Positions 1 through 64,000 of a stretch of DNA of 64,000 nt are shown one piece after another. The DNA is taken from positions 1-64,000 of the IMG/VR virus record IMGVR_UViG_3300045284_000065; one strand, written 5' to 3'. The first letter of the stretch is position 1; the number at the start of each line of letters is the position of its first letter. Origin of the DNA: a virus. The notes under the pieces were generated by a model that saw only the letters and a program-made list of their open reading frames with translations, had not been told where the DNA came from and made no database searches. Made by a program: the position numbers and the translations under genes.

Positions 1-269
1 CGCCCGTCACAAGGCGGGCCGCACATCGCGGCCCTCCGCGCCGCGGAGCACGCAGTGCTCCGCGGCGCGGAGGGCGGTCGAGCGCTCGCGCGGGGCGCGC
101 AGCGCCCGGGGCGCGGCCCGGGGCGCGCGCCGCGCGCGCCGCAGGCGGGCGCGCTGGGCGGGCGCACCGCATCGTCGGCGGTGCGCCGCAGCGCCCAGGT
201 GGGCGGCGGGGGGACACCACCGGCACCGCCTGACCACGCTACGCGCTGGGCGCGCAGCGCCCCGGCGCG
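1..269. other. extreme-GC non-coding region
   Basis: No convincing gene is seen here: the open frames that cross it are composed of Arg, Ala, Gly and Pro and look like by-products of base composition. The stretch is almost pure G and C and is full of palindromes, including a 45-base perfect hairpin (31-75), a 9-bp inverted repeat (161-169 with 179-187) and repeats of GCGCGCAGCGCCC. It lies downstream of the leftmost minus-strand operon. A terminator region, an origin or a packaging-related site are all possible; none is proven. Confidence 0.6.
31..75. repeat. perfect 21-bp inverted repeat (hairpin)
   Basis: Bases 31-51 and 55-75 are exact reverse complements separated by the triplet GCA. This is one of the longest perfect stems in the window. 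There is no T-run on either side, so a classical intrinsic terminator is not obvious, although actinobacterial terminators often lack one. Confidence 0.85.
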
Positions 270-587
270 TTAGATGGGGGCGGGCGCGTCGCCAGCCGTG
301 GCCCACAGGGGCGGCGAGGTGCTCACCATCGTCACCTCGCACTCGCAGGTGAGCAGGCCAGCCACGCGCCGCGCCTCCCACTCGGTGAACGGGCCAAGGA
401 TGGCCTGTGGTCGGTGGTCGCTCTCCACCGGACGACGCCACTCGTCAACGAACGCCGTGGCACTCCCGTCCCAGCACAGGATCACGTACGTGACGCGCGG
501 GGCCACGCGTGCGAGACGGTCGAGGCGTTCGATCGTCTCGGCGGCGTGCTCAAAGGGGTGCTGTTCCAAGGGGAAGTTGTCAGTCAT
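270..587 (-). CDS. hypothetical protein
   Basis: A 105-residue protein starting MTDNFPLEQ. The ATG at 587 overlaps the TGA of the upstream gene (ATGA), which fixes the start and suggests translational coupling; longer in-frame extensions read through unrelated low-complexity sequence. The C-terminal half contains GPFTEWEARRVAGLL followed by CEC. No function is recognised. It is the last gene of the left operon before the GC-rich region. Two copies of the octamer CTTGGAAC lie at its 5' end, one inside the gene (563-570) and one just upstream of the start (594-601). Confidence 0.7.
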   Translation of the reverse strand: MTDNFPLEQHPFEHAAETIERLDRLARVAPRVTYVILCWDGSATAFVDEWRRPVESDHRPQAILGPFTEWEARRVAGLLTCECEVTMVSTSPPLWATAGDAPAPI

Positions 588-757
588 CGTGTCGTTCCAA
601 GCTGCTCGGTGGGTGGTAGTGGTTCCAAGGGTTCCAAGGGGCGTGGCTCCCACACTGCGACGTGAGCGTGGGCGATCTTGAAGGCTCGGCGGATGGCCTT
701 GATGAGTTCCAAGCGATCCACTTCCAAGGCATCCAGGGGTGCGTTCCACTCAGGCAC
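584..757 (-). CDS. small hypothetical protein, LE-rich
   Basis: A 57-residue protein if started at the GTG at 757, which overlaps the upstream stop in a GTGCCTGA arrangement. An ATG at 793 would give 69 residues but a 44-base overlap. Its stop overlaps the next ATG (ATGA at 584-587). Several Leu-Glu dipeptides are coded by TTGGAA within CTTGGAAC octamers, an odd codon choice in this GC-rich genome. Function unknown. Confidence 0.5.
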   Translation of the reverse strand: MPEWNAPLDALEVDRLELIKAIRRAFKIAHAHVAVWEPRPLEPLEPLPPTEQLGTTR

Positions 758-1118
758 TGGTGACTCGTTCCAAGACGGCGCGCACCTCGTCAAGCGTTAC
801 CACGTCACTCCACTCTTCATTGTTGACGCGGTGACTCCACAGCAGGGTGATCGCGATCGGGCAGACCAGTTCCAAGGGCTGCACGTCGGCCTCTTCGGCC
901 TGCTCGTACAGCGGCTCGGTCAGTTCCAAGTGGTTGTCGGTGTCGATCAGCACGTCGAGCACGTCGTCCCAGCCAGCACCACGCCAATGTGGATTGACCA
1001 TGACGAAGTTCTGCAGTGCTGCGGCGCACTCGGTGGGCATGTTCTCGCGCACCCAACGCAGTTGGCCCGATGGGGATGATGCGTCCCACCCTGAGGAACG
1101 CTGTGTGTCACCGGTCAC
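750..1118 (-). CDS. hypothetical acidic protein
   Basis: A 122-residue protein starting at GTG 1118, about 10 bases after an AAGGAG ribosome site inside the preceding gene. A 155-residue frame is open further upstream but would overlap that gene almost completely. The middle reads WDDVLDVLIDTDNHLEL and the C-terminus is rich in Glu and Val. No domain is recognised. Three CTTGGAAC octamers lie within it (767, 869, 923). Confidence 0.65.
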   Translation of the reverse strand: MTGDTQRSSGWDASSPSGQLRWVRENMPTECAAALQNFVMVNPHWRGAGWDDVLDVLIDTDNHLELTEPLYEQAEEADVQPLELVCPIAITLLWSHRVNNEEWSDVVTLDEVRAVLERVTSA

Positions 1119-1275
1119 GGTCCATCTCCTTGCCGTCGAATCCGTCCTCGAAACCTGCCTTGAAGTCAGCGAACGTCCCGGCCTTGGCAGCGTCTGCGAA
1201 GTCCCAGCGCGGGTCATAGGTGTCGTCCTCGCGGCGAATCTGGCCGCAGGCGTAGCCAGCCGTGTAGTCGCTCAT
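1108..1275 (-). CDS. small hypothetical protein (55 aa)
   Basis: The reading frame from ATG 1275 to TGA 1108 gives MSDYTAGYACGQIRRE... ending in GFDGKEMDRDR. The ATG overlaps the stop of the upstream gene (ATGA), and the gene carries the AAGGAG site used by the next gene, so it fits the operon exactly. The pattern of aromatic, Gly and acidic residues is that of a real small phage protein. Function unknown. Confidence 0.65.
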   Translation of the reverse strand: MSDYTAGYACGQIRREDDTYDPRWDFADAAKAGTFADFKAGFEDGFDGKEMDRDR

Positions 1276-1541
1276 GGCGTCACCACCGGAGTCTGCGTGC
1301 GGGTGCGGGCGAGCATCGCCGTGTAGGACTCACCACGGTTGCGGTGCATGTGCTGCTCGGCCGCTGCTTCCTCGGCTGCGTTGTCGGCCATGCACTCTGC
1401 GTACTCGTCCTCGTACTTCCACGGCTTCTCGACCATCAGGACGATGTTGCGAGCCGTTTCGTGGTGTTCCAGCATCCAGTAGGCGAGGCGCACCACCTCG
1501 TCGTGCTCGTTCCACCAGCGGTCTGGAAAGAAGTCAGTCAT
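1272..1541 (-). CDS. hypothetical protein
   Basis: An 89-residue protein starting MTDFFPDRWWNEHDE, rich in Glu, Ala, His and Trp and predicted largely helical (VVRLAYWMLEHHETARNIVL). It overlaps the 3' end of the upstream membrane-protein gene by 8 bases and the next start by ATGA. The 5' region carries an AAGGAGATAT site. No family recognised. Confidence 0.7.
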   Translation of the reverse strand: MTDFFPDRWWNEHDEVVRLAYWMLEHHETARNIVLMVEKPWKYEDEYAECMADNAAEEAAAEQHMHRNRGESYTAMLARTRTQTPVVTP

Positions 1542-1923
1542 GATCGAATATCTCCTTGGTCACGTTGATGCCAGTTCGGTAGATGGCAGTGATGGGGAGC
1601 ATTCCGATGCAGGAGAGCCAGAACACTCCGAAGCAGATCACGTAGGCCTTGAAGTCAGGCCAGGTCGCCATCGCAGCGAACAGGATGCGAAGGCTGATGA
1701 GGCATAGGGCGATAACGGATGACCACCACAGCCACGGGTGGGAGCCGCGCGCCCCGGCCACCCAGCGGCTGAACCGCCGCCAGGGGCTGGGACCACGGGG
1801 TGGTGCCGGTGGTGACGATGGGTAGATGGGCGGGGGCGGCGGTGCCGGGGTGCTGTACTGCACCACCGGCACCTCGGGCCGCGGCGTGGTCGTGAGGCTC
1901 TTGGCCTTGAAGGGCGTGGTCAT
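1534..1923 (-). CDS. small membrane protein with Pro-rich N-terminus
   Basis: A 129-residue protein. Residues about 20-50 are Pro-rich (PAPPPPPIYPSSPPAPP), followed by two hydrophobic helices (around LWWSSVIALCLISLRILFAA and AYVICFGVFWLSCIGMLPI). It therefore probably sits in the host membrane with a cytoplasmic Pro-rich tail. ATG at 1923 overlaps the upstream stop. No specific family recognised; superinfection exclusion or host-membrane functions are only guesses. Confidence 0.7.
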   Translation of the reverse strand: MTTPFKAKSLTTTPRPEVPVVQYSTPAPPPPPIYPSSPPAPPRGPSPWRRFSRWVAGARGSHPWLWWSSVIALCLISLRILFAAMATWPDFKAYVICFGVFWLSCIGMLPITAIYRTGINVTKEIFDHD

Positions 1924-2138
1924 GATGCATCCTCGCCAACGAGGCCAATCATGCCCTCAACCTCGTCGTCCTGTTGCTGACCTGTGTAGTCAGTGACGAC
2001 GTAGGAGTCGGAGTATTCGAACTCGTACTCGGTGAGCACGCCTTGGTTGTTGCGGGCGTAGTCGTTCGCCTCGTTGAAGCTGTCGAACATCGCACCCTCG
2101 TCGCCGTCGATGGTGACGGTCCACTTGTAGACGTTCAT
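1920..2138 (-). CDS. hypothetical protein
   Basis: A 72-residue protein beginning MNVYKWTVTIDGDEGAMFDS. ATG 2138 overlaps the upstream TGA (ATGA), which decides between this start and one six codons earlier. The N-terminal part looks like a short beta-rich domain (YKWTVTIDG...), and the C-terminus is acidic. Function unknown. Confidence 0.65.
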   Translation of the reverse strand: MNVYKWTVTIDGDEGAMFDSFNEANDYARNNQGVLTEYEFEYSDSYVVTDYTGQQQDDEVEGMIGLVGEDAS

Positions 2139-2905
2139 GATGCGCTGATCCACCACTCCTGGGCAGGCTCGCTCTCGCCCTCGTTGTAGCGCTCCACCTT
2201 GTACTCGGCCTGGTTGGCAGAGGCGAACACCCAGCCGACCATCATCTGGACCGCCTCGGCTGGGCTGGTGGCAGTGAACGTGTTGCGGATGACCACGTCG
2301 TACTCCTGCTCGTCATCCTCCCCTGAGGTGTCGAGTGTGTCATCGGACACGGTGTACTCGTCGCGGTCCTGGGTGTCGGTGTAGCTCTCACGGTCCTGGC
2401 CCTCGGTGCCTTCCAGCGGGACGCCATCGACCGTGGCGACTCCGTCGTCATCGATCATGAGCACGCTGCCCACTGGCGTCTCGCCCTTCGGCTGGTGGTC
2501 GCGGTGGGCGATGCCCCGGACGTAGTCCACGAACGCTCCACAAGTGGGGCAGGCGTCGAGCGAGGCGTCGAAGTAGTACGAGCAGTGGTCGCAGAACCAG
2601 CCGTCCTCGGGCAGCGGGCCGGTGATGGTCACCGTGCGGATGTCGCCTGCGTTGGGCAGTGCGACCACCTGGGTGCCTTCCTCGACGTTCATCGGGTTGG
2701 TGAGCCATTCGACGTACATGTCCCAGGCCTGCTGGCGATCGCTGGCAGCGAACGTGGCCGACGTGGTGAAGCTGTACTCGCGCTCGGGAGCGATCATCGC
2801 GTCCTGCGCTGCTCGCCACTCGTCAAAGCCGAGACGGGTGTCGCATGTCGCCACGGCACGCTGCCAGGTGGCGTATTCCTCGGTGACCATGTAGTACCCG
2901 CTCAT
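2135..2905 (-). CDS. hypothetical zinc-ribbon protein
   Basis: A 256-residue protein starting MSGYYMVTEEYATW at ATG 2905, which overlaps the stop of the upstream gene. A treble-clef or zinc-ribbon motif is visible near the middle: CDHCSYYFDASLDACPTCG. An acidic, Asp/Thr/Ser-rich segment follows and includes VSDDTLDTSGEDD, encoded by one of the dispersed nucleotide repeats (2322-2350). The last 60 residues look like a compact alpha/beta domain. Specific function unknown. Confidence 0.75.
   Translation of the reverse strand: MSGYYMVTEEYATWQRAVATCDTRLGFDEWRAAQDAMIAPEREYSFTTSATFAASDRQQAWDMYVEWLTNPMNVEEGTQVVALPNAGDIRTVTITGPLPEDGWFCDHCSYYFDASLDACPTCGAFVDYVRGIAHRDHQPKGETPVGSVLMIDDDGVATVDGVPLEGTEGQDRESYTDTQDRDEYTVSDDTLDTSGEDDEQEYDVVIRNTFTATSPAEAVQMMVGWVFASANQAEYKVERYNEGESEPAQEWWISAS
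2322..2350. repeat. dispersed operator-like repeat, copy 1
   Basis: CCTGAGGTGTC followed by GAGT and the inverted repeat GTGTC-ATCG-GACAC. Three further full copies lie at 4440-4469, 5497-5528 and 6805-6834, and one of them is read in a different codon frame, so conservation is at the DNA level. Confidence 0.7.
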
Positions 2906-3237
2906 GACCAGGTCGCCTTGTGCCCGCCGAAGTCGACGTTCTTGTAGCACCCTGCCTGGTAGGCCACCTCGCCCACCTCGTCCATGTACACGTCGGTCTG
3001 CTCGCCCTTGACGAACACCTTGCTGCCCCGCACCATCTCACGGGTGACCGTGTAGGTGTCGTTGGCGGTGAGGCTGATCCGCACCCGGTAGCCGTGGCCG
3101 ACCGGCAGCAGCAGGTCGGGGTAGCGCTCGTCGTCCAACGACGGCACCATGATCGCCCGCATGCCGCTGATCGCCATCAGGTTGCCGACGCCGATCTGCT
3201 GCAGCGTCTGCTGCGGCACCATCTCTCGCTCGCTCAT
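2902..3237 (-). CDS. hypothetical protein, first gene of left operon
   Basis: A 111-residue protein starting MSEREMVPQQTLQQIG. The ATG at 3237 is preceded by GAGAAGGACCAACCACA, a ribosome site and spacer almost identical to that of the Ku-like gene at 5424. The region just upstream holds GTGCCCAC elements and a TAGCAT -10-like hexamer, so the gene probably begins a transcript. The protein has a central beta-rich part (HGYRVRISLTANDTYTV) and no recognised motif. Confidence 0.75.
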   Translation of the reverse strand: MSEREMVPQQTLQQIGVGNLMAISGMRAIMVPSLDDERYPDLLLPVGHGYRVRISLTANDTYTVTREMVRGSKVFVKGEQTDVYMDEVGEVAYQAGCYKNVDFGGHKATWS

Positions 3238-3269
3238 TGTGGTTGGTCCTTCTCAGTAGTGGGCGTGTC

Positions 3270-3316
3270 GCCCGGTGTGTTACTCATGCTAGCACCCGTG
3301 GGCACTAATGGGCACT
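3270..3316 (-). promoter_or_regulatory. probable promoter/operator of the 3237 to 270 operon
   Basis: On the minus strand two GTGCCCA units 10 bases apart (3298-3316) are followed by CGGGTGC and TAGCAT, a TANNNT -10-like hexamer. No good -35 hexamer is seen. The same GTGCCCACGGG sequence lies inside the spacer of the promoter at 7145-7173. The leader then carries a small GGGCG/CGCCC hairpin and the AAGGA ribosome site. Confidence 0.4.
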
Positions 3317-3550
3317 GTCGTCGTCTGGAAAGTCGAGTGTGTCATCCGTCACCAGGCGGAACTGCGAGAGCAGCGAACCCAGCCACGCCTGCCCCTCGGT
3401 GAGTGGAGGCCAGGTGTCACCGCATAGGCAGATATGGGCATCACGGTGCCCAGCCACCCGTGAGCAGAGGTGGTGCCAGATCGTGGTCACCGGCTCGTCC
3501 TCGCTGCTGGGGATCACGGTCTGCCACTCGCAGTCACACTCGCTCATCAT
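3305..3550 (-). CDS. hypothetical Cys/His-rich protein
   Basis: An 81-residue protein starting MMSECDCEWQ (ATG 3550 or 3547) with Cys and His residues in CDCEW, HHLCSRVAGHRDAHICLCG, suggesting metal binding. It overlaps the tiny upstream gene by TGATG. It ends in LVTDDTLDFPDDDSAH, coded by a partial copy of the dispersed repeat (3332-3352). Function unknown. Confidence 0.6.
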   Translation of the reverse strand: MMSECDCEWQTVIPSSEDEPVTTIWHHLCSRVAGHRDAHICLCGDTWPPLTEGQAWLGSLLSQFRLVTDDTLDFPDDDSAH

Positions 3551-3612
3551 CGCCGCACCACCGATACGAAGCAGACCACGATGAACGCCATGCATCCGAT
3601 GCCGAACCACAT
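3547..3612 (-). CDS. very small membrane protein (21 aa)
   Basis: The frame MWFGIGCMAFIVVCFVSVVRR starts in a GTGATG junction with the upstream stop and ends in a TGATG junction with the downstream start, leaving no intergenic base. The sequence is one hydrophobic helix with two terminal Arg residues. The tight coupling supports it, but its length makes it uncertain. Confidence 0.45.
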   Translation of the reverse strand: MWFGIGCMAFIVVCFVSVVRR

Positions 3613-3761
3613 CACGCACGCTCCGCGTTGTACTCGGCACAGCGCTCGCGCGCCTCGTCCTCGAAAGCGAAGGCGTCGATGACCTCGCCGTCCAACAGAA
3701 TCAACCAGGGCACCTGGTAGCTCTCGTCGTACTTGACCACGTACTCAACTGCGCTGCTCAT
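3612..3761 (-). CDS. small hypothetical protein (49 aa)
   Basis: The frame from ATG 3761 reads MSSAVEYVVKYDESYQVPW and continues ILLDGEVIDAFAFEDEARE, a plausible small alpha/beta fold. It sits between the methyltransferase-like gene and the tiny membrane gene with 3-base or smaller spacing. Function unknown. Confidence 0.55.
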   Translation of the reverse strand: MSSAVEYVVKYDESYQVPWLILLDGEVIDAFAFEDEARERCAEYNAERA

Positions 3762-3764
3762 GGC

Positions 3765-4430
3765 TCACCACCCCCACCAGGGAGTGTTGCGCTCTTGGTC
3801 GCGCACACGGCGGCACTCGGACTGGCACCACGAACCCTGCCACTGGCTGCGCTGGCCGTAGCGACGGTGCAGCGTGGTCATCTCGGGCAGGTTGTCCGGG
3901 CTGATGTGCGGCCAAATGTCGTGCCAGACCACATGCCAGCGGGTTCCCTTGGGCCACTTGATCGTCATCGCGTCTCCCTGGTGGATGGTGACCCGGTCGC
4001 CGTACTCCTGCACGAACCAGGCACCGATGGTGTCGATGATGCGCTGGTCGCTCTCGACCACGTCAACGTGAGTGAGCACGTCCAGCATCGCGCCGACCAC
4101 GCAGCCCATGCCCAGCCCATTGACCAGTCCGGTGGCCTCGGGGAGGTTGGTGCCGTACAGGTCGGAGGCTGCGACGGCCAGGAGGTGATCGTGGCGCTCT
4201 GCGGTGGTGTCACTCATCCACAGTGTGTCATCCACCACCAGCTTGGCGTACTCACCCGGAGCGCAGCCACGGCCGTGCATGGCGTATTCCAGGCTCGCCA
4301 TGAAGGTGCCGAACGACTCGTTCGGCCCTCCCACCGTGAAGCGTGCGACGCGCACGCCGTTGGTGTCGAACTCCGGGCCTCGGTAGGCCAGGCGCTCCAT
4401 CCGGTTCATCGTTGGTGCGGTGGTGGTCAT
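3765..4430 (-). CDS. class I SAM-dependent methyltransferase-like protein
   Basis: A 221-residue protein. The central part shows the order of motifs of a Rossmann-fold methyltransferase or spermidine-synthase-like domain: glycine-rich loop NGLGMGCVVGAML (motif I), VDVVESD with the acidic residue at the end of strand 2, IHQGDAM (motif III) and WHVVWHDIW. The C-terminus, with LHRRYGQRSQWQGSWC, is similar in style to a group of actinophage proteins annotated as methyltransferases. The substrate cannot be deduced. It overlaps the upstream gene by ATGA and is followed by small genes. Fold assignment is moderately sure, activity is inferred. Confidence 0.55.
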   Translation of the reverse strand: MTTTAPTMNRMERLAYRGPEFDTNGVRVARFTVGGPNESFGTFMASLEYAMHGRGCAPGEYAKLVVDDTLWMSDTTAERHDHLLAVAASDLYGTNLPEATGLVNGLGMGCVVGAMLDVLTHVDVVESDQRIIDTIGAWFVQEYGDRVTIHQGDAMTIKWPKGTRWHVVWHDIWPHISPDNLPEMTTLHRRYGQRSQWQGSWCQSECRRVRDQERNTPWWGW

Positions 4431-4618
4431 GACGCCCCTCCTGAGGTGTCGGGTGTGTCATTCGACACAACATTGTCGGGGAGTGGGAACGTCCAGCCCT
4501 TGGCAGCGTGTGCATCGCTGCACACTCGGCAATCCGGGTTGCGGGGCTGTTTGAGGATGATGCCCGTGACGGGCAGGCCACACAGGGTGGCCTGCCCGTC
4601 GTTGGAGAAGTGGCTCAT
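4427..4618 (-). CDS. small Cys-containing hypothetical protein
   Basis: A 63-residue protein starting MSHFSNDGQATLCGLPVTG; a GTG one codon earlier is also possible. CGLP...NPDCRVC suggests a small zinc site. The last residues VSNDTPDTSGGAS come from copy 2 of the dispersed repeat (4440-4469). It is coupled to the Ku-like gene upstream (TGATG) and to the methyltransferase-like gene downstream (ATGA). Confidence 0.6.
   Translation of the reverse strand: MSHFSNDGQATLCGLPVTGIILKQPRNPDCRVCSDAHAAKGWTFPLPDNVVSNDTPDTSGGAS
4440..4469. repeat. dispersed operator-like repeat, copy 2
   Basis: CCTGAGGTGTCGGG followed by the inverted repeat TGTGTC-ATTC-GACACA. Confidence 0.7.
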
Positions 4619-5424
4619 CACGCCGCCTTGCCCTTGCCCTTCTTGGCAGCGTCGATGGAGGCCTGGAAGGCGTCCATCAGGTTGTCGATGGCAGCGGGTG
4701 CCTGGACGGTCGCCTTGGGAGCGCCACCGGCCTTGGAGTCCACGTACGCCTGCACCACCGGAGCGGTGTCGTCGGTGACGATCGGAGCATCGATGCCGAT
4801 CGCTTCGATCAGGCTGGTCGCCATGCCGACCTCGGTCTTGGTGAACCGGAAGTCGTCATCCAGCGGGATGGGCTTGCGGATGGCATCGGCGGTGAGCACC
4901 ATGAGCAGGTCACCCTCGTAGGTGAGGATGGCGTACCGGGCCGGTCCACGCATCGCCAGCTGCAGGAGAGCGCCCACTTTGAGCGACTTCATCCCGGCGA
5001 ACAGGAGCGCGAGCGCCTGGGTGGCGGGGCGGCTGGGCTTGCCCTTCTCGACCTTGGGGCGCACCTGGTACAGCTTCTCGGTGAGGTACTGACCGAAGTC
5101 CTTCACCGGCACGAAGCTGATGATTTCCGCCACGCCCTTGGGGGACGTGCAGGCGGCAATCTCGTCGTCGTCCAGTGCGACCCAGGAGCCGTTGGTGGCC
5201 TGCGCCATGCGGACCACGTCGGTCTGATGGACGACCTGCTCGGTGTCCTTGCGGATCGGCGCACGGCCGATCGGGACGTTGGGGTCGCCGTTGTAGAACT
5301 CCTTGCGGACGACTCGCGTCTCTTCGGTGGCCGTGTACACGCCCAGCTGGATGTTGAGCATCCCAGCGGAGACGGTGATGCTGGTGGTCGCCCGGGTGGG
5401 CATTCCAGCGAGGGAGGTGAACAT
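4618..5424 (-). CDS. Ku-like DNA end-binding protein
   Basis: A 268-residue protein whose layout follows bacterial Ku: an N-terminal GMLNIQLGVYTATEE (compare the G-L-V-N-V-P-V-K-V-Y-S-A-T-E region of bacterial Ku), a central WVALDDDEIAA followed by AEIISFVPVKDFGQYL and a Y-x-x-x-P stretch, then ALLFAGMKSLKVGALLQLAM RGPARYAILTYEGDLLM, matching the LLAKTL...LR...LAAL part of the Ku core ring. Length is close to host Ku. Ku rings bind double-strand ends and recruit LigD; mycobacteriophages Corndog and Omega carry Ku for genome circularisation. No ligase is seen in this window, so host LigD would be needed. Start chosen at ATG 5424 because AGAAGGA lies correctly upstream; an earlier in-frame start adds 13 unrelated residues. 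Identification is by eye. Confidence 0.7.
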   Translation of the reverse strand: MFTSLAGMPTRATTSITVSAGMLNIQLGVYTATEETRVVRKEFYNGDPNVPIGRAPIRKDTEQVVHQTDVVRMAQATNGSWVALDDDEIAACTSPKGVAEIISFVPVKDFGQYLTEKLYQVRPKVEKGKPSRPATQALALLFAGMKSLKVGALLQLAMRGPARYAILTYEGDLLMVLTADAIRKPIPLDDDFRFTKTEVGMATSLIEAIGIDAPIVTDDTAPVVQAYVDSKAGGAPKATVQAPAAIDNLMDAFQASIDAAKKGKGKAA

Positions 5425-5463
5425 TGGTTGGTCCTTCTTTCGGGTTGTCGGGGACATGCACAT

Positions 5464-5721
5464 TCAATCAGGTGTGGGCACGATTGGGCACTCTTCCCTG
5501 AGGTGTCCAGTGTGATACTCGTCACACACTCGGCACCGGTAGGCGACGAGCTTGCCGATGCGGTAGCGCATCTTGACGGTGCCAGCGTTGTAGGCATCGC
5601 AGAGAGCCTGCGCCGCCTCCTGGGTCAGGGGGCGCTTGGCGCGGCCACGGGTGGTGTAGTGGTCGCGTGGGGCGAACACCGGAGCCACCCGCCCTTCGCG
5701 GGTGGCTCCGATCATGGTCAC
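5464..5721 (-). CDS. small zinc-binding protein
   Basis: An 85-residue protein starting at GTG 5721, which overlaps the ATPase stop (GTGA). The N-terminal half is basic (RDHYTTRGRAKRPLT); the C-terminal half has CRVCDEYHTGHLREEC, a probable zinc site, preceded by a short helical segment that could contact nucleic acid. Part of that site is encoded by copy 3 of the dispersed repeat (5497-5528), here read in a different frame from the other copies. It lies between the MoxR-type ATPase and the Ku-like gene. Confidence 0.65.
   Translation of the reverse strand: MTMIGATREGRVAPVFAPRDHYTTRGRAKRPLTQEAAQALCDAYNAGTVKMRYRIGKLVAYRCRVCDEYHTGHLREECPIVPTPD
5474..5492 (-). promoter_or_regulatory. tandem GTGCCCA operator-like element upstream of Ku
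   Basis: Two GGGCAC units 10 bases apart (one helical turn) lie about 50 bases before the Ku start, inside the 3' end of the upstream gene. The same arrangement occurs at 3298-3316 and 41577-41594. No clear -10/-35 pair is seen at this copy. Confidence 0.45.
5497..5528. repeat. dispersed operator-like repeat, copy 3
   Basis: CCTGAGGTGTCCAG followed by the inverted repeat TGTGA-TACTCG-TCACA. Here the sequence codes HTGHLREE rather than DDTLDTSG, so it is shifted in frame relative to the others. Confidence 0.65.
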
Positions 5722-7040
5722 GGCGTGCCGCCCAGCGCCTGGGCCAACGGATCGTTGGGGTCGGGCATCGGTGCGAACTGCGCCGCCGCCGCCTCGGCGT
5801 TGTAGCGGGCCTGCTTCTCGTCTTCCAGCAGCGATGAGCGGATGGTCTGAGCGTTGAGAATCTCATCCGCCGTGATGCGGTGGCGCTCATCGAACATGCC
5901 CAGGAAGATTTCGAGCGCCATCTCCACGCCGTGGATGCCGATGTTGCGCTGGATGCGCTGCAGCAGGGCCGTGGACACCGGAATGTTGATCTTCCGGTTC
6001 TGATAGGCGGTACGGAACGCCTCGGCCAGGCGGTGCAGGTTCTCGTTCTTGATGAGCGTGTGCTCCACCACGGGGTCGTAGTCCCACAAGATGTGGTCGA
6101 AGCGCTGGTGAAGTGACTTGTTCATCTTCGCCATATCCTCGTATCCCTCGTTGTACGTGGTGATGACCCAGCAGTCTTCGTGCAGCCGCACGAACTCGGC
6201 CATGACCACGCCGCCCTTGACGATCGCCTTGCCACGGTTCGTGAACTCATGGCGGTGGTCGAGCACCGGGTTGAGGCTGATGGCGTAGCGGGGCGGGATG
6301 GCGTTGATCTCGTCCACGTAGAGGATGCCCCCGGTCTGCGCCCACATCTCGACAGTGCCGGGGAGGTGAACGATGCGATCGCGGCCCGTGCGCTCATCGA
6401 CCATCGACACCGGCTGACCGAAGAAGTCGTAGTCGGTGACACCGGCCGAACCGGACAGGGTGTAGATGGGCATCGGCTTGGGCAGTCCCCGTTCCTCGGA
6501 CAGCTTCTCGGCCAGCTTCTGGACGATGAGCGTCTTGCCCGACTGCGTCGGACCTTTGAGAGCGAACGAGACGGCGTAGCCCTCGTTCTCGCGGCGGTTC
6601 TCGTCACTGGCGTAGGCGAGCAGCGTCTCAATGTCCGACTTGCCGTTCTTCATGGTGCGGCTGATGTACCGGGCGACCTTGCTCCCACGGCCGCACAGCG
6701 GGCGCAGGTGGTCGAGGCGCTTGTCCATCGGGTCGGTGATCGGATCGGTCAGCGATGACTTCGCCACCTGCTGCATCAGCTGCTGGGCGGTCGATGCGTC
6801 GTCACCTGAGGTGTCGAGTGTGTCATCCGACACAGCCTCTTCGACAGGCTCGGGCAGGTCAGCCAGGACACGGGGCAGCACGTAGGCCACGCTGCCATCG
6901 AACTCGACAGTGATCTTGCGGCGGCGCGGATCGGAATCCGGGAACACCTTGCTGGTGATGACGGTGACGGTCTCCCCCATGAGGGGACCCGACACAACCC
7001 GGTACTTGAAACCGGGGAGGAGTGCTTCGGCTGCGGCCAT
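5718..7040 (-). CDS. MoxR-family AAA+ ATPase
   Basis: A 440-residue ATPase. Residues about 1-60 form a small beta-rich domain, then an acidic linker (with copy 4 of the dispersed repeat) and an AAA+ core: Walker A GPTQSGKT at about 162-169, Walker B ILYVDEIN near 240, sensor region WVITTYNEGY near 290 and a C-terminal lid. These features match the MoxR/CbbQ/RavA group, which work with VWA proteins as remodelling chaperones. The gene is divergent from a VWA protein gene (7181-9250), which strongly suggests they act together. ATG 7040 follows GAAAGGAAG at a good distance; the promoter is at 7083-7110. Target unknown. Confidence 0.85.
   Translation of the reverse strand: MAAAEALLPGFKYRVVSGPLMGETVTVITSKVFPDSDPRRRKITVEFDGSVAYVLPRVLADLPEPVEEAVSDDTLDTSGDDASTAQQLMQQVAKSSLTDPITDPMDKRLDHLRPLCGRGSKVARYISRTMKNGKSDIETLLAYASDENRRENEGYAVSFALKGPTQSGKTLIVQKLAEKLSEERGLPKPMPIYTLSGSAGVTDYDFFGQPVSMVDERTGRDRIVHLPGTVEMWAQTGGILYVDEINAIPPRYAISLNPVLDHRHEFTNRGKAIVKGGVVMAEFVRLHEDCWVITTYNEGYEDMAKMNKSLHQRFDHILWDYDPVVEHTLIKNENLHRLAEAFRTAYQNRKINIPVSTALLQRIQRNIGIHGVEMALEIFLGMFDERHRITADEILNAQTIRSSLLEDEKQARYNAEAAAAQFAPMPDPNDPLAQALGGTP
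6805..6834. repeat. dispersed operator-like repeat, copy 4
   Basis: CCTGAGGTGTCGAG followed by the inverted repeat TGTGTC-ATCC-GACACA, inside the ATPase gene. Confidence 0.7.
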
Positions 7041-7082
7041 GACGTGCTTCCTTTCGGGAGGCGGTTGGGTTCGGTGAGAGAG

Positions 7083-7110
7083 ACATTACACCCGTGGAGG
7101 GCGGGATCAA
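7083..7110 (-). promoter_or_regulatory. promoter of the MoxR-type ATPase gene
   Basis: On the minus strand TTGATC (7105-7110) and TAATGT (7083-7088) are separated by 16 bases, giving a sigma-A-like promoter about 40 bases before the ATG. It lies in the 140-base divergent region between the ATPase and VWA genes. Confidence 0.6.
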
Positions 7111-7144
7111 CACCTGTGGGCAGAAACGTGCAGGAGCAGGGAGG

Positions 7145-7173
7145 TTGCATGCTGGTGCCCACGGGAGTACGAT
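7145..7173 (+). promoter_or_regulatory. leaderless promoter of the VWA gene
   Basis: TTGCAT (7145-7150), 17-base spacer, TACGAT (7168-7173), then 7 bases to the GTG start at 7181. No ribosome site is placed properly, so the transcript is probably leaderless. The spacer contains GTGCCCACGGG, also present at 3290-3305, which would put a repressor site between the -35 and -10. Confidence 0.65.
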
Positions 7174-7180
7174 CCTTCCC

Positions 7181-9250
7181 GTGACCACACAACCCGCACC
7201 CAAGAAGACGCGCAAGCGCCTTCCACCAACCACCGAGATGGGCCGTCAGCTGATGAAGATGGGCCGCGAGAAGATGGCCGAAGAGGCCGCTCGCACCGCT
7301 GAGAGGATGCTCAACGAGCGCACCCAGCGCGAGGAAGCAGAGCTTGCTCTCCACAACCGCAGCCGCAACGTGTCCACCGCCGCCGCCGTGTCGCGAGGAC
7401 TGCTCGGCAGCATCGTTGGCTCACTCGCATCGGAGGACATAACCCCGTACATCGATGTGCAGCCGGTCGAACTGTTCAGCAGCCTGGAAGCGTGGACCGA
7501 CTTCCATCAGATCCACATTCGCTACCACCAGGACCCTGATCCCCGGATCATGGCGGCGGTGCTGCGTGGCCTGATGTACCACGAAGGTGGTCACATTCGG
7601 TGGACGATCCCGTTCGCTGAACTGCGAGAGATGGCGGGCGTATCTGCTCAGGGGACGGGCGAAGAGATGCGCCGCCTGCAGCGGGCCTGGAACGCTCTAG
7701 AGGATCAGCGCATGGAGACGGCAGTCGTCAGCGACTCACCGAACAAGGCTGGGTTCTTCGTCCCGATGGTGATGATGGAACTGCTCAACACGGTCGACAA
7801 GGCGACGATGAACTACCCGCTGCTGGTGTGGCGTCGGTACCTGCCGAAGCACATTCGCGACGCCTGCCGCGCCGCCTTCGTGGCGTTCCAGGGTGGCGAC
7901 GAGCACCTGACCCTGCAGATCGAACAGTGCGTGGACGACTACGTGAAGGCGACCACGGCCTGGCAGATGTGGGCAGCCGTGTGCTGGTTCGCTGAACTGA
8001 CCAACCTGCTGCAGATGACCCTGCCCCAGGCAGCCGAGACTCACTCCAAGCAGAAGTCAACGCGCCAGGGCGCTGATGGCGAGACGCAGCAGAGTGGTCC
8101 CGCCCCGGCCGAGAAGATGGAGATTCCCATCGACCCGACCCAGGACGCCAGCCCAGCCGGTGGTGGCGACGAGGACGAGCAGCCCGCCGAAGAGGCCGGT
8201 GGCGAGGCCGGTGGCGAGCAGGAAGGCGAAGGCGAGAGCGCCGCAGCGGGCGGCGAGGGTGGCGAGGAAGGCGACGGCGAGGGTGGTGACGAGGGTGCTG
8301 GCGACAGCCCCGACAGCGACGCCACCAGCGGCGAGAGCACGCAGGGAGCAGAGGGCAGCGGTGCCGGTGCTCGCAGCGAGGATGAGGCCAACCATGACCC
8401 GCTCTCCCAGGAGATGCTGAACGAGGCGATGGCCCAGGCAGAGGATGACCGGTACAACAGCCGCTCGCTGGATGCCGACGTGGACGCCTTCAACGACGCC
8501 CTGGATCGCCGCGGCTCCAAGCTGGGTGCGTACACGCTGCACCCCGAAGAGGACGTGGATCGCCTCATCGCCGCCGACGCGCTGGCTGATGACCTGGTCG
8601 GCTCGTTCAACCAGGCGACGATGGATCGCATCCCCTCCTGGGTCGAAGGACAGCGCTCGGGCCGACTGAACGTGGGCCGGTACATGACCCGCCAGCCGGG
8701 TGACATGGAGTACTTCACGCAGTGGATGGACGACGACGTGCCCGGCTACAACCTGGCCGTGTCGGTCCTGCTCGACTACAGCGGTTCCATGAGCCGCAGC
8801 GCCCAGGACTTGGCCCAGGCGGGCTACGCCGTCAAGACGGCCTGCCAGCGCCTCGACATTCCCTGCACCGTGGTGCTGTGGGATGACGACGCCAAGGTGC
8901 TGTGGGATGGCGAGGAAGAGGCCGACATGCTGCCCCGCATCGTCTGCACCGGCAACACCGACCCGACCTGGGCGCTCGCTGACCTGGACAACCAGCGGTT
9001 CAACAAGGTGCGCCACCTGGTGCTCATCATGACCGATGGCGTGTGGTCGGGCTATGGCGACCGGACCCTCGCCCCGTACTGCATCGACGGGCGCATGATG
9101 ATGGGCATCGGCTACGCCCTGGACGACGAGAAGAAGGCGCAGGGCCGTACGGCCAAGCTGATCGGCTACGGCTGCCCGGACGCCTTCCCGATCACCAACC
9201 TGCAGGAACTGCCCTGGCTCCTGGAGGAGTACCTCATCCGCATGGCCTGA
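7181..9250 (+). CDS. CobT/ViaA-like VWA-domain protein
   Basis: A 689-residue protein. The N-terminal ~300 residues are helical and basic at first; about 310-400 is a low-complexity Glu/Gly/Ala linker; the C-terminal ~190 residues are a von Willebrand factor A domain with the MIDAS motif DYSGS near 531-535, a threonine-containing loop (CTGNTDPTWAL) and MTDG near 619. This order, long N-domain, acidic linker and C-terminal VWA, is that of CobT and related partners of MoxR/CobS ATPases. It is transcribed away from the MoxR-type ATPase gene and very probably works with it. A GTG start at 7181 is chosen because of the promoter position. Confidence 0.8.
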   Translation: MTTQPAPKKTRKRLPPTTEMGRQLMKMGREKMAEEAARTAERMLNERTQREEAELALHNRSRNVSTAAAVSRGLLGSIVGSLASEDITPYIDVQPVELFSSLEAWTDFHQIHIRYHQDPDPRIMAAVLRGLMYHEGGHIRWTIPFAELREMAGVSAQGTGEEMRRLQRAWNALEDQRMETAVVSDSPNKAGFFVPMVMMELLNTVDKATMNYPLLVWRRYLPKHIRDACRAAFVAFQGGDEHLTLQIEQCVDDYVKATTAWQMWAAVCWFAELTNLLQMTLPQAAETHSKQKSTRQGADGETQQSGPAPAEKMEIPIDPTQDASPAGGGDEDEQPAEEAGGEAGGEQEGEGESAAAGGEGGEEGDGEGGDEGAGDSPDSDATSGESTQGAEGSGAGARSEDEANHDPLSQEMLNEAMAQAEDDRYNSRSLDADVDAFNDALDRRGSKLGAYTLHPEEDVDRLIAADALADDLVGSFNQATMDRIPSWVEGQRSGRLNVGRYMTRQPGDMEYFTQWMDDDVPGYNLAVSVLLDYSGSMSRSAQDLAQAGYAVKTACQRLDIPCTVVLWDDDAKVLWDGEEEADMLPRIVCTGNTDPTWALADLDNQRFNKVRHLVLIMTDGVWSGYGDRTLAPYCIDGRMMMGIGYALDDEKKAQGRTAKLIGYGCPDAFPITNLQELPWLLEEYLIRMA

Positions 9251-9262
9251 GTGGCCCACTGG

Positions 9263-9274
9263 ATATGGCGATAT
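9263..9274. repeat. ATATNNNNATAT motif (site 1)
   Basis: ATATGGCGATAT between the VWA gene and its terminator hairpin; non-coding. Confidence 0.75.
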
Positions 9275-9318
9275 GCCCCCCGACCTTCCCCCCGCGAGTG
9301 GAGAAGGTCGGGGGGCAT
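9273..9318 (+). terminator. hairpin terminator after the VWA gene
   Basis: A perfect 16-bp stem (9273-9288 with 9303-9318) and 14-base loop, 23 bases after the stop codon. No T-run follows. The loop and one arm share a 19-base sequence with a hairpin at 50163-50188. Confidence 0.7.
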
Positions 9319-9325
9319 CGTCGCG

Positions 9326-9331
9326 TACCGT
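9326..9331 (+). promoter_or_regulatory. -10 element of a leaderless transcript
   Basis: TACCGT followed by 7 bases and the GTG at 9339, the same spacing as at 7181. The -35 region is not convincing. Confidence 0.35.
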
Positions 9332-9338
9332 GTGAGCC

Positions 9339-9617
9339 GTGAGCGAGGACCGGATGGAGCAGCACCGCCGCGTGCTGCTGTGGCTCGCAGAGCGTGCCTC
9401 TGACGAACCCCTTGTGCCGTGCGGCACATGCCGTCATGACATTGACGACCACCTGGGTGGCCTGAGCATGTGCATGTTCCCGGCCACCATTGGCGCACCG
9501 GCCCGCCTATGCCGGTGCGAGGTGTTCGATCTATCGACGGAGCAGGATGACGACGAGGATGATGACGAGCACCAGCAGCAGGAACCCGCCGCCGATGTAG
9601 ATCCCGTCAGCGAGTAG
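9339..9617 (+). CDS. small Cys-rich hypothetical protein
   Basis: A 92-residue protein starting at GTG 9339. CGTCRHDIDDH...CMF...CRC suggests a zinc site of the type CxxC-x-H found in many actinophage small proteins. The C-terminus is a run of Asp, Glu and Gln. That tail lies antisense to the small membrane gene at 9531-9629, so one of the two may be false or the pair may regulate each other. Confidence 0.5.
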   Translation: MSEDRMEQHRRVLLWLAERASDEPLVPCGTCRHDIDDHLGGLSMCMFPATIGAPARLCRCEVFDLSTEQDDDEDDDEHQQQEPAADVDPVSE

Positions 9618-9629
9618 CGCGGCGAGCAT
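9531..9629 (-). CDS. small single-helix membrane protein (32 aa)
   Basis: The frame MLAALLADGIYIGGGFLLLV continues as an unbroken hydrophobic helix ending in LLRR. Its ATG overlaps the stop of the preceding membrane gene (TGATG). It overlaps the opposite-strand gene 9339-9617 by 87 bases, which lowers confidence. Confidence 0.4.
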   Translation of the reverse strand: MLAALLADGIYIGGGFLLLVLVIILVVILLRR

Positions 9630-9835
9630 CAATCCCCCGTGGTGAGAGCGAGCCACCCCAGGGACACGCAGGCGAGGCCAGCGACCACCAGGAGCCAATG
9701 GAACTCCCAGGTGGTGCTCGCGCGTGCCACCACCAGGCGCACGCATTCGATCACGAACAGGATGAAGGCGACCAAGAACATGACCTCGCCGAAACTGTTG
9801 GCAGTCATGATTTCGGCCACTAGGGCTGTCTTCAC
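9629..9835 (-). CDS. small membrane protein, two helices
   Basis: A 68-residue protein from GTG 9835, preceded by a strong AAGGAGATATCCC site. Two hydrophobic helices are visible (VMFLVAFILFVIECVRLVV and WLLVVAGLACVSLGWLAL). Function unknown; it is followed by another small membrane gene, so a membrane-linked pair is likely. Confidence 0.6.
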   Translation of the reverse strand: MKTALVAEIMTANSFGEVMFLVAFILFVIECVRLVVARASTTWEFHWLLVVAGLACVSLGWLALTTGD

Positions 9836-9853
9836 GGGATATCTCCTTATGGG

Positions 9854-10768
9854 TTACCGGCCGAAGCCGCGTCCACCCGCATAGGTGCGGACAGGACCAA
9901 GCCTCGACGCACTCGGGCCGATGGCCGGAGGCATTGCTCCAAGGCCAGCGGATGTCGCCGGTCCCGTGCGATTCACGGTGCCACCTCCACCCCATCCGCC
10001 AGTTGTTCCAACGCCTCGACTCAGGCCGAAGGTGCGCTGTGGCTGGGCCGAAAGACTCGACGTAGAGAATCCACCGACCGAACTGCCCGGTGCTGTTCCA
10101 AGGGCCGGAATGGCGGTGCTCGGTGCAGTGGGTGATCCCGATGCCGAGGGGAGCGAGGGCATCTGCAGAGTGGAGCGCGCGGCGCTGTTGGGGGCGAACC
10201 CACCGGTCGGCGCAGCAGGCGTAGCTGCCGCCGCGGCCCGAGGTGCCGGTCGGTAGATCGTCATGTCCTTGGTGTTGTAGAGGCCGGTGGTACCCCGAGG
10301 CACGGCGGCGTTCTCGGGCGTGTCGGTGATCGTCCGCTGCGTCGCCGCCTTGTACTTGGGAGGGACGTAGGCCTTGTTCTTGATGACCGACCCTGTTCCA
10401 AGGGAGGGCTTCAACGTCTCCTTCGCCAGTTCGTACTTGGTGGTGGCGATAGGGGGAGCGCTCGGGCCTCCACCACCTCCACCGCCGCCGCCACCGCCGC
10501 CGCCGCCGCCGCCTCCACCGGAGCCACCACCGCCGCCGCCACCCGAGGAGCCACCGCCACCACCGGAGCTACCCGCCTTGAAGGGCAGCCCCTTGACGAC
10601 GAGCGGGTTGGTGGCGTGCGCCCCACCAGTCCCCCACACACTGCCGACCGTGAGCGTTCCCGTGGAGGGACCACCGCCCTTGGCCTTGTAGTCAGCCTTC
10701 TTGCTGCTGCTGGCAGTCTTCACCTTCGACTTCGCATTGGCGATGTAGGACTTTCCCCAAGAGGACAT
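9854..10768 (-). CDS. glycine-rich low-complexity protein
   Basis: A 304-residue protein. The N-terminus is basic (KSYIANAKSKVKTASSSKK); residues about 68-102 are a Gly/Ser tract with a long uninterrupted Gly run coded by a mix of GGC and GGT (about 10470-10560); the remainder is rich in Ala, Pro, Thr and Gly with few predicted structures. It may be a flexible structural or virion-associated protein. The AGGAG site and a CTTGGAAC octamer lie directly before ATG 10768. Confidence 0.6.
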   Translation of the reverse strand: MSSWGKSYIANAKSKVKTASSSKKADYKAKGGGPSTGTLTVGSVWGTGGAHATNPLVVKGLPFKAGSSGGGGGSSGGGGGGGSGGGGGGGGGGGGGGGGGGPSAPPIATTKYELAKETLKPSLGTGSVIKNKAYVPPKYKAATQRTITDTPENAAVPRGTTGLYNTKDMTIYRPAPRAAAAATPAAPTGGFAPNSAARSTLQMPSLPSASGSPTAPSTAIPALGTAPGSSVGGFSTSSLSAQPQRTFGLSRGVGTTGGWGGGGTVNRTGPATSAGLGAMPPAIGPSASRLGPVRTYAGGRGFGR

Positions 10769-10780
10769 TGTTCCAAGCTC

Positions 10781-11059
10781 CTATCGCTTCGGCTTACCGA
10801 TGGGCTGCCCGCCCTTGCGGTGCTGCAGGAAGTGCTGACTGTGCCGTGACGGTGGGGTCACCGGCTTGCCCGCCTCGCGCCATCGCGGTCGGGGATCAGT
10901 TCCAAGCGTGGGCATGCACACAGCTGGGTGCATGCCACCAGCAGTGACGTGAGCGCCCTTCTCACCTGGGTCGCAGATGCCGCCGCCGCGGACGACGTTG
11001 AGCGGCTGAACAGGACGCCGCTTGGGGTCGTTGCCCCGATCGGGAGGGGATCCCTTCAC
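10781..11059 (-). CDS. small basic hypothetical protein
   Basis: A 92-residue protein from GTG 11059, rich in Arg, Pro, Gly and His. CDPGEKGAHVTAGGMHPAVC could be a zinc site of C-x-H-x-H-x-C type. A GATAAT hexamer lies 9 bases before the start, so it may be leaderless. Real start could lie further downstream. Function unknown. Confidence 0.45.
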   Translation of the reverse strand: MKGSPPDRGNDPKRRPVQPLNVVRGGGICDPGEKGAHVTAGGMHPAVCMPTLGTDPRPRWREAGKPVTPPSRHSQHFLQHRKGGQPIGKPKR

Positions 11060-11175
11060 AGCGCGCAGATTATCACCCGATGTTGTTCCAAGCAGGTGTT
11101 GCTGGACGCAATGTGTTACTTGATGGCGGTATGCTTAAACCACCACCAGTCACCACAAACCAAGGACCAACCGCC
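11060..11175. promoter_or_regulatory. divergent promoter region
   Basis: Between the minus gene at 11059 and the plus gene at 11176. Minus strand: TGATAAT close to the start. Plus strand: TATGCT at 11130-11135, then AAGGACCAACC before GTG 11176. A CTTGGAAC octamer (11085-11092) sits in the middle outside coding sequence. Confidence 0.45.
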
Positions 11176-11826
11176 GTGACCTACAACAAGTTCGAGGACC
11201 CAACCTGGCAGGCAGAGCAGACCGCTGACTACAACCGCCGCCAGCAAGAGATGTGGCACAAGATGTGGCACCCAGAAGGGAGCGCCGCACCCCAGCAGCG
11301 CTACGGCAACGGGGCTGGTCAGACGCCCTACTTCACCCCCGGTGGGTTCAAGGCTCTCCGGGCGGCGATCTGGACAGCGATCTTCGGGCCGATCATGCTC
11401 CGCATCGGGCGGAACTGGTACGAGCACACGGGCGACTGGCAGTACGCCCTCGCCAAGGCGACGATCCTGTCGGCCATGTGGAAGGTGTGGGGCACGGCCG
11501 TGGTGTGGTGGATGGCCGTGAACTATTGCCTCAACAACCCGGACACCAACGTCTTCACCTCCCTCCGCGACAGCAACGGGATGCCGGTGCCCAACAACCC
11601 GACCGTCGTCGGCTGGTGCGCCTTCCTGCAGCTGTTCGTGGTCACGCCCGCCCTGGCTGTCGCCTACTGCCAGCTGGTCGACAAGAGCATGTTCAAGCAC
11701 CGCATCGCCTACCGGATCATCAGCCCGGTCCACAAGATGCTGGGCCGGTGCCCCTGGGTGGTGCTCATCTCCTTGGTGCTGCTGCCGATCTTCTTCTACA
11801 TTCAGATGACCGTCGTCCAGGTGTAA
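11176..11826 (+). CDS. integral membrane protein
   Basis: A 216-residue protein from GTG 11176, after an AAGGA ribosome site. The first ~65 residues are hydrophilic with Trp and Gln (QQEMWHKMWHPEG); then about four hydrophobic helices follow (WTAIFGPIML, ILSAMWKVWGTAVVWWMAV, WCAFLQLFVVTPALAVAYC, WVVLISLVLLPIFFYIQM). No known family was recognised. It is co-directional with the next gene and separated from it by 53 bases. Confidence 0.65.
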   Translation: MTYNKFEDPTWQAEQTADYNRRQQEMWHKMWHPEGSAAPQQRYGNGAGQTPYFTPGGFKALRAAIWTAIFGPIMLRIGRNWYEHTGDWQYALAKATILSAMWKVWGTAVVWWMAVNYCLNNPDTNVFTSLRDSNGMPVPNNPTVVGWCAFLQLFVVTPALAVAYCQLVDKSMFKHRIAYRIISPVHKMLGRCPWVVLISLVLLPIFFYIQMTVVQV

Positions 11827-11879
11827 GTCATCAGATACCCTGTGACGGGTAACACACCACCCGCCCACTGAGGAGTGTC

Positions 11880-12329
11880 ATGGCTGAGAAGCTCAAAGAG
11901 TTCGACTTCGCGTCGTCTAGCCCGCGTCGAACCGATGGGAGCTACACCTACCCCTGGGATGACTGGTTCGACGGGGACATCTGGAAGCTCGACCAAGGGG
12001 TCGACTTCCCCGGTCACCCGCTGATGATGGAGCGCATCATCCGCACGCGTGCGACCAACCGCGACGCCAAGGTCAAGCTGCGCCACCTCGACAGCGACGT
12101 GATCTGCAAGAAGTGCGGACAACCCGGGCCGGGGTCGCTGGTCATCCAGCGCTACGACATTGTCGGTCCCAGCGAGGCCAAGAAGGCTGCGACCAAGGCG
12201 AAGCGCGCGGCCACCCGTGAAGCCGCCGCACCCAAGGTCGAGACGGCCAACGGTGACGATGCACCGGTCAACGGCAAGCTCGTCCACGCTCGCCGCGTCA
12301 AGCCGAAGCGCGTCGTCGCCAAGGCCTGA
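11880..12329 (+). CDS. hypothetical protein with Lys/Ala-rich tail
   Basis: A 149-residue protein preceded by GAGGAG. The N-terminal domain contains YTYPWDDWFDGDIWKL followed by DQGVDF, a pattern common to many actinophage proteins of unknown function, and a CKKCG half zinc site. The last 50 residues (KKAATKAKRAATREAAAPK) are Lys/Ala-rich like histone-type or Lsr2-like tails, so nucleic-acid binding is possible but unproven. Confidence 0.65.
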   Translation: MAEKLKEFDFASSSPRRTDGSYTYPWDDWFDGDIWKLDQGVDFPGHPLMMERIIRTRATNRDAKVKLRHLDSDVICKKCGQPGPGSLVIQRYDIVGPSEAKKAATKAKRAATREAAAPKVETANGDDAPVNGKLVHARRVKPKRVVAKA

Positions 12330-12373
12330 GCCTCTCCGCCCCGGCGGACATCGCGTTAGTAACTCGCCGTGGG

Positions 12374-12385
12374 ATATGGGGATAT
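12374..12385. repeat. ATATNNNNATAT motif (site 2)
   Basis: ATATGGGGATAT in the non-coding convergent region. Confidence 0.75.
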
Positions 12386-12486
12386 GCCCCGGCGAGGGTG
12401 CAGGCGCGCCATTCGTTATGGTTGGTCATACCAGAGTATGAGGGCGTAAGCCCTAGTAGATAGGGATAAAGGGAACGTATGTTCGT

Positions 12487-12504
12487 CCACCCCGCGTGGG
12501 GTGG
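12487..12504. terminator. bidirectional hairpin terminator candidate
   Basis: A 7-bp stem with a GCGT loop, about 25 bases downstream of the minus-strand stop at 12529; no T-run. Confidence 0.45.
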
Positions 12505-12528
12505 GACCCGTCAATCGGGGTACTGAAC

Positions 12529-13902
12529 TCAGTCGTCGGTCAGCTGCTCGATGATGTCGTTGGAGTCGATCGGCTCCTCCAACAGCAGAGCGTTCTGGCC
12601 CACCTGGGTGCCGAACAGCCGGGAGAGCACGCCGTTGGCCGCACGGGTGTCGCCCTTGGACTCCAAGGTCATCTTGATCGTGTCGCGGGTGTCTTCGATG
12701 GCGCGCCAGCGCTCGACCATGCTGAACAGGCGATCCATCTCCTTGCCCAGGTCCGGGTTGGGTTCACCCTGGATCTCCTCGGCAAAGCGGCCCATCAGCA
12801 CGCGCTGGGTCTGGATCTCGGCCACAGCCCGGAGCACGTTGACCAGTTGCACCTTGGTCTTGATCTCGACGGGGATCTGGTAGCTGCAGGCGGCTCCCGG
12901 GAAGTGGCTGGGACAGGTCAGAGCGAGGGCGCAGGTGTTGCACTGGCGCAGGCTCTCGGGCTTCACGTCGATCGTGTTGACCGTGTCCTCGAACTCGTTG
13001 CCGTCAGCGTCGTGGCCCGTTACGCCATGCCTGGTCATCCCGATCACTGGCAACACCAGGTGCCGGGTTTGGTCTATGTCGTTGGCAACTCCGTCAGGAG
13101 CCGTGACCGGGATAGGTCGCACTGACTGAGCACGCCCATTGGTAACTATCTGGTCAGGAACGACCGCCAGGGAGCGTGGAGAGGTGGTCAGGTGCTGTTC
13201 CAAGGCCTGCCATGAGCGCACCGCCAGAGTGACCGTTTCGGTCGGGTCATCCACAGCGATCTTGCCCATGTCGACGCCCATCGCTTCGATGGCCTCGGCA
13301 TAGCGGGCACGCTTGTTGACCTTGTCCTCGGCGTTGAGCCGCACCAGCCGGTTGGCTGCCCACACCTGCGTCTCGCCGTACTTCTGGACAGCCCACCAGG
13401 CGCTCGATACGAGGGTATCGAACCGCTCGATGCCCTTAGAGCGCCCGGTGAGAGCAGCCAGCTGACCGAGCCGCTTGATGCTGGCCCGGGCCTGTCGCAC
13501 AGCTACGGGGTTGTCAACCACGGAGTCGGGCAGTGTCACGCCATCGTAGTTCTCGGTGTAGTCACGGAGCACGGTGGGATCGGTGGCGTCCCAGATCGGC
13601 AGGAAGAGTAAGTCACTGTTAGCGAGCCAGGTCTGTTCATACCACGATATGGGTCCGGTGACGATCTCTGGTTGCACTTCAGCGCCCTTGAGGACCTCCA
13701 GCGCGGGGCCGACCGGGACCTGGGGGCCATCGGCGTAGAGCACCCACTCCAGCCCGCCGAGCCGCTCGCGCGTGGCCCAGTGCTCCAGGTCGTGCGTGGC
13801 GCGGACCAGGTTGGAGACGCTGACAGCGACGCGCTGGACGCCGCACTGGCGCAGCACGTTGAGATGCGAGGCCACCTCGGCCCCGGCGAAGAACAGCTGC
13901 AT
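12529..13902 (-). CDS. possible TGT/DpdA-like TIM-barrel protein
   Basis: A 457-residue protein. The start MQLFFAGAEVASHLNVLRQC and the following VSVSNL...WVLYADGP resemble the N-terminus of phage proteins annotated as queuine tRNA-ribosyltransferase-like (DpdA group, involved in 7-deazaguanine insertion into DNA or RNA): an FFAGxEVxSH start and an aspartate at the end of a strand. The second half has a four-Cys cluster CNTCALALTCPSHFPGAAC, compatible with the structural zinc of that family, and a helical C-terminus. Similarity is weak and no queuosine-precursor synthesis genes are seen nearby, so this could be an unrelated fold. Coupled to the upstream gene by TGATG. Confidence 0.4.
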   Translation of the reverse strand: MQLFFAGAEVASHLNVLRQCGVQRVAVSVSNLVRATHDLEHWATRERLGGLEWVLYADGPQVPVGPALEVLKGAEVQPEIVTGPISWYEQTWLANSDLLFLPIWDATDPTVLRDYTENYDGVTLPDSVVDNPVAVRQARASIKRLGQLAALTGRSKGIERFDTLVSSAWWAVQKYGETQVWAANRLVRLNAEDKVNKRARYAEAIEAMGVDMGKIAVDDPTETVTLAVRSWQALEQHLTTSPRSLAVVPDQIVTNGRAQSVRPIPVTAPDGVANDIDQTRHLVLPVIGMTRHGVTGHDADGNEFEDTVNTIDVKPESLRQCNTCALALTCPSHFPGAACSYQIPVEIKTKVQLVNVLRAVAEIQTQRVLMGRFAEEIQGEPNPDLGKEMDRLFSMVERWRAIEDTRDTIKMTLESKGDTRAANGVLSRLFGTQVGQNALLLEEPIDSNDIIEQLTDD

Positions 13903-14951
13903 CAGTATTCGAGAGGCTCGTCACCGTGGACCGATGGCATATCGGTCCCGGACTTGGCCCACGCAGCGTTGTACTTGGCCTTCTGCGCCTCACCGCGGCC
14001 GGTGCCCTCCAAGCGCGAGTCGACCAGCGGGATCTTGTTCTTGGGGTCGACAGCGAAGGCCACGCGCTTGCCCGCCGCCGCGGCCCACCGCATGTGCTCC
14101 GAGTCGTCGGGCGCATCCTCGGTGAGGTCAAGCACTGGCGACTTGTTGCCGTAGTTGCTGGGTGAGTCCCGAGCCGTGGTGTCGATCACTGGTCCCCTTC
14201 CGAGTGCTGGCGAACCGGTTCCAAGGGCACCGCGTGGACGTTGGCCGGTGAGCACGCGCGACTGGCCGGGAGAGCGCTGTTGGCCCCCCCAGGGCAGCCC
14301 CAGTTGCCCTGTGCCGAGCGCACCAGCCGTGGGGGTAGCTTGACCGCCCCCGGACGGCAGACCCGATCCTGGCTTGACGTGGAGCCAGTGGTGCTGCATC
14401 GGCTGGCCCTGCTGACCGCCACCTGCAGCGCCAGGGCCACCGCCGCCCCCTGCAGGAGATGCTGGTGCCTGCCGTGGAGGGAGTCCTGGCGGCATCACTG
14501 GGGGCGGCAGTGGCGAACCTTGGGCTTGAGCGGGCAGGCCCGAACTGCCCTTGGGCTTGCTGCCGATGCCGCTGACGGCACCGAGCACCTTGCCGGTGAG
14601 GAAGCCGACGTTGTTGGGCTGGCGCGCTGCCTGGGCGTGGTCGATCTTGGTCCAGCTGGCCTGGCCCTCGGCGGCATCGCGCTGGGTGCCGGTCCAGTCA
14701 TTGGGCCGATCCTCCCACCACCCCTTCTTGGCCCCAGGGCGGAACCGATACTCGTTGGTATCAGGGTCCCGAGCACCCCATATCGGGATACTGCCCTCGA
14801 ACTTCTGGCGCTCCGCTTGTTCCTTGCGCGCTTCCTTGCGCCCCGCCTTGCGGTTGGCCTGGTCGATGGAACGGCGAGCGGCATGGCCCTGGGTCTTGGC
14901 GCGCTCGCGCGCCCGCTGGATGTTGTAGGCCTGCTGTGGAGTCTGCGCCAT
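13902..14951 (-). CDS. Pro/Gly/Gln-rich hypothetical protein
   Basis: A 349-residue protein. The N-terminus is a basic helix (RARERAKTQGHAARRSIDQ) followed by a Trp-containing region; residues about 140-240 are Pro/Gly/Gln-rich and probably disordered; the last ~70 residues look folded (EHMRWAAAAGKRVAFAVDP). It overlaps the neighbouring genes by TGATG and ATGA. Possibly a virion-associated protein; function unknown. Confidence 0.6.
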   Translation of the reverse strand: MAQTPQQAYNIQRARERAKTQGHAARRSIDQANRKAGRKEARKEQAERQKFEGSIPIWGARDPDTNEYRFRPGAKKGWWEDRPNDWTGTQRDAAEGQASWTKIDHAQAARQPNNVGFLTGKVLGAVSGIGSKPKGSSGLPAQAQGSPLPPPVMPPGLPPRQAPASPAGGGGGPGAAGGGQQGQPMQHHWLHVKPGSGLPSGGGQATPTAGALGTGQLGLPWGGQQRSPGQSRVLTGQRPRGALGTGSPALGRGPVIDTTARDSPSNYGNKSPVLDLTEDAPDDSEHMRWAAAAGKRVAFAVDPKNKIPLVDSRLEGTGRGEAQKAKYNAAWAKSGTDMPSVHGDEPLEY

Positions 14952-16156
14952 CAGACACCAGCCGTCTGGTTCTCATCGGCATTGCTGCCGTACGTCTCGT
15001 TGGTCCCGTCGTAGAAGCTGCTGCGCCGACCCCTGGTCGGGGTCATGCTCATTTGCGATGACACGTCTTCACTGCCCTCGCCGGTCACGCGCGCATGACC
15101 ACCTCCACCAAGGGGCGCACCGACGGCCCCGCCGTCGGCGGCCGAGTACTTGGCGTAACCGCCGTCACCACCGGCCATATCGGTATATGACGACTGGCGC
15201 TTGGTCGGCTTCATCGCCTTCTTCATCGCTGCCTTCGTCCCCGCCTTCTCGGCCATACCGGCGAGGTCGTAGCCGTGCTCCTTGGCCTTGCGAAGGCCGA
15301 AGCCCAGTGGATTGGTGACAGCCTCAGTGATGTCACGGCCCTCCTGGCCGAGCTTGCTGATCGACCCGGCAGTGCCTTCGATGCGCTCCTTCTGGCGGTT
15401 CAGCCACATCACGTCGGAGACGCCCTGGCCGATGCGGCTGCCCTCGATGATCGGGCGGGCATTGCCGACGCTGATCGACTGAGAGGCGATCTGGCCGAAC
15501 ACCCCGCCCCTCTCAGCCACGTTCGCTGCGAGAGCGTTGCGCCCGCGGTTGATGAGGCCGAACTCGTTGCCGGTCACCGCCTCGCGCGCCTTCGCCCCTA
15601 TCCCGTTGCCGCCCAGGAGCCTGTCGGCCCGCTGCATGAAGCCCTCGACCCGGCCAGCCGAACGGGCGGCACTGGCACCAGCCTCGGCAGCCTCGGCCGC
15701 ACCGATGCCGCCTTCGACGGCCCGAGCACCGCTGGCGACCTCTTCGATGCCACGGACAGCGCGAACAGCTTCCACGCCCTCTCGGCCCCAGTTGGCGACC
15801 CGAGCGGCCAGCATGCCGGAAGCACCACCGGCCGTGGCAGCGCTCAACCCGATCATGCCTGCGTTGATGATGAGGTTCTTCGGATCCAGCAGTTGGTCCT
15901 TGACCATGTACCGGCCAATCTCGAAGCCGGTGTCCCAAATCTGGCCGGGGTGCTCACCGACGTACTCAGCAGTATTGCCGACGCCTCGGGCGATGTCGTC
16001 GTAGTGATGAGGGTTGACGGCCCAGGCACCGACGCGGGCCGCATCGTCCAGGTGAGTGGCAACAGTCCCGATGCCTTGGGCAACACCGCCAACCCAGCCA
16101 CCAACGGTGTGACCGACTGCCTCTGCTGCACCACCAAAGAAGTCACCTAGGCCCAT
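14951..16156 (-). CDS. Ala/Gly-rich hypothetical protein
   Basis: A 401-residue protein with an N-terminal Gly-rich amphipathic region (MGLGDFFGGAAEAVGHTVGG), a hydrophobic Ala/Gly stretch near 95-115 that could insert into membrane, long Ala/Glu helices and a disordered Ser/Gly/Thr tail. This composition is common in internal virion or ejected proteins, but no family is recognised. An ATATNNNNATAT site lies in it. Confidence 0.55.
   Translation of the reverse strand: MGLGDFFGGAAEAVGHTVGGWVGGVAQGIGTVATHLDDAARVGAWAVNPHHYDDIARGVGNTAEYVGEHPGQIWDTGFEIGRYMVKDQLLDPKNLIINAGMIGLSAATAGGASGMLAARVANWGREGVEAVRAVRGIEEVASGARAVEGGIGAAEAAEAGASAARSAGRVEGFMQRADRLLGGNGIGAKAREAVTGNEFGLINRGRNALAANVAERGGVFGQIASQSISVGNARPIIEGSRIGQGVSDVMWLNRQKERIEGTAGSISKLGQEGRDITEAVTNPLGFGLRKAKEHGYDLAGMAEKAGTKAAMKKAMKPTKRQSSYTDMAGGDGGYAKYSAADGGAVGAPLGGGGHARVTGEGSEDVSSQMSMTPTRGRRSSFYDGTNETYGSNADENQTAGV
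15177..15188. repeat. ATATNNNNATAT motif (site 3)
   Basis: ATATCGGTATAT within the coding region of the Ala/Gly-rich protein. Confidence 0.75.
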
Positions 16157-16157
16157 G

Positions 16158-16616
16158 TCAACCTCCTAGCGGCTGTGCATCAACTGTAGTCACGATGTCC
16201 TCCCAGCTCCGGGGAACTCCGACCTCGCGCCACCCGGGGGGCATATGGGGATATGAGATACACAACCCTGGTACGCCGAGCGCCACGGCCTCCTCGACGA
16301 GATCGGGCGACCGGTCGACGAAGGCGAACACCTCCCAGCCTTCAGCGAGCAGGCCGCGCAGCTGATCCAGCTTCCAGGCCTCCCAGGTGAACGCCGTGGT
16401 AGCGGGATATGAGATCACTGAAGACCACTGGAGGAAGTACTCCCTCTTCAGCCACCACTTGGCGACCTCCTCGTTGGCCCGAGTCAGCCCGATCGTGTTG
16501 TGCTGGGAGCGCAGGCCGTCATAGAGCGCCTTGGCCTGTTTGGTCGGTTGGGCCTGTCGGAGGTCATCACCATGAGACAGCACGCCCTCGATGGTGATGA
16601 GGACGATGCCGGTCAC
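16158..16616 (-). CDS. degenerate HAD-like protein
   Basis: A 152-residue protein. Its start IVLITIEGVLS is in the place of the hhhhDxDGTLh motif of HAD phosphatases, but the nucleophile Asp is absent (Glu in the second position). A second block WEVFAFVDRSPDLVEEAVAL resembles the motif II/III strand-helix region. It may be a non-catalytic HAD fold that binds ligand. A second gene of the same type occurs at 46025-46450. Overlaps the upstream gene by ATGA. Confidence 0.5.
   Translation of the reverse strand: MTGIVLITIEGVLSHGDDLRQAQPTKQAKALYDGLRSQHNTIGLTRANEEVAKWWLKREYFLQWSSVISYPATTAFTWEAWKLDQLRGLLAEGWEVFAFVDRSPDLVEEAVALGVPGLCISYPHMPPGWREVGVPRSWEDIVTTVDAQPLGG
16243..16254. repeat. ATATNNNNATAT motif (site 4)
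   Basis: ATATGGGGATAT within the HAD-like gene. Confidence 0.75.
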
Positions 16617-17542
16617 TTGTTGGCCGGATCGACCGTGAACTGGATGTTGTTGAGATTGCGGCGCTTGGCCTTGTTCACCTTGGGACCGGCAAACGTCTTG
16701 AAACCGCCAAACGACTGATCCAGCGGAAGCTGTGTGCTCCCGCTGCCTGGTTCCACCTTCGTGGAGGGGAACGCCACTGACCCAGCCGAGCGGTTCTCCA
16801 CGCGCTGGCGGGCGTAGTTGTGCGCCAACTCCGATGCGTGCGGATTGGCAAGCACGTCGTCCTCCCAGGTCCGCACCGACTTGCGGGGGACGAGGTGTGA
16901 CTCAGTCGGCCCCTCGGGATTCCGCTCGACATCGATGTTCTGATCGGATTCGACCGTATTGCGATATGGCAGTGCCTGACCTCGTTCCAAGGCCTTCGTC
17001 GCCGTCGTCTCGGGTAGCTCCTCATCAGGATTGCCGTACTTGACCTGCTCCTGGAGGTGGAACCCTGCTGTTCCAAGCGACTCCTTCACCGAGCGGCTGA
17101 CCTCCCAGTCCTCGGCCCCCTGGCGTATCTGGTGGAGGTAGTCGGCGTCGTTGACATCTTTGTCGCTCATCACGCTGGGGTGGACGCCACCTGACATGCG
17201 GAAGGCGTACACGCGGCCGGTGTGGGTCTGCGGTCCCTCTTCCTCGCCATCGTCGTCGTAGCCGTCCTCGGGCGTGCTGGCGTCGTAGTACGACTGGGCC
17301 TGGAGCGGCGAGTGCTTGATGGTGGTAGCGACTGCGTCGAGGCGGTACGAGGCCTGGCCGATCGTGCCGCTGTGGATGGTCGGGGCGTCGCGCCAGTCGT
17401 CACGGAAGGTGGCGTGGTGCTGCAGGGTGCCCGCGGCGGCGTGGTGCTCGTACCACTCGTTCGGCCCCTTCTCCTCAGGGGTGATCGCCCTCTTCGGACC
17501 TGGATCGAAGAGGCGAGGCTGAAGGTTGTCGCTGGCTGCCAT
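16613..17542 (-). CDS. hypothetical protein
   Basis: A 309-residue hydrophilic protein with ATFRDDWRDAPTIHSGTIGQ, a short acidic segment (DGYDDDGEEEG) and THTGRVYAFRMSGGVHPSVM. The H-x-G-T followed by Arg and later YAFRM is a pattern seen in several actinophage proteins of unknown function. The C-terminus is basic. Two CTTGGAAC octamers lie in it (16984, 17070), read in two different frames (LE and LGT). No function can be named. Confidence 0.55.
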   Translation of the reverse strand: MAASDNLQPRLFDPGPKRAITPEEKGPNEWYEHHAAAGTLQHHATFRDDWRDAPTIHSGTIGQASYRLDAVATTIKHSPLQAQSYYDASTPEDGYDDDGEEEGPQTHTGRVYAFRMSGGVHPSVMSDKDVNDADYLHQIRQGAEDWEVSRSVKESLGTAGFHLQEQVKYGNPDEELPETTATKALERGQALPYRNTVESDQNIDVERNPEGPTESHLVPRKSVRTWEDDVLANPHASELAHNYARQRVENRSAGSVAFPSTKVEPGSGSTQLPLDQSFGGFKTFAGPKVNKAKRRNLNNIQFTVDPANK

Positions 17543-17545
17543 CGC

Positions 17546-18124
17546 TCACCGGTTGACTTCCTTGTAGCCGCCCGCCTTGCGCCGTATCTCCACCAGGACG
17601 TAGCTCTGGTAGTAGGGGCACAGGTGGCACAGGTACATCTGGTGGCGACGGGGGATCTGCCGCCGATGACCGTCGTCGTCTCGGTAGTGCGTCTCCCCGA
17701 TCCGCTTGGAGTCGTCCATGAAGTCGGGACAGCCCGTCTCGGTGGTCGGGTTGCCGTGGTCGTTGTAGCAGGCGGTCGCGCCCTCGCGATAGGTGTCGCG
17801 GTCCTCGTACCAACTGCCGGTCGTGTCGTGCAACTCACTGCTGATCTGCTTGACCACGTCCACGGCGTTCCAAGTGTCCTGGTCGATGTTCCAACACTGG
17901 ATCGCCCCGTTGATGAACAGGGCGTCGTCCAGGCCGTGCTGGTGCCGGGTGACGAAGTCTTCCAAGACGGGGTCGTAGGCCGGGACCATCACGGCCAGGT
18001 TGGTGTCGGGGTCCCGGTAGACGTAGTCAGCGCCGTCCTTCCACTCCAGGCGCGCCGGGATGTAGGGGACGCCCGTGGGCACGTCGGGCATCCGCTGCAA
18101 GACCTTGCAGACGTGGCACGTCAC
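17546..18124 (-). CDS. hypothetical zinc-binding protein
   Basis: A 192-residue protein from GTG 18124 with two likely metal sites: an N-terminal MTCHVCKVL and a C-terminal LCHLCPYYQSY. The central part is acidic and aromatic. It overlaps the preceding stop (TAGTG). Function unknown, possibly nucleic-acid related. Confidence 0.6.
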   Translation of the reverse strand: MTCHVCKVLQRMPDVPTGVPYIPARLEWKDGADYVYRDPDTNLAVMVPAYDPVLEDFVTRHQHGLDDALFINGAIQCWNIDQDTWNAVDVVKQISSELHDTTGSWYEDRDTYREGATACYNDHGNPTTETGCPDFMDDSKRIGETHYRDDDGHRRQIPRRHQMYLCHLCPYYQSYVLVEIRRKAGGYKEVNR

Positions 18125-18342
18125 TAAGCGTGGGATGAGATACTCCTTCGGCGCATATGGTCGATCAAGGTGCTCCAGCCCTCGTCGGACACCGGGTTCA
18201 GGCCCGCCATCTTCGTGTAGTGGTCGCGGACGGAGGGGTGCATTCGTTCCAAGTGTTCTGGTGTGATCGACCGACTCTGGAAGTGGGTGACCAGGTGGAG
18301 CATCGCCCCGGAAGGATCGTAGGGGCCAAACTTGTCGGCCAT
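18124..18342 (-). CDS. small hypothetical protein
   Basis: A 72-residue helical, His-rich protein starting MADKFGPYDPSGAM; ATG 18342 overlaps the stop of the upstream zinc-finger gene (TGATG). No domain recognised. Confidence 0.55.
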   Translation of the reverse strand: MADKFGPYDPSGAMLHLVTHFQSRSITPEHLERMHPSVRDHYTKMAGLNPVSDEGWSTLIDHMRRRSISSHA

Positions 18343-18554
18343 CACCGCACCTTCGCGTAGGTGTTCTTCTGGCGCTTCAACTCGCCGTTCTTCTCGTAGT
18401 GGCCGGTGGAGCAGGTACGGCCCTCACCATCCTCACTACGCCGGAAGTTCTTGCGGCTGGCGGACTGATAGCCGCATTCAGCGCAGCAGAACGGCTCTGG
18501 AGGCTCAACACCCGACCCGATGAGGAAGGCGTCGAAGCGCCGCTTCTCGGTCAT
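18342..18554 (-). CDS. small zinc-finger protein
   Basis: A 70-residue protein with CCAECGYQSASRKNFRRSE followed by CSTGHY, consistent with a C2-C-H zinc finger and a basic tail. Probably nucleic-acid binding. Lies in a run of small overlapping genes. Confidence 0.6.
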   Translation of the reverse strand: MTEKRRFDAFLIGSGVEPPEPFCCAECGYQSASRKNFRRSEDGEGRTCSTGHYEKNGELKRQKNTYAKVR

Positions 18555-18557
18555 GGC

Positions 18558-18809
18558 CTAGTAGCGGAGGTCGCCGCTGGGGTCCTGGTCGCCGTTGCGG
18601 GCCTCACGGGGCATACCGGCGCGAGCGAGGTGGGCTTCGATGAACGGCGGGTCGACATGCAACTCGACCTGCCGGAACGTCGGCCAGGTCATGCGGTCGC
18701 GCGGCGGGATCTCGACGTTGCCCCGATTGGGGACCAGGGCCTGGTAGGTGTTGTCGATGACCCCCTGGTGGAAGTCAGCGGTCATGCTGCGTTCGCTGTT
18801 GACGGCCAT
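18558..18809 (-). CDS. hypothetical protein
   Basis: An 83-residue protein starting MAVNSERSMTADFHQG. The AAGGAGATATCC site directly before ATG 18809 decides this start against a longer reading frame. Contains MTWPTFRQVELHVDPPFIE. Function unknown. Confidence 0.6.
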   Translation of the reverse strand: MAVNSERSMTADFHQGVIDNTYQALVPNRGNVEIPPRDRMTWPTFRQVELHVDPPFIEAHLARAGMPREARNGDQDPSGDLRY

Positions 18810-18820
18810 TGGATATCTCC

Positions 18821-19234
18821 TTATCCGGCGGGGTTGGGTGAAGCGGTGAAGCCTCGGAGCGTCCCCGACCACATGTCCTCGATGGTGTCGACGCGGCGCG
18901 GCTGGCGCGGGATGCCTGAGAACCAGCTGCGGTACTGGGGGGACCAGCGGTCGGTTTCGAGGACATCATCAATGGTCAGGGCCATGTGGTCAGTCAGCCC
19001 CTCGGTCTGCGGGAACAGCTGCTGTGGCACGACTGGCCTGATCATGCGGATCTCCTCGGCTGGTACAGCCATCAACCGCAGTGCCTCCGAGACGACGAAC
19101 TCGTTCTTGGTGGCGAAAGGGCGGGGTTGCCAAGGATTCTCTCGGACCCCGTCCTCGTAGACCTGGGCACCGGAGGCGTAGCCGCTCGCAACCGCGGTGG
19201 GGTCGAAGACCTCCCTATCGACGCGAACGGCCAC
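18821..19234 (-). CDS. hypothetical protein
   Basis: A 137-residue protein from GTG 19234, 8 bases after GGAG. It contains PEEIRMIRP-like VPAEEIRMIRPVVPQQLFPQ and WSPQYRSWFSGIPRQPRR; mixed alpha/beta. No family recognised. Followed after 11 bases by the 18809 gene. Confidence 0.6.
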   Translation of the reverse strand: MAVRVDREVFDPTAVASGYASGAQVYEDGVRENPWQPRPFATKNEFVVSEALRLMAVPAEEIRMIRPVVPQQLFPQTEGLTDHMALTIDDVLETDRWSPQYRSWFSGIPRQPRRVDTIEDMWSGTLRGFTASPNPAG

Positions 19235-19248
19235 CCATCATCTCCGTC

Positions 19249-19458
19249 TCAGTCGTCGTCGCGAGGCGACGCCTCGCCGCTGCCGACCTCGTTGCCCTCG
19301 GCGTCGAAGGTGACGATCTCGCCATCGACTACGGCCTGCCCGCCCACCGAAGCTTCGTTGCCGGGAATGTAGCCCGCTGGGACGACGACGTTCTCTTCCT
19401 CGAAGTCCTCGTTGGTCGCAGCAGTGCCCTTGGCCTTGGTGTCATCGGTCTCGCTCAC
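19249..19458 (-). CDS. small acidic protein
   Basis: A 69-residue protein from GTG 19458 after AAGGAG. Acidic (NEDFEEENVVV...GEASPRDDD) with a short beta-type repeat VGGQAVVDGEIVTFDAEG. It may be a small decoration or inhibitor protein; function unknown. Confidence 0.55.
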   Translation of the reverse strand: MSETDDTKAKGTAATNEDFEEENVVVPAGYIPGNEASVGGQAVVDGEIVTFDAEGNEVGSGEASPRDDD

Positions 19459-19506
19459 GGAGACTCCTTTCGATCAGTTGGTCGAACGAACGGTATCACT
19501 CAGGCC

Positions 19507-19770
19507 CTAAGCGCCCTTGGCCTTCCCCTCCACATCGGTCACCTGCCGCTGCACCCGCCAGTTGAAGATGTTCTCGATGGGGAGCACGCCGACCATCACC
19601 ATGCCGACAGCGAGTTGACCGAGGCGTTCCTCGGGGTTGACGAGGGCGTTGCCGATGACCCAGCATCCGAGGCCGAACACGACGAATCGACGGACGAACG
19701 TGAAGACGATCTCAACAACACCGGCTGTGGTCAGCCGTTCAACAGGCTCGTCCACGTCTTCTGCCCGCAC
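19507..19770 (-). CDS. candidate holin
   Basis: An 87-residue membrane protein with two hydrophobic helices (IVFTFVRRFVVFGLGCWVIG and LGQLAVGMVMVGVLPIENI) and a charged C-terminus (VQRQVTDVEGKAKGA). It follows the endolysin gene directly and overlaps its 3' end, the usual position of a holin in actinophages. The start is uncertain: ATG 19770 or GTG 19755. Assignment rests on topology and position only. Confidence 0.5.
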   Translation of the reverse strand: MRAEDVDEPVERLTTAGVVEIVFTFVRRFVVFGLGCWVIGNALVNPEERLGQLAVGMVMVGVLPIENIFNWRVQRQVTDVEGKAKGA

Positions 19771-21467
19771 TGGCCGTCAGCAGTCAGCCCCTTAGCAGTC
19801 TGGAACTTCTTGAGCGCGCTCTCGGTACCACTACCGAACACCCCATCGAAGTTGGCCCGGTTGGAGGGGTCCATCTGGCCGTTGGCCGAGAGCATGCGCT
19901 GCATGCGCTGCACGTCCATGCCTGTGTTGCCCTTGACGAGGTTGGGGATGCCGTTGCCCGCCTCCATGAACCAGTCCCAGCAGTCGCGGTCGCACACGCC
20001 GTCCTGCTGGGCACCCTTGGTGGCGAGGAAGCGGTTGAGGGCGCTCTCGGTACCCGATCCGAAGACGCCGTCGAAGTTCCCCATGTTGGCCGGGTCCATC
20101 TGGCCCGACAGAGCGAGGAAGTGCTGCATCCGCTTGACCGGCACGCCCTGCGCGCCCTTCTTCAGCACGGGCATCTTGTTCATCAGGTCAGTGGCCCAGT
20201 TGGTGGTGGGTGGCGGTGTCGTGATCGGTGGCGGTGTCGTGACGGGAGGTGGAGTCGTGGTCGGGGGCGCTGGGAGCACCCACTTCTGCGGCGGCGGTGA
20301 CCCGGCCTTGATCCATGCGCTGACGCTGTGCGGGAACTCGGTGAACTGGAAGTGCCACACCTCCCCACCCCAGGTGGCCTGTTCGAGGCCGAACCGCTCA
20401 CAGTTGAGCGCCGCCCACTTCAGGTCACCGACCGCATCGACCGCAGCGGACCAGCCCTGGACGATGTTCTCATGGAAGGAGCGCAGCGGTGGTGCGGCGT
20501 GGGCCGCACCCTTCTTCAGCTGGTAGCGCTTGCCCTGCCAGATGCAGCAGCCCCCCGAGGTCACGGTGTAGTGACGGTCGAGGAACACCGCCTGCTGCTG
20601 GGCCGTGGAGCGACCCGCACCACCGATGCCGAGCTTGCCCTCGCTGGCGATCATCAGCGCCTGCCAGCGATTCTTGAACTCGGGGTGGAGCATCTTGACT
20701 GACGACCGAGCGAAGACCTCTTCGATGGTCCGCTGCGTTGGCGGGCTGTTGTATCCGTCCGGGTAGGTCGTCGCCACTGTCGTCTCCTTGTTCCAAAGGG
20801 TGAACCAGTTGCCGAGCACGGCGGGGTCACCGCGGTAGGCGTTCATGTCGAGTGCCTTGTTGCCCCAGGTGACCTGGCAGCTGAACTGCAGGAGCACCGG
20901 AGTGAGTCCTCCGTACGCCTTCCAGTCAGCGCTGGCGTCGCCGCCGCGAGCTTGGTACACCTGGCTGGCCGAGCCGGTGGGCCAGGGCTTGGCTCCGTAC
21001 TCCGCAGAGACGAGGTCGAAGCCCGACCCGGCCATGTTCGGCTTGCCCTGCTCTGCCCAATACCAGTCGGGTGCGTAGATCAGCTTCACCTTGTGCCCGA
21101 GGTTGCGGATCTCCGTCGTCACGGCGAGCACGTCGGCCCATGTCGGCACCTGGGGCTGGCCCGGTGGGTGGCAGTTGTCGTCGTTGTCCCGCTCCCAGTC
21201 GATCATGCAGTTGACCGACGAGTCAGCGCCGACACCCTCATGGAAGGCGACGGCCTGTGTCTTGGCCGGGTGAGAGTTGACGGGGTAGACGTAGTGATAC
21301 GCCGCTGTCGGGATGTCGTGGTCCCGATACCACTTGATGGCGGTCAGCGCCGTGGTGTCGATCATCTGACCGATGGAGGCCCGTGTGATACCGAACCCGA
21401 TGCCGTGAGGATCAGGTGGTACTAGGCCCTTCTGATACTGGGAGACATCGGGGCCGAAGACGGTCAT
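19731..21467 (-). CDS. multidomain endolysin (GH25-like, M15-like, two PG-binding domains)
   Basis: A 578-residue lysin. Residues about 1-215 resemble a GH25 muramidase (GPDVSQYQKG, ITRASIG, AAYHYVYP, MIDWERD). Residues about 230-400 resemble an M15-type peptidase (SFHENIVQGWSAAVD and EVWHFQF, close to the SxHxxGxAxD and EPWHF metal motifs but with changes). A Thr/Pro linker leads to two peptidoglycan-binding repeats (each with FDGVFGSGTESAL). It would cut both glycan and peptide parts of the wall. No mycolylarabinogalactan esterase gene is seen nearby, so the host need not be a mycolic-acid bacterium. Confidence 0.85.
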   Translation of the reverse strand: MTVFGPDVSQYQKGLVPPDPHGIGFGITRASIGQMIDTTALTAIKWYRDHDIPTAAYHYVYPVNSHPAKTQAVAFHEGVGADSSVNCMIDWERDNDDNCHPPGQPQVPTWADVLAVTTEIRNLGHKVKLIYAPDWYWAEQGKPNMAGSGFDLVSAEYGAKPWPTGSASQVYQARGGDASADWKAYGGLTPVLLQFSCQVTWGNKALDMNAYRGDPAVLGNWFTLWNKETTVATTYPDGYNSPPTQRTIEEVFARSSVKMLHPEFKNRWQALMIASEGKLGIGGAGRSTAQQQAVFLDRHYTVTSGGCCIWQGKRYQLKKGAAHAAPPLRSFHENIVQGWSAAVDAVGDLKWAALNCERFGLEQATWGGEVWHFQFTEFPHSVSAWIKAGSPPPQKWVLPAPPTTTPPPVTTPPPITTPPPTTNWATDLMNKMPVLKKGAQGVPVKRMQHFLALSGQMDPANMGNFDGVFGSGTESALNRFLATKGAQQDGVCDRDCWDWFMEAGNGIPNLVKGNTGMDVQRMQRMLSANGQMDPSNRANFDGVFGSGTESALKKFQTAKGLTADGQCGQKTWTSLLNG

Positions 21468-21565
21468 CAGGACTCGTCGGGTTCCTCGGGGTCGTAGGGG
21501 TCGGTGACGTTCTCGTCGGGAACTTCACCCTCATCGACGGTGTCGCCGTCTGGTGCATCACTCAT
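21467..21565 (-). CDS. very small acidic protein (32 aa)
   Basis: The frame MSDAPDGDTVDEGEVPDENV and a PYDPEEPDES tail fills the space before the endolysin, to whose ATG it is joined by TGATG. Highly acidic with Pro; function unknown. Length keeps confidence moderate. Confidence 0.5.
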   Translation of the reverse strand: MSDAPDGDTVDEGEVPDENVTDPYDPEEPDES

Positions 21566-21574
21566 GGCCCCACC

Positions 21575-21772
21575 TTACGAGGTGGGTGCATCGGGGTGGC
21601 GGTATTGCTCCTGCTGACGCATGTTGCGGAGCATCCGGCTCTCCGGCGCAGGTGTGCCCTGCCCGTATCGCATACGGCGATATGAAACGTTCTCGGCTAC
21701 ACGACGCTCCGGTTCCCTCGACCAGTTCCGGGTCATAGCCCGGTGATGCTGGGGGTGGAGCGGGACGCTCAC
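21575..21772 (-). CDS. small basic hypothetical protein
   Basis: A 65-residue Arg- and Gln-rich protein from GTG 21772, which overlaps the upstream stop (GTGA). Ends RQQEQYRHPDAPTS. No motif recognised. Confidence 0.5.
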   Translation of the reverse strand: MSVPLHPQHHRAMTRNWSREPERRVAENVSYRRMRYGQGTPAPESRMLRNMRQQEQYRHPDAPTS

Positions 21773-22398
21773 TTCTTGCGCGTCTTCGCCAGACCACTAC
21801 CGAGAGGTTGTCCCATCGGCATGGGCTTTAGCTGCCCCATCCCCGGCTGCAGCTTGCCCGGTGTCGGCAGCGTCGGCATCGGCAGCGGCTTGATCTGCTT
21901 GGGAGCGCTACCGAGCGGGTGCATGTTGGGACCACCGCCGATGGGCTGGAAGCCACCGCTCATGCCACCACCCTTGACGGGGCGGGGGTTCATGATGCCG
22001 CCACCGGAGTTCATCCCAGGAGTGGGCCGCGGGTTCATGATGCCGCCGCCTGGGTTGATCCCGCTGCCGTCGTACCCTCCTCGCGGCTGCTTCGGCACAC
22101 CACCGGGAGTGCCACCGTTACGTGGATATCCACCCGGTGGGATCATGCCACCGGGCTGACCGACACCGCCCTGGCCAACGGTGGGCATGTGCGACACGAA
22201 GCCACCACCTGGCTGAAGATCGCCGCCCATGCCGCCACCCTTCGGGGGCAGCTGACGCGGATCCATGATCGGCCCGCTGGGGCCAGGTGTCTGCATCGGC
22301 CCGCCCATCCGGGTGTTCGGTCGGCTCTGGAAGTGCTGGGTCGGATCCTGCTTGAACGTGGACTTCATCCCGTACGAAGCTCCGAGGCTCTCTGGCAT
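21769..22398 (-). CDS. Gly/Pro/Met-rich low-complexity protein
   Basis: A 209-residue protein dominated by Gly, Pro and Met, with near repeats GGGIMNPRP (two copies) and a basic C-terminus. Probably disordered; it belongs to a group of low-complexity proteins in this region (9854, 13902, 14951, 22959). Function unknown. Confidence 0.55.
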   Translation of the reverse strand: MPESLGASYGMKSTFKQDPTQHFQSRPNTRMGGPMQTPGPSGPIMDPRQLPPKGGGMGGDLQPGGGFVSHMPTVGQGGVGQPGGMIPPGGYPRNGGTPGGVPKQPRGGYDGSGINPGGGIMNPRPTPGMNSGGGIMNPRPVKGGGMSGGFQPIGGGPNMHPLGSAPKQIKPLPMPTLPTPGKLQPGMGQLKPMPMGQPLGSGLAKTRKK

Positions 22399-22401
22399 GG
22401 C

Positions 22402-22962
22402 TTACCTCCCTGGATATGGCACGGCCATACCTGGATTAGAACGGATGCCCCACGGTGGGGCTTGAGAGAGCAGAGCGGGCCGACGATCGGGACCGCCAGG
22501 TGCGCCACCAGTGGCCGCATTGCGGTTGCCGGTCGGAACACTACGAGGACCGACGTTGCGTCGATCGGTGGGGTAGCGCTCGTCCTGGAGGAACTGGCCG
22601 ATGCCAGGCGGGAAGAACTTGATGCCCGCCGCCTGGTACTGCAGCCCGGTCCACAGGTTGAACTCGGCGGGCCACTGGTAGTCGGTCGGGTCGATGCGCT
22701 CGCCCTTGTGGACACCACGCGTGTAGGGCTTGTTGGTGCGGGCCTTCAGCCCATCCATCAACCGATCGCCGCGCCTCGACGGCACGGTACCGAGATATCC
22801 ATCCGGGTAGGTGGCCTCTGGCGTGCGCCGCCAGTACATGCGGAGGTTGTCGAGTTCGTCGTGCCCGCGCGGTGCAGGCCCGAACGTCTCAGCGACGCGG
22901 AAGGGTGCCGTGCCTCCTGGGTACTGGTTGTTCCGGTACCAGTCTTGGTAGGACTGGGTCAC
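22402..22962 (-). CDS. hypothetical protein
   Basis: A 186-residue protein starting MTQSYQDWYRNNQYPGG, with an aromatic and Arg-rich central region (NLRMYWRRTPEATYPDG, WPAEFNLWTGLQYQAAG) and a Pro/Gly-rich tail. Overlaps the LysM gene by ATGA. Function unknown; a structural role is likely from context. Confidence 0.55.
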   Translation of the reverse strand: MTQSYQDWYRNNQYPGGTAPFRVAETFGPAPRGHDELDNLRMYWRRTPEATYPDGYLGTVPSRRGDRLMDGLKARTNKPYTRGVHKGERIDPTDYQWPAEFNLWTGLQYQAAGIKFFPPGIGQFLQDERYPTDRRNVGPRSVPTGNRNAATGGAPGGPDRRPALLSQAPPWGIRSNPGMAVPYPGR

Positions 22963-23687
22963 CGCGTCTGCGGCAGCGACTGGTCACTGCCCAGGTTCAG
23001 CTGCTGACCCGGCATGATCAGGTTCGGATCGCCGCCGATCACGCCCTGGTTGGCGTCGTAGATCTGATGCCAGTTCTGCCCACTGCCCGTCGTCCGTTCA
23101 GCGATGTCCCACAGTGTGTCACCGGCTTGAACGGTGTACGGGGCGAACTGAGCGGGCTGTGTTGCCATGGGAGCACCTCCGGGTGGTAGCGATGAGGGAG
23201 CGTTCGCGGATGACTTGGGTGCTCCAGCCGAAACGGTGTACGGAGCGGAGGTGTTCGTCGCCCCGCCTGTCCCCCGCACTCCGCCAGCCGTGAGAGGTGG
23301 GGTGGCGTGGCCTGGGGTGGCCCTGGTGCCGTTGCCAAGGCCGTTGGGCGTACCGGCACCGAACATGCCGTTCGAGCCGCCCTTGCCACCACCGAGGCCG
23401 CTCGCACTGCCAGCAGCAGCGCCACCCCACCCAGGTATCCCGGCCTGGCCGACAGAACGAGGGCTGGAGGCCATAGCACCACCCGTACCGGACAGGCCCC
23501 CGATGTACGCCCCCCGCATGTCGGGGGAGGTCGGCCGACCCGACGCCATGAACGACGCCAGGTCCTCTGGCGAGTTCATGTCACCAGGAGGTGGGCCGGG
23601 AGGGCGAGGGTTCCCTGCGCCCTTCGGGAATGCTCCGCGACTGACCTGCCGATTGGGATGGTAGGCGGTGTTCAATCCTCGGGCCAT
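22959..23687 (-). CDS. LysM-domain protein with Gly-rich N-terminus
   Basis: A 242-residue protein. The first ~180 residues are Gly/Pro/Ala-rich; the last 55 form a LysM domain (APYTVQAGDTLWDIAERTTG ... IYDANQGVIGGDPNLIMPGQ). LysM binds peptidoglycan or, in tail proteins, helps assemble the tail. It is likely a tail- or cell-wall-associated protein. Start at ATG 23687 overlaps the upstream stop. Confidence 0.7.
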   Translation of the reverse strand: MARGLNTAYHPNRQVSRGAFPKGAGNPRPPGPPPGDMNSPEDLASFMASGRPTSPDMRGAYIGGLSGTGGAMASSPRSVGQAGIPGWGGAAAGSASGLGGGKGGSNGMFGAGTPNGLGNGTRATPGHATPPLTAGGVRGTGGATNTSAPYTVSAGAPKSSANAPSSLPPGGAPMATQPAQFAPYTVQAGDTLWDIAERTTGSGQNWHQIYDANQGVIGGDPNLIMPGQQLNLGSDQSLPQTR

Positions 23688-24025
23688 CACTCCTCTTTCC
23701 TACGTCGTGGGAGTCGCCCACCAACACTACGCGCCCAGGCATCACCCGAATCTGTGCGATCGGCTGAGTGGGCAGGCTTGACGATGCTGGGGTTCTCCGC
23801 AGCCAGGCGATGTCCTTCGTTCCATAGCGCCGTACCGATACCCCGACGAGGTTCCAAGGACTGGATGTAGTGGACGCCCTTGTGACTCCAGGACATGTGG
23901 CCGACCTCGCTGCCGCCGCGGGTGGCTGTCACCTTGTGCTGATCGAATGAGATACCGCTCTCTGAGGGTGGGTAGTGCTTGTACTCGAACTGCACATCAC
24001 TCAGGCTCTCATGAGCGGCCATCAC
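23687..24025 (-). CDS. GNAT-like acetyltransferase fragment or domain
   Basis: A 112-residue protein. VGHMSWSHKGVHYIQSLEPR and RRGIGTALWNEGHRLAAENP look like strand 4 and the acetyl-CoA-binding loop (R/Q-x-x-G-x-G/A) of GNAT enzymes. It is shorter than the usual ~140-150 residues, so it may be a minimal or truncated domain. GTG 24025 or ATG 24022 may be the start. Substrate unknown. Confidence 0.45.
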   Translation of the reverse strand: MMAAHESLSDVQFEYKHYPPSESGISFDQHKVTATRGGSEVGHMSWSHKGVHYIQSLEPRRGIGTALWNEGHRLAAENPSIVKPAHSADRTDSGDAWARSVGGRLPRRRKEE

Positions 24026-24261
24026 TACGAGGTTACGTCAGCCAGTACCTCCGGGTGGGGTACCTCCCCGTTGGACTCGGGGCGCACCTGCTGGGCATCA
24101 GCCTGGAGTTCCTGCACGATCGCCAGCAACTCCAGGTTCTCCCCGAGCAGGGTGATGATGCGCTGACTCATCTGGTCCTTGACGAACTGGCCGCGCTTGA
24201 TGAAGCGGATGAGGTCTTCCTTGCTGAAGTCCTCCAGCTGCTGCTGTTGCGTGTCACTCAC
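24025..24261 (-). CDS. small coiled-coil protein
   Basis: A 78-residue protein from GTG 24261. Residues 10-58 are a long amphipathic helix with heptad character (LIRFIKRGQFVKDQMSQRII, LLGENLELLAIVQELQADA), so oligomerisation is likely. Located between tail-type genes. Function unknown. Confidence 0.55.
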   Translation of the reverse strand: MSDTQQQQLEDFSKEDLIRFIKRGQFVKDQMSQRIITLLGENLELLAIVQELQADAQQVRPESNGEVPHPEVLADVTS

Positions 24262-24533
24262 GGGTTCTCCTCTGCGCTGATGGCCTGCACCGCTGACAGG
24301 ATCTGAGCGTCGGTGATCACAGCGGGGTCGTTGCCGGGACGCTCGACGTTGTTGGCGAGAGCGTAGGTGTAGGCGTCAGCGAAGCCGGGAGCCGCTGCGA
24401 TCCACCAGATGTGCTCCGCAGCCCACGTCATGGGCTGATGGGTGTGCGGTATCTCCACCGCAGCGCACGCTGCGACGCGGTCGCGGAAGTCGGTATCGGC
24501 AGCGAGGAGAGCTTGCGCTGAGTAACTCATCAC
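24258..24533 (-). CDS. hypothetical tail-region protein
   Basis: A 91-residue helical protein starting MSYSAQALLAADTDFRDRV. Similar small proteins starting S-x-Q-x-L-x-x-D are frequent next to tail genes of actinophages. AAAGGACT precedes the GTGATG start. Function unknown. Confidence 0.55.
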   Translation of the reverse strand: MMSYSAQALLAADTDFRDRVAACAAVEIPHTHQPMTWAAEHIWWIAAAPGFADAYTYALANNVERPGNDPAVITDAQILSAVQAISAEENP

Positions 24534-24540
24534 AGTCCTT

Positions 24541-25251
24541 TCATGGTGGTGGAACGAGGGTGAGGACGGGTGAGCTAGCGGTGAGGACGTTCACCGTGTG
24601 TCCCGAGGTGGTGACGAACGACGTGGCAGTAGCAAGGACGCCCTTCAGGTCAGCCTCGGTGTGCATCTCAAATAGCGTGGTCGTGGCGTTCTGGATCTTC
24701 AGGTCACTGATCAACCCATTGAGTCCAAGCGCCGAACCAAAGTAGCGGTTACCGACACCCAGGGCAGCGGACCCGGCATCAACTGTCGTGACCCCTCCCG
24801 TAGTGATCGTCTCGAAAGCTGTCCAGGTCTGCCCATCCACCGATGTCTCATGGATGACGGCGTTCTGGCTGGAGCCGTTGTCCACGTCGAGCGTCGTGCG
24901 GAGCCAGCCCCACGCACCCGAGCCGAAGGGCCAGGCAGCGACCGTGGTCTTGGTGATCGTCACCGCTGCCGACGACCAGATCAACACGACGTGAGCAGTG
25001 GCGTCGAAGCGCCAGATGAATCGGTTGGTACCACCACCGGACACCACCCAGCGCTCGCAGATCTCTCGGGTACCCGAACCAGGCACGGTGTTGAGGGCGA
25101 CGCGTGCGGTGAGGATCAGGTCGTTGATGACGGGGTTGTCATCAGGCACCTGACGCAGTGCGTTCGATGCGATCGCCGGGACGCTGATCCATCCGAGTGG
25201 CGCACCTCTACGGGTCTGCGCCGAGGCCATGACTCCAAGCGGCACCGGCAT
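24541..25251 (-). CDS. LamG-type minor tail protein
   Basis: A 236-residue protein with a beta-sandwich pattern typical of concanavalin A/LamG-like tail proteins (FDATAHVVLIW, WGWLRTTLDVDNGSSQNAVI, LNGLISDLKIQNATTTL). It lies directly after a fibre-like gene and probably binds glycans at the tail tip. Confidence 0.6.
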   Translation of the reverse strand: MPVPLGVMASAQTRRGAPLGWISVPAIASNALRQVPDDNPVINDLILTARVALNTVPGSGTREICERWVVSGGGTNRFIWRFDATAHVVLIWSSAAVTITKTTVAAWPFGSGAWGWLRTTLDVDNGSSQNAVIHETSVDGQTWTAFETITTGGVTTVDAGSAALGVGNRYFGSALGLNGLISDLKIQNATTTLFEMHTEADLKGVLATATSFVTTSGHTVNVLTASSPVLTLVPPP

Positions 25252-26453
25252 CAGGTGAGGTCACCGGCCAGGAGCCACCGATCGGTGCCGACCTTGGTCA
25301 GTGACGCCGCCGAGCCGACAGCCCGAAGGATGGCCGAAGGTGAGGCGATGATCGTCGTCGTGCCTGGGGTAACAGCGGCGACGGTGATCTTCCCCGCCCC
25401 CGACTGGAAGAAGTCGGTGCGGTAGCCGACAGGGACGGGCAGGGTGGCGTTGGTCGGCACCGAGATGGCGATGGCTGTTGCTGCCGTGTACTCGGTGAGC
25501 TTGCTCTCATCAGCGAGAGCGATGGTGTAGCTCGTCGCCGCCGAGGGCGCTGCGATGACCTGACGCAGTGGTGAGTACAGCGTGTCAGCGGTGGCCTGAT
25601 TGAGACCGCCGAGCGTGGTGAGCATCGCTGCCACCGTCGTGTCATCGAGCACGGTGCGCGCTGCGGCGGTGATCGTGGCTGTCTCGGGCACGCCGGTCGA
25701 AGCGGTTACCCGACCTATGAACTGGTCCTGGGTGAGGTTGGCCATCTTGGCCAACGTGATGGTGCCTGCGTCCACCGTCGCCACACCAGAGGCCACGGTG
25801 AAGTCACCGAAGTCAGCGTTGGCGAGCATCGCTGCGGTGATGGTGCCCGCCCCTGGTGTCGTCGTCACGGTGGCCCAAGTGCCGTCGTCCTTCAGGTACT
25901 TGCCGGTGGCCGTGGTCGGTGGCGGAACGAGTCCCTTCAGGGTGGCTGTGAACAGGTCGAGGGTGGCGGTGAGTTGGGTGGGCGTACGTGATGCCCACGC
26001 CGAGCCGACCGACTGGATCACGTTGTTGGTGGTGGCCGTCAGGCTGGCGATGGTGGTCAGGTCGGTGTCAAGAGGCTGATACCCCGATACCACCGACACG
26101 TTGTCGACGTTGCCGAGGCCCACGTCGGCCTTGACGAGAGCGAGCAGCGTCTTCACCGAAGCGGCGGTGAGGTCGGTCGGTGCAGCGGTGGCTCCAGTGG
26201 CGTTGCCCTTCATGGTGAGGGTCGGCATCGTCGCCAACTTGACGTTGGTGATGGAGCCATCGGCCACCGTCGCAGTGCCCGGAGTGACCCACTGCGTGTT
26301 GTAGTTGGTGGCGTCGATCTTGGAGAGCACCTGGTTGGCGGTGCCACCGACCGGCACGCCCTGTCCTGGTGGCCCGGTCGACCCGGTCATCACCACGTCG
26401 GTGAACGTGGCGACGCTGCCAACGATGGAGGTGCAGCGCTTGATGCTAGGCAT
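25251..26453 (-). CDS. tail-fibre-like protein
   Basis: A 400-residue protein rich in Thr, Ala and Val, with fibre repeats shared with the next gene: VGLGNVDNVS, LDDTTVAAMLTTLGGLNQAT, and a C-terminal beta-rich tip (YRTDFFQSGAGKITVAAVTP) like that of phage fibre proteins. It overlaps the LamG gene by one base. It probably forms part of the receptor-binding complex. Confidence 0.7.
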   Translation of the reverse strand: MPSIKRCTSIVGSVATFTDVVMTGSTGPPGQGVPVGGTANQVLSKIDATNYNTQWVTPGTATVADGSITNVKLATMPTLTMKGNATGATAAPTDLTAASVKTLLALVKADVGLGNVDNVSVVSGYQPLDTDLTTIASLTATTNNVIQSVGSAWASRTPTQLTATLDLFTATLKGLVPPPTTATGKYLKDDGTWATVTTTPGAGTITAAMLANADFGDFTVASGVATVDAGTITLAKMANLTQDQFIGRVTASTGVPETATITAAARTVLDDTTVAAMLTTLGGLNQATADTLYSPLRQVIAAPSAATSYTIALADESKLTEYTAATAIAISVPTNATLPVPVGYRTDFFQSGAGKITVAAVTPGTTTIIASPSAILRAVGSAASLTKVGTDRWLLAGDLT

Positions 26454-26456
26454 GCG

Positions 26457-29400
26457 TCACCCCCAGTGAGCGATCTCTAGCCGCCCGGTGTTGGCGTCCT
26501 CGGAGAGGTTGGCGAGGGTCATGTAGTTGGTGGTCCCATCGGCAGTGCTCTTGTAGATGGCCAAGCCCTTGTACGTGTCGCCGCTGACGAGTTGATCCGC
26601 CCATCCCGCAGGCAGGGTGATCAACACGGCGGCACCGTTCCAAGGGAGGTTGGCGTCGATGTCCACCCCGGCGAACAATGCTGGAGCACCAGCGGGCACC
26701 GAGGTGTACTGGTGCTTCCATAGCGTGATATCCCGATCAACACCGTCGCCACCGTCCATGCGCTTCAACCAGATCTTCCCCGACACGATCGTGCGCCGCC
26801 CGCCGTAGTACAGGGTGGAGTTGGGCTTGGTGCCGTAGAACCAGCAGCCGGTGGCGTTGTAGGCCGTGTTGGAGTAGTAGCCCTGGATCGGACGGCTGTT
26901 GCCGATGGCATTCCATGTGCCGTTGGCTCGGTAGTGGTTGGTGGACGAGGCTGTGATGTAGGTGGGCGATGCGATGAGGGTGTACGCCGTGGCGTTGGTG
27001 TACGTGCTGTTGAGCGCCGCATCACGGGCATAGACCCGGCAGTAGATCGTGCCCGAGGAGTAGGTGCCGACGAGGATGTCGGTCTTGGCTCCGCTCCCCG
27101 CCGTCCAGTTCACGACGGTGGCCCAGGTGGCACCATCGGTGGAGCGATCGACCCTGTAGGCCGCTGTGCCGGTGCCGAGTGTGAAGTCGATGGTCATGCG
27201 CCCGTAGGAGACATCGGGTGCGAACCGCTGGATCGTCGGCGCTGGGGGTGGGGTGGTGTCGGGGGGAGCAGCGGTCGTGGCAGTCGCCGTGCGCTGCGGC
27301 GAGTACAGCAGGCCGGTGTCCCTCGTTCTGACCCCGAAGGTGTACGGGGTCGAAGCAGCGAGGCCGGTGAAGGTGTACGTCAGCGCAGTGGTGAACCCCT
27401 TGGACGTGGCACCGAGGAAGACCTCGTAGTCCTTCTGGTCCGAGGAGGTGGAGTCAGGCCAGGTACCAACGGCCGAGTCGTAGTCGACGGCGCTCATCGT
27501 GAGAGAGGCTGGCTGCACCGGGGCAGCGTTGAGGCTGGTGGTCGAGTCGCTGACAGTGGTGCCGAAGAGGCCAGACGTTCCCTTGGACCTGATGCCGAAG
27601 GTGACCGGCGTGTTCTCGGTGACCGCCGCCGCTGTGTATGTCACCCCGGCCTGGGTCGTCTTCAGGACACCGTTGACATACACCTCGTACTGGTAGCCGC
27701 TGCCACCAGTAGCCGCCGTCCATGCCACATGGGCATCCGTTGACGACGACGACGCTGCGTTCACCCCGGTGACATCGGCGGGCTTGGTCACGATGCTCAC
27801 AATGGCTGAGTACGGTCCACTACCCGCTGGTGTGCCACTAGCCGATCCGTTGACGCCCTTGATGCGGTACCAGTAGGTCGTGTTGGCAGTGAGGCCTGAG
27901 TCGGTGTACGTGGTGAGGCCAACAGTGGTGGTCAGAATGGTCGGCCAGGTCGTCCCGTTGGTCGAGCGCTCCAAGGAGATACCGGTCAGCGCTTCTGCTG
28001 CTGTCCACGCAGGCCAGGTGAGCACCACGGCGTAGCCGGTGGAAGCGTTGGCTGCGGTCAGCACCTTCGCCGTCGGTGGCTGCAAGAGGATCTGGGTAGT
28101 CTCGAACCAGAGGTCACCAACAGCGACGCCGTTCGCCACCGTGGGCTGCTGGTCACCGATCCAGATATCAGCAGAGACGGCACCGTCAGTGGCGTGTACC
28201 TCCAGGATCTCGGGGTGGCTGTGCCCAAGGGCTGCGTAGGCAATGTCACCCTCGGTCGGGGTGAGATACTGGGGGTGCGGGTCTGGCTGGGCAACGTGGA
28301 GGGCGACCGCCCCGAGCTTCTCGTAGAGGAGATCGTGGTTGTGGACGATGGGGGCGTAGAGATCATCCGCTTCGTCCTCGGTGAGGTAGAGGCCTGCTGC
28401 TTCATCTGCGTCGAGGTACTGGGAGTGAGGATCGTTGTAGACCTGCCCCGCCGCTGCCAGGGTGACCGGCACGGTGTATCCGGGCGGTGCCGTCGTGCCA
28501 TAGGTGATGCTGATCAGCGTGGGGTCTGTCTCGGTGTCGAGCACCGGCCACTTCTTGTTGAGGGCAGGGTCAACGTTGGTCAGGTTGATGTAGCTGTTCG
28601 GCAGGATGCTGTGCCGTGGGTCCACCGTCAGGGTGAGCACACCGTTCGGGTTCCACGACCAGCCGCTCACCGCCCAAGAGTCCTGGATCTGGTGGTTGAT
28701 GACCTGCTGACGGATCTCGGCCTGGTGGTTGTGGACGAGGGGTGCGTACTTCACCACCTCACCGCTGTCGTCGTACTCCTCCAGGAAGTACTGCGGGTGC
28801 GGATCAGCAGCGGCGAGGTGATCCAGCATCACGTTCTTGACGTACGTCTCGGACGAGAAGGGGATGTACTGGAAGACCATGTCGGCCAACGTCAGGTCAG
28901 TGCCCGCATCGTGGGCCGGGTTCGTCGGGTTGAAGAGGGGGTCGATGGCGATGATCCAGTCGCCGTTCGCAAGCTCTGCCTGCTTGTCGGTGCCCACGTC
29001 GTAACGACCTGACGCATCGCTGTCGATGAAGTCGAGGACACCGCCCGAACTGCACACCCAGTACATGCCGTGGCGATAGACGGTGGGGCCAAGCTCCCAG
29101 GAGGGGGCGGGCTTGGCGTGCGTGGTCCGGTATGCCTCGGCGTCGTACGTACCGACGTAGAGGAGGTCACCGAGCAGTGCCTCCAACCCCGCCTGAGTGG
29201 CGAAGAAGGTGGCGTGGTAGGTGTCGAGCATGTCGGCGTTGATGCCGCTGCTATCGACGGTATGACCCTGGTTGCCCTGGTGCCAGACCTTGCTCGTCTT
29301 GTACTTCAGGTTGGTGGCGTCAAGCGACATCAGGGCCGTGCCACCAGCACCGGCAAGCCCAGCGACGTTGTCGTGAGCACCACCCTGGTACCAGTAGAAG

Positions 29401-32057
29401 GCGGTGTTGGCGCGGGAGTACAGCGTGTCCTGTCCTGCACCGCCTGTGCCCTGAATGCCGAAGCCATGCGTGGTGCTGGCGAGGAGCAGGTGCTGACCCT
29501 GGCGAGAGCCGAAGGTGAGTTGGGCACCCGTCCCGGTGATGTTCAGGCTGCCCGGAGTGATCGTGCCGCCCGTCAGTTGGAGGTACCCGGCGACGACTGC
29601 CGCTGGCGTGACGGCCACGGTGGCGAGCGGTGAGGCAGCGATGGCCTCGGCCAAGGTCGACAGGCGAGCGACACCGACGACTGCAGTCGTGGCTGCGGCC
29701 ACGGTCAGTGATCGGTTGGCCGTCAGGTCACCACCTCCTGCGAGTGGTGCCGTCGTGCTGATGGTGATCGTCTTGTCGGCCTTGCCGTTGGTCAGGGTGC
29801 TGAGATCAGTGACGAGGTTGGTGACATCGGCCTCGACGATGTTGGCGAAGGAACCGGGGACGCTGGACCCTGCCGACTTGAGGAACTGACCAGTAGTGCC
29901 TGGGCTGATCGTCACCTCGGCCGCTGTGACCGTGGCACCGGCAGCGATGATCCCGTTGGCAATGCTGGTGGTGCTCCGCCCGGTGCCACCGTCAGCCACC
30001 GCCACATCCACGCCGCCCGTGGTGTAGAAGTCCGAGTCGGAGTTGGCAATGTTGAACTGGCTCGCCGTCCCGACGAGGGTGTTACTCGTCAGGTTGATCG
30101 TCTTACCGGTGAGCGTCTCGGTACCGGCGAGGGTGGCGAAATCATTATCGGTGAGGGCGGTGTTGAACTGACTGGTAGTACCAGTCAGCGTGTTGGTGGC
30201 GAGGCTGATCGACTTGGCGGTCAGCGTCTCGGTGCCAGCCAAGGTGGCGAAGTCGTTGTCACTGAGCGCCGTGTTGAACTGAGCGGTGGTGCCCGACAGC
30301 GTGTTCGACAGCAGGTTGAGCGTCTTGTTGGTCAGGGTCTGGATGCCAGCCAACGTGACGAGCAGCGAGGTGTCAGCGATGCCGTGGACCGTCGTCGTAG
30401 CCCCGGTGTGGGCGGTGAAGGAAGCAACCGAGGTGAGGTCGGCGTCAGTCACCGCCGTGTTGAACTGAGCGAGCGTGCCGCTGACGGTGTTGCTGCCAAG
30501 AGCGATCGTCTTGTTGGTCAGCGTCTCGATGCCCGCCAACGTGGCGAAGTCATCACCAACGAGCGCCGTGTTGAACTGCCCCGTCGTCCCAGTGAGGGTG
30601 TTGCTCGTCAGATCGATGGTCTTGTTGGTCAGCGTCGCCACCGCTGAGTTCTTGGCAGCGTCAGATGTGTTGTCGACATTGCCCAGGCCTACGTCACCCT
30701 TGACGAGGGCGAGCATGGTCTTCACCGTGGCCGGGGCGAGGTCCTCGGGGTCACCGGTACCAGCTGTGTTACGACCCCGGATCGTCTGCGTCGCCATGTC
30801 AGCGAGCTTGGCGAGGGTGACCGAGTTGTCCACGATGTCAGCGGTGGTGACCGAGGACTTGGTGGCGAGCGCACCGAGACCGCTGACATCGAGGTTGGTG
30901 ATCCCGGCGAAGGCAGCGAGTGCAGCAGCACCACCCGACTTCAGAAACTGACCCGTAGTCCCTGGCCCGATCGTCTGCTGCGCGCCAGTTGCCGTGGTGC
31001 CCGCGGCGATAAGGCCATATGCCGTGGTGCTGGTGGCCCGACCGGTACCACCCTGAACCACGGTGACCGGGATGCTCAGGCCGAGGGCGGTGAGCAGGTT
31101 GGCGACGGTCACGTCGGTCGGTGCTGCCACACCGGCCGTGTTGTTCATCTTCACGGTGTTGGCTGGCATCGTCGCCAGGTCGGCGTTGGCGATGGTGCCG
31201 TCCGTGATGTCGGCCGAGACGATGGTGCTCTTGAGAGCCAGCGATCCGAGGCCTGCCACCTTGGCGTTGGGCAGCAGGCTGGCCCCCGTGTACTCACCGA
31301 GGTCGAGCACCGCCGTGGCCTCGACACCGACAGCGGTCACGTCGATCCCGTTGCCGAACACCAGCGAGGTGAAGGCCGTGCCGAGGGAGGTGGTGTCCTC
31401 CTTGACGGTGATGCCAGAGATGCCACCACCGGCACCAGGTGGCGAGGCCCAGTTGCCATCGGCCCGCAGGAAGTTGGAGGCACCACCACCCGAGGCGGGC
31501 ACCACACCCGACGAGGCTGCGCCGAACGTGCTGACGGCGATGGTCCGGTTCGCTGAGATGTCACCGCCACCAGTGAGTGGTGCAGTGACGCTGATCGCCG
31601 TCGTCTTGTCGGCCTTGGCGTTGAGCGCTGTGCTCGTAGCCCCGGAGATGGGCTTGCTGGCGTCGGCGGTGTTGTCGACGTTGCCGAGGCCGAGGGTGGT
31701 CCTCATCTCAGACGTGGTGGCATCGTCCAGCACCGTCTTGGCCACGGGCGTGACCACGGTGGGATCGAGGAGCCATGACGTGCCGGTCCCCGACACGATG
31801 ATGTCGCCCTTGTCGCCGTCCGTTACCCCAGTGCCGCCGTTCGTCCCGCCACCACCGCTCTCGCCGTGCCACACGGGGAACGCTGGGTCACCAGCGCGGA
31901 AGGTGACCCACCCCATGCCGACGCTGGTCGGCATGCCACCGACGAAGTCGGTGACGGTGACCGTGGCCTCGCCATAGACCTGAGGGATCTGAGCGGTCAG
32001 CGAGACCGTGTCGAGCTTGACCGCCTTCGCACGGTAGAGACCTGGGAAGGTCGCCAT
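26457..32057 (-). CDS. very long tail fibre with fibre repeats and FN3-like domains
   Basis: An 1866-residue protein starting MATFPGLYRAKAVKLD. The N-terminal ~100 residues may anchor it to the baseplate. Residues about 130-720 carry fibre repeats, including at least five near-copies of a unit with QFNTAL-x-DNDFATLAGTETL and VGLGNVDNTSDA motifs. A middle part has Y-rich segments with VHNH repeats. Residues about 1325-1605 contain at least three fibronectin type III-like domains (e.g. TTYTDSGLTANTTYWYRIKG). The last 250 residues look like a beta-sandwich tip. An alternative start at 32219 is rejected because it overlaps the SpoVS gene in a low-quality frame. Confidence 0.8.
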   Translation of the reverse strand: MATFPGLYRAKAVKLDTVSLTAQIPQVYGEATVTVTDFVGGMPTSVGMGWVTFRAGDPAFPVWHGESGGGGTNGGTGVTDGDKGDIIVSGTGTSWLLDPTVVTPVAKTVLDDATTSEMRTTLGLGNVDNTADASKPISGATSTALNAKADKTTAISVTAPLTGGGDISANRTIAVSTFGAASSGVVPASGGGASNFLRADGNWASPPGAGGGISGITVKEDTTSLGTAFTSLVFGNGIDVTAVGVEATAVLDLGEYTGASLLPNAKVAGLGSLALKSTIVSADITDGTIANADLATMPANTVKMNNTAGVAAPTDVTVANLLTALGLSIPVTVVQGGTGRATSTTAYGLIAAGTTATGAQQTIGPGTTGQFLKSGGAAALAAFAGITNLDVSGLGALATKSSVTTADIVDNSVTLAKLADMATQTIRGRNTAGTGDPEDLAPATVKTMLALVKGDVGLGNVDNTSDAAKNSAVATLTNKTIDLTSNTLTGTTGQFNTALVGDDFATLAGIETLTNKTIALGSNTVSGTLAQFNTAVTDADLTSVASFTAHTGATTTVHGIADTSLLVTLAGIQTLTNKTLNLLSNTLSGTTAQFNTALSDNDFATLAGTETLTAKSISLATNTLTGTTSQFNTALTDNDFATLAGTETLTGKTINLTSNTLVGTASQFNIANSDSDFYTTGGVDVAVADGGTGRSTTSIANGIIAAGATVTAAEVTISPGTTGQFLKSAGSSVPGSFANIVEADVTNLVTDLSTLTNGKADKTITISTTAPLAGGGDLTANRSLTVAAATTAVVGVARLSTLAEAIAASPLATVAVTPAAVVAGYLQLTGGTITPGSLNITGTGAQLTFGSRQGQHLLLASTTHGFGIQGTGGAGQDTLYSRANTAFYWYQGGAHDNVAGLAGAGGTALMSLDATNLKYKTSKVWHQGNQGHTVDSSGINADMLDTYHATFFATQAGLEALLGDLLYVGTYDAEAYRTTHAKPAPSWELGPTVYRHGMYWVCSSGGVLDFIDSDASGRYDVGTDKQAELANGDWIIAIDPLFNPTNPAHDAGTDLTLADMVFQYIPFSSETYVKNVMLDHLAAADPHPQYFLEEYDDSGEVVKYAPLVHNHQAEIRQQVINHQIQDSWAVSGWSWNPNGVLTLTVDPRHSILPNSYINLTNVDPALNKKWPVLDTETDPTLISITYGTTAPPGYTVPVTLAAAGQVYNDPHSQYLDADEAAGLYLTEDEADDLYAPIVHNHDLLYEKLGAVALHVAQPDPHPQYLTPTEGDIAYAALGHSHPEILEVHATDGAVSADIWIGDQQPTVANGVAVGDLWFETTQILLQPPTAKVLTAANASTGYAVVLTWPAWTAAEALTGISLERSTNGTTWPTILTTTVGLTTYTDSGLTANTTYWYRIKGVNGSASGTPAGSGPYSAIVSIVTKPADVTGVNAASSSSTDAHVAWTAATGGSGYQYEVYVNGVLKTTQAGVTYTAAAVTENTPVTFGIRSKGTSGLFGTTVSDSTTSLNAAPVQPASLTMSAVDYDSAVGTWPDSTSSDQKDYEVFLGATSKGFTTALTYTFTGLAASTPYTFGVRTRDTGLLYSPQRTATATTAAPPDTTPPPAPTIQRFAPDVSYGRMTIDFTLGTGTAAYRVDRSTDGATWATVVNWTAGSGAKTDILVGTYSSGTIYCRVYARDAALNSTYTNATAYTLIASPTYITASSTNHYRANGTWNAIGNSRPIQGYYSNTAYNATGCWFYGTKPNSTLYYGGRRTIVSGKIWLKRMDGGDGVDRDITLWKHQYTSVPAGAPALFAGVDIDANLPWNGAAVLITLPAGWADQLVSGDTYKGLAIYKSTADGTTNYMTLANLSEDANTGRLEIAHWG

Positions 32058-32058
32058 G

Positions 32059-32466
32059 TCACCGCATGAAGAGGCGGAACGTCTGCGCCGAGATCTCCCC
32101 GCCGTCGTCACCGGGCACGTTGTCGAACCCAATGGCGCAGCCGAGGTCGACACCACGCACTGCGACGTAGCCCCTGGCGATAGCGATGGCCTTGCACGAC
32201 TGAGCCACGGCACCAGCACCGATGGCCCGGATGGTGGGCATCTTGAGGTCGTTGAAGATGTAGCCCTGGATGGCGAAGGCGAGCGACTGCGGTGTGGTCG
32301 TGCCCTTGACCATGATCAGACCCTCAGTCTCCTCGTCAGGGTCGAGGCGCGAGAACATCACGCGCTCGGCTGGGCCTGTCTCGGAGTGGGGTCGACGGCG
32401 ACGGTGATTCGGGGGGGCCACTGCTGGCGTGACCAGGTTCCAGCGATCCAGGACTGGATCATCCAC
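32059..32466 (-). CDS. SpoVS-like protein
   Basis: A 135-residue protein. After ~50 charged residues, residues 52-135 match the SpoVS family: VKGTTTPQSLAFAIQG, IRAIGAGAVAQSCKAIAIAR and GYVAVRGVDL. SpoVS (stage V sporulation protein S) has an Alba-like fold and is thought to bind nucleic acid; it is known from spore formers, Deinococcus-Thermus and others but is unusual for a phage. GTG 32466 follows GAGGAG. It is linked to the fibre gene by TGACATG, so the two are probably co-expressed. Confidence 0.75.
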   Translation of the reverse strand: MDDPVLDRWNLVTPAVAPPNHRRRRPHSETGPAERVMFSRLDPDEETEGLIMVKGTTTPQSLAFAIQGYIFNDLKMPTIRAIGAGAVAQSCKAIAIARGYVAVRGVDLGCAIGFDNVPGDDGGEISAQTFRLFMR

Positions 32467-32507
32467 GGCAAGTGCTCCTCAGGTCGTTGACCTGGGATCA
32501 GACCGTA

Positions 32508-33029
32508 TCAGTCGGCCCCGATCAGGGTGGGCTTCTTCGTGCGCGGCACACGGTTCTCGCTGATCCAGTAGGCCGTCATCAGGCAGGCCTCGGCGCGGCC
32601 ATCATGCTTGACCATCTTGAAGCTCTCGGACCACTCGGGCCAGCGCTCGGTCGCACGCTGACGCGAGAGGGCCTTGTCCTGGTTCAGGTGCATCTTGGTC
32701 TTCCAATGCCCCGCTGGCATGTGGACGATCGGGATGTCGAGAGCAGCGAGGACACCGAGGATCTTGCCGTAGCCGACGCCGTAGGTGAACACCCCGGCCA
32801 CGCCCTGCTTGGGCATCGAGTGGGCCTGCTCGACCACCGCTGTGTGGACCGGTCCATATCCCTGTATCAAGCGGGTGAGCATGTGAGCGTTCACCTCCTT
32901 GCCGATGCAGGGCATGTCCTCCAGGTCAGAGATGCTGGCGTCCTGTAACCGGAGGAACGCCAGCGCCCCCTTCTGACCGGGGTCGATGCCCAGGATGATG
33001 ACGGCGTTGCGACCCACGCTGGGACTCAT
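32508..33029 (-). CDS. RuvC-like Holliday junction resolvase
   Basis: A 173-residue RNase H-fold nuclease. Acidic residues are in the expected places: ILGIDPGQKGALAFL (Asp), VVEQAHS (Glu), and HDGRAEACLMTAYW (Asp). It would cut four-way junctions during recombination or before packaging. The ATG at 33029 overlaps the stop of the upstream gene. First gene on the left of the recombination/replication block. Confidence 0.8.
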   Translation of the reverse strand: MSPSVGRNAVIILGIDPGQKGALAFLRLQDASISDLEDMPCIGKEVNAHMLTRLIQGYGPVHTAVVEQAHSMPKQGVAGVFTYGVGYGKILGVLAALDIPIVHMPAGHWKTKMHLNQDKALSRQRATERWPEWSESFKMVKHDGRAEACLMTAYWISENRVPRTKKPTLIGAD

Positions 33030-33517
33030 GGAGACCAACGCATGTTCCTTCGCTCCACCGGGTCACGTCCGAGACGACGGCTCAACTCACGCGAGATCAG
33101 CTGGGCGCAGCGCTCGCAGTTGCCATAGACCACAGCCGTCAGCTTGCGCTTGGCGTAGGCGACGAGCAAGTCCTGCTTGGCCCGGTCGACCTGGGGATCC
33201 ATCGCCTGCTGTGCGCGCGAGAGGGTCACCTTGTCCTTGGCCGCACCCCAGTTGAGCACCATGTGCTCGGCCTCCAGCCGCTTGACGTTGGCCTCGGCCT
33301 TCTCCTCTTCGACCTCGGCCTCTGCGAACTGGTAGGCGGCGTAGTTCTGCCACTGCACGAACTGGCTGAACAGCGCCATCATCGTGGTGTCATCGACACC
33401 GGTCAGGTCCCCGGGGATCTCCGGGATATCAAACTGCGGGCGTCCGAAGAGAGGCTCGACGTTTGCCAGGCTTGGCCCGCTGGACCCGGGGGGTGGGGGT
33501 GGGCGCTTCGATCTCAT
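33026..33517 (-). CDS. coiled-coil hypothetical protein of recombination module
   Basis: A 163-residue protein starting MRSKRPPPPPG after GGAGGAGAACC. The centre is a long charged helix (AEAEVEEEKAEANVKRLEAE) and the C-terminus has VYGNCERCAQLISRELSRRL with a CxxC. Between RuvC and a Cas4-like nuclease, so an accessory role in DNA processing is likely. Its 5' 89 bases overlap the nuclease gene in another frame. Confidence 0.6.
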   Translation of the reverse strand: MRSKRPPPPPGSSGPSLANVEPLFGRPQFDIPEIPGDLTGVDDTTMMALFSQFVQWQNYAAYQFAEAEVEEEKAEANVKRLEAEHMVLNWGAAKDKVTLSRAQQAMDPQVDRAKQDLLVAYAKRKLTAVVYGNCERCAQLISRELSRRLGRDPVERRNMRWSP

Positions 33518-34424
33518 GGTTCTCCTCCAGGTCCCAACAGGTGCTCCGGTAGACGCATGAGGCACAGACCTTGTCGCCGGGACGGGTAGCCCATATCGGC
33601 CTATCCGGTGCGATCCCTGCTCGTACCCCTTGAGCTACATCCTTCGCCATCTCCAGTACAGGAGCGATGAATGACTTATTGTAGCTCACCACGAACTCCT
33701 TGGTCGCCTGGGTGAACTTGCTCTCGTACACGAAGATGATCTGCTCGTACGCAGGCCAGGCCATCCACAGGTACAGCTGACCCTGACGCATGTGGGAGCC
33801 GAAGGGATGTGATATCGAGAACCAGATGTCCTCGGCCGACTTGCCGTCGAGGTACTGCTGGTAGAGGCGGGGTGCCTCGAAGCGCAGGGTGCCCAGGCCG
33901 ATGGACTTGATCTCCACCAGCGCCCGCTCGGGGAGGTGGACGGCGGCGTCAGCGTGGCCCTCCACCATGAAGTTGTTGTGTCGGAGGGGGTACTCCTTGT
34001 ACTCCAGCCGCTCGCTCTGACAGAACTGGCAGGCCTGAGGAGACATGTCGTACCACTGGTGGCCGCACTCCCTGCAGTGCCACATGCCGACGAGGATGCC
34101 CATCTCCCAGAACCAGGTCTGCCACTTGGCGTGGATGGCGTGGCCCTCGGAGAAGACGTTGCTCATCCTGAAGCTGGGGTTGGCCTTGGACACCCGGCCG
34201 ATCGGTGCCCCGGTGATGGAGTAGTAGTCGTGCCGCCCGCACCAGTCGGTCTTCGCCATGTCGGAGGGGTGCATGTGCTTGGCCGAGTGGTCGTCGGGAC
34301 GCCCACCCGTCGCCGTCTTCATGACGTGGCGCTCCACCTGGGGCAGCAGCAGGCCACTGGTGGACTTGAACGTGCCCTTCAGTCGCTGGAGTGCGGAGTC
34401 ACGGAGAGGGCGGGGCAAAGTCAC
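33429..34424 (-). CDS. Cas4-family PD-(D/E)XK exonuclease
   Basis: A 331-residue nuclease. FSEGHAIHAKWQ, VEGHADAAVHLPERALVEIK and SHMRQGQLYLWM give the H, D, E-x-K and Q-x-x-x-Y motifs of RecB/Cas4 nucleases; C-terminal CASCVYRSTC and the internal CRECG...CQFCQ supply Cys ligands for an Fe-S cluster and a zinc site. It would resect DNA ends for recombination. GTG 34424 is used here; a later start such as MKTATGG is possible. Confidence 0.75.
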   Translation of the reverse strand: MTLPRPLRDSALQRLKGTFKSTSGLLLPQVERHVMKTATGGRPDDHSAKHMHPSDMAKTDWCGRHDYYSITGAPIGRVSKANPSFRMSNVFSEGHAIHAKWQTWFWEMGILVGMWHCRECGHQWYDMSPQACQFCQSERLEYKEYPLRHNNFMVEGHADAAVHLPERALVEIKSIGLGTLRFEAPRLYQQYLDGKSAEDIWFSISHPFGSHMRQGQLYLWMAWPAYEQIIFVYESKFTQATKEFVVSYNKSFIAPVLEMAKDVAQGVRAGIAPDRPIWATRPGDKVCASCVYRSTCWDLEENHEIEAPTPTPRVQRAKPGKRRASLRTPAV

Positions 34425-34692
34425 CCTCCTCGATCAGGACCAGGCGGCGCTTGTTCTTGCCCAGGGTGATGTGCAGTGCTGGGATCCGACCGTCCATCAG
34501 GGCGTGCTTGCGGAGGTCTTCCCACACGTCCTCCTTGATCGTGAACTGTCGGTTGCCGGTGGTCTTCTGCTCCCACAAGACGCCCGACTCGCGCACGTCG
34601 TTGCGCTTGGACCATCCGCTGCCGCTGCCTGGCTGACGGACACCGCCACGGCGCTTGGCCAGGCGGTGCTCCTCCTTCTCCCACTCCTTCAC
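34399..34692 (-). CDS. small PD-(D/E)XK (Hjc-like) nuclease
   Basis: A 97-residue protein. GSGSGWSKRNDV followed by LWEQKTTGNRQFTI has the Asp and E-x-K of the PD-(D/E)XK fold, and a C-terminal strand ALHITLGKNKRRLVLIEE. Phage proteins of this size and pattern are related to archaeal Hjc-type resolvases. GTG 34692 overlaps the upstream stop (GTGA). Confidence 0.6.
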   Translation of the reverse strand: MKEWEKEEHRLAKRRGGVRQPGSGSGWSKRNDVRESGVLWEQKTTGNRQFTIKEDVWEDLRKHALMDGRIPALHITLGKNKRRLVLIEEGDFAPPSP

Positions 34693-34925
34693 TCGTCTCC
34701 CGTGTCCACATCCAGCCAGACGATCTCTGTCTGCCCACCGTGACCGTGGACGTGTTCGATCGACTCCATGCCACGGTCGTAGTGGACGACAGACGAGGGC
34801 CACTGGCTGATCCAGTGGAGGGTGGCGACACCATCGGAGTACACGACCCCCTCGGCCACGATGCCGGTCCCCGAGACTCCGGTCGGGTCAACGTCACGAC
34901 GGAGTACGAACCTACGGTGTGTCAT
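34689..34925 (-). CDS. conserved actinophage hypothetical protein
   Basis: A 78-residue protein starting MTHRRFVLRRDVDPTGVSGT with IEHVHGHGGQTEIVWLD near the end. This pattern is common in actinobacteriophages but has no known function. ATG 34925 is preceded by GGAGCGAAG and overlaps the upstream gene by 14 bases. Confidence 0.65.
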   Translation of the reverse strand: MTHRRFVLRRDVDPTGVSGTGIVAEGVVYSDGVATLHWISQWPSSVVHYDRGMESIEHVHGHGGQTEIVWLDVDTGDE

Positions 34926-35064
34926 CTTCGCTCCAGTAGCCGTCACCTGGATCGGTGCCGTCGATACCGTGGACAGGGCAGGTCAGGTCAGCGATGCGGT
35001 AGCCGCCTGTGTCACCGAACCACGGACAGGTGCATCCTTCGGGACGGGGGTCATCATCCATCAT
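34912..35064 (-). CDS. small Cys/His protein (50 aa)
   Basis: The frame MMDDDPRPEGCTCPWFG continues with ADLTCPVHG and an acidic tail. The CxC...CxxH pattern suggests a tiny zinc-binding protein. ATG 35064 overlaps the RecA stop. Consistent with the tight operon. Confidence 0.6.
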   Translation of the reverse strand: MMDDDPRPEGCTCPWFGDTGGYRIADLTCPVHGIDGTDPGDGYWSEDDTP

Positions 35065-36119
35065 GTCTTCCTCACCTTCTTGGTCTTGGTGGGCAGGGGT
35101 GGGGGTGGAGGTGGTGCTTCACCGAGCACCAGCTTGCGGACCTCGGCTTCGATCTGGACCTGGAGGTCGATGTCCTCGCGCATGGAGGCCAGCACTGGCT
35201 CCTTGCCGTTCCACTTCTGCCCGCCGTAGTGGTACCAGGCACCCTGCCGGGTGATGATGTCGTAGGTCAGGGCGATGGCCCACAGCTGGGACACCACGTC
35301 GTAGTCACCCTTCTGGAAGGGTCCGTAGTTGGTGAAGTAGAAGGGCGTGACGCCCACCCGCATCGGCGGGGCCGTCTTGTTCTTCATCACCAGCGTCTTG
35401 ATGACGAGGCCGACCTTGTTCTTCCCGGCGTCCAGCAGCCACTCGTCACGCACCACCTCGACGCGGATGAAGTAGCTGAAGTTCTTGCCCTTGCCGCCCG
35501 GGGTGGTGCGAGGGTCGCCGTACATCACACCGATGCGGTCACGCCACTGGTTGATGATGAGGCAGAGGCAGTCACGCTCATCCACGGTGCGGCGCTGGGC
35601 CTTGGGTGACTTCCGCATCAGCTTGTTGGTGAGACGGGCACCCAGGCCTGGCTGCCAGTCGGTCATCTCACCCTCGCCCTCACCGCTGGGGATGAGGGCC
35701 GGGTAGGAGTCCAGCACGATGGCGTCCACCGACTGGCTGTCGAGAGCGTCCAGCATGATGGTGTAGGCCTCCTCCATCACGTTGGTCAGGGCCAGCACCA
35801 CACGGGTGGTGTCGATGCCAAGCTCCTCGGCCCACTCCTTGTTGAAGTCCTCCGATGCCACCCACAGCACCTGGTAGTCCGGGTTCGCCATCATGTTGGC
35901 GGCGATGGTCTTCAGTGCCATGACCGTCTTGCCGTGGGACTCCAGGCCGATGATCTCGTTCCAAACGTTCAGCGGCCAGCCCCCACCGAGGGCCAGGTCG
36001 AACGAGAGCGAGCCAGTGGTGGCTCGGCGGAAGGTCGGGATCTCGCTGGCGTACACCAGCACCTCGGCCTTCATCTCCTTGTTGATCTGAGCGATCAGTG
36101 CGTCCACGGCGGTGGTCAT
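35061..36119 (-). CDS. RecA-like recombinase
   Basis: A 352-residue recombinase: N-terminal helix, TGSLSFDLALGGGWP, Walker A GLESHGKT near 58-65, Walker B-like AIVLDSYPALIP, and the loop region MYGDPRTTPGGKGKNFSYF typical of RecA L2. The C-terminus is a Pro/Lys-rich tail (PPPPPPLPTKTKKVRK). It would catalyse strand exchange with the Cas4-like and RuvC-like enzymes encoded in the same operon. Its promoter and a hairpin leader lie at 36138-36221. Confidence 0.9.
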   Translation of the reverse strand: MTTAVDALIAQINKEMKAEVLVYASEIPTFRRATTGSLSFDLALGGGWPLNVWNEIIGLESHGKTVMALKTIAANMMANPDYQVLWVASEDFNKEWAEELGIDTTRVVLALTNVMEEAYTIMLDALDSQSVDAIVLDSYPALIPSGEGEGEMTDWQPGLGARLTNKLMRKSPKAQRRTVDERDCLCLIINQWRDRIGVMYGDPRTTPGGKGKNFSYFIRVEVVRDEWLLDAGKNKVGLVIKTLVMKNKTAPPMRVGVTPFYFTNYGPFQKGDYDVVSQLWAIALTYDIITRQGAWYHYGGQKWNGKEPVLASMREDIDLQVQIEAEVRKLVLGEAPPPPPPLPTKTKKVRKT

Positions 36120-36137
36120 GTGTCCCCCAACAGAAAG

Positions 36138-36182
36138 GACGGGTGAAGGAGGAGCTTCCGCCGCTGCTCTCCCTCACCCGTC
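36138..36182 (-). promoter_or_regulatory. hairpin in the recA leader
   Basis: GACGGGTGA (36138-36146) and TCACCCGTC (36174-36182) are perfect inverted repeats with further pairing inside. Located in the ~65-base leader just upstream of the ribosome site, where it could act in attenuation or RNA stability. Confidence 0.5.
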
Positions 36183-36192
36183 TTCGGTGCCA

Positions 36193-36221
36193 AAGTTATC
36201 GAGGCGTAGGCGGATACGCAA
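36193..36221 (-). promoter_or_regulatory. promoter of recA operon
   Basis: TTGCGT (36216-36221), 17-base spacer and TAACTT (36193-36198) on the minus strand, with start of transcription expected near 36186. Confidence 0.55.
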
Positions 36222-36239
36222 CTCACGGAGTGTGTTATT

Positions 36240-36596
36240 TCAGCCGGGTTGCCAGGACGAGGCCATCCCCTGCTGGAACATGCCGTTGAACCCACAGTCG
36301 AAGCAGTGCGGAGCAGGAGGGGGGCCACGTCGGACACCCTCCCCCGACCTGCTGTAGTAGCGGGTGCTCCCGCACTCCGGGCACGGATCGGGGTCGATCT
36401 TGTGGGCCTTGCCACCGTGCCAGGTGGTCATGGCCCCCCACAGGTTGTCGATCGTCACCTTGGGCGGGGCCTGCTGGACCTGGGGCTGCATCTGCTGCTG
36501 GGGGATGTACCCAGGCGGTGGCCGCATCTGCTGGGGCTGGGGCTGCTGACGCTGCCCGCCGAACTTGCGGGCGTACCACCCGGAGGAGTCGCTCAT
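36240..36596 (-). CDS. zinc-ribbon protein with Gln/Pro-rich N-terminus
   Basis: A 118-residue protein. Residues about 15-45 are Gln/Pro-rich; the C-terminal half has CPECGSTRYYSR...HCFDCGF, a zinc ribbon of the CxxCG type. It is coupled by ATGA to the next upstream gene. Possibly a nucleic-acid-binding accessory of replication; function not proven. Confidence 0.65.
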   Translation of the reverse strand: MSDSSGWYARKFGGQRQQPQPQQMRPPPGYIPQQQMQPQVQQAPPKVTIDNLWGAMTTWHGGKAHKIDPDPCPECGSTRYYSRSGEGVRRGPPPAPHCFDCGFNGMFQQGMASSWQPG

Positions 36597-36790
36597 GCCA
36601 GAGCAGTGGCGACTGCAGCGAGCGCCATGGCATCGGAGAGGAAGGTCAGCATCGCTCCCGACACGCGCTCTTGCAGATCCTGCAGACTCAGGTCTGCAGG
36701 ATTGAGCGCCGTCGAGATGATCGAGCGGGCGTAGTCGTCGGCCAGGCCGATGATCTGATCAGCCACGGCCACTTGCACCTGTGCTGGCAT
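36593..36790 (-). CDS. small helical hypothetical protein
   Basis: A 65-residue Ala-rich protein predicted to be two or three helices (AVADQIIGLADDYARSIIST, MLTFLSDAMALAAVATALA). It lies between the polymerase and zinc-ribbon genes. Function unknown. Confidence 0.55.
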   Translation of the reverse strand: MPAQVQVAVADQIIGLADDYARSIISTALNPADLSLQDLQERVSGAMLTFLSDAMALAAVATALA

Positions 36791-36805
36791 GGTGTGGATA
36801 GTAAC

Positions 36806-38797
36806 TCACTTCTTCTTCGCTGCCGCCCAGGAGTACCCGATCTTGGAAGACACGATAAGCGGGATCTCCCCGAGGATGGGGGACCCGGAGAGGTCGGTGA
36901 CGCCAGTCATGGTGTCGGACACCAGCGCGAGCACCTCTTCAGCGTAGGCCTCCTCGCAGCGCACGATGATCTCGTCGTGGACCTGAAGCACCATCTGCGC
37001 TGGATATGCCGATATGCGTTGGTACAGGTTGAGCATGGCGATCTTCGTGATGTAGCTGGCGAAGCCCTGGACCAAGGCGTTGATGGCCTGGCGCTCGGCC
37101 CGCCAGCGCATCCACTCCTCCTCCTTGTGGTACTTCATCAGGTCCGGGAGACGACGGAGCCTGCCGATGGGAGGGATGATGATCGTCGGCGGGTCAGTCG
37201 AGGGGCTGGCCGGGTCGCACCGGTCCCGGGCCTCGGCCAGCACCCGCTTCTTCCAGGGTTCAAGCCCGCCGAACATCTCGTAGTAACCATCGATGAGCTT
37301 CTGCGCCCGACGCTTGGAGCACTTGGCTACGTATGCAATCTTGTTCACCCCAGCGCCGTAGATGATGGCGAAGTTCTGCGTCTTGCCGACCGCCCGCTGC
37401 TCCTCGGTGACCTTGTCGAGGGGGATGTTCCACATGGCTGCCGCCGCCTGGCGGTGGACATCGTCACCACGCTTGAACACGGTCAGCATGTTGGGGTCGC
37501 CCGACTCGTAGCCAGCACACCGCAACTCCACCTGGTCGTAGTCGGCCACGATGAGGACGTGGCCTGGCCCAGCGATGAACAGTTCACGAATGACCGAGGA
37601 CTTGGGGATCTGGTGGAGGTTGGGCTTCTCCGCTGAGAACCTGCCGGTGACGGTGCCGTGCTGCTTGAAGCTGGTGTGCAGCCGGGGTAGGCCGGAGTCG
37701 CGCTTGCTCAGGTACTTGTCGAAGCCAACGACGAAGGTGCCGCGCAGCTTCTCGTAGGCCGACCACTCCAGGAACAGGCGGGCTACCTCGTTGCTGCTGG
37801 CGTAGCGCTCCAGGAGCGCCTTGTTCAGCTGGGCGGCGTCGGTCTTGGCCGTGCGGTTGAGGGGGGTGAGGCCCTGGGGCTTCAGTGGGTGGCCGCTGGT
37901 GCCGACTGGTATCTCCTTGCCCTTCTCCACCTCACCGAACAGCACGTAGCGCTTGACCGAGAGGTTCGACATCGGGATCTCGTCCCCGACCAACTGGCCC
38001 ACGTCCTTCTCGATCTGAGCGATGGAGGTGGTCAACTCCTCGCCCACCTTCTCCATCGCTGACAGGTCGATGGGGAACCCGGCCGACTCCATGTCCATGA
38101 GCACCGGATACATGCTCATCTCGAAGTCGTAGACGGCCTTCAGTCCCCGCTTGATGAGCTTGGGCCACAGCCTCTTGTAGAGGTACCGGGTGTAGACGAG
38201 GTCCTTGTTGAGGTACGAGGCGATCTCGTCCAGCCCGAAGTTCTCGACGCCCTTGGTCCCGAGCGAGGGGTACCACTTCTTGCGGTCGGCCGGTCGGAAC
38301 CAGTCGATCGACAACTCCTTCAACCCGTACATGGGGAGTGACTCATCGATGACGTGCTGCAGGACGAGGGTGTCGTGGTAGGGGCCGGGTGGGATCCGAC
38401 CGCCGAAGTACTTGGCGATGGTCTGCAGGTCGAACTTCAGATGGTGGTTGAGCTTGGCCCGGTCGCTGAACAGCAGCGGTTCGATCAACTCGGCCACCTG
38501 GTAGGGGTACAGCTGGCGCGGCGGCGGGGCGTAGGTCGCTGGCACCAGGTGCTCCACCATCCGCATCGACGGCTTGCCGGTAGGAGTCAGGCCGCGCTCG
38601 TCGCTCCAGAGCAACGAGGCTGGCGTCTTCTCCTTCTTCTGCACCGTGAGCCGGTGCCCCTTGGGGTGGCCGCAGGGGATCAGGAAGGTGTGGGCCGTGC
38701 AACCGAGGCCGCACCACAGCATCTCGTTGGTCTGCGTGTCGAGTCCGTTCGTCTCCAGGTCGATGACGAACGTGTCCTCACGGAGAAGCAGGTCCAC
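36806..38797 (-). CDS. DNA polymerase I (family A) with 3'-5' exonuclease
   Basis: A 663-residue replicative polymerase. The exonuclease domain begins with DLETNGLD near 13; a second exo motif lies in LNHHLKFDLQTIAKYF. The polymerase domain shows motif A (VADYDQVELR near 417), motif B (RAVGKTQNFAIIYG near 465) and motif C (LQVHDEI near 604). There is no 5'-3' exonuclease domain, as in most phage family A polymerases. GTG 38797. The nearby helicase, primase and SSB-like genes complete the replisome. Confidence 0.92.
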   Translation of the reverse strand: MDLLLREDTFVIDLETNGLDTQTNEMLWCGLGCTAHTFLIPCGHPKGHRLTVQKKEKTPASLLWSDERGLTPTGKPSMRMVEHLVPATYAPPPRQLYPYQVAELIEPLLFSDRAKLNHHLKFDLQTIAKYFGGRIPPGPYHDTLVLQHVIDESLPMYGLKELSIDWFRPADRKKWYPSLGTKGVENFGLDEIASYLNKDLVYTRYLYKRLWPKLIKRGLKAVYDFEMSMYPVLMDMESAGFPIDLSAMEKVGEELTTSIAQIEKDVGQLVGDEIPMSNLSVKRYVLFGEVEKGKEIPVGTSGHPLKPQGLTPLNRTAKTDAAQLNKALLERYASSNEVARLFLEWSAYEKLRGTFVVGFDKYLSKRDSGLPRLHTSFKQHGTVTGRFSAEKPNLHQIPKSSVIRELFIAGPGHVLIVADYDQVELRCAGYESGDPNMLTVFKRGDDVHRQAAAAMWNIPLDKVTEEQRAVGKTQNFAIIYGAGVNKIAYVAKCSKRRAQKLIDGYYEMFGGLEPWKKRVLAEARDRCDPASPSTDPPTIIIPPIGRLRRLPDLMKYHKEEEWMRWRAERQAINALVQGFASYITKIAMLNLYQRISAYPAQMVLQVHDEIIVRCEEAYAEEVLALVSDTMTGVTDLSGSPILGEIPLIVSSKIGYSWAAAKKK
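37004..37015. repeat. ATATNNNNATAT motif (site 5)
   Basis: ATATGCCGATAT inside the polymerase gene, near motif C. Confidence 0.75.
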
Positions 38798-38840
38798 GGC
38801 CCCCCGTACCTGCTCCCCCGTGAGGAGGACTCGCGGGTGC

Positions 38841-39560
38841 CTACTCGTAGTCGTCCGTCATCTCGTCCGCGATCTCGCGCAACTCCTTGGGGAGAGGAAT
38901 CTGCAGGATCTCGGGGTCGTACAGGTGGAACTGCTTCAACCGATCCTCGTCGGGGATCGGCGTGTCGTAGTCCTCGGTCAGCGCCGTGCGCTTGATGGGG
39001 CTGACGTTGTACTGGGTCGACGCCTTCTGGCCCGTCTTGCTCACCAGGAAGAAGCCCTTGGTCAGCGGCCCGATCTTCGGGTCGTTGGCGTAGGACTTCA
39101 GCACCTGGAACAGGCGAGCACCCACGTCCCAGGACTTCAACGACACGTCGCCGTTGGGGTCGAGGACGAAGACGTTGAAGGCCGACACGGCCTGGGGACG
39201 CACGCCCACCTCGCACAGCGGGCAGTCCTTGCCCACCGACTGCAGGCACACGTAGGAGCGGGTCTGCTTGCCGTCCTTGGTCTGGCGGTCGACCCAGTGG
39301 CGGCGGTACCCCACGTAGGGACCCTCCTCCGCGAAGGCGATGATCTGGCTGCGCTCCTCGGGACGGAAGCCCTGCGCCCATGAGGACGTGGAGTCCATCA
39401 CCTCCTGGGAGCCACCCCAGCCGCCGCGTGGCGCGCTGCCTCCGTTGGTGGAGGGAGGGCGGGGAGCCGAACGGTCCTTGCTACGCGGCGGCGGCGAATC
39501 GTTCTCGCCGTCTTCGTCGGGCGGCTCCGCGGCAGGAGGTGCTGGTCGCTTGCTTGGCAT
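38841..39560 (-). CDS. candidate ssDNA-binding protein
   Basis: A 239-residue protein. The first ~50 residues are Pro/Ser/Asp-rich and disordered; the core has GYRRHWVDRQTKDGKQTRSY followed by CLQSVGKDCPLCEVGVRPQ (possible zinc-containing OB fold as in T4 gp32-like proteins) and AFNVFVLDPNGDV; the C-terminus is acidic (EIADEMTDDYE), as in ssDNA-binding proteins. It is immediately upstream of the polymerase gene. Function is inferred. Confidence 0.5.
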   Translation of the reverse strand: MPSKRPAPPAAEPPDEDGENDSPPPRSKDRSAPRPPSTNGGSAPRGGWGGSQEVMDSTSSWAQGFRPEERSQIIAFAEEGPYVGYRRHWVDRQTKDGKQTRSYVCLQSVGKDCPLCEVGVRPQAVSAFNVFVLDPNGDVSLKSWDVGARLFQVLKSYANDPKIGPLTKGFFLVSKTGQKASTQYNVSPIKRTALTEDYDTPIPDEDRLKQFHLYDPEILQIPLPKELREIADEMTDDYE

Positions 39561-39579
39561 GTGAACCTCGATTTCGGTG

Positions 39580-40023
39580 TCAGTGATCGGCTTGAAGCGC
39601 TGCGAACGCTTTGCCTACATCCAGTGCGAACGAGCGGGTCGGTGGTTGCCGGTTGAGGATCACCTTGTGCTTGTCAGCAAGCGAAAGGATACATTCGATC
39701 TGCTCCCGTGTCCACAACCGACGCCCCTTCGTGGGGTGCTTCGCACCCGGCTTGGCGTTGGTCGGCTGGGACCGGTAGGGGGAGCGGGGCAGCAGGCCCT
39801 GCGTCTCCCACAGGCGGATCGAGTTCTGGCTGTAGCCGATGGCCTTGGCGAGCGCCGAGATGGGGAAGAACTGGACGACCTTGCCGTTGACGACGCCATC
39901 GGTCGGGCGTGCATCCCATATCGGCTTATCAGGAGGGGGACCCTCCTTCTTGTCTCGGTTGACCGGCTTGCGTCGGCCGGGGTAGTCCAGGTCACCGAAG
40001 AGTCGATCGACCGAGTCACTCAC
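39580..40023 (-). CDS. MerR-like DNA-binding protein
   Basis: A 147-residue protein from GTG 40023. FPISALAKAIGYSQNSIRLW followed by ETQGLLPRSPYR...GRRLWTREQIECI is the winged helix-turn-helix of the MerR/excisionase type. The N-terminal part is basic and Pro-rich. It may regulate phage transcription or act in DNA replication. Overlaps the zinc-finger gene stop. Confidence 0.65.
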   Translation of the reverse strand: MSDSVDRLFGDLDYPGRRKPVNRDKKEGPPPDKPIWDARPTDGVVNGKVVQFFPISALAKAIGYSQNSIRLWETQGLLPRSPYRSQPTNAKPGAKHPTKGRRLWTREQIECILSLADKHKVILNRQPPTRSFALDVGKAFAALQADH

Positions 40024-40453
40024 CCTGCAGATGGTCCAGCATCTCTTGAGTGGCCTCACGCCACTGCACCAGGGGGGTGACGGCCCACACCGGCATCTGC
40101 CCACCGGGGTACAAGGTCTGCACCACCGACTGGAAGATGGCATCGACACTCATGCCTCGGTCGACGGCTGCGCGCGGTGGCCGACCGATCCGACCCGGCA
40201 CCTTGGGTGTCGTGGACTGGTTCTTCCGGTAGGCCGGGACGACACCGTGCATCTGAGAACGGTGACGGGCCTGAGCGTTGGCCGACTTGAAGTCGTCGCG
40301 GCCACACTCGGGGCACGCCTCGGCAGGGATGTGGGACATGACGTGCCCGGACAGGGCCTGGGCGTTGGGGTACACCTTGCTGCACTCCGGGCAGACGAAG
40401 GTGCTGTCGGGGATCAGGTCGGGATCTTCTCGGATCATGTCTTCGGCCATCAT
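40016..40453 (-). CDS. C2H2 zinc-finger protein
   Basis: A 145-residue protein. Two C2H2-type fingers: FVCPECSKVYPNAQALSGHV followed by MSH, and CPECGRDDFKSANAQARH followed by RSQMH. The spacing (Cx2C...Hx3H and longer Hx4H) is close to classical fingers. A basic Pro-rich linker and a helical C-terminus follow. Likely DNA-binding, perhaps regulatory. Starts at a TGATG junction. Confidence 0.7.
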   Translation of the reverse strand: MMAEDMIREDPDLIPDSTFVCPECSKVYPNAQALSGHVMSHIPAEACPECGRDDFKSANAQARHRSQMHGVVPAYRKNQSTTPKVPGRIGRPPRAAVDRGMSVDAIFQSVVQTLYPGGQMPVWAVTPLVQWREATQEMLDHLQGE

Positions 40454-40794
40454 CAGCGGCGCGCCTTCGCAGCGAGGATGCGCTCGGTCAGCAGCATGAT
40501 GCGGAACTCGTCGCGCGTCGGGCGGCTGCCCTTGGGGTACTGGTAGTTCGGGGGACGGAAGTAGTGGCGTGCCAGCAACGTCCCGAAGGTGTTGATGGTG
40601 TCTCGCCGCTCCATCCCGCACCGCTCGCAGCGCAGGGTCAGGGGGACGCCGAACTGAGGGGTCCAGGTGCTGTCGTAGTCGAACCAGGAGTGGCCCAACG
40701 TGTTGCAGCGGAGGTAGCCCTGGCGCTCATGGTCGACAGTGCTCTGGTAGCCCTCCCCTAGGAGGGCTTCCAGGTCAGAGATCGTCTCGGTCAC
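40453..40794 (-). CDS. hypothetical zinc-binding protein
   Basis: A 113-residue protein from GTG 40794. LRCERCGMERRDT and CNTLGHSWFDYDS provide Cys/His residues of a probable zinc site; similar small proteins occur in many actinophages. First gene of its transcript; the upstream region has an AGTGT-G-ACACT palindrome and an 8-bp inverted repeat. Confidence 0.6.
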   Translation of the reverse strand: MTETISDLEALLGEGYQSTVDHERQGYLRCNTLGHSWFDYDSTWTPQFGVPLTLRCERCGMERRDTINTFGTLLARHYFRPPNYQYPKGSRPTRDEFRIMLLTERILAAKARR

Positions 40795-40810
40795 AATGTG
40801 TTACCTCGGT

Positions 40811-40843
40811 GTGTAGTGGTCACGGTGGAGTGTGACACTACAC
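40811..40843. promoter_or_regulatory. operator-like palindromes
   Basis: GTGTAGTG (40811-40818) pairs with CACTACAC (40836-40843), and AGTGT-G-ACACT (40829-40839) is a perfect 11-base palindrome. Located in the 59-base gap upstream of the GTG at 40794. Confidence 0.45.
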
Positions 40844-40853
40844 ACGTTAGTAA

Positions 40854-41087
40854 CTAGACGGCAACCAAGTCCTTCTCCCAAGCGTCGAGCGCAGTCTCCA
40901 GGGCGCGCTCAACCAGGAGGGTCTTGGAGACGACGCGGCGATCCGCTTCGCGGTCCAAACGAGCCAGCAGTTCGTCAGACAGACGGAACTGTGCTTGGGT
41001 CCGGGGGTTGACCACAGTCTTTGGACGTGGCATGGGGTTTCCTCCCTTCTTGGTGGGGGTGGTGGTAGTGGGCTTGCGGCTAGGCAT
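40854..41087 (-). CDS. ribbon-helix-helix DNA-binding protein
   Basis: A 77-residue protein (59 if started at ATG 41033, which also has a good GGGAGG site). TQAQFRLSDELLARLDREAD followed by VSKTLLVERALETAL is a ribbon-helix-helix motif of the Arc/CopG type. It probably binds the palindromes just downstream of its own gene or another phage operator. Two plausible starts each have a ribosome site. Confidence 0.7.
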   Translation of the reverse strand: MPSRKPTTTTPTKKGGNPMPRPKTVVNPRTQAQFRLSDELLARLDREADRRVVSKTLLVERALETALDAWEKDLVAV

Positions 41088-41565
41088 CGTCGTCCTCCTT
41101 GTCAGCGTCGATGATGAAGAAAGCGAAGTTCTCGCTCTCCTCGTAAAGGGCCTGCAGTTCTGCGTCGGTGAGCTTGCCCTCGAAAGCAGCAGCGAGGAGG
41201 GCGTCCTCGTCCAGCACCACCTCGGTGCGCGTGCACTGTTCCAACAGCTTCTTGCGCTTCAACAGGGCCATGGCTGCTGCTTCGTTGAGCCGCTGGCTGG
41301 TGCGTCGAACACGGCGGATGGCCCCGACCTCGCGGCCCTTGGCCTTGCCGCCCTTGTACTCGGCGTAGGGGATCGGCTCCATCAACCTGATGATCCGATG
41401 CCCACCCTCCTGTAGCTCACCGACACGCTCCAACGTGTCCATGAGCGACTCCTTGTCCTTCTTCTCGCGGTACTCCGAGCGCTCGCGCATCGACCGGTTC
41501 TGCAGGTAGTCCTGCACCACCAGTTCGAGTTGGAGCGTTGAAGGCTTCGGTCGCTTTGTCGGCAT
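41080..41565 (-). CDS. coiled-coil hypothetical protein
   Basis: A 161-residue highly charged protein, mostly helical (RSEYREKKDKESLMDTLERV, RRTSQRLNEAAAMALLKRKK), with acidic C-terminus (IDADKEDDDA). ATG 41565 is preceded by a promoter with only 6 bases after its -10, so the message is probably leaderless. Function unknown. Confidence 0.65.
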   Translation of the reverse strand: MPTKRPKPSTLQLELVVQDYLQNRSMRERSEYREKKDKESLMDTLERVGELQEGGHRIIRLMEPIPYAEYKGGKAKGREVGAIRRVRRTSQRLNEAAAMALLKRKKLLEQCTRTEVVLDEDALLAAAFEGKLTDAELQALYEESENFAFFIIDADKEDDDA

Positions 41566-41571
41566 ACCACC

Positions 41572-41600
41572 AGTGTAGGGCACAGGTGGGCACTTATCAA
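41572..41600 (-). promoter_or_regulatory. leaderless promoter with operator in spacer
   Basis: TTGATA (41595-41600), exactly 17 bases, TACACT (41572-41577), then 6 bases to ATG 41565. The spacer is the tandem element AGTGCCCACCTGTGCCC, sharing GTGCCCAC with the promoter at 7145. The -35 overlaps the helicase stop codon. Confidence 0.7.
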
Positions 41601-43150
41601 CTCGGGCCGTCTAGGAACTCCCGCAGTGACTGGAGGTCCAGTTTCAGGACCCCGCCCTTGTCGAACTCGCCGTCCACGAAGGCGCGCGCCACCTTGGCCT
41701 TCTGCTGGAGCATCTCGTACATGCGCTGCTCGATCGTCTGGTGGCCGTACATGTAGACGATGCGGATCTGCTTGAAGGCTGAGTCGGTGCGGTCGATGCG
41801 GGCCACGCGCTGGGCCAGAGCACCGGCCGACCACGGGAGGTCGTAGCTGATGAGGTGGCTCCCCTTGCCGAGGCTGATGCCGTAGGCCCCGGCGTCGGAG
41901 GACAGGAAGACCTTGCACGCCGGGTCGTTGTTGAACCGTTCGATGCGGCGGTCCCTCTCCTGGGCCGAGGTGATGTCACCGGTCAGGGTGGTGAAGGGGA
42001 TCTTCAGCTTCAAGAAGGCCTGGCCGATCATGGCGATCATCGGCTTGAAGAAGGAGAAGATCACCACCTTGTGGTCGGGGGCTTCGTTGAGGATCTCGAC
42101 CGCCGTCTCCACCAGGGCGTCCAGCTTGGCGTTCTCCAAGGGCAGGGCGTCGAGGAGGCCCGCCTCCTTCATCTCGGCGGCGTACTGCGACCCGGCCTTG
42201 GTCAGGGGAGAGTCGAAGTCGTCGGCCGACGCGCGCAGCAGGCGAGGGTGGGACGACAGCATCCGCATGGCGAGCAGGCGGGACATCACCGCACCCAGGG
42301 CAGCGCTCGTCTCGGTGGGGGCGTGGCCGTAGTGAGCGGTGACATCGAAGTACCCGCCGATGCCAGCGGCGATGGCCTTGTCGAGAGCGTCGCTCAGGTC
42401 ACGGCGCACGATGTCGTGGAGGCGCATGGTGATCTTGTCGAGGACGACCGGCATCTCCACGTCGATCTTCTCGGGCAGCCACTCAGCGATGTCCTCCCGG
42501 CTCTTGCGGAACATCGCTGGGCCGAGGCGGTTCTGGATCAGGTGGAGGTTGCGGTAGCGCAGGGGCCTCCCCCAGCCATCGCGCACGATGAACGTGCGAT
42601 CGAAGAGGCCGAAGCGACCGAGCACCTCGGGGTCAACGAACTCCATGATGCTGAACAGTTCCTCGGGCCGGTTCTCCACAGGTTGTCCCGAGAGTCCGAG
42701 ACGCACCTGTGCATGACGAGCGAGGAGCTTGGCCCGCTTGGAAGTCTTGGTGTTGAACCCCTTCAGTGCTGATACCTCGTCCGCGATGATGAAGTCGACC
42801 GGCAGCATCGCCTTGATCTCCTCCCAGTCATGCACAAGGCACTGGTAGTGGAGGATCGTGTAGTTGAACAGGTGCGCGCGTCGATATCCCGATATCCGAT
42901 GGCGCTTGTCACCCTCGATCACCTGGACGCTTGCTCGGGGGTCGACCTTGGCGATCTCCCGGACCCACTGGTACTTCGTGGACTTGAGCGCGAACACTGC
43001 ACCATTGGTGACGACGCGGCGCTGACGCAGGCGACGGACAGCGGCAGCCGAGGTGACCGTCTTGCCGCTGCCCATCACCATTGCCAGGAGCAGACTGTGC
43101 CGCTCCAGGATTCGCTCTACCCCGTCGATCTGGTAGGGGCGTAGCTCCAT
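41597..43150 (-). CDS. SNF2-type DNA helicase/translocase
   Basis: A 517-residue SF2 ATPase. MELRPYQIDGVERIL is the Q-motif region; Walker A VMGSGKT near 25-31; motif II ADEVS near 122; LGLSGQPVENRPEELFSI (motif III); C-terminal lobe with FLSSDAGAYGISLGKG and QRVARIDRT (motifs V and VI). The order is that of SNF2/DEAD-like phage helicases. It probably remodels protein-DNA complexes during replication or recombination. Confidence 0.85.
   Translation of the reverse strand: MELRPYQIDGVERILERHSLLLAMVMGSGKTVTSAAAVRRLRQRRVVTNGAVFALKSTKYQWVREIAKVDPRASVQVIEGDKRHRISGYRRAHLFNYTILHYQCLVHDWEEIKAMLPVDFIIADEVSALKGFNTKTSKRAKLLARHAQVRLGLSGQPVENRPEELFSIMEFVDPEVLGRFGLFDRTFIVRDGWGRPLRYRNLHLIQNRLGPAMFRKSREDIAEWLPEKIDVEMPVVLDKITMRLHDIVRRDLSDALDKAIAAGIGGYFDVTAHYGHAPTETSAALGAVMSRLLAMRMLSSHPRLLRASADDFDSPLTKAGSQYAAEMKEAGLLDALPLENAKLDALVETAVEILNEAPDHKVVIFSFFKPMIAMIGQAFLKLKIPFTTLTGDITSAQERDRRIERFNNDPACKVFLSSDAGAYGISLGKGSHLISYDLPWSAGALAQRVARIDRTDSAFKQIRIVYMYGHQTIEQRMYEMLQQKAKVARAFVDGEFDKGGVLKLDLQSLREFLDGPS
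42884..42895. repeat. ATATNNNNATAT motif (site 6)
   Basis: ATATCCCGATAT within the helicase gene. Confidence 0.75.
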
Positions 43151-43154
43151 CGCT

Positions 43155-43415
43155 CTAGCCTGCCCGACGCTGGCCGACCTTCTTGGCGGGGACCCGCTTG
43201 GCCGGGGTGACCACAGGCTCGGGCTTGACGTGAGCTACGCCGTTGATGGACTTGGCGTTGGTGTGCTTCCGCACCGCCTCCCGCAGGACCGAGTCGTCGT
43301 AGGGGGCGTGAACATCGATGGTGCGGCCGTCGTCCAGGAGGAAGCGGTGGATGACCCACTCGTAGACCGCTGTGTACGTGCCGTCGTCGTTCTGCTCCAA
43401 CTTGGTGATGACCAT
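43155..43415 (-). CDS. hypothetical protein
   Basis: An 86-residue protein starting MVITKLEQNDDGTYTAVYEW; the first half is beta-rich, followed by a helix and a Pro/Lys-rich tail (VTPAKRVPAKKVGQRRAG). Between primase-linked genes and the helicase. Function unknown. Confidence 0.6.
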   Translation of the reverse strand: MVITKLEQNDDGTYTAVYEWVIHRFLLDDGRTIDVHAPYDDSVLREAVRKHTNAKSINGVAHVKPEPVVTPAKRVPAKKVGQRRAG

Positions 43416-43419
43416 TGTG

Positions 43420-43839
43420 TCACTCTACTGGGCGGTAGATAAGCGAGCGCCACACAGGACCGTGAGCGCAGTGCCCCTTGGCCCGAGGACGTGTCTCGCC
43501 TGTCCTCACGATGTATCCCTGGCGAGCAAGGCTAAGAACGACTGGCCCAAGTGCGCGTGGCTGGCGTGGCTCCTCCAGACCTTGGTCCCATAACTCATCG
43601 GTGAACATCTCCGGGTGGCGCTGGAGGTAGTGGATCAGGAAGTCCCGGGCATATGCCTTCCACTCATCATCAGCATGAGCCTCGACCCGGGCCATCCCGA
43701 TGTCGCGACCGAGGGCTGCATCATTCAGGTGTCGCTGCCGACGACAGAAGGTGCAGTCCACCCAGCGGTATCGAGCGATGCCGTCGACATCAATGCGTCG
43801 AAGCCGCCGTCTCCCCGTCCCGCCGCAGACGCAACTCAC
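43420..43839 (-). CDS. zinc-ribbon and winged-helix protein
   Basis: A 139-residue protein from GTG 43839 (GTGA overlap with the primase gene). N-terminal MSCVCGGTG...CTFCRR forms a zinc knuckle. The C-terminal half (TDELWDQGLEEPRQPRALGP, LSLARQGYIVRTGE) is a winged-helix type domain seen in many phage replication-region proteins. It may assist helicase or primase loading. Confidence 0.6.
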   Translation of the reverse strand: MSCVCGGTGRRRLRRIDVDGIARYRWVDCTFCRRQRHLNDAALGRDIGMARVEAHADDEWKAYARDFLIHYLQRHPEMFTDELWDQGLEEPRQPRALGPVVLSLARQGYIVRTGETRPRAKGHCAHGPVWRSLIYRPVE

Positions 43840-44771
43840 ATCCCGAGTCTACGTGTACTGGCCCATGACGCCAGCAATAACTCATCGTCGGCAACATCGC
43901 CTACGTCCTTCGCTGCAGCACCATCCTCATCAACCAGGCCGTCGTAGCGCCAGGGGACCACAGCGCAGCCGCCGCGGCGCAGCATCGGAGCCAGAATCTC
44001 GGCTCCGTCGTGACCGGCCTTGTCGTTGTCGAGGGCCAGGTAGACGGTGGAGAAGGCCAGAGCGAGAAGACGCGCCTGGTCCTTCGACACCCAGGCTCCA
44101 AGTGCAGCGACGGCTGGGATGCCCAGCCCGAAGAGACGCACCGCATCGAGGGGTGATTCAACGAGTACTGCCTGGTCATGGCTCTCGATGAGAGAGTAAC
44201 CGAACAGAGTCGTGGACTTGGGGACCCCCTCGGGGAGGGTTAACACACTGCCCGCCTGTCGGTACTGGGCACCGAGCAACTCACCGTCCGGTGTCCTGAT
44301 GGGCAGGATCACCTGCTTGGTGTCGGGTGAGTACCTCACTCCATATGCGTCTATGGCTTCTCGTCGTAGAAACCGACGCTCCAGGAACCTCCGGGGCACG
44401 TCCTTGAAGACGTTGAAGAGGGTGAAGTCGGTCAGCCGGTGGAGGAGGGGGGCCACCACCTTGATCGGATCGGCGCGGGCCTCGTCCCAGCGGCGCACCA
44501 GCGACTGGTGCTTGAGATCCATCTCCAGGTCCTCGGGGGCATATCCCAATATGTCAGTGTGCAGGCCGGTGAGGGTGCCCGAGTAGCCGCAGGCGAAGCA
44601 GTGGTGCAGGAACGTGTGCTTGTTGATCGACCAGGAGGGGTGAACGTCTGGCTTGCCCGTGCGTTCCTCATGCATCGGGCACGCGCCCGATATCTCCTTC
44701 GTCCCATCGCGTAGGCGTTGGACTCCCAGGTCTTCCAGGACTTGGAACAGGTCAATATCAGTTGAGTTCAT
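43836..44771 (-). CDS. DnaG-like primase
   Basis: A 311-residue primase. N-terminal zinc-binding domain: CPMHEERTGKPDVHPSW ... HHCFACGYSG. The TOPRIM domain has the Glu in VLVESPLDAVRL near 200 and the DxDxxG in LALDNDKAGHDG near 248. ATG 44771 lies within the helicase 3' end. The protein lacks a clear C-terminal helicase-interaction domain. The helicase gene lies directly upstream, as expected for a replisome pair. Confidence 0.8.
   Translation of the reverse strand: MNSTDIDLFQVLEDLGVQRLRDGTKEISGACPMHEERTGKPDVHPSWSINKHTFLHHCFACGYSGTLTGLHTDILGYAPEDLEMDLKHQSLVRRWDEARADPIKVVAPLLHRLTDFTLFNVFKDVPRRFLERRFLRREAIDAYGVRYSPDTKQVILPIRTPDGELLGAQYRQAGSVLTLPEGVPKSTTLFGYSLIESHDQAVLVESPLDAVRLFGLGIPAVAALGAWVSKDQARLLALAFSTVYLALDNDKAGHDGAEILAPMLRRGGCAVVPWRYDGLVDEDGAAAKDVGDVADDELLLASWASTRRLGM
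44541..44552. repeat. ATATNNNNATAT motif (site 7)
   Basis: ATATCCCAATAT within the primase gene. Confidence 0.75.
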
Positions 44772-46023
44772 GCTGCAAGTCCTTGGACTCGGGGAGGATC
44801 TCGTCAACACGGCCCTTCGACCAGTTCCAGCGGAGGATCGTCTCGGCGCGGGGGCCGGAACGAGAGGCGAGCACCTTCATGCGGATGGTGACGGCACCAT
44901 GATCAGACTCCTCGGGGTCGTCGCGCTCGACCCCGAGCAGGACATCGGCTGACTGGCCGAAGGCCTGTGTGTACATCGGGGAGAACATCGTCAGCCCTCC
45001 CTTGGAACGTGTCATCGTGGCCTGGGTGGTCCCGATGATCGGGATGGACTGGGACTGCGCCAGTTCCTTCAACCCGCGTGCAATCTCGGTCAGCGCCTGG
45101 GCTGACCCCTGTTCGATCTTCGGTGTCTCGGAGCGCATGAGGTAGAGCGCATCAACGAGCACCACGTCGGGGCGGTAGTCCATGATCTTGGCCTGCAACC
45201 CGGAGATGGTCATGCCCGACAGGTCAGCCGAGGTGATGAACGAGCGGCCCGACTCCAGCCGCCGCAGGGCCTTGTCGATCTGGAGGTACTCACGGTTGTT
45301 GATCGTCCCGTTGAGGATGCCGGTGAGTGACACCTCGCCATAGAGCGCCATCAAGCGGTCGTGCTGCTCCTGGTTGGACATCTCGAAGCCGATGAACAGA
45401 GGCACGCGACCGGAGGAGTGGATGTTCTTCGCCATCGCCAGCAGGGTGGCGCTCTTGAACGCCTTGGGCAGGCCGATCATCACGATGAACTGCTCGGGCT
45501 GCAGCCCACCCGTGACGTAGTCGATGCCGTTGAAGCCAGTCGGGATGCCACGCAGAAAGCCGGGGTCGGAGCGGCGATCCTCCACCACATCCATCAGGCT
45601 GGTGCGCTGGGTGGTGAGGTCGGAGTCGAGGGCCGGGTTCGTCTCGCGGGCCACCTGCATCAAGCCGTGCTTGATCACGTCGAACATGGCGTCGAGCGAG
45701 TCGGGGGAATCCGTGGTGTTGAGCAGGGTGATGGCCTCGGTCAGCATCTCGGTGCCGAGAGAGCGCTTGCGGCGCTGACGCAGACCATCGAGGAAGAAGG
45801 CCAGGGGCAGGGGAGAGACGGGCCACTCGAAGGAGGGGAACTTGTCGCGCATCACCTCCAGGTCGGCGGGCTGGCCGTACGTTCGCCAATGCTCGGTGAG
45901 ATATTCGTAGACCCGGCGATACCTGTCGTCGGTGAAGAACTCCGGGGTGATCTTGCCCGCCACGGCCACGGCGATGGCCTGTTCGTGGATGATCTTCGCC
46001 AACAGCCCCCGCTGTACGTCCAT
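44758..46023 (-). CDS. DnaB-like replicative helicase
   Basis: A 421-residue helicase: N-terminal helical domain (RGLLAKIIHEQAIAVAVAGK...) as in DnaB, then RecA-like core: FIVMIGLPKAFKSATLLAMA (Walker A with Phe where Gly is usual before the Lys), FIGFEMSNQEQHDRLMALY (motif H1a), DVVLVDALYLM (Walker B) and IIGTTQATMT (motif H3). The unusual Walker A resembles GxPKxFK-type loops of some phage RecA-fold ATPases and may still be active. Two CTTGGAAC octamers near here are in the opposite orientation to those further left. Confidence 0.8.
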   Translation of the reverse strand: MDVQRGLLAKIIHEQAIAVAVAGKITPEFFTDDRYRRVYEYLTEHWRTYGQPADLEVMRDKFPSFEWPVSPLPLAFFLDGLRQRRKRSLGTEMLTEAITLLNTTDSPDSLDAMFDVIKHGLMQVARETNPALDSDLTTQRTSLMDVVEDRRSDPGFLRGIPTGFNGIDYVTGGLQPEQFIVMIGLPKAFKSATLLAMAKNIHSSGRVPLFIGFEMSNQEQHDRLMALYGEVSLTGILNGTINNREYLQIDKALRRLESGRSFITSADLSGMTISGLQAKIMDYRPDVVLVDALYLMRSETPKIEQGSAQALTEIARGLKELAQSQSIPIIGTTQATMTRSKGGLTMFSPMYTQAFGQSADVLLGVERDDPEESDHGAVTIRMKVLASRSGPRAETILRWNWSKGRVDEILPESKDLQHELN

Positions 46024-46024
46024 G

Positions 46025-46450
46025 TCAGGTGTAGTCCTCTCCCCGGATCACTTCACGACCAAGCTGGCCGTAGCGATCAAGGCGTTGTGGGTCGGAGTCG
46101 TAAACGACCTGCAGACCTTCTCGATACGGCAGCAAGGAGCAGAACTGATCGAGAGAAACGTACTGCAGTGAGTCGTAGGGCAAGGGCATGGCGTCGAGGA
46201 ACGCAGCTGCCTGGTCGGCAGCCTCGTCGCTGATGAACGTGACGATCTCGGCCCCGAAGTCGGGGAAGCGCCGCTTGTTGGTGGCGAGGCGGCGCAGTGG
46301 CACATCAAGCCAGTGCCAGTGGGAGGTGAAGTGGGGGTGGCTCCAGCGGTGACGCTTGTCGCCCTCCACCGTCTCGACGGTGACGAGCACGCCCTCCAGA
46401 ACGACGATGTAGTGCGGCCTCACCGAGACCGCTAAGTCACCGTGCTCCAT
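46025..46450 (-). CDS. degenerate HAD-like protein
   Basis: A 141-residue protein similar in plan to 16158-16616: YIVVLEGVLVTVET in the motif I position without the nucleophile Asp, and EIVTFISDEAADQAAAFLDA as the second strand-helix unit. It probably keeps the HAD fold without phosphatase activity. A 172-base structured intergenic region precedes it. Confidence 0.45.
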   Translation of the reverse strand: MEHGDLAVSVRPHYIVVLEGVLVTVETVEGDKRHRWSHPHFTSHWHWLDVPLRRLATNKRRFPDFGAEIVTFISDEAADQAAAFLDAMPLPYDSLQYVSLDQFCSLLPYREGLQVVYDSDPQRLDRYGQLGREVIRGEDYT

Positions 46451-46622
46451 GGCGAACGCGTAGAAGGGTCATCGGCAGCTGCTCCCATAGCTTGATTGGA
46501 TTGTGCCCCAGTCCGTCCCCCCGATGAGGTTCCGCTTCAGCGAAGCCTCATCGGTACCCCCCACCGGGGGGCCGAGCTATGGGACTCGGAACCGTAATAC
46601 ATCGCGCGTGCGGGCGCAACCA
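46451..46622 (-). ncRNA. candidate structured RNA / leader
   Basis: The gap contains a nested set of stems: TCCCATAGCT (46483-46492) with AGCTATGGGA (46575-46584), enclosing a nearly continuous hairpin 46521-46554 (9-bp perfect outer stem) and a 6-bp all-GC hairpin 46557-46571. Its low coding quality and multi-branched shape suggest a functional RNA or 5' leader for the 46450 gene. No known RNA family was recognised and strand is assumed from the neighbouring genes. Confidence 0.45.
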
Positions 46623-47675
46623 TCAACCATGCTTGCGGTTCCAGGGCAGCGTCCATCCGGCCACGCGGTAGTCCTCGGGGTCACCGATCTCGCCCTCAGG
46701 CAGGGCTTCAATGCGGGCGCGCGCTGCGTCGATCAGGGGCTGCTCGGCAGCCAGCTTCGACTCCAACCGGTCCACGATGCGCTGGTTCTCCTCGCGCCGC
46801 GCCCGGTCGATCGCCGGGTCAGCGACCGCCGTGCTGCCCCACCACCCGGTGAACAGCTGCCACGGGGTCTGGCCCTCGCGCAGGTCCAAGGTTGAGCCGG
46901 GTGCCATCAAGTCCTCGAAGAAGGCGTCGAAGTAGGCCTCGACGTACTCGGGGCTGTAGCCCTTGGCGAGGAACTGGCTGCGGATGTACCCGATCGCTGG
47001 GCCGCGGTGCATCACCCGGTGCTCGCGCCAGTGCGGGTACTGGGCGAGGATCTCCGTGAACCACAGCGTCTCGAACCGGGTCGCCAGCTGGGTGGCCGGG
47101 TCGGTGGTGACCGTGGCGGTCCCCTGGGCTGCGGTGGGATCGTCCCCGATCACCCCGGAGGGGTTCAAGTCCCCTTGATGTTCGCGTTCGTACTTCAAGT
47201 TGGGCCTCCCCTGATCGCACTCGCGGTGGACTGGAAGCTTGCCGTGGAGCCAGCCCTCCTTGGGCTGGACGGGGAAGGTGCAGACACAACAGGGTCCTGA
47301 CCAGCGGTTGGGCTTCCTGAGGGCCGGAGGCCCATACGACGACGAGTTCTTCTCCGTAGGAGAAGAACGTTTCTTTTCAGTCTCATTTGAGACACCTTCT
47401 GAGACACCCAGCAGCAGGTAGGAGTAGCTGTTCTGGCCCCGGCTGGTGACCCTCGGGGTGCGGCTGATCAGGCCTGCGGACTCGGCTCGGACCAGCAGGC
47501 GCGCCACCGTGGGCACAGGGATCTGAGTGCGACGCGCTAGCTCCCGGATCGACGGGTAGGGGTCGGGCAGGTACTTCGCCAGCGCCCGCAGGATGGTCTG
47601 CATGCGCTTCCAGGTCTGCGCCGGTATCTCACTCGGTCGCTTGATGCTGCTGATCTGGACTGCTACTGTTGCCAC
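46623..47675 (-). CDS. winged-helix replication-region protein
   Basis: A 350-residue protein from GTG 47675. N-terminal ~75 residues are a winged helix-turn-helix (IRELARRTQIPVPTVARLLV then RAESAGLISRTPRV). A middle zinc site is CCVCTFPVQ...HRECDQG. The remaining part is helical with Trp-rich segments and a long charged helix near 300. It may be a replisome organiser or helicase loader, given its place at the head of the helicase-primase operon. Confidence 0.65.
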   Translation of the reverse strand: MATVAVQISSIKRPSEIPAQTWKRMQTILRALAKYLPDPYPSIRELARRTQIPVPTVARLLVRAESAGLISRTPRVTSRGQNSYSYLLLGVSEGVSNETEKKRSSPTEKNSSSYGPPALRKPNRWSGPCCVCTFPVQPKEGWLHGKLPVHRECDQGRPNLKYEREHQGDLNPSGVIGDDPTAAQGTATVTTDPATQLATRFETLWFTEILAQYPHWREHRVMHRGPAIGYIRSQFLAKGYSPEYVEAYFDAFFEDLMAPGSTLDLREGQTPWQLFTGWWGSTAVADPAIDRARREENQRIVDRLESKLAAEQPLIDAARARIEALPEGEIGDPEDYRVAGWTLPWNRKHG

Positions 47676-47721
47676 GGCGTAACCCCTCTCGACGCTCCAA
47701 CGACCGAGAGTAGTACACGCG

Positions 47722-47749
47722 AAGAGGCCCCCCGGAAGGGGGGCCTCTT
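47722..47749. terminator. strong hairpin with GGAA loop
   Basis: A perfect 12-bp stem (47722-47733 with 47738-47749) closed by a GGAA (plus) or TTCC (minus) tetraloop, 18 bases after the stop of the minus-strand gene at 47767. No T-run. Confidence 0.75.
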
Positions 47750-47766
47750 GACGTTGGGGGGATGAA

Positions 47767-47994
47767 CTACCCCCAGCGCTCCTGATGCTTCGCCAGGCGC
47801 ATCTGCAGCCGGTAGGCGATGGAGTCGTTCCAGCCCGACAGGTGGTCGACCAGCTTGGCCAGATCGTCGGCGCTGAACGCCACTCGGATCATCGGCTCGC
47901 CGTCGTCACCGTTGGTGGACGGAGGGGGTGGTGCCGGTGCCGGGACCTTCTTGGCGATGGTCTTGGAAGGGGCCTTCTTGGTTGCTGTTGGCAT
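47767..47994 (-). CDS. small protein with Lys/Pro-rich N-terminus
   Basis: A 75-residue protein. MPTATKKAPSKTIAKKVPAP is Lys/Pro/Ala-rich like a nucleic-acid-binding tail; the second half is a helical domain (SADDLAKLVDHLSGW...). An ATATNNNNATAT site overlaps its start codon, so any protein binding there could control it. Function unknown. Confidence 0.6.
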   Translation of the reverse strand: MPTATKKAPSKTIAKKVPAPAPPPPSTNGDDGEPMIRVAFSADDLAKLVDHLSGWNDSIAYRLQMRLAKHQERWG

Positions 47995-48004
47995 ATCAGG
48001 ATAT
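47993..48004. repeat. ATATNNNNATAT motif (site 8)
   Basis: ATATCAGGATAT overlapping the start codon of the 47994 gene and the stop of the upstream gene. Confidence 0.75.
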
Positions 48005-48466
48005 CCTAGCCACCACTGGCCTTGCCGTCACCCGCTCCAAGAAGGCAGCGAGGCACTCATCGAAGCGCTCTGCATCATCCCGGCTGAACCGCTGTTGTGT
48101 CCGACTCCCCCGCAGCGGCCCCCGCTCACAGCACAGCGTGAACCCGCCCGAGATAGGCCAGGCGTGGATGCCCTCGCTGACCTCACACAGCCAGTGGTCA
48201 CCGCCCTTGATGTCCTTGGACTGCAGGAACTCGCCCATCTGTTCGGTCAGGGCGCTATCCCAGGCGAAGAGATCCAGGCAGTACTGGATGAACCCAGCGA
48301 TGAGCTTCAACTCCTTCGCAGGCCGGACAACGATGTCCTTGATGGGCCACTTCGCCCAGGGCAACCCCAAGCACACCTTGCAGTCCACCTTCGCGAAGTC
48401 AGTGGTGACATTGGTGCTTCCGTTGCACAGTGACTGGCGAACGCCGATGTGAGTCCTTGTACTCAC
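47996..48466 (-). CDS. hypothetical Cys-rich protein
   Basis: A 156-residue protein from GTG 48466 (GTGA overlap). DCKVCLGLPWAKWPIK and several isolated Cys/Trp residues; mixed alpha/beta. No family recognised. Confidence 0.55.
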   Translation of the reverse strand: MSTRTHIGVRQSLCNGSTNVTTDFAKVDCKVCLGLPWAKWPIKDIVVRPAKELKLIAGFIQYCLDLFAWDSALTEQMGEFLQSKDIKGGDHWLCEVSEGIHAWPISGGFTLCCERGPLRGSRTQQRFSRDDAERFDECLAAFLERVTARPVVARIS

Positions 48467-48588
48467 TCGTCGTCCCACATCTCGTCGTCGTCGGCCATCT
48501 CCTGGGCCTTGGTCGCCAGCCACTCGTAGTCGCTACGGGTGGCGTCCGGTCCCATCATGTCGATGATGTCGAATCCGTTCTTGATCAT
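48463..48588 (-). CDS. small acidic protein (41 aa)
   Basis: The frame MIKNGFDIIDMMGPDATRSD ends in EMADDDEMWDDE. AAAGGGACC lies before ATG 48588 and the stop overlaps the next GTG. Plausible small acidic phage protein. Confidence 0.55.
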   Translation of the reverse strand: MIKNGFDIIDMMGPDATRSDYEWLATKAQEMADDDEMWDDE

Positions 48589-48627
48589 TGCTGGTCCCTT
48601 TCAGGGGTTCGGTGGGTGGTAAGTGGC

Positions 48628-48651
48628 GGCGGGTCGCCAGCGCGACCCGCC
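48628..48651 (-). terminator. hairpin terminator
   Basis: A perfect 10-bp stem (48628-48637 with 48642-48651), CAGC loop on the plus strand, 8 bases after the stop of the 49237 gene. Confidence 0.65.
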
Positions 48652-48658
48652 ACCTGAG

Positions 48659-49237
48659 CTAGATGGTCTGGAGGGTGTTCCGCATCAGGTTGATGCGATT
48701 GATGAAGGTCACGACCGCCGCGTCGAGCGAGCGGACCACGGAGCGCAGGGCCACCGGACGGATCCCGGCGATGTCGCTGCGATAGCGGGTCAGCATCGTG
48801 AAGTACCCGTCCAGCTGGCTGATCTTGGGCTGGATCATCGTGCGGTTCATGCGGTTGGCGCGGATCCCCGGGATGAACTCGGTGACGATGTTGCGGAGCA
48901 TCGGCTTGATGTCCTCATGCAGCGTCGACAGGATGCAGTGGGCGATGTAGATGCCCGAGGCCAGCTGGCGCTGTGCGACCGTCATGGTCGGCCAGGTGGC
49001 GATGCTCCACACCGAGCCACGGCCGCGCTGCCATGTGCCGATGGTGTACAGGGCTGTCTCCGGGGTGACCCCCGAGGCAACCGTCCGATACTCCTGCAGC
49101 CAGCCCGACGCCGTGGGGGTGTCGACCCCGGCGTAGACGGCCAACTCCGATGCTGTGAACTCCAGCTTCAACGGCGTCTGCGTGACGCAATCCAACAGGA
49201 AGCCTTCGACGTTCGATGTAGCCTGTCGATAACTCAT
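48659..49237 (-). CDS. HTH-containing hypothetical protein
   Basis: A 192-residue protein starting MSYRQATSNVEGFLLDCVTQ. Residues about 25-52 (LEFTASELAVYAGVDTPTAS then GWLQEYR) look like a helix-turn-helix. The rest is helical and Arg-rich (GIRANRMNRTMIQPKIS). It forms its own unit between two hairpins, so it could be a separately controlled regulator. Start at ATG 49237 with GGAGAAAG upstream. Confidence 0.6.
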   Translation of the reverse strand: MSYRQATSNVEGFLLDCVTQTPLKLEFTASELAVYAGVDTPTASGWLQEYRTVASGVTPETALYTIGTWQRGRGSVWSIATWPTMTVAQRQLASGIYIAHCILSTLHEDIKPMLRNIVTEFIPGIRANRMNRTMIQPKISQLDGYFTMLTRYRSDIAGIRPVALRSVVRSLDAAVVTFINRINLMRNTLQTI

Positions 49238-49278
49238 TACAACTGCTTTCTCCGGTCCCCCGGTGTTTGGTGGTGAAC

Positions 49279-49304
49279 AGGGCGGGGGTTGCAGCCCCCG
49301 CCCT
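49279..49304 (-). terminator. hairpin terminator
   Basis: A perfect 10-bp GC stem (49279-49288 with 49295-49304) and 6-base loop, 10 bases after the stop of the 50315 gene; the stem can be extended by GAAC/GTTC past one bulge. Confidence 0.7.
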
Positions 49305-49313
49305 TGTTCGTGG

Positions 49314-50315
49314 TCAGCCCGCCTGGGACAGGAAGGCTTGGATCTCCGCGTCGGTCGCGGTGGGTGTGCGGAGCAGCCGGATGAACTCCACCCGCTGCTG
49401 GATGTTGTCGACGCGGCCGTCGACCGCCTCGCCCTCGCCCGGCGCGAAGCCGAACTTGCGGTAGTACGAGGACGCTGCACCGAGGGTGCGATCGACATCA
49501 GCGAGCAACTCCAGACCGGGGGTCGGAGTGAACGGGCTGGCGACATCCTGGGCCAGGGCATCGACGGCCTTGGCCGTGTTGGTCAGCTGGTCCATCGAAG
49601 CGTTGAACGCAGCGACCTCCTCGGGGGTGTCGTTGTCGTGCTGGGCGTTGTGGAGGTCACGCAGCTGCTGCTTGCGGCTCTCCAGGTAGGCGTTCTCCAG
49701 CGTCTTGGGGTCGACCCCGGCCGCGATCTCGGTGGGCGAGGAAGCAGCGAGGGCACCCTTGCGGTCGGCCGCGGTCGGCTCACGACCGGGGACGTTCGGC
49801 TGGCGCTTCAACGCCATGCGGACATCGTTGGCCGCGACGAGGAAGCCCTTGGTGCGGGACTCCACGCGGGTGACCGCCTTGGCCCACGCATCGGCATCGA
49901 TGCCACGCGGCTTGGACGCAGCCTCGCCGCGGGCGATTGCCGCCAGCGCCGCCAGCACCTTGCCTCCCTCGGTCTTGGGGCTGCCCGCCTCCTGGTGGGT
50001 GCGGTACGCCGCCTCGTTGAAGCGGTCGGAGGGTGCCCACGCCACAGCGGTGTCCCGCAGATGGCGCAGAGAGTCCTGGGAGTACTGCTCACCCACGGGG
50101 GTGGTCACCCCCTCCTTGCCCAACCGCTTGGCGAGAGCGGAGAGACGCTCAGGAACCGAGCCACCTTCTCCACTCGCGGGGAGAAGGTCTGAGCGCTTGC
50201 CGCTCTGCTCCTCGGGCACATGGGCGAGCACGGCGTCAGCCAGTCCCCAGGTGTCCTTCGTGTCGTCGGTGACGAGCCGGGTGGCGGCTCGCACGACTTG
50301 GTCATAGGTGGTCAT
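49314..50315 (-). CDS. hypothetical protein, possible DNA-binding regulator
   Basis: A 333-residue protein. The first ~110 residues (SLRHLRDTAVAWAPSDRFNE followed by AAYRTHQEAG) resemble the N-terminal region of actinobacterial DUF6192/ParB-type regulators, with an HTH candidate. The rest is helical and Ala-rich. It is a single gene between strong hairpins, compatible with separate control. A hairpin sharing 19 bases with the VWA terminator lies in the coding region (50163-50188). ATG 50315 has AAGGAG upstream. Confidence 0.55.
   Translation of the reverse strand: MTTYDQVVRAATRLVTDDTKDTWGLADAVLAHVPEEQSGKRSDLLPASGEGGSVPERLSALAKRLGKEGVTTPVGEQYSQDSLRHLRDTAVAWAPSDRFNEAAYRTHQEAGSPKTEGGKVLAALAAIARGEAASKPRGIDADAWAKAVTRVESRTKGFLVAANDVRMALKRQPNVPGREPTAADRKGALAASSPTEIAAGVDPKTLENAYLESRKQQLRDLHNAQHDNDTPEEVAAFNASMDQLTNTAKAVDALAQDVASPFTPTPGLELLADVDRTLGAASSYYRKFGFAPGEGEAVDGRVDNIQQRVEFIRLLRTPTATDAEIQAFLSQAG
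50163..50188. repeat. hairpin sharing 19 bases with 9290-9308
   Basis: ACCTTCTC / GAGAAGGT stem with CACTCGCGGG loop; ACCTTCTCCACTCGCGGGG is repeated on the opposite strand in the VWA terminator. Confidence 0.6.
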
Positions 50316-50346
50316 TGGTCGGTGTCTCCTTGGTTGAGAGGGATGG

Positions 50347-50553
50347 TCAGAAGTGGCGTTGGATGTAGGTGTCGAGGCGACGGCGGCAGATGCGGAGCGT
50401 CTTCTCCAGGTCCAGGTCCCGGTGCTTGCGGCCTTTGAGGACATCGAGCGAGTTCACGATCTGCGCCAGGGTGATGTCGAGGATGTTGAGGGTCAGCTGA
50501 TCCTCCACGCTCTCGATCGCCGGGGCGAAGTCGTCCTCGTCTGCCGATGTCAT
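50347..50553 (-). CDS. small helical protein
   Basis: A 68-residue protein: acidic N-terminus (TSADEDDFAPAIESVEDQ) and two basic helices (VNSLDVLKGRKHRDLDLEKT, RICRRRLDTYIQRHF). May bind nucleic acid or oligomerise. Coupled by TGATG to the gene upstream. Confidence 0.6.
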   Translation of the reverse strand: MTSADEDDFAPAIESVEDQLTLNILDITLAQIVNSLDVLKGRKHRDLDLEKTLRICRRRLDTYIQRHF

Positions 50554-50729
50554 CAGACCTTCTTCGCCCGCTTGGTGTTCGTGGCGAGGGTCGCCTTGCT
50601 CAACTGCTTGCCCTGCCAGTCGGTGTAGCGCGCCCGGAACTTGAAGGTGATCGGGTCCTGCTCAGGGAGCAGGTTCAGTAGGTGCAGCACGTCCTCCTCG
50701 GTCAAGGCCATCCGAATGTATTGGTCCAT
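50553..50729 (-). CDS. small basic protein (58 aa), leaderless
   Basis: The frame MDQYIRMALTEEDVLHLLNL continues with FKFRARYTDWQGKQLSKATL and ends in Lys-rich NTKRAKKV. It begins 8 bases after a TAGGGT -10, so the message is probably leaderless. Coupled to the next gene by TGATG. Function unknown. Confidence 0.6.
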   Translation of the reverse strand: MDQYIRMALTEEDVLHLLNLLPEQDPITFKFRARYTDWQGKQLSKATLATNTKRAKKV

Positions 50730-50737
50730 GGATGAGA

Positions 50738-50766
50738 ACCCTATCGGATCTCAACACGGGATGCAA
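50738..50766 (-). promoter_or_regulatory. leaderless promoter
   Basis: TTGCAT (50761-50766), 17 bases, TAGGGT (50738-50743), then 8 bases to ATG 50729. The -35 is identical to that at 7145-7150. Confidence 0.6.
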
Positions 50767-50812
50767 CCAACAACTTGTGATTTCTTCGTTGAGGTGTGCT
50801 AGACCCATAGAC

Positions 50813-51079
50813 ATGTATGCCCTCGGTGTTACCTCGGTTTGGCTCGCTGTCGTTCTCGCTGAGAACTGGATCGAGGTGCCAAGTTGGGCCTGGCGTGCCA
50901 TCGCTGGCGTCCTAGGAGTCGGCTGGATATGCCTATATGACCCCAGCCACTGGTGGTTGGGGGTCGGGATCGGAGGTGCCGCCGTCGTCTTGGCCATGGC
51001 TACTGACTTACTGATGGTGCTCACCGACTGGGTTAGAGTGCAGGTCCTCAACCGAACCGGGCCAAGGAGGCCATTGTGA
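50813..51079 (+). CDS. small membrane protein
   Basis: An 88-residue protein with two to three hydrophobic helices (MYALGVTSVWLAVVLA, AWRAIAGVLGVGWICLY, GVGIGGAAVVLAMATDLLMV) and a basic C-terminus. It is divergent from 50729 and overlaps the next gene by GTGA. Function unknown. Confidence 0.6.
   Translation: MYALGVTSVWLAVVLAENWIEVPSWAWRAIAGVLGVGWICLYDPSHWWLGVGIGGAAVVLAMATDLLMVLTDWVRVQVLNRTGPRRPL
50937..50948. repeat. ATATNNNNATAT motif (site 9)
   Basis: ATATGCCTATAT within the small membrane protein gene. Confidence 0.75.
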
Positions 51080-51915
51080 CCATGCACGTAGTACTAGGGA
51101 ACGGCGAGATGCCGACCCGTGAGTTGACCGCCTCGCTGGAGGACCTGAAGGCCTCGGCGCAGCAGGAGCAGGACAACTTCTGGTTTCTGATCCAGGCCAA
51201 GAGCGAGCCGAACGCCACCGACCGGGCGCTGGTCAACTGGCTCATCAAGAACGAGGCCTGGTACGCCATCATCTCGGACGGCACCGATGTCGACCCGATG
51301 TACCTGGCCGAGTCCCAGGAGACGCACACCGCCAAGCGCATGGCCCCCAAGGTCGTGGAGTTGATGAATGCGGGACCGGAAGAGGGCGAGGGTGCCCAGC
51401 TGCTGGCCCTGTTCGTCAGCGACGACTTCTCCGACCCGGCCGACGCCTGGCTCAACGACGTGGGCGCTGCTGTACAGGAGGCTGGCTTCGAGGTGCGCGC
51501 GCTGAACGACGGCCTCGTCGTGGTCGACATGAGCGATGTCGAGCCTGACGAGGTGGTCGACGAGGACGAGGAGGAGTTGGAGGCCGAGGAGCAGTCCCTG
51601 GCCGAGCAGCTGGACGAGATGAACCGCGAGGAACTGATCGCCTTCGCTCAGTCCAAGGGCGTCACCTTCCCGCCGCGGACCCGCATCCCCACGATGATCG
51701 CCACCCTGCTCGCCAAGACGGACGGTGCCGCCGCGGTCGAGGAACCGCTGGAGGATGAGACGGCACCAGAGACGCCAGCGCTGGCCTCAGTGAGCACCCT
51801 GGCCCCCTCGGTGCCAGGCCTGTCGGCCCCGGCAATGGTCATCGTCATCATGAACGGGACGGTCACGGCGCGGATCGCCACGCCTGAGATGGCCGAGGCT
51901 CTGATCAACGCCTGA
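51076..51915 (+). CDS. hypothetical protein with SAP/HeH-like motif
   Basis: A 279-residue protein from GTG 51076. The N-terminal ~140 residues are alpha/beta; then an acidic stretch (VVDEDEEELEAEEQSLAEQ) and LDEMNREELIAFAQSKGV followed by FPPRTRIPTMIATLLAK, a SAP- or HeH-like helix-extension-helix often found in DNA-associated phage proteins. The C-terminus is Pro/Ala-rich then hydrophobic. Function unknown. Confidence 0.6.
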   Translation: MTMHVVLGNGEMPTRELTASLEDLKASAQQEQDNFWFLIQAKSEPNATDRALVNWLIKNEAWYAIISDGTDVDPMYLAESQETHTAKRMAPKVVELMNAGPEEGEGAQLLALFVSDDFSDPADAWLNDVGAAVQEAGFEVRALNDGLVVVDMSDVEPDEVVDEDEEELEAEEQSLAEQLDEMNREELIAFAQSKGVTFPPRTRIPTMIATLLAKTDGAAAVEEPLEDETAPETPALASVSTLAPSVPGLSAPAMVIVIMNGTVTARIATPEMAEALINA

Positions 51916-51993
51916 CGTTGACACATTCTGTAGAGTGAGTGCCACCAGTCAAACGGCTGGCGGCGAGGGAGAGATTCCGCCCTCTTCCTCCGG

Positions 51994-52028
51994 GGTGGGG
52001 AGGTTGGTCCGCCGCTGACCTCCCCACC
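51994..52028. terminator. bidirectional hairpin terminator
   Basis: A perfect 11-bp stem GGTGGGGAGGT / ACCTCCCCACC with a 13-base loop, between converging genes (51915 and 52032). Confidence 0.75.
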
Positions 52029-52031
52029 TGC

Positions 52032-53507
52032 TCACGGCCAGGGCGAGATGACGTTCTGAGTGCTGGGTGCTGCTGCCGTGAGGTACGGCAGGACAGTCGG
52101 GGTGGGGGACCAGGGCACCAGGGGCCGAGACTCGTTCCACATCGGGTCCTCCGGGTAGAGCACGTCGAGGTGGCCGTGGACCGGGATCCCAGCCGGGACC
52201 CACTGGTAGGCCAGCCCCTGCAGCGCCGCCTCGTCGTCGGTCAGCGGCGACGAGGCGTCGACCTTCCAGGCGAACAGCCGACCGAAGGTGGAGTTGCGGA
52301 GGTTGTACCAGCAGCTGTAGCTGGCGTGGCGGTTGGACGTGCCGCCGTACCAGCTGAAGTCCTCGCGCGCCCCGTACGTGGTGTCGCCGTCGAAGTAGGG
52401 CCAGTCGTTGCCGTTGTCGGGCAGGTTCCCCGGCTCCACGCACACCTGGTCGATGTCGAAGACCCCGGTGGTCAGGGTGGCGTCATACGGCTCGTACTCC
52501 AGGCGCAGCATCCCCGACACCGCCTCGCCAGGATCGCGCATGGTGCGGATGTGGGTGAAGCCTGCGCCGATCAGCCACGACGGAGTCGTCTCACCGTCGC
52601 GCAGCGTCTCGTAGCCCCAGTTGGCCATTGACACCCGGTAGTCGTCGTCCCAGGTGATCAGGCCCAGCTTCAGGACACCAGCGCCGCGCACCTGCATCTG
52701 GATCGTCAGGCCTGGTTCGCGGCGACGGCGGTAGGTCAGCGGGAAGACGTTGCTCTCCAGGATCAGGGGGGTGCCTCCGGTGACACGACCGCAGTTGTTG
52801 CCCGCCCCCGGAGGGGGGTCACCGACGAGAGCGATCGACCCATTGGTGCGCCAGAAGTTCGTCGTCAACTCGAAGCTCGGGTTGGCGATCAGGTTGAGCC
52901 GCTGCGGGTAGATCCAGACGTGCTGGGTGCGCGCCGTCTCGAAGGGGATCGGCGTCCGCTCGATCAGCAGCGTGCCCTCGACAGCGTTGGGCATGGTCCC
53001 GGCGTCAGCACCGGCAGACACGTCATCCCAGTAGAACAGCACCCGCTTGTTCGACAGGGTGGCGTCGACAGCCGGGACCACGCCATCGTTGGCGTGCATC
53101 AGGGGGTTGCCGAGGAACGTGCTGTCGGTGACGAACATCAGGTCGTCCAGCGACGATGATCCCTTGTCGAGAGCGAAGCCGACTGCGGCCACTGGTGTCG
53201 TCGGCGTCCCCGGAGGGATCACGAAGCGGGAGGAGACGGCGATCTCGGCCACGTTGCGGGTCGTCCCGGCAGCCTTGGTGATCGTCACCGGCAGGGACGG
53301 ACCCACGACGTAGGTGCTGCCCCAGCCCAGCATGTTCTTCAGCGTGTCGACCTTGTTGATACCGGCATATGCCGTAGTCGTCGGGAGGTTCTCGCCCTCG
53401 CCCGAGATCAGCGCCGGAGCCTGTGGAAACAGGTACAGCTGGACACTGGCCCCGGCCCACCCGGCCTTGAGAGTGGAGAGGAACTGCGAGGTGAAGTAGT
53501 AACTCAC
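52032..53507 (-). CDS. minor tail protein
   Basis: A 491-residue protein from GTG 53507 (GTGA overlap with the preceding tail gene). Contains a carbohydrate-binding-like stretch (NLIANPSFELTTNFWRTNGS, typical of CBM-type tail tips) and Trp-rich segments. The N-terminus (TSQFLSTLKAGWAGASVQLY) is like actinophage minor tail proteins. It probably acts in host recognition. Confidence 0.65.
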   Translation of the reverse strand: MSYYFTSQFLSTLKAGWAGASVQLYLFPQAPALISGEGENLPTTTAYAGINKVDTLKNMLGWGSTYVVGPSLPVTITKAAGTTRNVAEIAVSSRFVIPPGTPTTPVAAVGFALDKGSSSLDDLMFVTDSTFLGNPLMHANDGVVPAVDATLSNKRVLFYWDDVSAGADAGTMPNAVEGTLLIERTPIPFETARTQHVWIYPQRLNLIANPSFELTTNFWRTNGSIALVGDPPPGAGNNCGRVTGGTPLILESNVFPLTYRRRREPGLTIQMQVRGAGVLKLGLITWDDDYRVSMANWGYETLRDGETTPSWLIGAGFTHIRTMRDPGEAVSGMLRLEYEPYDATLTTGVFDIDQVCVEPGNLPDNGNDWPYFDGDTTYGAREDFSWYGGTSNRHASYSCWYNLRNSTFGRLFAWKVDASSPLTDDEAALQGLAYQWVPAGIPVHGHLDVLYPEDPMWNESRPLVPWSPTPTVLPYLTAAAPSTQNVISPWP

Positions 53508-56500
53508 TCCTGCTCCTCTCCGATGAAGAAGGGATCGAACACACCTGGGTCCAGCGGGCCGATCTTCTCGGCACCGGTATCGGTGGGTCCACCAGGATGC
53601 CCTGCCGCTGGGCCGGTCAGGGTGAGGGTCTTGACGAACACGTCCGAGGTGACCTGCGACGAGTTGCCGACGTAGTAGAGCGAGGCCCCGGAGAAGTGGA
53701 CGTAGGGCGAGCGACTGGTGTTGGACCCAGCCGCCCGACTGACCACAGCGATCGCTGGCACGACGTAGGCCCCGTTGGCCGGGACGGTGCCGGATACCGA
53801 GGTCGGTGCCCAGTTGCCGACTGTCGGGGTCACCGCCCCCAGCGCCGCCGCCAGGCTGATGAAGTCATCAGGCCTGCCACCATCCCCGAAGAAGAACAGG
53901 AAGGCCTGCATCGACCCGACGCCGAACTCGCTGGCGCAGGAGATGGTGAAGGTGTACACGTCACCGGGCTTGCACGGTGTGCCCACATCGAAGGGGAGGA
54001 TCTCCAGTGGTGGATCAGGTGCGATCTGGGTCTGCTTGCCGTCGCCGCAAGTGATCAGCAGATCGGCCAGAGCATCGGCTGGACCGGTGTAGACGTGCAT
54101 CATCCCCTTGCCGCTGGTCGGCCCGGGGTTGTATCCGTAGGTCCCTGAACTGAAGCCGATCCTGTCGTAGCTCAATGGACTGGCCGGGATGCCAGAGCCG
54201 GTGGGCTTGGGGTAGGTGAGGTCGTGGATCCCTGCCCAGTTGCCGGTGCCGTTCATGAACTCAGAGTCATCGGGGAGCAGTAACACATTGGGGGACGAGG
54301 TGACATCGCAGTCGCACTTGGCCGCTGCATTGACCAGTGACTTCATTCCACCGACCGTGCCCCGACCACGGTAGAGGTAGCCGATCGTGCCGACCAGCGC
54401 GCGGTAGGAGTAGTCGCCCAGCCCCGGCTCGTACTTCACCCCGAAGTTCTCACCGATGCGCTGCAGCAGGGAGAGGGGGGTGAAGTCGGTGTGGTACATG
54501 TCGAGCGACGACTCGGCGTACTCACGGGTGAGGTCGAACTGGTAGCCGAAGATCTGCAGCCAGCGCTTCAGGTCGCCGTCGTTGGCCCCGCCGCGCATGT
54601 TGTCGTCCAGGTAGCGGTAGTACGGCGGCAGGGCATTCCACAGGTGCTCGGCGTGATGGTGGTTGCGCGGCAGCAGGCAGCAGTGGATGGCGGAACGCAC
54701 CCAGTCGAAGCCGACGCGGAAGAACAGGGCGTAGTAGTACCAGCGACCGGGGGTCAGGCCTGTGGCGGCCGATGTCTCGGGGGAATGAGGGTCGAACTGG
54801 TTGGGGGTGAGGATCTCATGGCTGGTGGCGTCGTAGCGATAGCCGGTGGGGTACAGCTGCGCCTTGGTCTGCCGCATGATCGCCTGACCGTCGTTGACCG
54901 TGGACGGGTAGCCCATAGCGGCGCGGATGATCGTCACCTCGCTCCAGGTGATGTCGGCCAGCGTGGAGGGCGTCTCCCAGGAGATCGCAAACTGCTCGGG
55001 GACGTTCCACTCGATCTCGATGGTGTCGTAGTTGATCGGCTGGGAGTAGAGAGTGCCCTTGCCGACACCAGCAGGCGTCCACCCCGGCAGGGTCGTCGGA
55101 TATCGGATGGCCGTCTGCTGGGTGCGGGCATTGGTCGAGCCACGGACGTAGTCGCCACCTGAAACGGTGGTATCGATGACGCGCTGCACGGTGAAGGCGG
55201 GCTGGTCCCACCACTTCGACGTGTCGTCCGTCTCGGTACCGGGCCACCACGGACGGTTGAGGGAGGGCGGCGAAAGCTCCGTCACCGGCCCGACCGGTGC
55301 CGGAGTGAGCACAGTCGACGGCCCGTCCTCGCCGCGCACCAGGGTGGTAGTCGGCCCCTGGGGTGACGGGAGGATGGTGGTCGTAGGACCAGGCAGTGAC
55401 GGCTCCAGGTCCGAGGTGGGGCCAGGAGCGGACGGCTGGACCTTCATGGTGCGGCTCGCGCCGACCGGCTCTAGCACCACGTTCTCTCCGGTGAAGGCGG
55501 TGAAGGCACCCGAGTCGGCTGCGATCCCGGCGAAGGAGTTGATGTTCCAGCCGAACTTCTCGGTCCCACCGGGGACGTTGTTGGCCCCGATGCCGTTGGT
55601 GATCGACACGTTGGAGAGCCAGCCCCGCATGGACAGCGTGCCGTCCTCGGCCCCACCGAAGGTCACCTGCTCGGTGTCCATGTACAGGGCGGTGACGTTC
55701 TCGAAGACGAGGGGGTCGCCCTGGGCCACCCAATCGGTCGGCAGCGGGACCAGCGGGGTGCCCACCGGGGTGAGCGCCTCGGGTGCGGTGAAGAAGGTCA
55801 CCGTGGCGTCCGTGGTGGAGTAGTTCGTCGTGATCGCCAGCCAGCCCCAGTCGACGTTGTCGTCGTCCCACACATCAGCGAGCACAGCGTTGATGTCGTC
55901 GGTCATCCCATCCGAGGAGGCGTGGAAGCTGAACTCAGTGCCCTTACGACGCAGCGAGAAGCTGCGCCCGAGTGGGGTGACATCACCGGTCGATGCTGTC
56001 GAGGCGACGTTGGCGTTGATCTTGGCGTAGGTGAACGTCGTCGTGGTCGGAACTGTCGTGATCGTGACAGTCCCGTCGAAGGGAGCGCCGACGCCGGTCA
56101 CGATGACGGCGTTGCCGACCGCCAGCTTGTGGGGGTCCTTCGTGGTGATGGTCGCCACGTTCGTGGTCAGCTGCTTGTTCAGCACCTTCGACGCTGGCGT
56201 GGTGTTCCACTTCTGGACGAGCACCTGCTCAGTGGTGAGCAGCTTGCCCGTGAAGTTCACCCTGACCATGAGGGTGAAGTCGCTGGTCACGGTCGAGAGG
56301 TTGGGGACCGTGGCCCGGCAGTACTCGCCACTTACGCCATCGAACGATACATATCCCGATATGGTCGGCGTGCTCGACTGATGCAGCGTGATGGTCTTGC
56401 CCCACTGCTCGTTGAACACCGTCGTGGCGGTCGGGACCCGCAGGGACTCCTGGTCCATGCGGAACATCTCGATGTTGGTGGCGTCGTTGTAGATCCTCAG

Positions 56501-59500
56501 GTTGGCGATGCGCCCACCGAACCAAGAGGTGTCACCCTCGGTCGCACCGATCCAGAACGGCCCGTTGCCCTGCACCAGACCCGAGGTGGGGTAGTTGGTC
56601 ACGATCGGCTGGCCGATAGCGACCCAGCTGTCGCCGTAGTCGAGCGTCTCGAAGAGGCGCAGGCTCTGCTGATTGGGCACCGTCATGTCCACTGCCAGCC
56701 TGAGGTAGCGGTACTCCCCATTGACCGGGCCAGCGATGGGCCGGGTGGTCGAGGTGTATTCGATGGAGCCAGACGAGTTGGTCCAGGTGAACAGCAACTC
56801 ACCGTTGGGCGACAGGCGCACCAGGTAGGAGTGGTTGTTGCCCGCCGACCAGCGTCCGAAGAGAGTCTGAGCCGGTCCCTCGGAGTGGGATGTCGGCGGG
56901 TCCTCCGAGTCCACTACCAGCTGACCGGTCCAGCGATCGGCGGCGAGTCGGATGTCGATGGTCATCGACCCGGCGATGGCAGGGAAGCCGCCAGCCGGGA
57001 CGGTGGCGTAGTTGCCGAGGGTCCCGGGGAAGTAGAGGTAGCCGGGGTTGGGCGATGTCTCGATGGCGGTCTGCGTCTTCACGATGGTGACGGTCTGACC
57101 GGTCACGGCCTTGAAGCTGGTCGCCGCTGGGTCGATGGCCAAGCAGGTCTGGTCGATCAGCAGCGCCTCAGTGTTCTGGATCGGCACGCCACCCGGATCG
57201 AACGAAGTGCGGAACGAGACGTTGCTGATCGCCCCGTCGAAGAAGTTGCCGATGACCAGCGTCGCTATCGAAGCGAACATTGGACCGGAGGTGGGCGTCT
57301 CGGAGAGTCGGGTCCAGGTCCGGTTGTCATCGGAGGTCCAGAAGCGGACGTAGTTGCTGGTTCCGGCCTCGAAGGAGACGGCCACCCGCTTGGCTGCCTG
57401 GGCCTGCAGCCCCAGCGCCGGGGACTCCACGACGTTGTCGTAGTTGTTGCCGTTCGATGACCAGTAGAACAGCAGGGTCCCCCGGCTGGAGAGCAGGAAG
57501 GACCAGCCGACGAGGCCAGCGCTGCCCGACTTGGTCATGATCGCCCGGTTGCGCCGCGGCGGCGTCCAGTCGTTGGCGATCAGGCGGGCCTCCACCACGA
57601 ACGAGGTGTTGTCCTGGAAGGCCGTCTCGTTGGGGACAGTGAGGAAGTTGCTCTCGGTCCCCGGCAGCACGATGTAGCCGAAGTCGACCGGGACGTAGTC
57701 ACGCCGCACCGTCGCCGTGCCACCCTGCAGAGCGAGCGTGCCAGCCTGAGGGTTGGCCGGGATGTGCTCGGAGGCCAGGCGCAGCATCTCCAGGGAGGTC
57801 GACTGAGTCGACCCGTAGATGGACAGCCCGTAGAGACGCCCGTCGTACTGCGCCCCGATGACCAGTGGCGATGTCGAGTTGAAGACGGTGCCAGTCAGGC
57901 CACTCTGGCGCGTCCCCAGCGGTGCCCAGGTGACGCCGCTGTCGGGGGAGAGCCAGAAGTCCACGACCCGGACACCGCCGACGATGTCAGTGTCGATCCG
58001 CACCACCTGGCGGCTGGTGCTCGCTGGCACCGGCTGGGTGCAGGTCAGCGTGTAGAAGACCGTGCCGTCGATGGAGTAGAGGAACTGCAGACACCCGTTG
58101 ATGTCCATCATCACGGCGTAGCCACGCTGGCCCGCCGCTGCCCACTTCGAGATGATGGTCTGAGCGGTGTAGGGCAGCCAGGAGCGCGGGAGGATGCCGA
58201 AGACGAATGAGGTGGGGCCGGTGATCTCCAGGGTCGCAGCGTCGGCAATCACCAGGTCGTTGCCGAGCGTCCCGGGGAACAGGATGTAGCCGGTGCCCTT
58301 CGGTGCCGGGTTGCGGTAGACGGTGATGGCCTGGCCGGTCGCCGCTGTCAGAGCAGTGCTGGTCGATGTGACGGCGTTTCCCTGAGCGTCGTTGATGAAG
58401 TTGTCGGCGTTGAGGCCAAACACCTCGGTGCCCTCCACCGGCAGCGCTCCGGTCCCCGTGCGGATAGAGACATATCCAATGTCCCCGTCGATCGACGGCC
58501 CAGTGGGGACCGACCCCGAGGTCCAGCCCGAGCCGATCCGCAGCGGGTTAGTGCTGTTGCCGATCGCAGAAGCACCCACGGTGACGCTGAAGCTCGCCGT
58601 CCACGACGCTGCCGCAGGAGGGGTGAGGCTGTCGGTCAGCGAGTACCACACCTTGTGGTTCACCACCCCGGTGGGGTCGTAGAAGATGCTGTACCAGACC
58701 CACTGCTCGTTGGCGTCGATGGTGGTGCGGCTAGTAGCCCTGAAGTAGGAGGAGTCGTTGGGACCCCAGGAGAACAACAGGCCATATGGGCCAGTCACCA
58801 CCCGATAGACCAACCCCTTGCCGACCGGGACGCTGAAGTGGTTGGGCACCGTGTCCCGCTGACGCATCCGCAGGATGATGTACATCGGCGTGATCACGTC
58901 GAGAGCGGTGGCGTCGGGCGTCTCCATGTAGTTGCCGGTCGTGCCGGGGAAGGTGGCGTACCCCTGCCCGATCGCCTTGGGCGTGCGGACGACGGTCACG
59001 ACGGTGTTGACCGGCCCCACCGAGGGAGCGAATGACGTGGCATCGGGGACCACCCCAGCCAGGTCCTGATTCCCGTCGAAACGAATCGCCTCGACGCCGC
59101 TGTCCGCTTCGGACATGTAGTACACGCGCCCGACGAAGGGAGAGAGGCCGCTCGTCGTGTTGTTGCCGATGAGTACCTGGCCCGACTGGGTGAGCAGAGG
59201 GGTGGTCCCGGCATTGGCCCCGGTGACCGGGGTCCCCAGCTGGATCCAGGTGGCCTTCAGCGGGTCGATCTCGTTGTCGAAGGAGTACCAGTAGGTGCAG
59301 ACCGCCGAGGAGATCACGACCTGGCCCCGGATCCAGATGTCCTTGTCGATGGCGATGCCGGGGATATCAGCGTTGGCAGCGACGCCACCGATCGGTGCCA
59401 CCGAGGTGTTGAGGACGCCGACAACAGGCCGGTTGGTGGACTGGATGCTGAGATAGGCGTGGGTGCTGTTCCACCCGCAGATCGGTCGGTTCAGGCTGCT

Positions 59501-59644
59501 CAGAGCACTGAAGCGGACCCGCACGGTGAACTGGAGCGAAGTGGGTGGCGACGCCAGGTTGGCGCGATCGATCCTCGCGTAGTTGCCGACCTGACCTGGG
59601 AAGTACAGGTAGCCGGGAGCGTCGACAGGGAAGGCGAGAGGCAT
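53504..59644 (-). CDS. giant tail protein: six LamG-like repeats fused to a gpI-like domain
   Basis: A 2046-residue protein. About six concanavalin A/LamG-like units start with G-Y-x-x-F-P-G-x-x-G-N (e.g. GYLYFPGQVGNYARI, GYATFPGTTGNYMET, GYILFPGTLGNDLVI), each roughly 210-230 residues, covering about 10-1390. A Pro/Thr linker follows near 1395-1470 (GPTTTILPSPQGPTTT). Near 1668-1800 is a P2 gpI-like tail domain (LWNALPPYYRYLDDNMRGG, LSLLQRIGENFGVKYEPG). The last ~230 residues are a beta-sandwich. It joins the baseplate and receptor binding in one chain. Confidence 0.75.
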   Translation of the reverse strand: MPLAFPVDAPGYLYFPGQVGNYARIDRANLASPPTSLQFTVRVRFSALSSLNRPICGWNSTHAYLSIQSTNRPVVGVLNTSVAPIGGVAANADIPGIAIDKDIWIRGQVVISSAVCTYWYSFDNEIDPLKATWIQLGTPVTGANAGTTPLLTQSGQVLIGNNTTSGLSPFVGRVYYMSEADSGVEAIRFDGNQDLAGVVPDATSFAPSVGPVNTVVTVVRTPKAIGQGYATFPGTTGNYMETPDATALDVITPMYIILRMRQRDTVPNHFSVPVGKGLVYRVVTGPYGLLFSWGPNDSSYFRATSRTTIDANEQWVWYSIFYDPTGVVNHKVWYSLTDSLTPPAAASWTASFSVTVGASAIGNSTNPLRIGSGWTSGSVPTGPSIDGDIGYVSIRTGTGALPVEGTEVFGLNADNFINDAQGNAVTSTSTALTAATGQAITVYRNPAPKGTGYILFPGTLGNDLVIADAATLEITGPTSFVFGILPRSWLPYTAQTIISKWAAAGQRGYAVMMDINGCLQFLYSIDGTVFYTLTCTQPVPASTSRQVVRIDTDIVGGVRVVDFWLSPDSGVTWAPLGTRQSGLTGTVFNSTSPLVIGAQYDGRLYGLSIYGSTQSTSLEMLRLASEHIPANPQAGTLALQGGTATVRRDYVPVDFGYIVLPGTESNFLTVPNETAFQDNTSFVVEARLIANDWTPPRRNRAIMTKSGSAGLVGWSFLLSSRGTLLFYWSSNGNNYDNVVESPALGLQAQAAKRVAVSFEAGTSNYVRFWTSDDNRTWTRLSETPTSGPMFASIATLVIGNFFDGAISNVSFRTSFDPGGVPIQNTEALLIDQTCLAIDPAATSFKAVTGQTVTIVKTQTAIETSPNPGYLYFPGTLGNYATVPAGGFPAIAGSMTIDIRLAADRWTGQLVVDSEDPPTSHSEGPAQTLFGRWSAGNNHSYLVRLSPNGELLFTWTNSSGSIEYTSTTRPIAGPVNGEYRYLRLAVDMTVPNQQSLRLFETLDYGDSWVAIGQPIVTNYPTSGLVQGNGPFWIGATEGDTSWFGGRIANLRIYNDATNIEMFRMDQESLRVPTATTVFNEQWGKTITLHQSSTPTISGYVSFDGVSGEYCRATVPNLSTVTSDFTLMVRVNFTGKLLTTEQVLVQKWNTTPASKVLNKQLTTNVATITTKDPHKLAVGNAVIVTGVGAPFDGTVTITTVPTTTTFTYAKINANVASTASTGDVTPLGRSFSLRRKGTEFSFHASSDGMTDDINAVLADVWDDDNVDWGWLAITTNYSTTDATVTFFTAPEALTPVGTPLVPLPTDWVAQGDPLVFENVTALYMDTEQVTFGGAEDGTLSMRGWLSNVSITNGIGANNVPGGTEKFGWNINSFAGIAADSGAFTAFTGENVVLEPVGASRTMKVQPSAPGPTSDLEPSLPGPTTTILPSPQGPTTTLVRGEDGPSTVLTPAPVGPVTELSPPSLNRPWWPGTETDDTSKWWDQPAFTVQRVIDTTVSGGDYVRGSTNARTQQTAIRYPTTLPGWTPAGVGKGTLYSQPINYDTIEIEWNVPEQFAISWETPSTLADITWSEVTIIRAAMGYPSTVNDGQAIMRQTKAQLYPTGYRYDATSHEILTPNQFDPHSPETSAATGLTPGRWYYYALFFRVGFDWVRSAIHCCLLPRNHHHAEHLWNALPPYYRYLDDNMRGGANDGDLKRWLQIFGYQFDLTREYAESSLDMYHTDFTPLSLLQRIGENFGVKYEPGLGDYSYRALVGTIGYLYRGRGTVGGMKSLVNAAAKCDCDVTSSPNVLLLPDDSEFMNGTGNWAGIHDLTYPKPTGSGIPASPLSYDRIGFSSGTYGYNPGPTSGKGMMHVYTGPADALADLLITCGDGKQTQIAPDPPLEILPFDVGTPCKPGDVYTFTISCASEFGVGSMQAFLFFFGDGGRPDDFISLAAALGAVTPTVGNWAPTSVSGTVPANGAYVVPAIAVVSRAAGSNTSRSPYVHFSGASLYYVGNSSQVTSDVFVKTLTLTGPAAGHPGGPTDTGAEKIGPLDPGVFDPFFIGEEQE
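56351..56362. repeat. ATATNNNNATAT motif (site 10)
   Basis: ATATCCCGATAT within the giant tail gene. Confidence 0.75.
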
Positions 59645-61743
59645 CAGGTGTTCGCCAAGCCCCCGTCAGCGGTCACCCACAGGCCGTCGTGGATGAACTC
59701 GTCGTCGGTGTAGTAGGGCGGGTAGCTGGCCGACGACGCCGACTCGTCGTACTTGACCGGGTCGATGCGTGGGATGTGCAGGTCGTCCACGATGATGTCC
59801 CCCACCTCGCCCACCGTGACCGGCGTCGGGGAGTAGCGCACGAAGGTGAAGTCGATCGAGGTGCTGGCGGCAGGCGTGGTGTTGGGCGACGACTTGCGGG
59901 CGATGACCACGTCCCAGTCGGCGTACCCCGGCGTTGACGGGACGCCGGTACCACCGTGGAGAGTGGCGTTGGAGCGCACGACGTAGTCCCACCACGATCC
60001 GTTGGCCGGGTTGCTCAACACGATGTGGTCGCCCACGTCGACACGGCCCAGGTCCGCCGTGCGGTTGTCACTCCCGGCAGAGGGCGACGTGGTATCCCGA
60101 TATGAAATGGCGATGTGCAGGAAGTCGGGGTCGGTCGAGGTCGTGTCGTCGTAGAGCCGGTAGAACGTGGCGGTCGGCTCGGGCGGGCTGGCCCCGGCCT
60201 CGAACTTCCACTGGCTGGTGAACATCGTCTCCACCGGCTGGGTGGGAGGCCCGAGCACCAGAGGGTCGACCACCACGGTGCCGCTCTCGGAGGGCGGGCG
60301 TGAGGTGGTCAGCCAGTTGACCTCGGCCCAGTCCACGCCCTGCACAGTGAGCACGGCTCGGTAGACATCACCGAGGGTGATGCGGGTGCCGAAGTCGACC
60401 ATGTCGAAGTCGAGCAGCGTGTGGAGCGTGGAGTCGACCTTGTTGCGAACGTCGAGACGGTTGAACACCTCGGCCACCTGGATGTTGATCCTGATGAAGA
60501 CGTTGGTCCACAGGTCCATGCAGTGCAGCGGGCCAGCCACGACGGTGGAGCCGATGAGGATCTTGTCCTGCATCGTCTGCTCGACAGAGGTACACAGCCG
60601 CTGCATCTGAGCATCGGTGCATTCGTCAGCGCTGGAGGACAGGGTCGGAGCGACCCACACCTTGACGGCGGTGTACACCGTGCCATAGGCGACGCTCTTG
60701 GCCACTCCTGGCGTCTGCATCGCCAGGTCGGCGTAGTCGTTGAGGGTGACAGCGCGGCTGCGGATGCGGGCACCGGCCCGGGGGACCGAGAAGCGCATCG
60801 ATGCCACCGACTCGGCATCGGCTCCACCAGAGGGAGAAGCCGGGTTGGACACCGTCACCTGCCATGCCTCGAAGAAGCCAGCAATCGGGACGATGGTGGA
60901 GATCATCTTGGCCGGGACATCATTGGCCGCTGCGCCGACGCCGTAGCGGTAGGTGGCGAACAGCTGGGCGTTAGCAGACGGGATCCGGCCCGACGTGTTG
61001 TCCCCGAAGCAGATGTGGGTGAAGCCCTGGTCGTCCAGGTAGGTGGTGAACACCGACTGGGTCGGGCGCGCCGTTGCCAGATCGGTGGTGTAGGTCCACA
61101 CGACCTGCTGGTAGCCCTCGCTCGACACGATGCGGAGCGACCCGGCGATGATGCCCTTCTGCGGCAGGGTGAACTCGGTGTTGGCGATACCGAAGGCCAC
61201 GCCGATCGGCGTGTCCCGCACTGTCACGCCCTCCTGGGCAAGCAGCGTGAACGGATCGTCACCAGGGTGGAACGTCACTGCGTTGACAGTCTCGAAGACG
61301 ATGGTGTCCCCGGCGTTATCCGAAGAGGAGTAGCACCGGGTGCCTGCTGGAATGGTGAGCGGGTCCTTGGGGTCGGTGGGATCGGGGGTGTAGGGGGTGA
61401 TGGTCAGGTCCACCGATGCCGCCGCCTGTCCAGTCGGCTTGTAGCCGAGCATGTCGGCGATGTAGTACACCGACTGGGGCCGAATGGCAGTGGCGAGGAA
61501 TGACTCACTGGCCGTGCGGTCGATGTAGAAGTTGAGGATGTCACCGAGGTAGGCGAACAGTTCCAGGATCACCGTGCCGAAGTCGGAGGACTCCCCGGCC
61601 GTCGTCCACTCGGGCATGATCGTGTTGGCGAGACGGACCAACTCGGCCCGGAGCGACGTGAAGTCACGACTGGTGTAGTCGAGGATCAGCTTGTTCTTGA
61701 GGCCTTCGTCGTCCAGTGAGACGAGCACGCCGATGTCAGACAC
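59644..61743 (-). CDS. baseplate J-like protein
   Basis: A 699-residue protein. DYTSRDFTSLRAELVRLANT and FGTVILELFAYLGDILNFYI are the hallmark N-terminal motifs of the baseplate J/gp47-like family; GSLRIVSSEG..., FGDNTSGRIPSANAQLFATY and RAVTLNDYADLAMQTPGV continue it. It forms the baseplate wedge of contractile tails. The C-terminal ~170 residues are an added domain. GTG 61743. Confidence 0.85.
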   Translation of the reverse strand: MSDIGVLVSLDDEGLKNKLILDYTSRDFTSLRAELVRLANTIMPEWTTAGESSDFGTVILELFAYLGDILNFYIDRTASESFLATAIRPQSVYYIADMLGYKPTGQAAASVDLTITPYTPDPTDPKDPLTIPAGTRCYSSSDNAGDTIVFETVNAVTFHPGDDPFTLLAQEGVTVRDTPIGVAFGIANTEFTLPQKGIIAGSLRIVSSEGYQQVVWTYTTDLATARPTQSVFTTYLDDQGFTHICFGDNTSGRIPSANAQLFATYRYGVGAAANDVPAKMISTIVPIAGFFEAWQVTVSNPASPSGGADAESVASMRFSVPRAGARIRSRAVTLNDYADLAMQTPGVAKSVAYGTVYTAVKVWVAPTLSSSADECTDAQMQRLCTSVEQTMQDKILIGSTVVAGPLHCMDLWTNVFIRINIQVAEVFNRLDVRNKVDSTLHTLLDFDMVDFGTRITLGDVYRAVLTVQGVDWAEVNWLTTSRPPSESGTVVVDPLVLGPPTQPVETMFTSQWKFEAGASPPEPTATFYRLYDDTTSTDPDFLHIAISYRDTTSPSAGSDNRTADLGRVDVGDHIVLSNPANGSWWDYVVRSNATLHGGTGVPSTPGYADWDVVIARKSSPNTTPAASTSIDFTFVRYSPTPVTVGEVGDIIVDDLHIPRIDPVKYDESASSASYPPYYTDDEFIHDGLWVTADGGLANT

Positions 61744-61751
61744 AGTGACTC

Positions 61752-62213
61752 CTAGAGGGGTGCGGGCGGAACGGCGTCGTGCAGCGCCTCGATGTGACCC
61801 GGCAGGGTCCGACCGAAGAACTCCGACGACGGCAGCGGAATGGTCAACGTGCTCTCGCCGCCCACCGACGAGGACTGGTAGCTGATCTTCACGTCCACTT
61901 CAGCTTCGGGCACACCCGAGGTTTCGATGATGACGTAGCGGATGGAGGCGCGAAGCAGGACGCGCCCATCGGGACCGGTGTTGGCATTGGCCAAGCGCGT
62001 GCGGACGATGGAGGCGGCGTCCTGTCGCTCCAGTTCGTCACGGGGATCGAACAGCGCCGACTGCAGGTCGCACCCGTAGTGGGGCCGGAAGACACGCTCG
62101 CCCTGGTTGGTCATCAGGGCGTCGATCACCTGGCCGCGCACGATCTCGTCGTAGTTGGTGGTGGTGCCGACCTTGCCGCCCTGCACGCGGAAGGGGACCT
62201 GGAGCGCTCTCAT
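61752..62213 (-). CDS. gp25/gpW-like baseplate wedge protein
   Basis: A 153-residue protein. QVIDALMTNQGERVFRPHYG followed by CDLQSALFDP is the core of the T4 gp25/P2 gpW-like baseplate family. ATG 62213 overlaps the upstream stop (ATGA). It lies next to the J-like gene as usual. Confidence 0.8.
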   Translation of the reverse strand: MRALQVPFRVQGGKVGTTTNYDEIVRGQVIDALMTNQGERVFRPHYGCDLQSALFDPRDELERQDAASIVRTRLANANTGPDGRVLLRASIRYVIIETSGVPEAEVDVKISYQSSSVGGESTLTIPLPSSEFFGRTLPGHIEALHDAVPPAPL

Positions 62214-63409
62214 ACCAGGCCTCGCAGTCGGGGGTTGTTCCAGGAGGAGACCCAGCGCTTGTTCTCGTCCAGGCTCAACGAGGGGCGTCCCTGGGGCGGG
62301 TCCTGCCGCTCCCAGAAGGGCTTGTAGGGCACCTCGGTGTAGCCAGGAGTGGCCTCTTTGGTCGGCCGGGTGAGGAACAGCATCGTCTGGTACTGCTGAT
62401 CGTTGGCGTTGTGACCAACCGCGCGGACGAACCACTTGCCGTCGCCCTCGGGCTTGAAGTACTTGCTCGACGCCGTGACCACATCGACGCATGACCCCGG
62501 CCAGATGTCGGCATCGCCCCATATGCGCGCCACACCCGACTCGGCCCACCCATCTGCCCTCGTCTGCCAGGCATCGACGTAGACCTGGGCCTCCACCTGG
62601 TCGCGGATCAGCTGGGTCGACTCGAAGACGAACCCGGCGAAGTCACCGTCCTGGGTGATCGTCTGAGCCTCGTTGCCAGTGGTGAAGAAGCCGAACTTGA
62701 TGCCGAGGTTGTTCTTGAGCATCTCGGAGGTGGCCTGGCTGGAGAAGTCGATCAGGGTGCGGTCGGTGGTCCCGACGCCGATGCTGCTCTGGCCCGACAC
62801 CAGGCTGGTGTAGGAACCAGTCTCTCGGTAGGTCTTCAGTGGGTCGATGACCTGGACCACGCCATAGCGGGTGTACACCGACCAGCCGATCCGCTTGGCG
62901 AGGTCAGTGACCATCGTCCAGTCGCTCTCGTCGGTCTGAGCGAGTGCCTCCCATATGTGGGTATGCGATTGCCCTCCCGACCCCAGGCCGCTGTTGTTGA
63001 CCAGATCACTGATCACCCCGGTCGCCGTGCGGTTGACGAAGAAGCGCGGCTTGCCCTCGAACATCACCTTGGAGGGACCGAGGATGCTCATCGTGAACGA
63101 CAACTGGCTGGTCGCCTTCTGCTCGTTGGTGATCTCGGCCACGTAGCCCTGGAACAACTCCGTGCGCGGCGGTGCCCCGTAGTAGAAGGAGATGGGCTGG
63201 TCGATGATGCCATCAGTCGTCGTCAGCGTGGTGGAGATCACCGACAGCGTCGCCCCATCGTGCTGGCCCTCGGACACGATCATCTGCAGTTCCTTGGGCA
63301 CCACGTCGAACGCCGCCCCCTTCAGCTGGGGGCTGAAGACCGGGACCCGGCCGCGCATCGACCGACCACCGGAGCCTCCCGCAGAGGGGTTGAGGTCAGT
63401 CATCGTCAT
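62210..63409 (-). CDS. tail hub / gpD-like protein
   Basis: A 399-residue protein. FSPQLKGAAFDVVPKELQMI then ISFYYGAPPRTELFQGYVAE, TDESDWTMVTDLAKRIGWSV and YTRYGVVQVIDP are characteristic of gpD/gp27-like (phage late control D) hub proteins. The C-terminal part (WPGSCVDVVTASSKYFKPEG) is an OB-like end of the hub. ATG 63409 overlaps the upstream stop (TGATG). Confidence 0.75.
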   Translation of the reverse strand: MTMTDLNPSAGGSGGRSMRGRVPVFSPQLKGAAFDVVPKELQMIVSEGQHDGATLSVISTTLTTTDGIIDQPISFYYGAPPRTELFQGYVAEITNEQKATSQLSFTMSILGPSKVMFEGKPRFFVNRTATGVISDLVNNSGLGSGGQSHTHIWEALAQTDESDWTMVTDLAKRIGWSVYTRYGVVQVIDPLKTYRETGSYTSLVSGQSSIGVGTTDRTLIDFSSQATSEMLKNNLGIKFGFFTTGNEAQTITQDGDFAGFVFESTQLIRDQVEAQVYVDAWQTRADGWAESGVARIWGDADIWPGSCVDVVTASSKYFKPEGDGKWFVRAVGHNANDQQYQTMLFLTRPTKEATPGYTEVPYKPFWERQDPPQGRPSLSLDENKRWVSSWNNPRLRGLV

Positions 63410-63753
63410 CAGGTCACCGGCAACCTGAGGTATGCGCCCGGCATGATGTCCAGCGGGTACCAGATCTGCGGGTTCATCTCGGCCAGCACATGCCACTGGT
63501 TGGGGTCATCGAGGATCTTGAACCCGAGGAAGGGCAGGTTCTCCGTCTCCTTGGCGTAGTAGGCCGTTGTGGCCCCCGGGATATCTGGCTCGGTCGTGAC
63601 GCGGTACAGCGCCTCGCGCAGATCGATGCGGATATGCAGCGATGTCTTACCCACATCCCCGGACAGCAACGGGTAGCCCCGAGTGCTGTAGGAGTGGGAG
63701 AAGGTGGCCAATCGGTCAGCGACCTCGTAGCGGGAACCTGGGGGAACAGCCAT
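63409..63753 (-). CDS. LysM-like tail protein (gpX-like)
   Basis: A 114-residue protein ending in FLGFKILDDPNQWHVLAEMN with PLDIMPGAYLRLP, a LysM-like fold typical of small tail-completion proteins such as P2 gpX that sit at the hub. It directly precedes the hub gene in the order of transcription. Confidence 0.65.
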   Translation of the reverse strand: MAVPPGSRYEVADRLATFSHSYSTRGYPLLSGDVGKTSLHIRIDLREALYRVTTEPDIPGATTAYYAKETENLPFLGFKILDDPNQWHVLAEMNPQIWYPLDIMPGAYLRLPVT

Positions 63754-63983
63754 CAGTGCAACGGGGGGAGAGGAGTGTCGGGAGTGGTGTCGGTGAAGTG
63801 GCTGCCGTTCGTGGTGTACACCCGAACGCAGTAGTTGTACTGCAGGGAGTTGCCCGAGTAGGTGGAGATGGTGACATCCTGATCGTGCGAAGCGGCATGG
63901 AGGACCGAGAAGGAGTCAGTGGTCTTCGTCCAGAGGTAGGCCACATGGTTGGTCCCGGGTCGATCGGGGTGGTTATAGCGCAT
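63753..63983 (-). CDS. hypothetical tail-region protein, start uncertain
   Basis: At least 76 residues (MRYNHPDRPGTNHVAYLWTK...). The reading frame stays open to the edge of the window, so the true start may lie beyond base 64000; an AGGGG-like site before ATG 63983 supports the shorter form. Beta-rich. Part of the tail module. Confidence 0.5.
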   Translation of the reverse strand: MRYNHPDRPGTNHVAYLWTKTTDSFSVLHAASHDQDVTISTYSGNSLQYNYCVRVYTTNGSHFTDTTPDTPLPPLH

Positions 63984-64000
63984 GAGGAGGTCGCCCCTGA

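Follow-up and report, generated by a model that had tools for sequence, protein, structure and literature searches.

A divergent Ku protein encoded beside a MoxR-type ATPase in uncultured phages

The ku locus and the identity of its product

We analyzed a 64,000-nucleotide stretch of viral DNA (positions 1 to 64,000 of IMG/VR record IMGVR_UViG_3300045284_000065, hereafter the window), which belongs to a metagenomic record of 91,554 bp. The ku gene lies on the minus strand, downstream of the genes for a small Cys/His protein and a MoxR-type AAA+ ATPase, and a gene for a vWA protein diverges from the ATPase gene. Copies of a 30-nt operator-like repeat occur in and around these genes (Table 1).

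Table 1 Features of the window, with positions counted from its first nucleotide
Feature	Position	Strand	Description
GC-rich stretch	55–270		Left record end
Repeat copy	2322–2351	−	Inside gene 2135–2905; 1 mismatch
Repeat copy	3324	−	7 mismatches
Methyltransferase-like gene	3765–4430	−	PHROG 15480; downstream of ku
Repeat copy	4440–4469	−	Abuts ribosome-binding site of the methyltransferase-like gene; 0 mismatches
ku	4618–5424	−	Divergent phage Ku, 268 aa; beta-barrel core at about residues 13–190; C-terminal helix 249–267
Small Cys/His protein	5464–5721 (or 5464–5688)	−	74–85 aa; CRVC-DEYH-GH; between AAA and ku; PHROG 14788, E 2e-4
Operator-like element TGTGACGAGTATCACACTGGACACCTCAGG	5497–5526	−	73 bases upstream of ku start; 5 mismatches to 30-nt consensus
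MoxR/CbbQ/NorQ-type AAA+ ATPase	5718–7040	−	Upstream of ku, same strand; PF07728, E 5e-11; CbbQ/NorQ PDB profile matches
Repeat copy	6805–6834	−	Within AAA linker; 0 mismatches
vWA protein	7181–9250	+	Divergent from AAA; HEGGH at residues 134–138, then invariant WNALEDQR; MIDAS DYSGS at 532–536
Glycine-run protein	9854–10768	−	
PHROG 887-matching protein	12529–13902	−	
Holliday resolvase	32508–33038	−	
Cas4-like exonuclease	33429–34418	−	
RecA	35061–36119	−	
Family A DNA polymerase	36806–38797	−	

The ku frame comprises 268 codons and fills its interval exactly. A longer version of 281 aa would start at 5463, and ATG5424 was preferred because it has an AGAAGGA ribosome-binding site and because the same start is used in the relative L002. 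The Pfam Ku profile (PF02735, cut-off 25) scored 53.3 bits against the complete record and 52.3 bits (E 8e-14), about double the cut-off, against the 268-aa protein. PHROG 4873 ('Ku-like DNA end binding') aligned to residues 24–279 of the 281-aa frame, and phmmer comparison with solved structures returned Ku only, namely MtbKu (9i91/8v53, over residues 9–267; E 7.9e-10 for 9i91) and BsuKu, with E improving to 2e-14 when a three-sequence profile was used. The bacterial-Ku equivalog TIGR02772 matched over nearly the full length at 78.6 bits, under its cut-off of 150. The PF02735, PHROG and PDB matches make the Ku domain certain, while the TIGR02772 score leaves the standard bacterial equivalog label unwarranted. 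At the level of sequence, the product is confirmed as a genuine, well supported and unusually divergent phage Ku.

Structures were predicted with AF2 from two alignments. Using 11 sequences, all from viral relatives, pLDDT was 66 and TM ~0.4, and with 45 sequences including bacterial Ku the monomer reached pLDDT 79 and pTM 0.65. With the latter model as Foldseek query, each of the best 50 PDB matches was a Ku chain or complex at probability 1.00. Apo-MtbKu and the Ku–DNA complex of B. subtilis topped the list, the lowest E being 4e-14, and model and sequence comparison together show a predicted Ku fold. The monomer aligned to these structures with TM only ~0.5 and a large rmsd, the latter probably reflecting uncertain placement of the arm in the monomer model. 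A preliminary description of the locus had proposed a phage Ku-like end-binding protein in which the motif order of bacterial Ku is followed over 268 residues, and had suggested comparison with PF02735 and with AlphaFold models as checks. Both agree with it, the profile by its score and the monomer model at fold level, and the PF02735, PHROG 4873 and phmmer matches cover essentially the full length.

Relatives, DNA contacts and C-terminus

The nearest Ku sequences came from uncultured viral contigs (81% identity in L002, 70% in L003 and 51–62% in others), and relatives with 51–81% identity aligned along their full length. No match was found in a DNA-level search of phages, nor any cellular or prophage relative in a search of GTDB genome contigs with the clade-alignment profile. 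In an annotated phage collection, the window protein retrieved WXIN only, at 26% identity, and WXIN Ku or bacterial Ku used as query retrieved 82 records, all except one of them named Mycobacterium phages; among isolated phages in this collection, Ku is almost confined to mycobacteriophages. A published Ku survey also includes Streptomyces phage BillNye (PMC11936186). In Mycobacterium phage Nebkiss (MK016501.1, 75471–75662), ~66 residues matched a bacterial Ku query, which suggests a truncated phage Ku.

When bacterial Ku were included in the trees, the protein of the window fell into a fully supported clade, both with eight members (support 100/100, stem 4.19 changes per site) and with 13, comprising the window and 12 viral Ku (100/100, stem 2.17 changes per site). 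The Ku of cluster J phages (WXIN, LittleE) grouped with mycobacterial Ku, and the window Ku fell outside this mycobacteriophage group. Judged by sequence, it represents a separate deep clade and is no simple relative of the Omega and Corndog Ku. Those proteins (clusters J and O; PHROG 4873) resemble it in being single-domain phage Ku of ~270–290 aa; they are implicated in end joining, and no LigD is annotated beside them in the regions viewed. Cluster J Ku, which groups with mycobacterial host Ku, bears an Lsr2-like tail (PMC3706429), whereas the window Ku has no such tail and shares ~26% identity with WXIN Ku. Gene neighbors also differ, with an FtsK-like gene near cluster J Ku and a ParB-like gene near cluster O Ku. 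Phage Ku as such is already known from Omega and Corndog; what is new is a deeply divergent clade with a conserved gene context, for which we found no report in the literature searched. Uncultured phages therefore carry another lineage of phage Ku, the second, that is deeply separated from the first.

Residues that contact DNA in mycobacterial Ku were mapped through an alignment of eight clade members (A5), with R88 left unmapped. Y21 and R62, which hydrogen-bond DNA, and Q33, R43, Y44, R46 and R58, which also contact it (PMC12784962), fared differently, as two of the seven were kept: the window Ku has Y30 in place of Y21 and R72 in place of R62, both retained in the eight members apart from a Phe at position 30 in one, and the other five are all replaced in the clade. 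R40, R54 and R58 (window numbering) are invariant in the clade, and K41 and K59 almost so. The N-terminal hairpin G-L-V-N, which is required for synapsis in mycobacterial Ku, is retained as G-M-L-N in the window and as G-M/L-L/I/V-N/x across the clade. The C-terminal helix contains a bacterial-type minimal motif (D-N-L-M-D-A-F-Q-A-S-I; D-L-M-x-x-L-x-A-S-I as the clade type), and in B. subtilis and P. aeruginosa such a minimal C-terminus is enough to bind LigD (PMC9638933). Most clade members have no long basic (lysine) tail. Compared with bacterial Ku (MtbKu 9i91/9ig8, BsuKu 9vnq), the window protein shares domain, fold class, hairpin and minimal C-terminal motif, but has lost the C-x2-C pair that is common in bacterial Ku, most of the basic contacts in the pore and three of the residues in HTLLWPDEIR.

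The long stem branch and the loss of several DNA-contact residues could mean that this Ku has decayed, or has been put to another use, and has given up DNA binding. We consider this very unlikely, since ku has evolved under purifying selection (dN/dS ~0.27 against L002; dN 0.116, dS 0.436) and conservation extends over the full length, including the Arg/Lys positions and the C-terminal motif.

Gene neighborhood and the 30-nt repeat

The MoxR-type ATPase beside ku had been named correctly in the preliminary description, and profile matches place it with CbbQ/NorQ. For the divergent vWA gene, the start at 7181 was used, and the list of open reading frames begins at 7094. PHROG labels assign the ATPase to 'porphyrin' and the vWA protein to 'cobalamin' biosynthesis, the latter with a CobT-like match to PHROG 5298, and these labels are misleading: the vWA protein has HEGGH, the invariant WNALEDQR and the DYSGS MIDAS. 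The Pfam VWA profile matched weakly, in one vWA member, and HExxH was found in all other vWA partners checked. The two genes qualify as a MoxR/metallopeptidase–vWA pair, in that a MoxR-clade ATPase adjoins a vWA protein with HExxH and MIDAS. The same combination, a MoxR-type ATPase adjoining a vWA protein whose N-terminal domain bears HExxH, was described in jumbo phages by Iyer et al. 2021 (PMC7824862), who proposed a role in virion assembly for it and who, in the part consulted, report no Ku with the pair. The window pair differs in that its genes are divergent, Ku follows the ATPase, and the genomes are ~90–118 kb.

A scan with an alignment of the ATPase identified 24 viral loci carrying a related MoxR-type gene. 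Half of these loci (12; 11 distinct, as L139 and L140 look like one phage) encode Ku, always downstream of the ATPase and with the vWA gene divergent, as in the window; in L127, Ku is 1.7 kb from the ATPase. L010 is an additional Ku-bearing contig that starts within the ATPase gene. The other 12 loci have no Ku, and none was found on the rest of their contigs, some of which exceed 90 kb. The pair is likewise present without Ku in Gordonia and Brevibacterium phages. On the ATPase tree, Ku presence required 2 changes compared to 9.3 with shuffled labels, and the pairing persisted down to <40% ATPase identity. By sequence comparison, the conserved neighbors of Ku are thus the MoxR ATPase and the divergent HExxH–vWA gene, rather than the small zinc protein, and the synteny is a conserved linkage that is possibly functional, with shared ancestry explaining part of it.

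We weighed two readings of this linkage. The adjacency could be hitch-hiking, in which an ancestral phage gene order was preserved with the region and Ku and the ATPase have no functional link. A core order of ATPase, vWA and flanking genes is common across these phages, which indicates that order is partly ancestry, yet gene content beyond Ku changes from one of these phages to the next, with no conservation past L002 among mapped loci, while the ATPase and Ku stay together even at low identity. We regard hitch-hiking as quite possible, if somewhat short of probable. Alternatively, Ku could be the third component of a MoxR/metallopeptidase–vWA machine, with the pair putting Ku rings onto phage DNA, taking them off or degrading them, for example by removing rings trapped on circularized or packaging-ready genomes. 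This would fit the constant arrangement in the window and the 12 loci (11 distinct), the derivation of their Ku from a single clade, and the clustering of Ku on the ATPase tree. It is nonetheless unlikely, as the pair occurs without Ku in half of the ATPase loci and in Gordonia and Brevibacterium phages, and in jumbo phages a pair of this type is proposed to serve virion assembly (PMC7824862). Because the pair is present in viral contigs without Ku, its function cannot in general depend on Ku. The more specific version, a three-part machine in which a dedicated MoxR AAA+ ATPase and a metallopeptidase–vWA adaptor would place a phage-specific Ku ring on viral DNA ends, release it or remove it by proteolysis, is more doubtful still. 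AAA-driven removal of Ku exists in eukaryotes, and such a machine, if true, would be its bacterial-virus counterpart.

The zinc-protein neighbor of the preliminary description is present but is not a conserved partner. Among mapped loci, it lies between the ATPase and ku in this phage only, and a homologue in L011 is located elsewhere, away from that interval, so we rejected it as part of the module.

The operator-like element claimed for ku proved to be real as an element, though not as ku's own. The 30-nt consensus contains a TGTGTC/GACACA inverted repeat, and all copies in the window are on the minus strand. No match with up to 7 mismatches occurred in 10 mononucleotide shuffles. L002 has five copies (8610, 9900, 10956, 11569 and 13117), one of them upstream of its ku, and repeats of similar strength were absent from the more distant relatives scanned. 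The ku-proximal copy in the window falls inside the small Cys/His gene; in L002, a near-identical sequence lies between the ATPase gene and ku with no called gene overlapping it, which argues for a role at the DNA level. The repeat often reads in frame as S-D-D-T-x-D-T-S-G, and the ku-proximal copy is read in another frame, so that the repeat looks like a DNA element. On sequence grounds, it is common to several neighboring genes and confined to the window phage and its nearest relative. Given its several neighboring sites and its absence at similar strength from the distant relatives scanned, we rejected it both as Ku-specific and as a general regulator of the group. The methyltransferase-like protein, whose gene is abutted by one copy, has an 83% identical counterpart in L002 and is absent from the other mapped relatives.

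Possible roles at phage DNA ends

The phage encodes a contractile tail (tail sheath, baseplate), portal, capsid and endolysin, together with RecA, a family A polymerase, primase, DnaB-type and SNF2-type helicases, Holliday resolvase and a Cas4-like exonuclease; these stand alongside Ku with no ligase. Its record is incomplete, as it ends near the portal gene. The relative G006 (118,102 bp; loci L023–L028) carries a terminase and the same core, has a 116-bp terminal overlap and is probably a complete circularized assembly. Its junction was rejected as a genome end since the overlap lies within a gene that runs unbroken in G007, and no fixed physical ends were found through this closure. The ATP ligase profile (PF01068) was absent from all records searched, and those for NAD ligase (PF01653) and the LigD polymerase (PF21686) from nine records including G006. 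The two-component NHEJ arrangement, with ligase encoded together with Ku, was accordingly not seen in the records searched, and as even the complete-looking 118-kb G006 yielded no ligase, ligation must come from the host. That host is likely an actinobacterium, given the homologues of these phage sequences in Gordonia, Brevibacterium and Streptomyces phages. The carrier phage is high-GC. Streptomyces phage BRock, with a terminase 48% identical to that of G006, had no detectable Ku or ATPase/vWA genes.

The likeliest role of the protein is to bind the ends of phage DNA, bridge them and protect them so that the host can ligate them. It is probable that the Ku-fold protein binds double-stranded phage ends, that a homodimer bridges or protects them and that a host ligase seals them. 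A Ku homodimer would thread onto linear phage ends, whether of the incoming genome or of cleaved or replicating DNA, bridge them and shield them from nucleases, and LigD or another host ligase would then seal them. With less confidence, the synteny suggests that the MoxR/metallopeptidase–vWA pair may remodel the end complex or be active at the same stage of infection. Corndog appears to recircularize by NHEJ with its phage Ku (PMC4351075), and Omega and Corndog employ host LigD (PMC7719229). Weighing against this role are the TIGR02772 score below cut-off, the five replaced mycobacterial contacts (Q33, R43, Y44, R46, R58), the weak superposition of the monomer on Ku structures (TM only ~0.5, large rmsd), and the phage's RecA, Holliday resolvase and Cas4-like exonuclease, through which circularization could use homologous recombination.

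As recombination genes are encoded by the phage itself, the chief competing reading is that ends are capped and not ligated. Ku would then be mainly an anti-nuclease factor similar to Mu Gam, blocking host end-processing nucleases, with NHEJ ligation unneeded. The lack of a detected phage ligase, the possibility of joining by recombination through RecA, resolvase and exonuclease, and remodeled pore contacts that need not support handover to LigD are all consistent with this, but the clade keeps the minimal C-terminal motif that recruits LigD in bacteria and would be unneeded for pure capping, and we consider the reading fairly unlikely. Gam itself, an end-binding protein of a different family (PF07352), has been shown to promote end joining with a host ligase (cited in PMC8136500), a Ku-like case that can also work with such a ligase. 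A search of these phages for Gam gave no match, and its control gave none either.

The clade offers a natural Ku whose DNA pore is remodeled but whose LigD-type C-terminus is kept, together with an ATPase/peptidase pair in synteny. It makes testable both end joining by Ku-only phages without a ligase and the removal of Ku rings from DNA in bacteria.

Three further features of the window were noted. The stretch at the left record end is very GC-rich, with imperfect repeats of GCGCGGGGCGCGCAGCGCCC. The glycine-run protein beyond the vWA gene has a long run of glycines, and its L002 counterpart is likewise of low complexity. The PHROG 887-matching protein is conserved; its match ('queuine tRNA-ribosyltransferase') covers the C-terminal third and takes in a conserved Cys cluster, and most relatives keep this protein at 44–93% identity.
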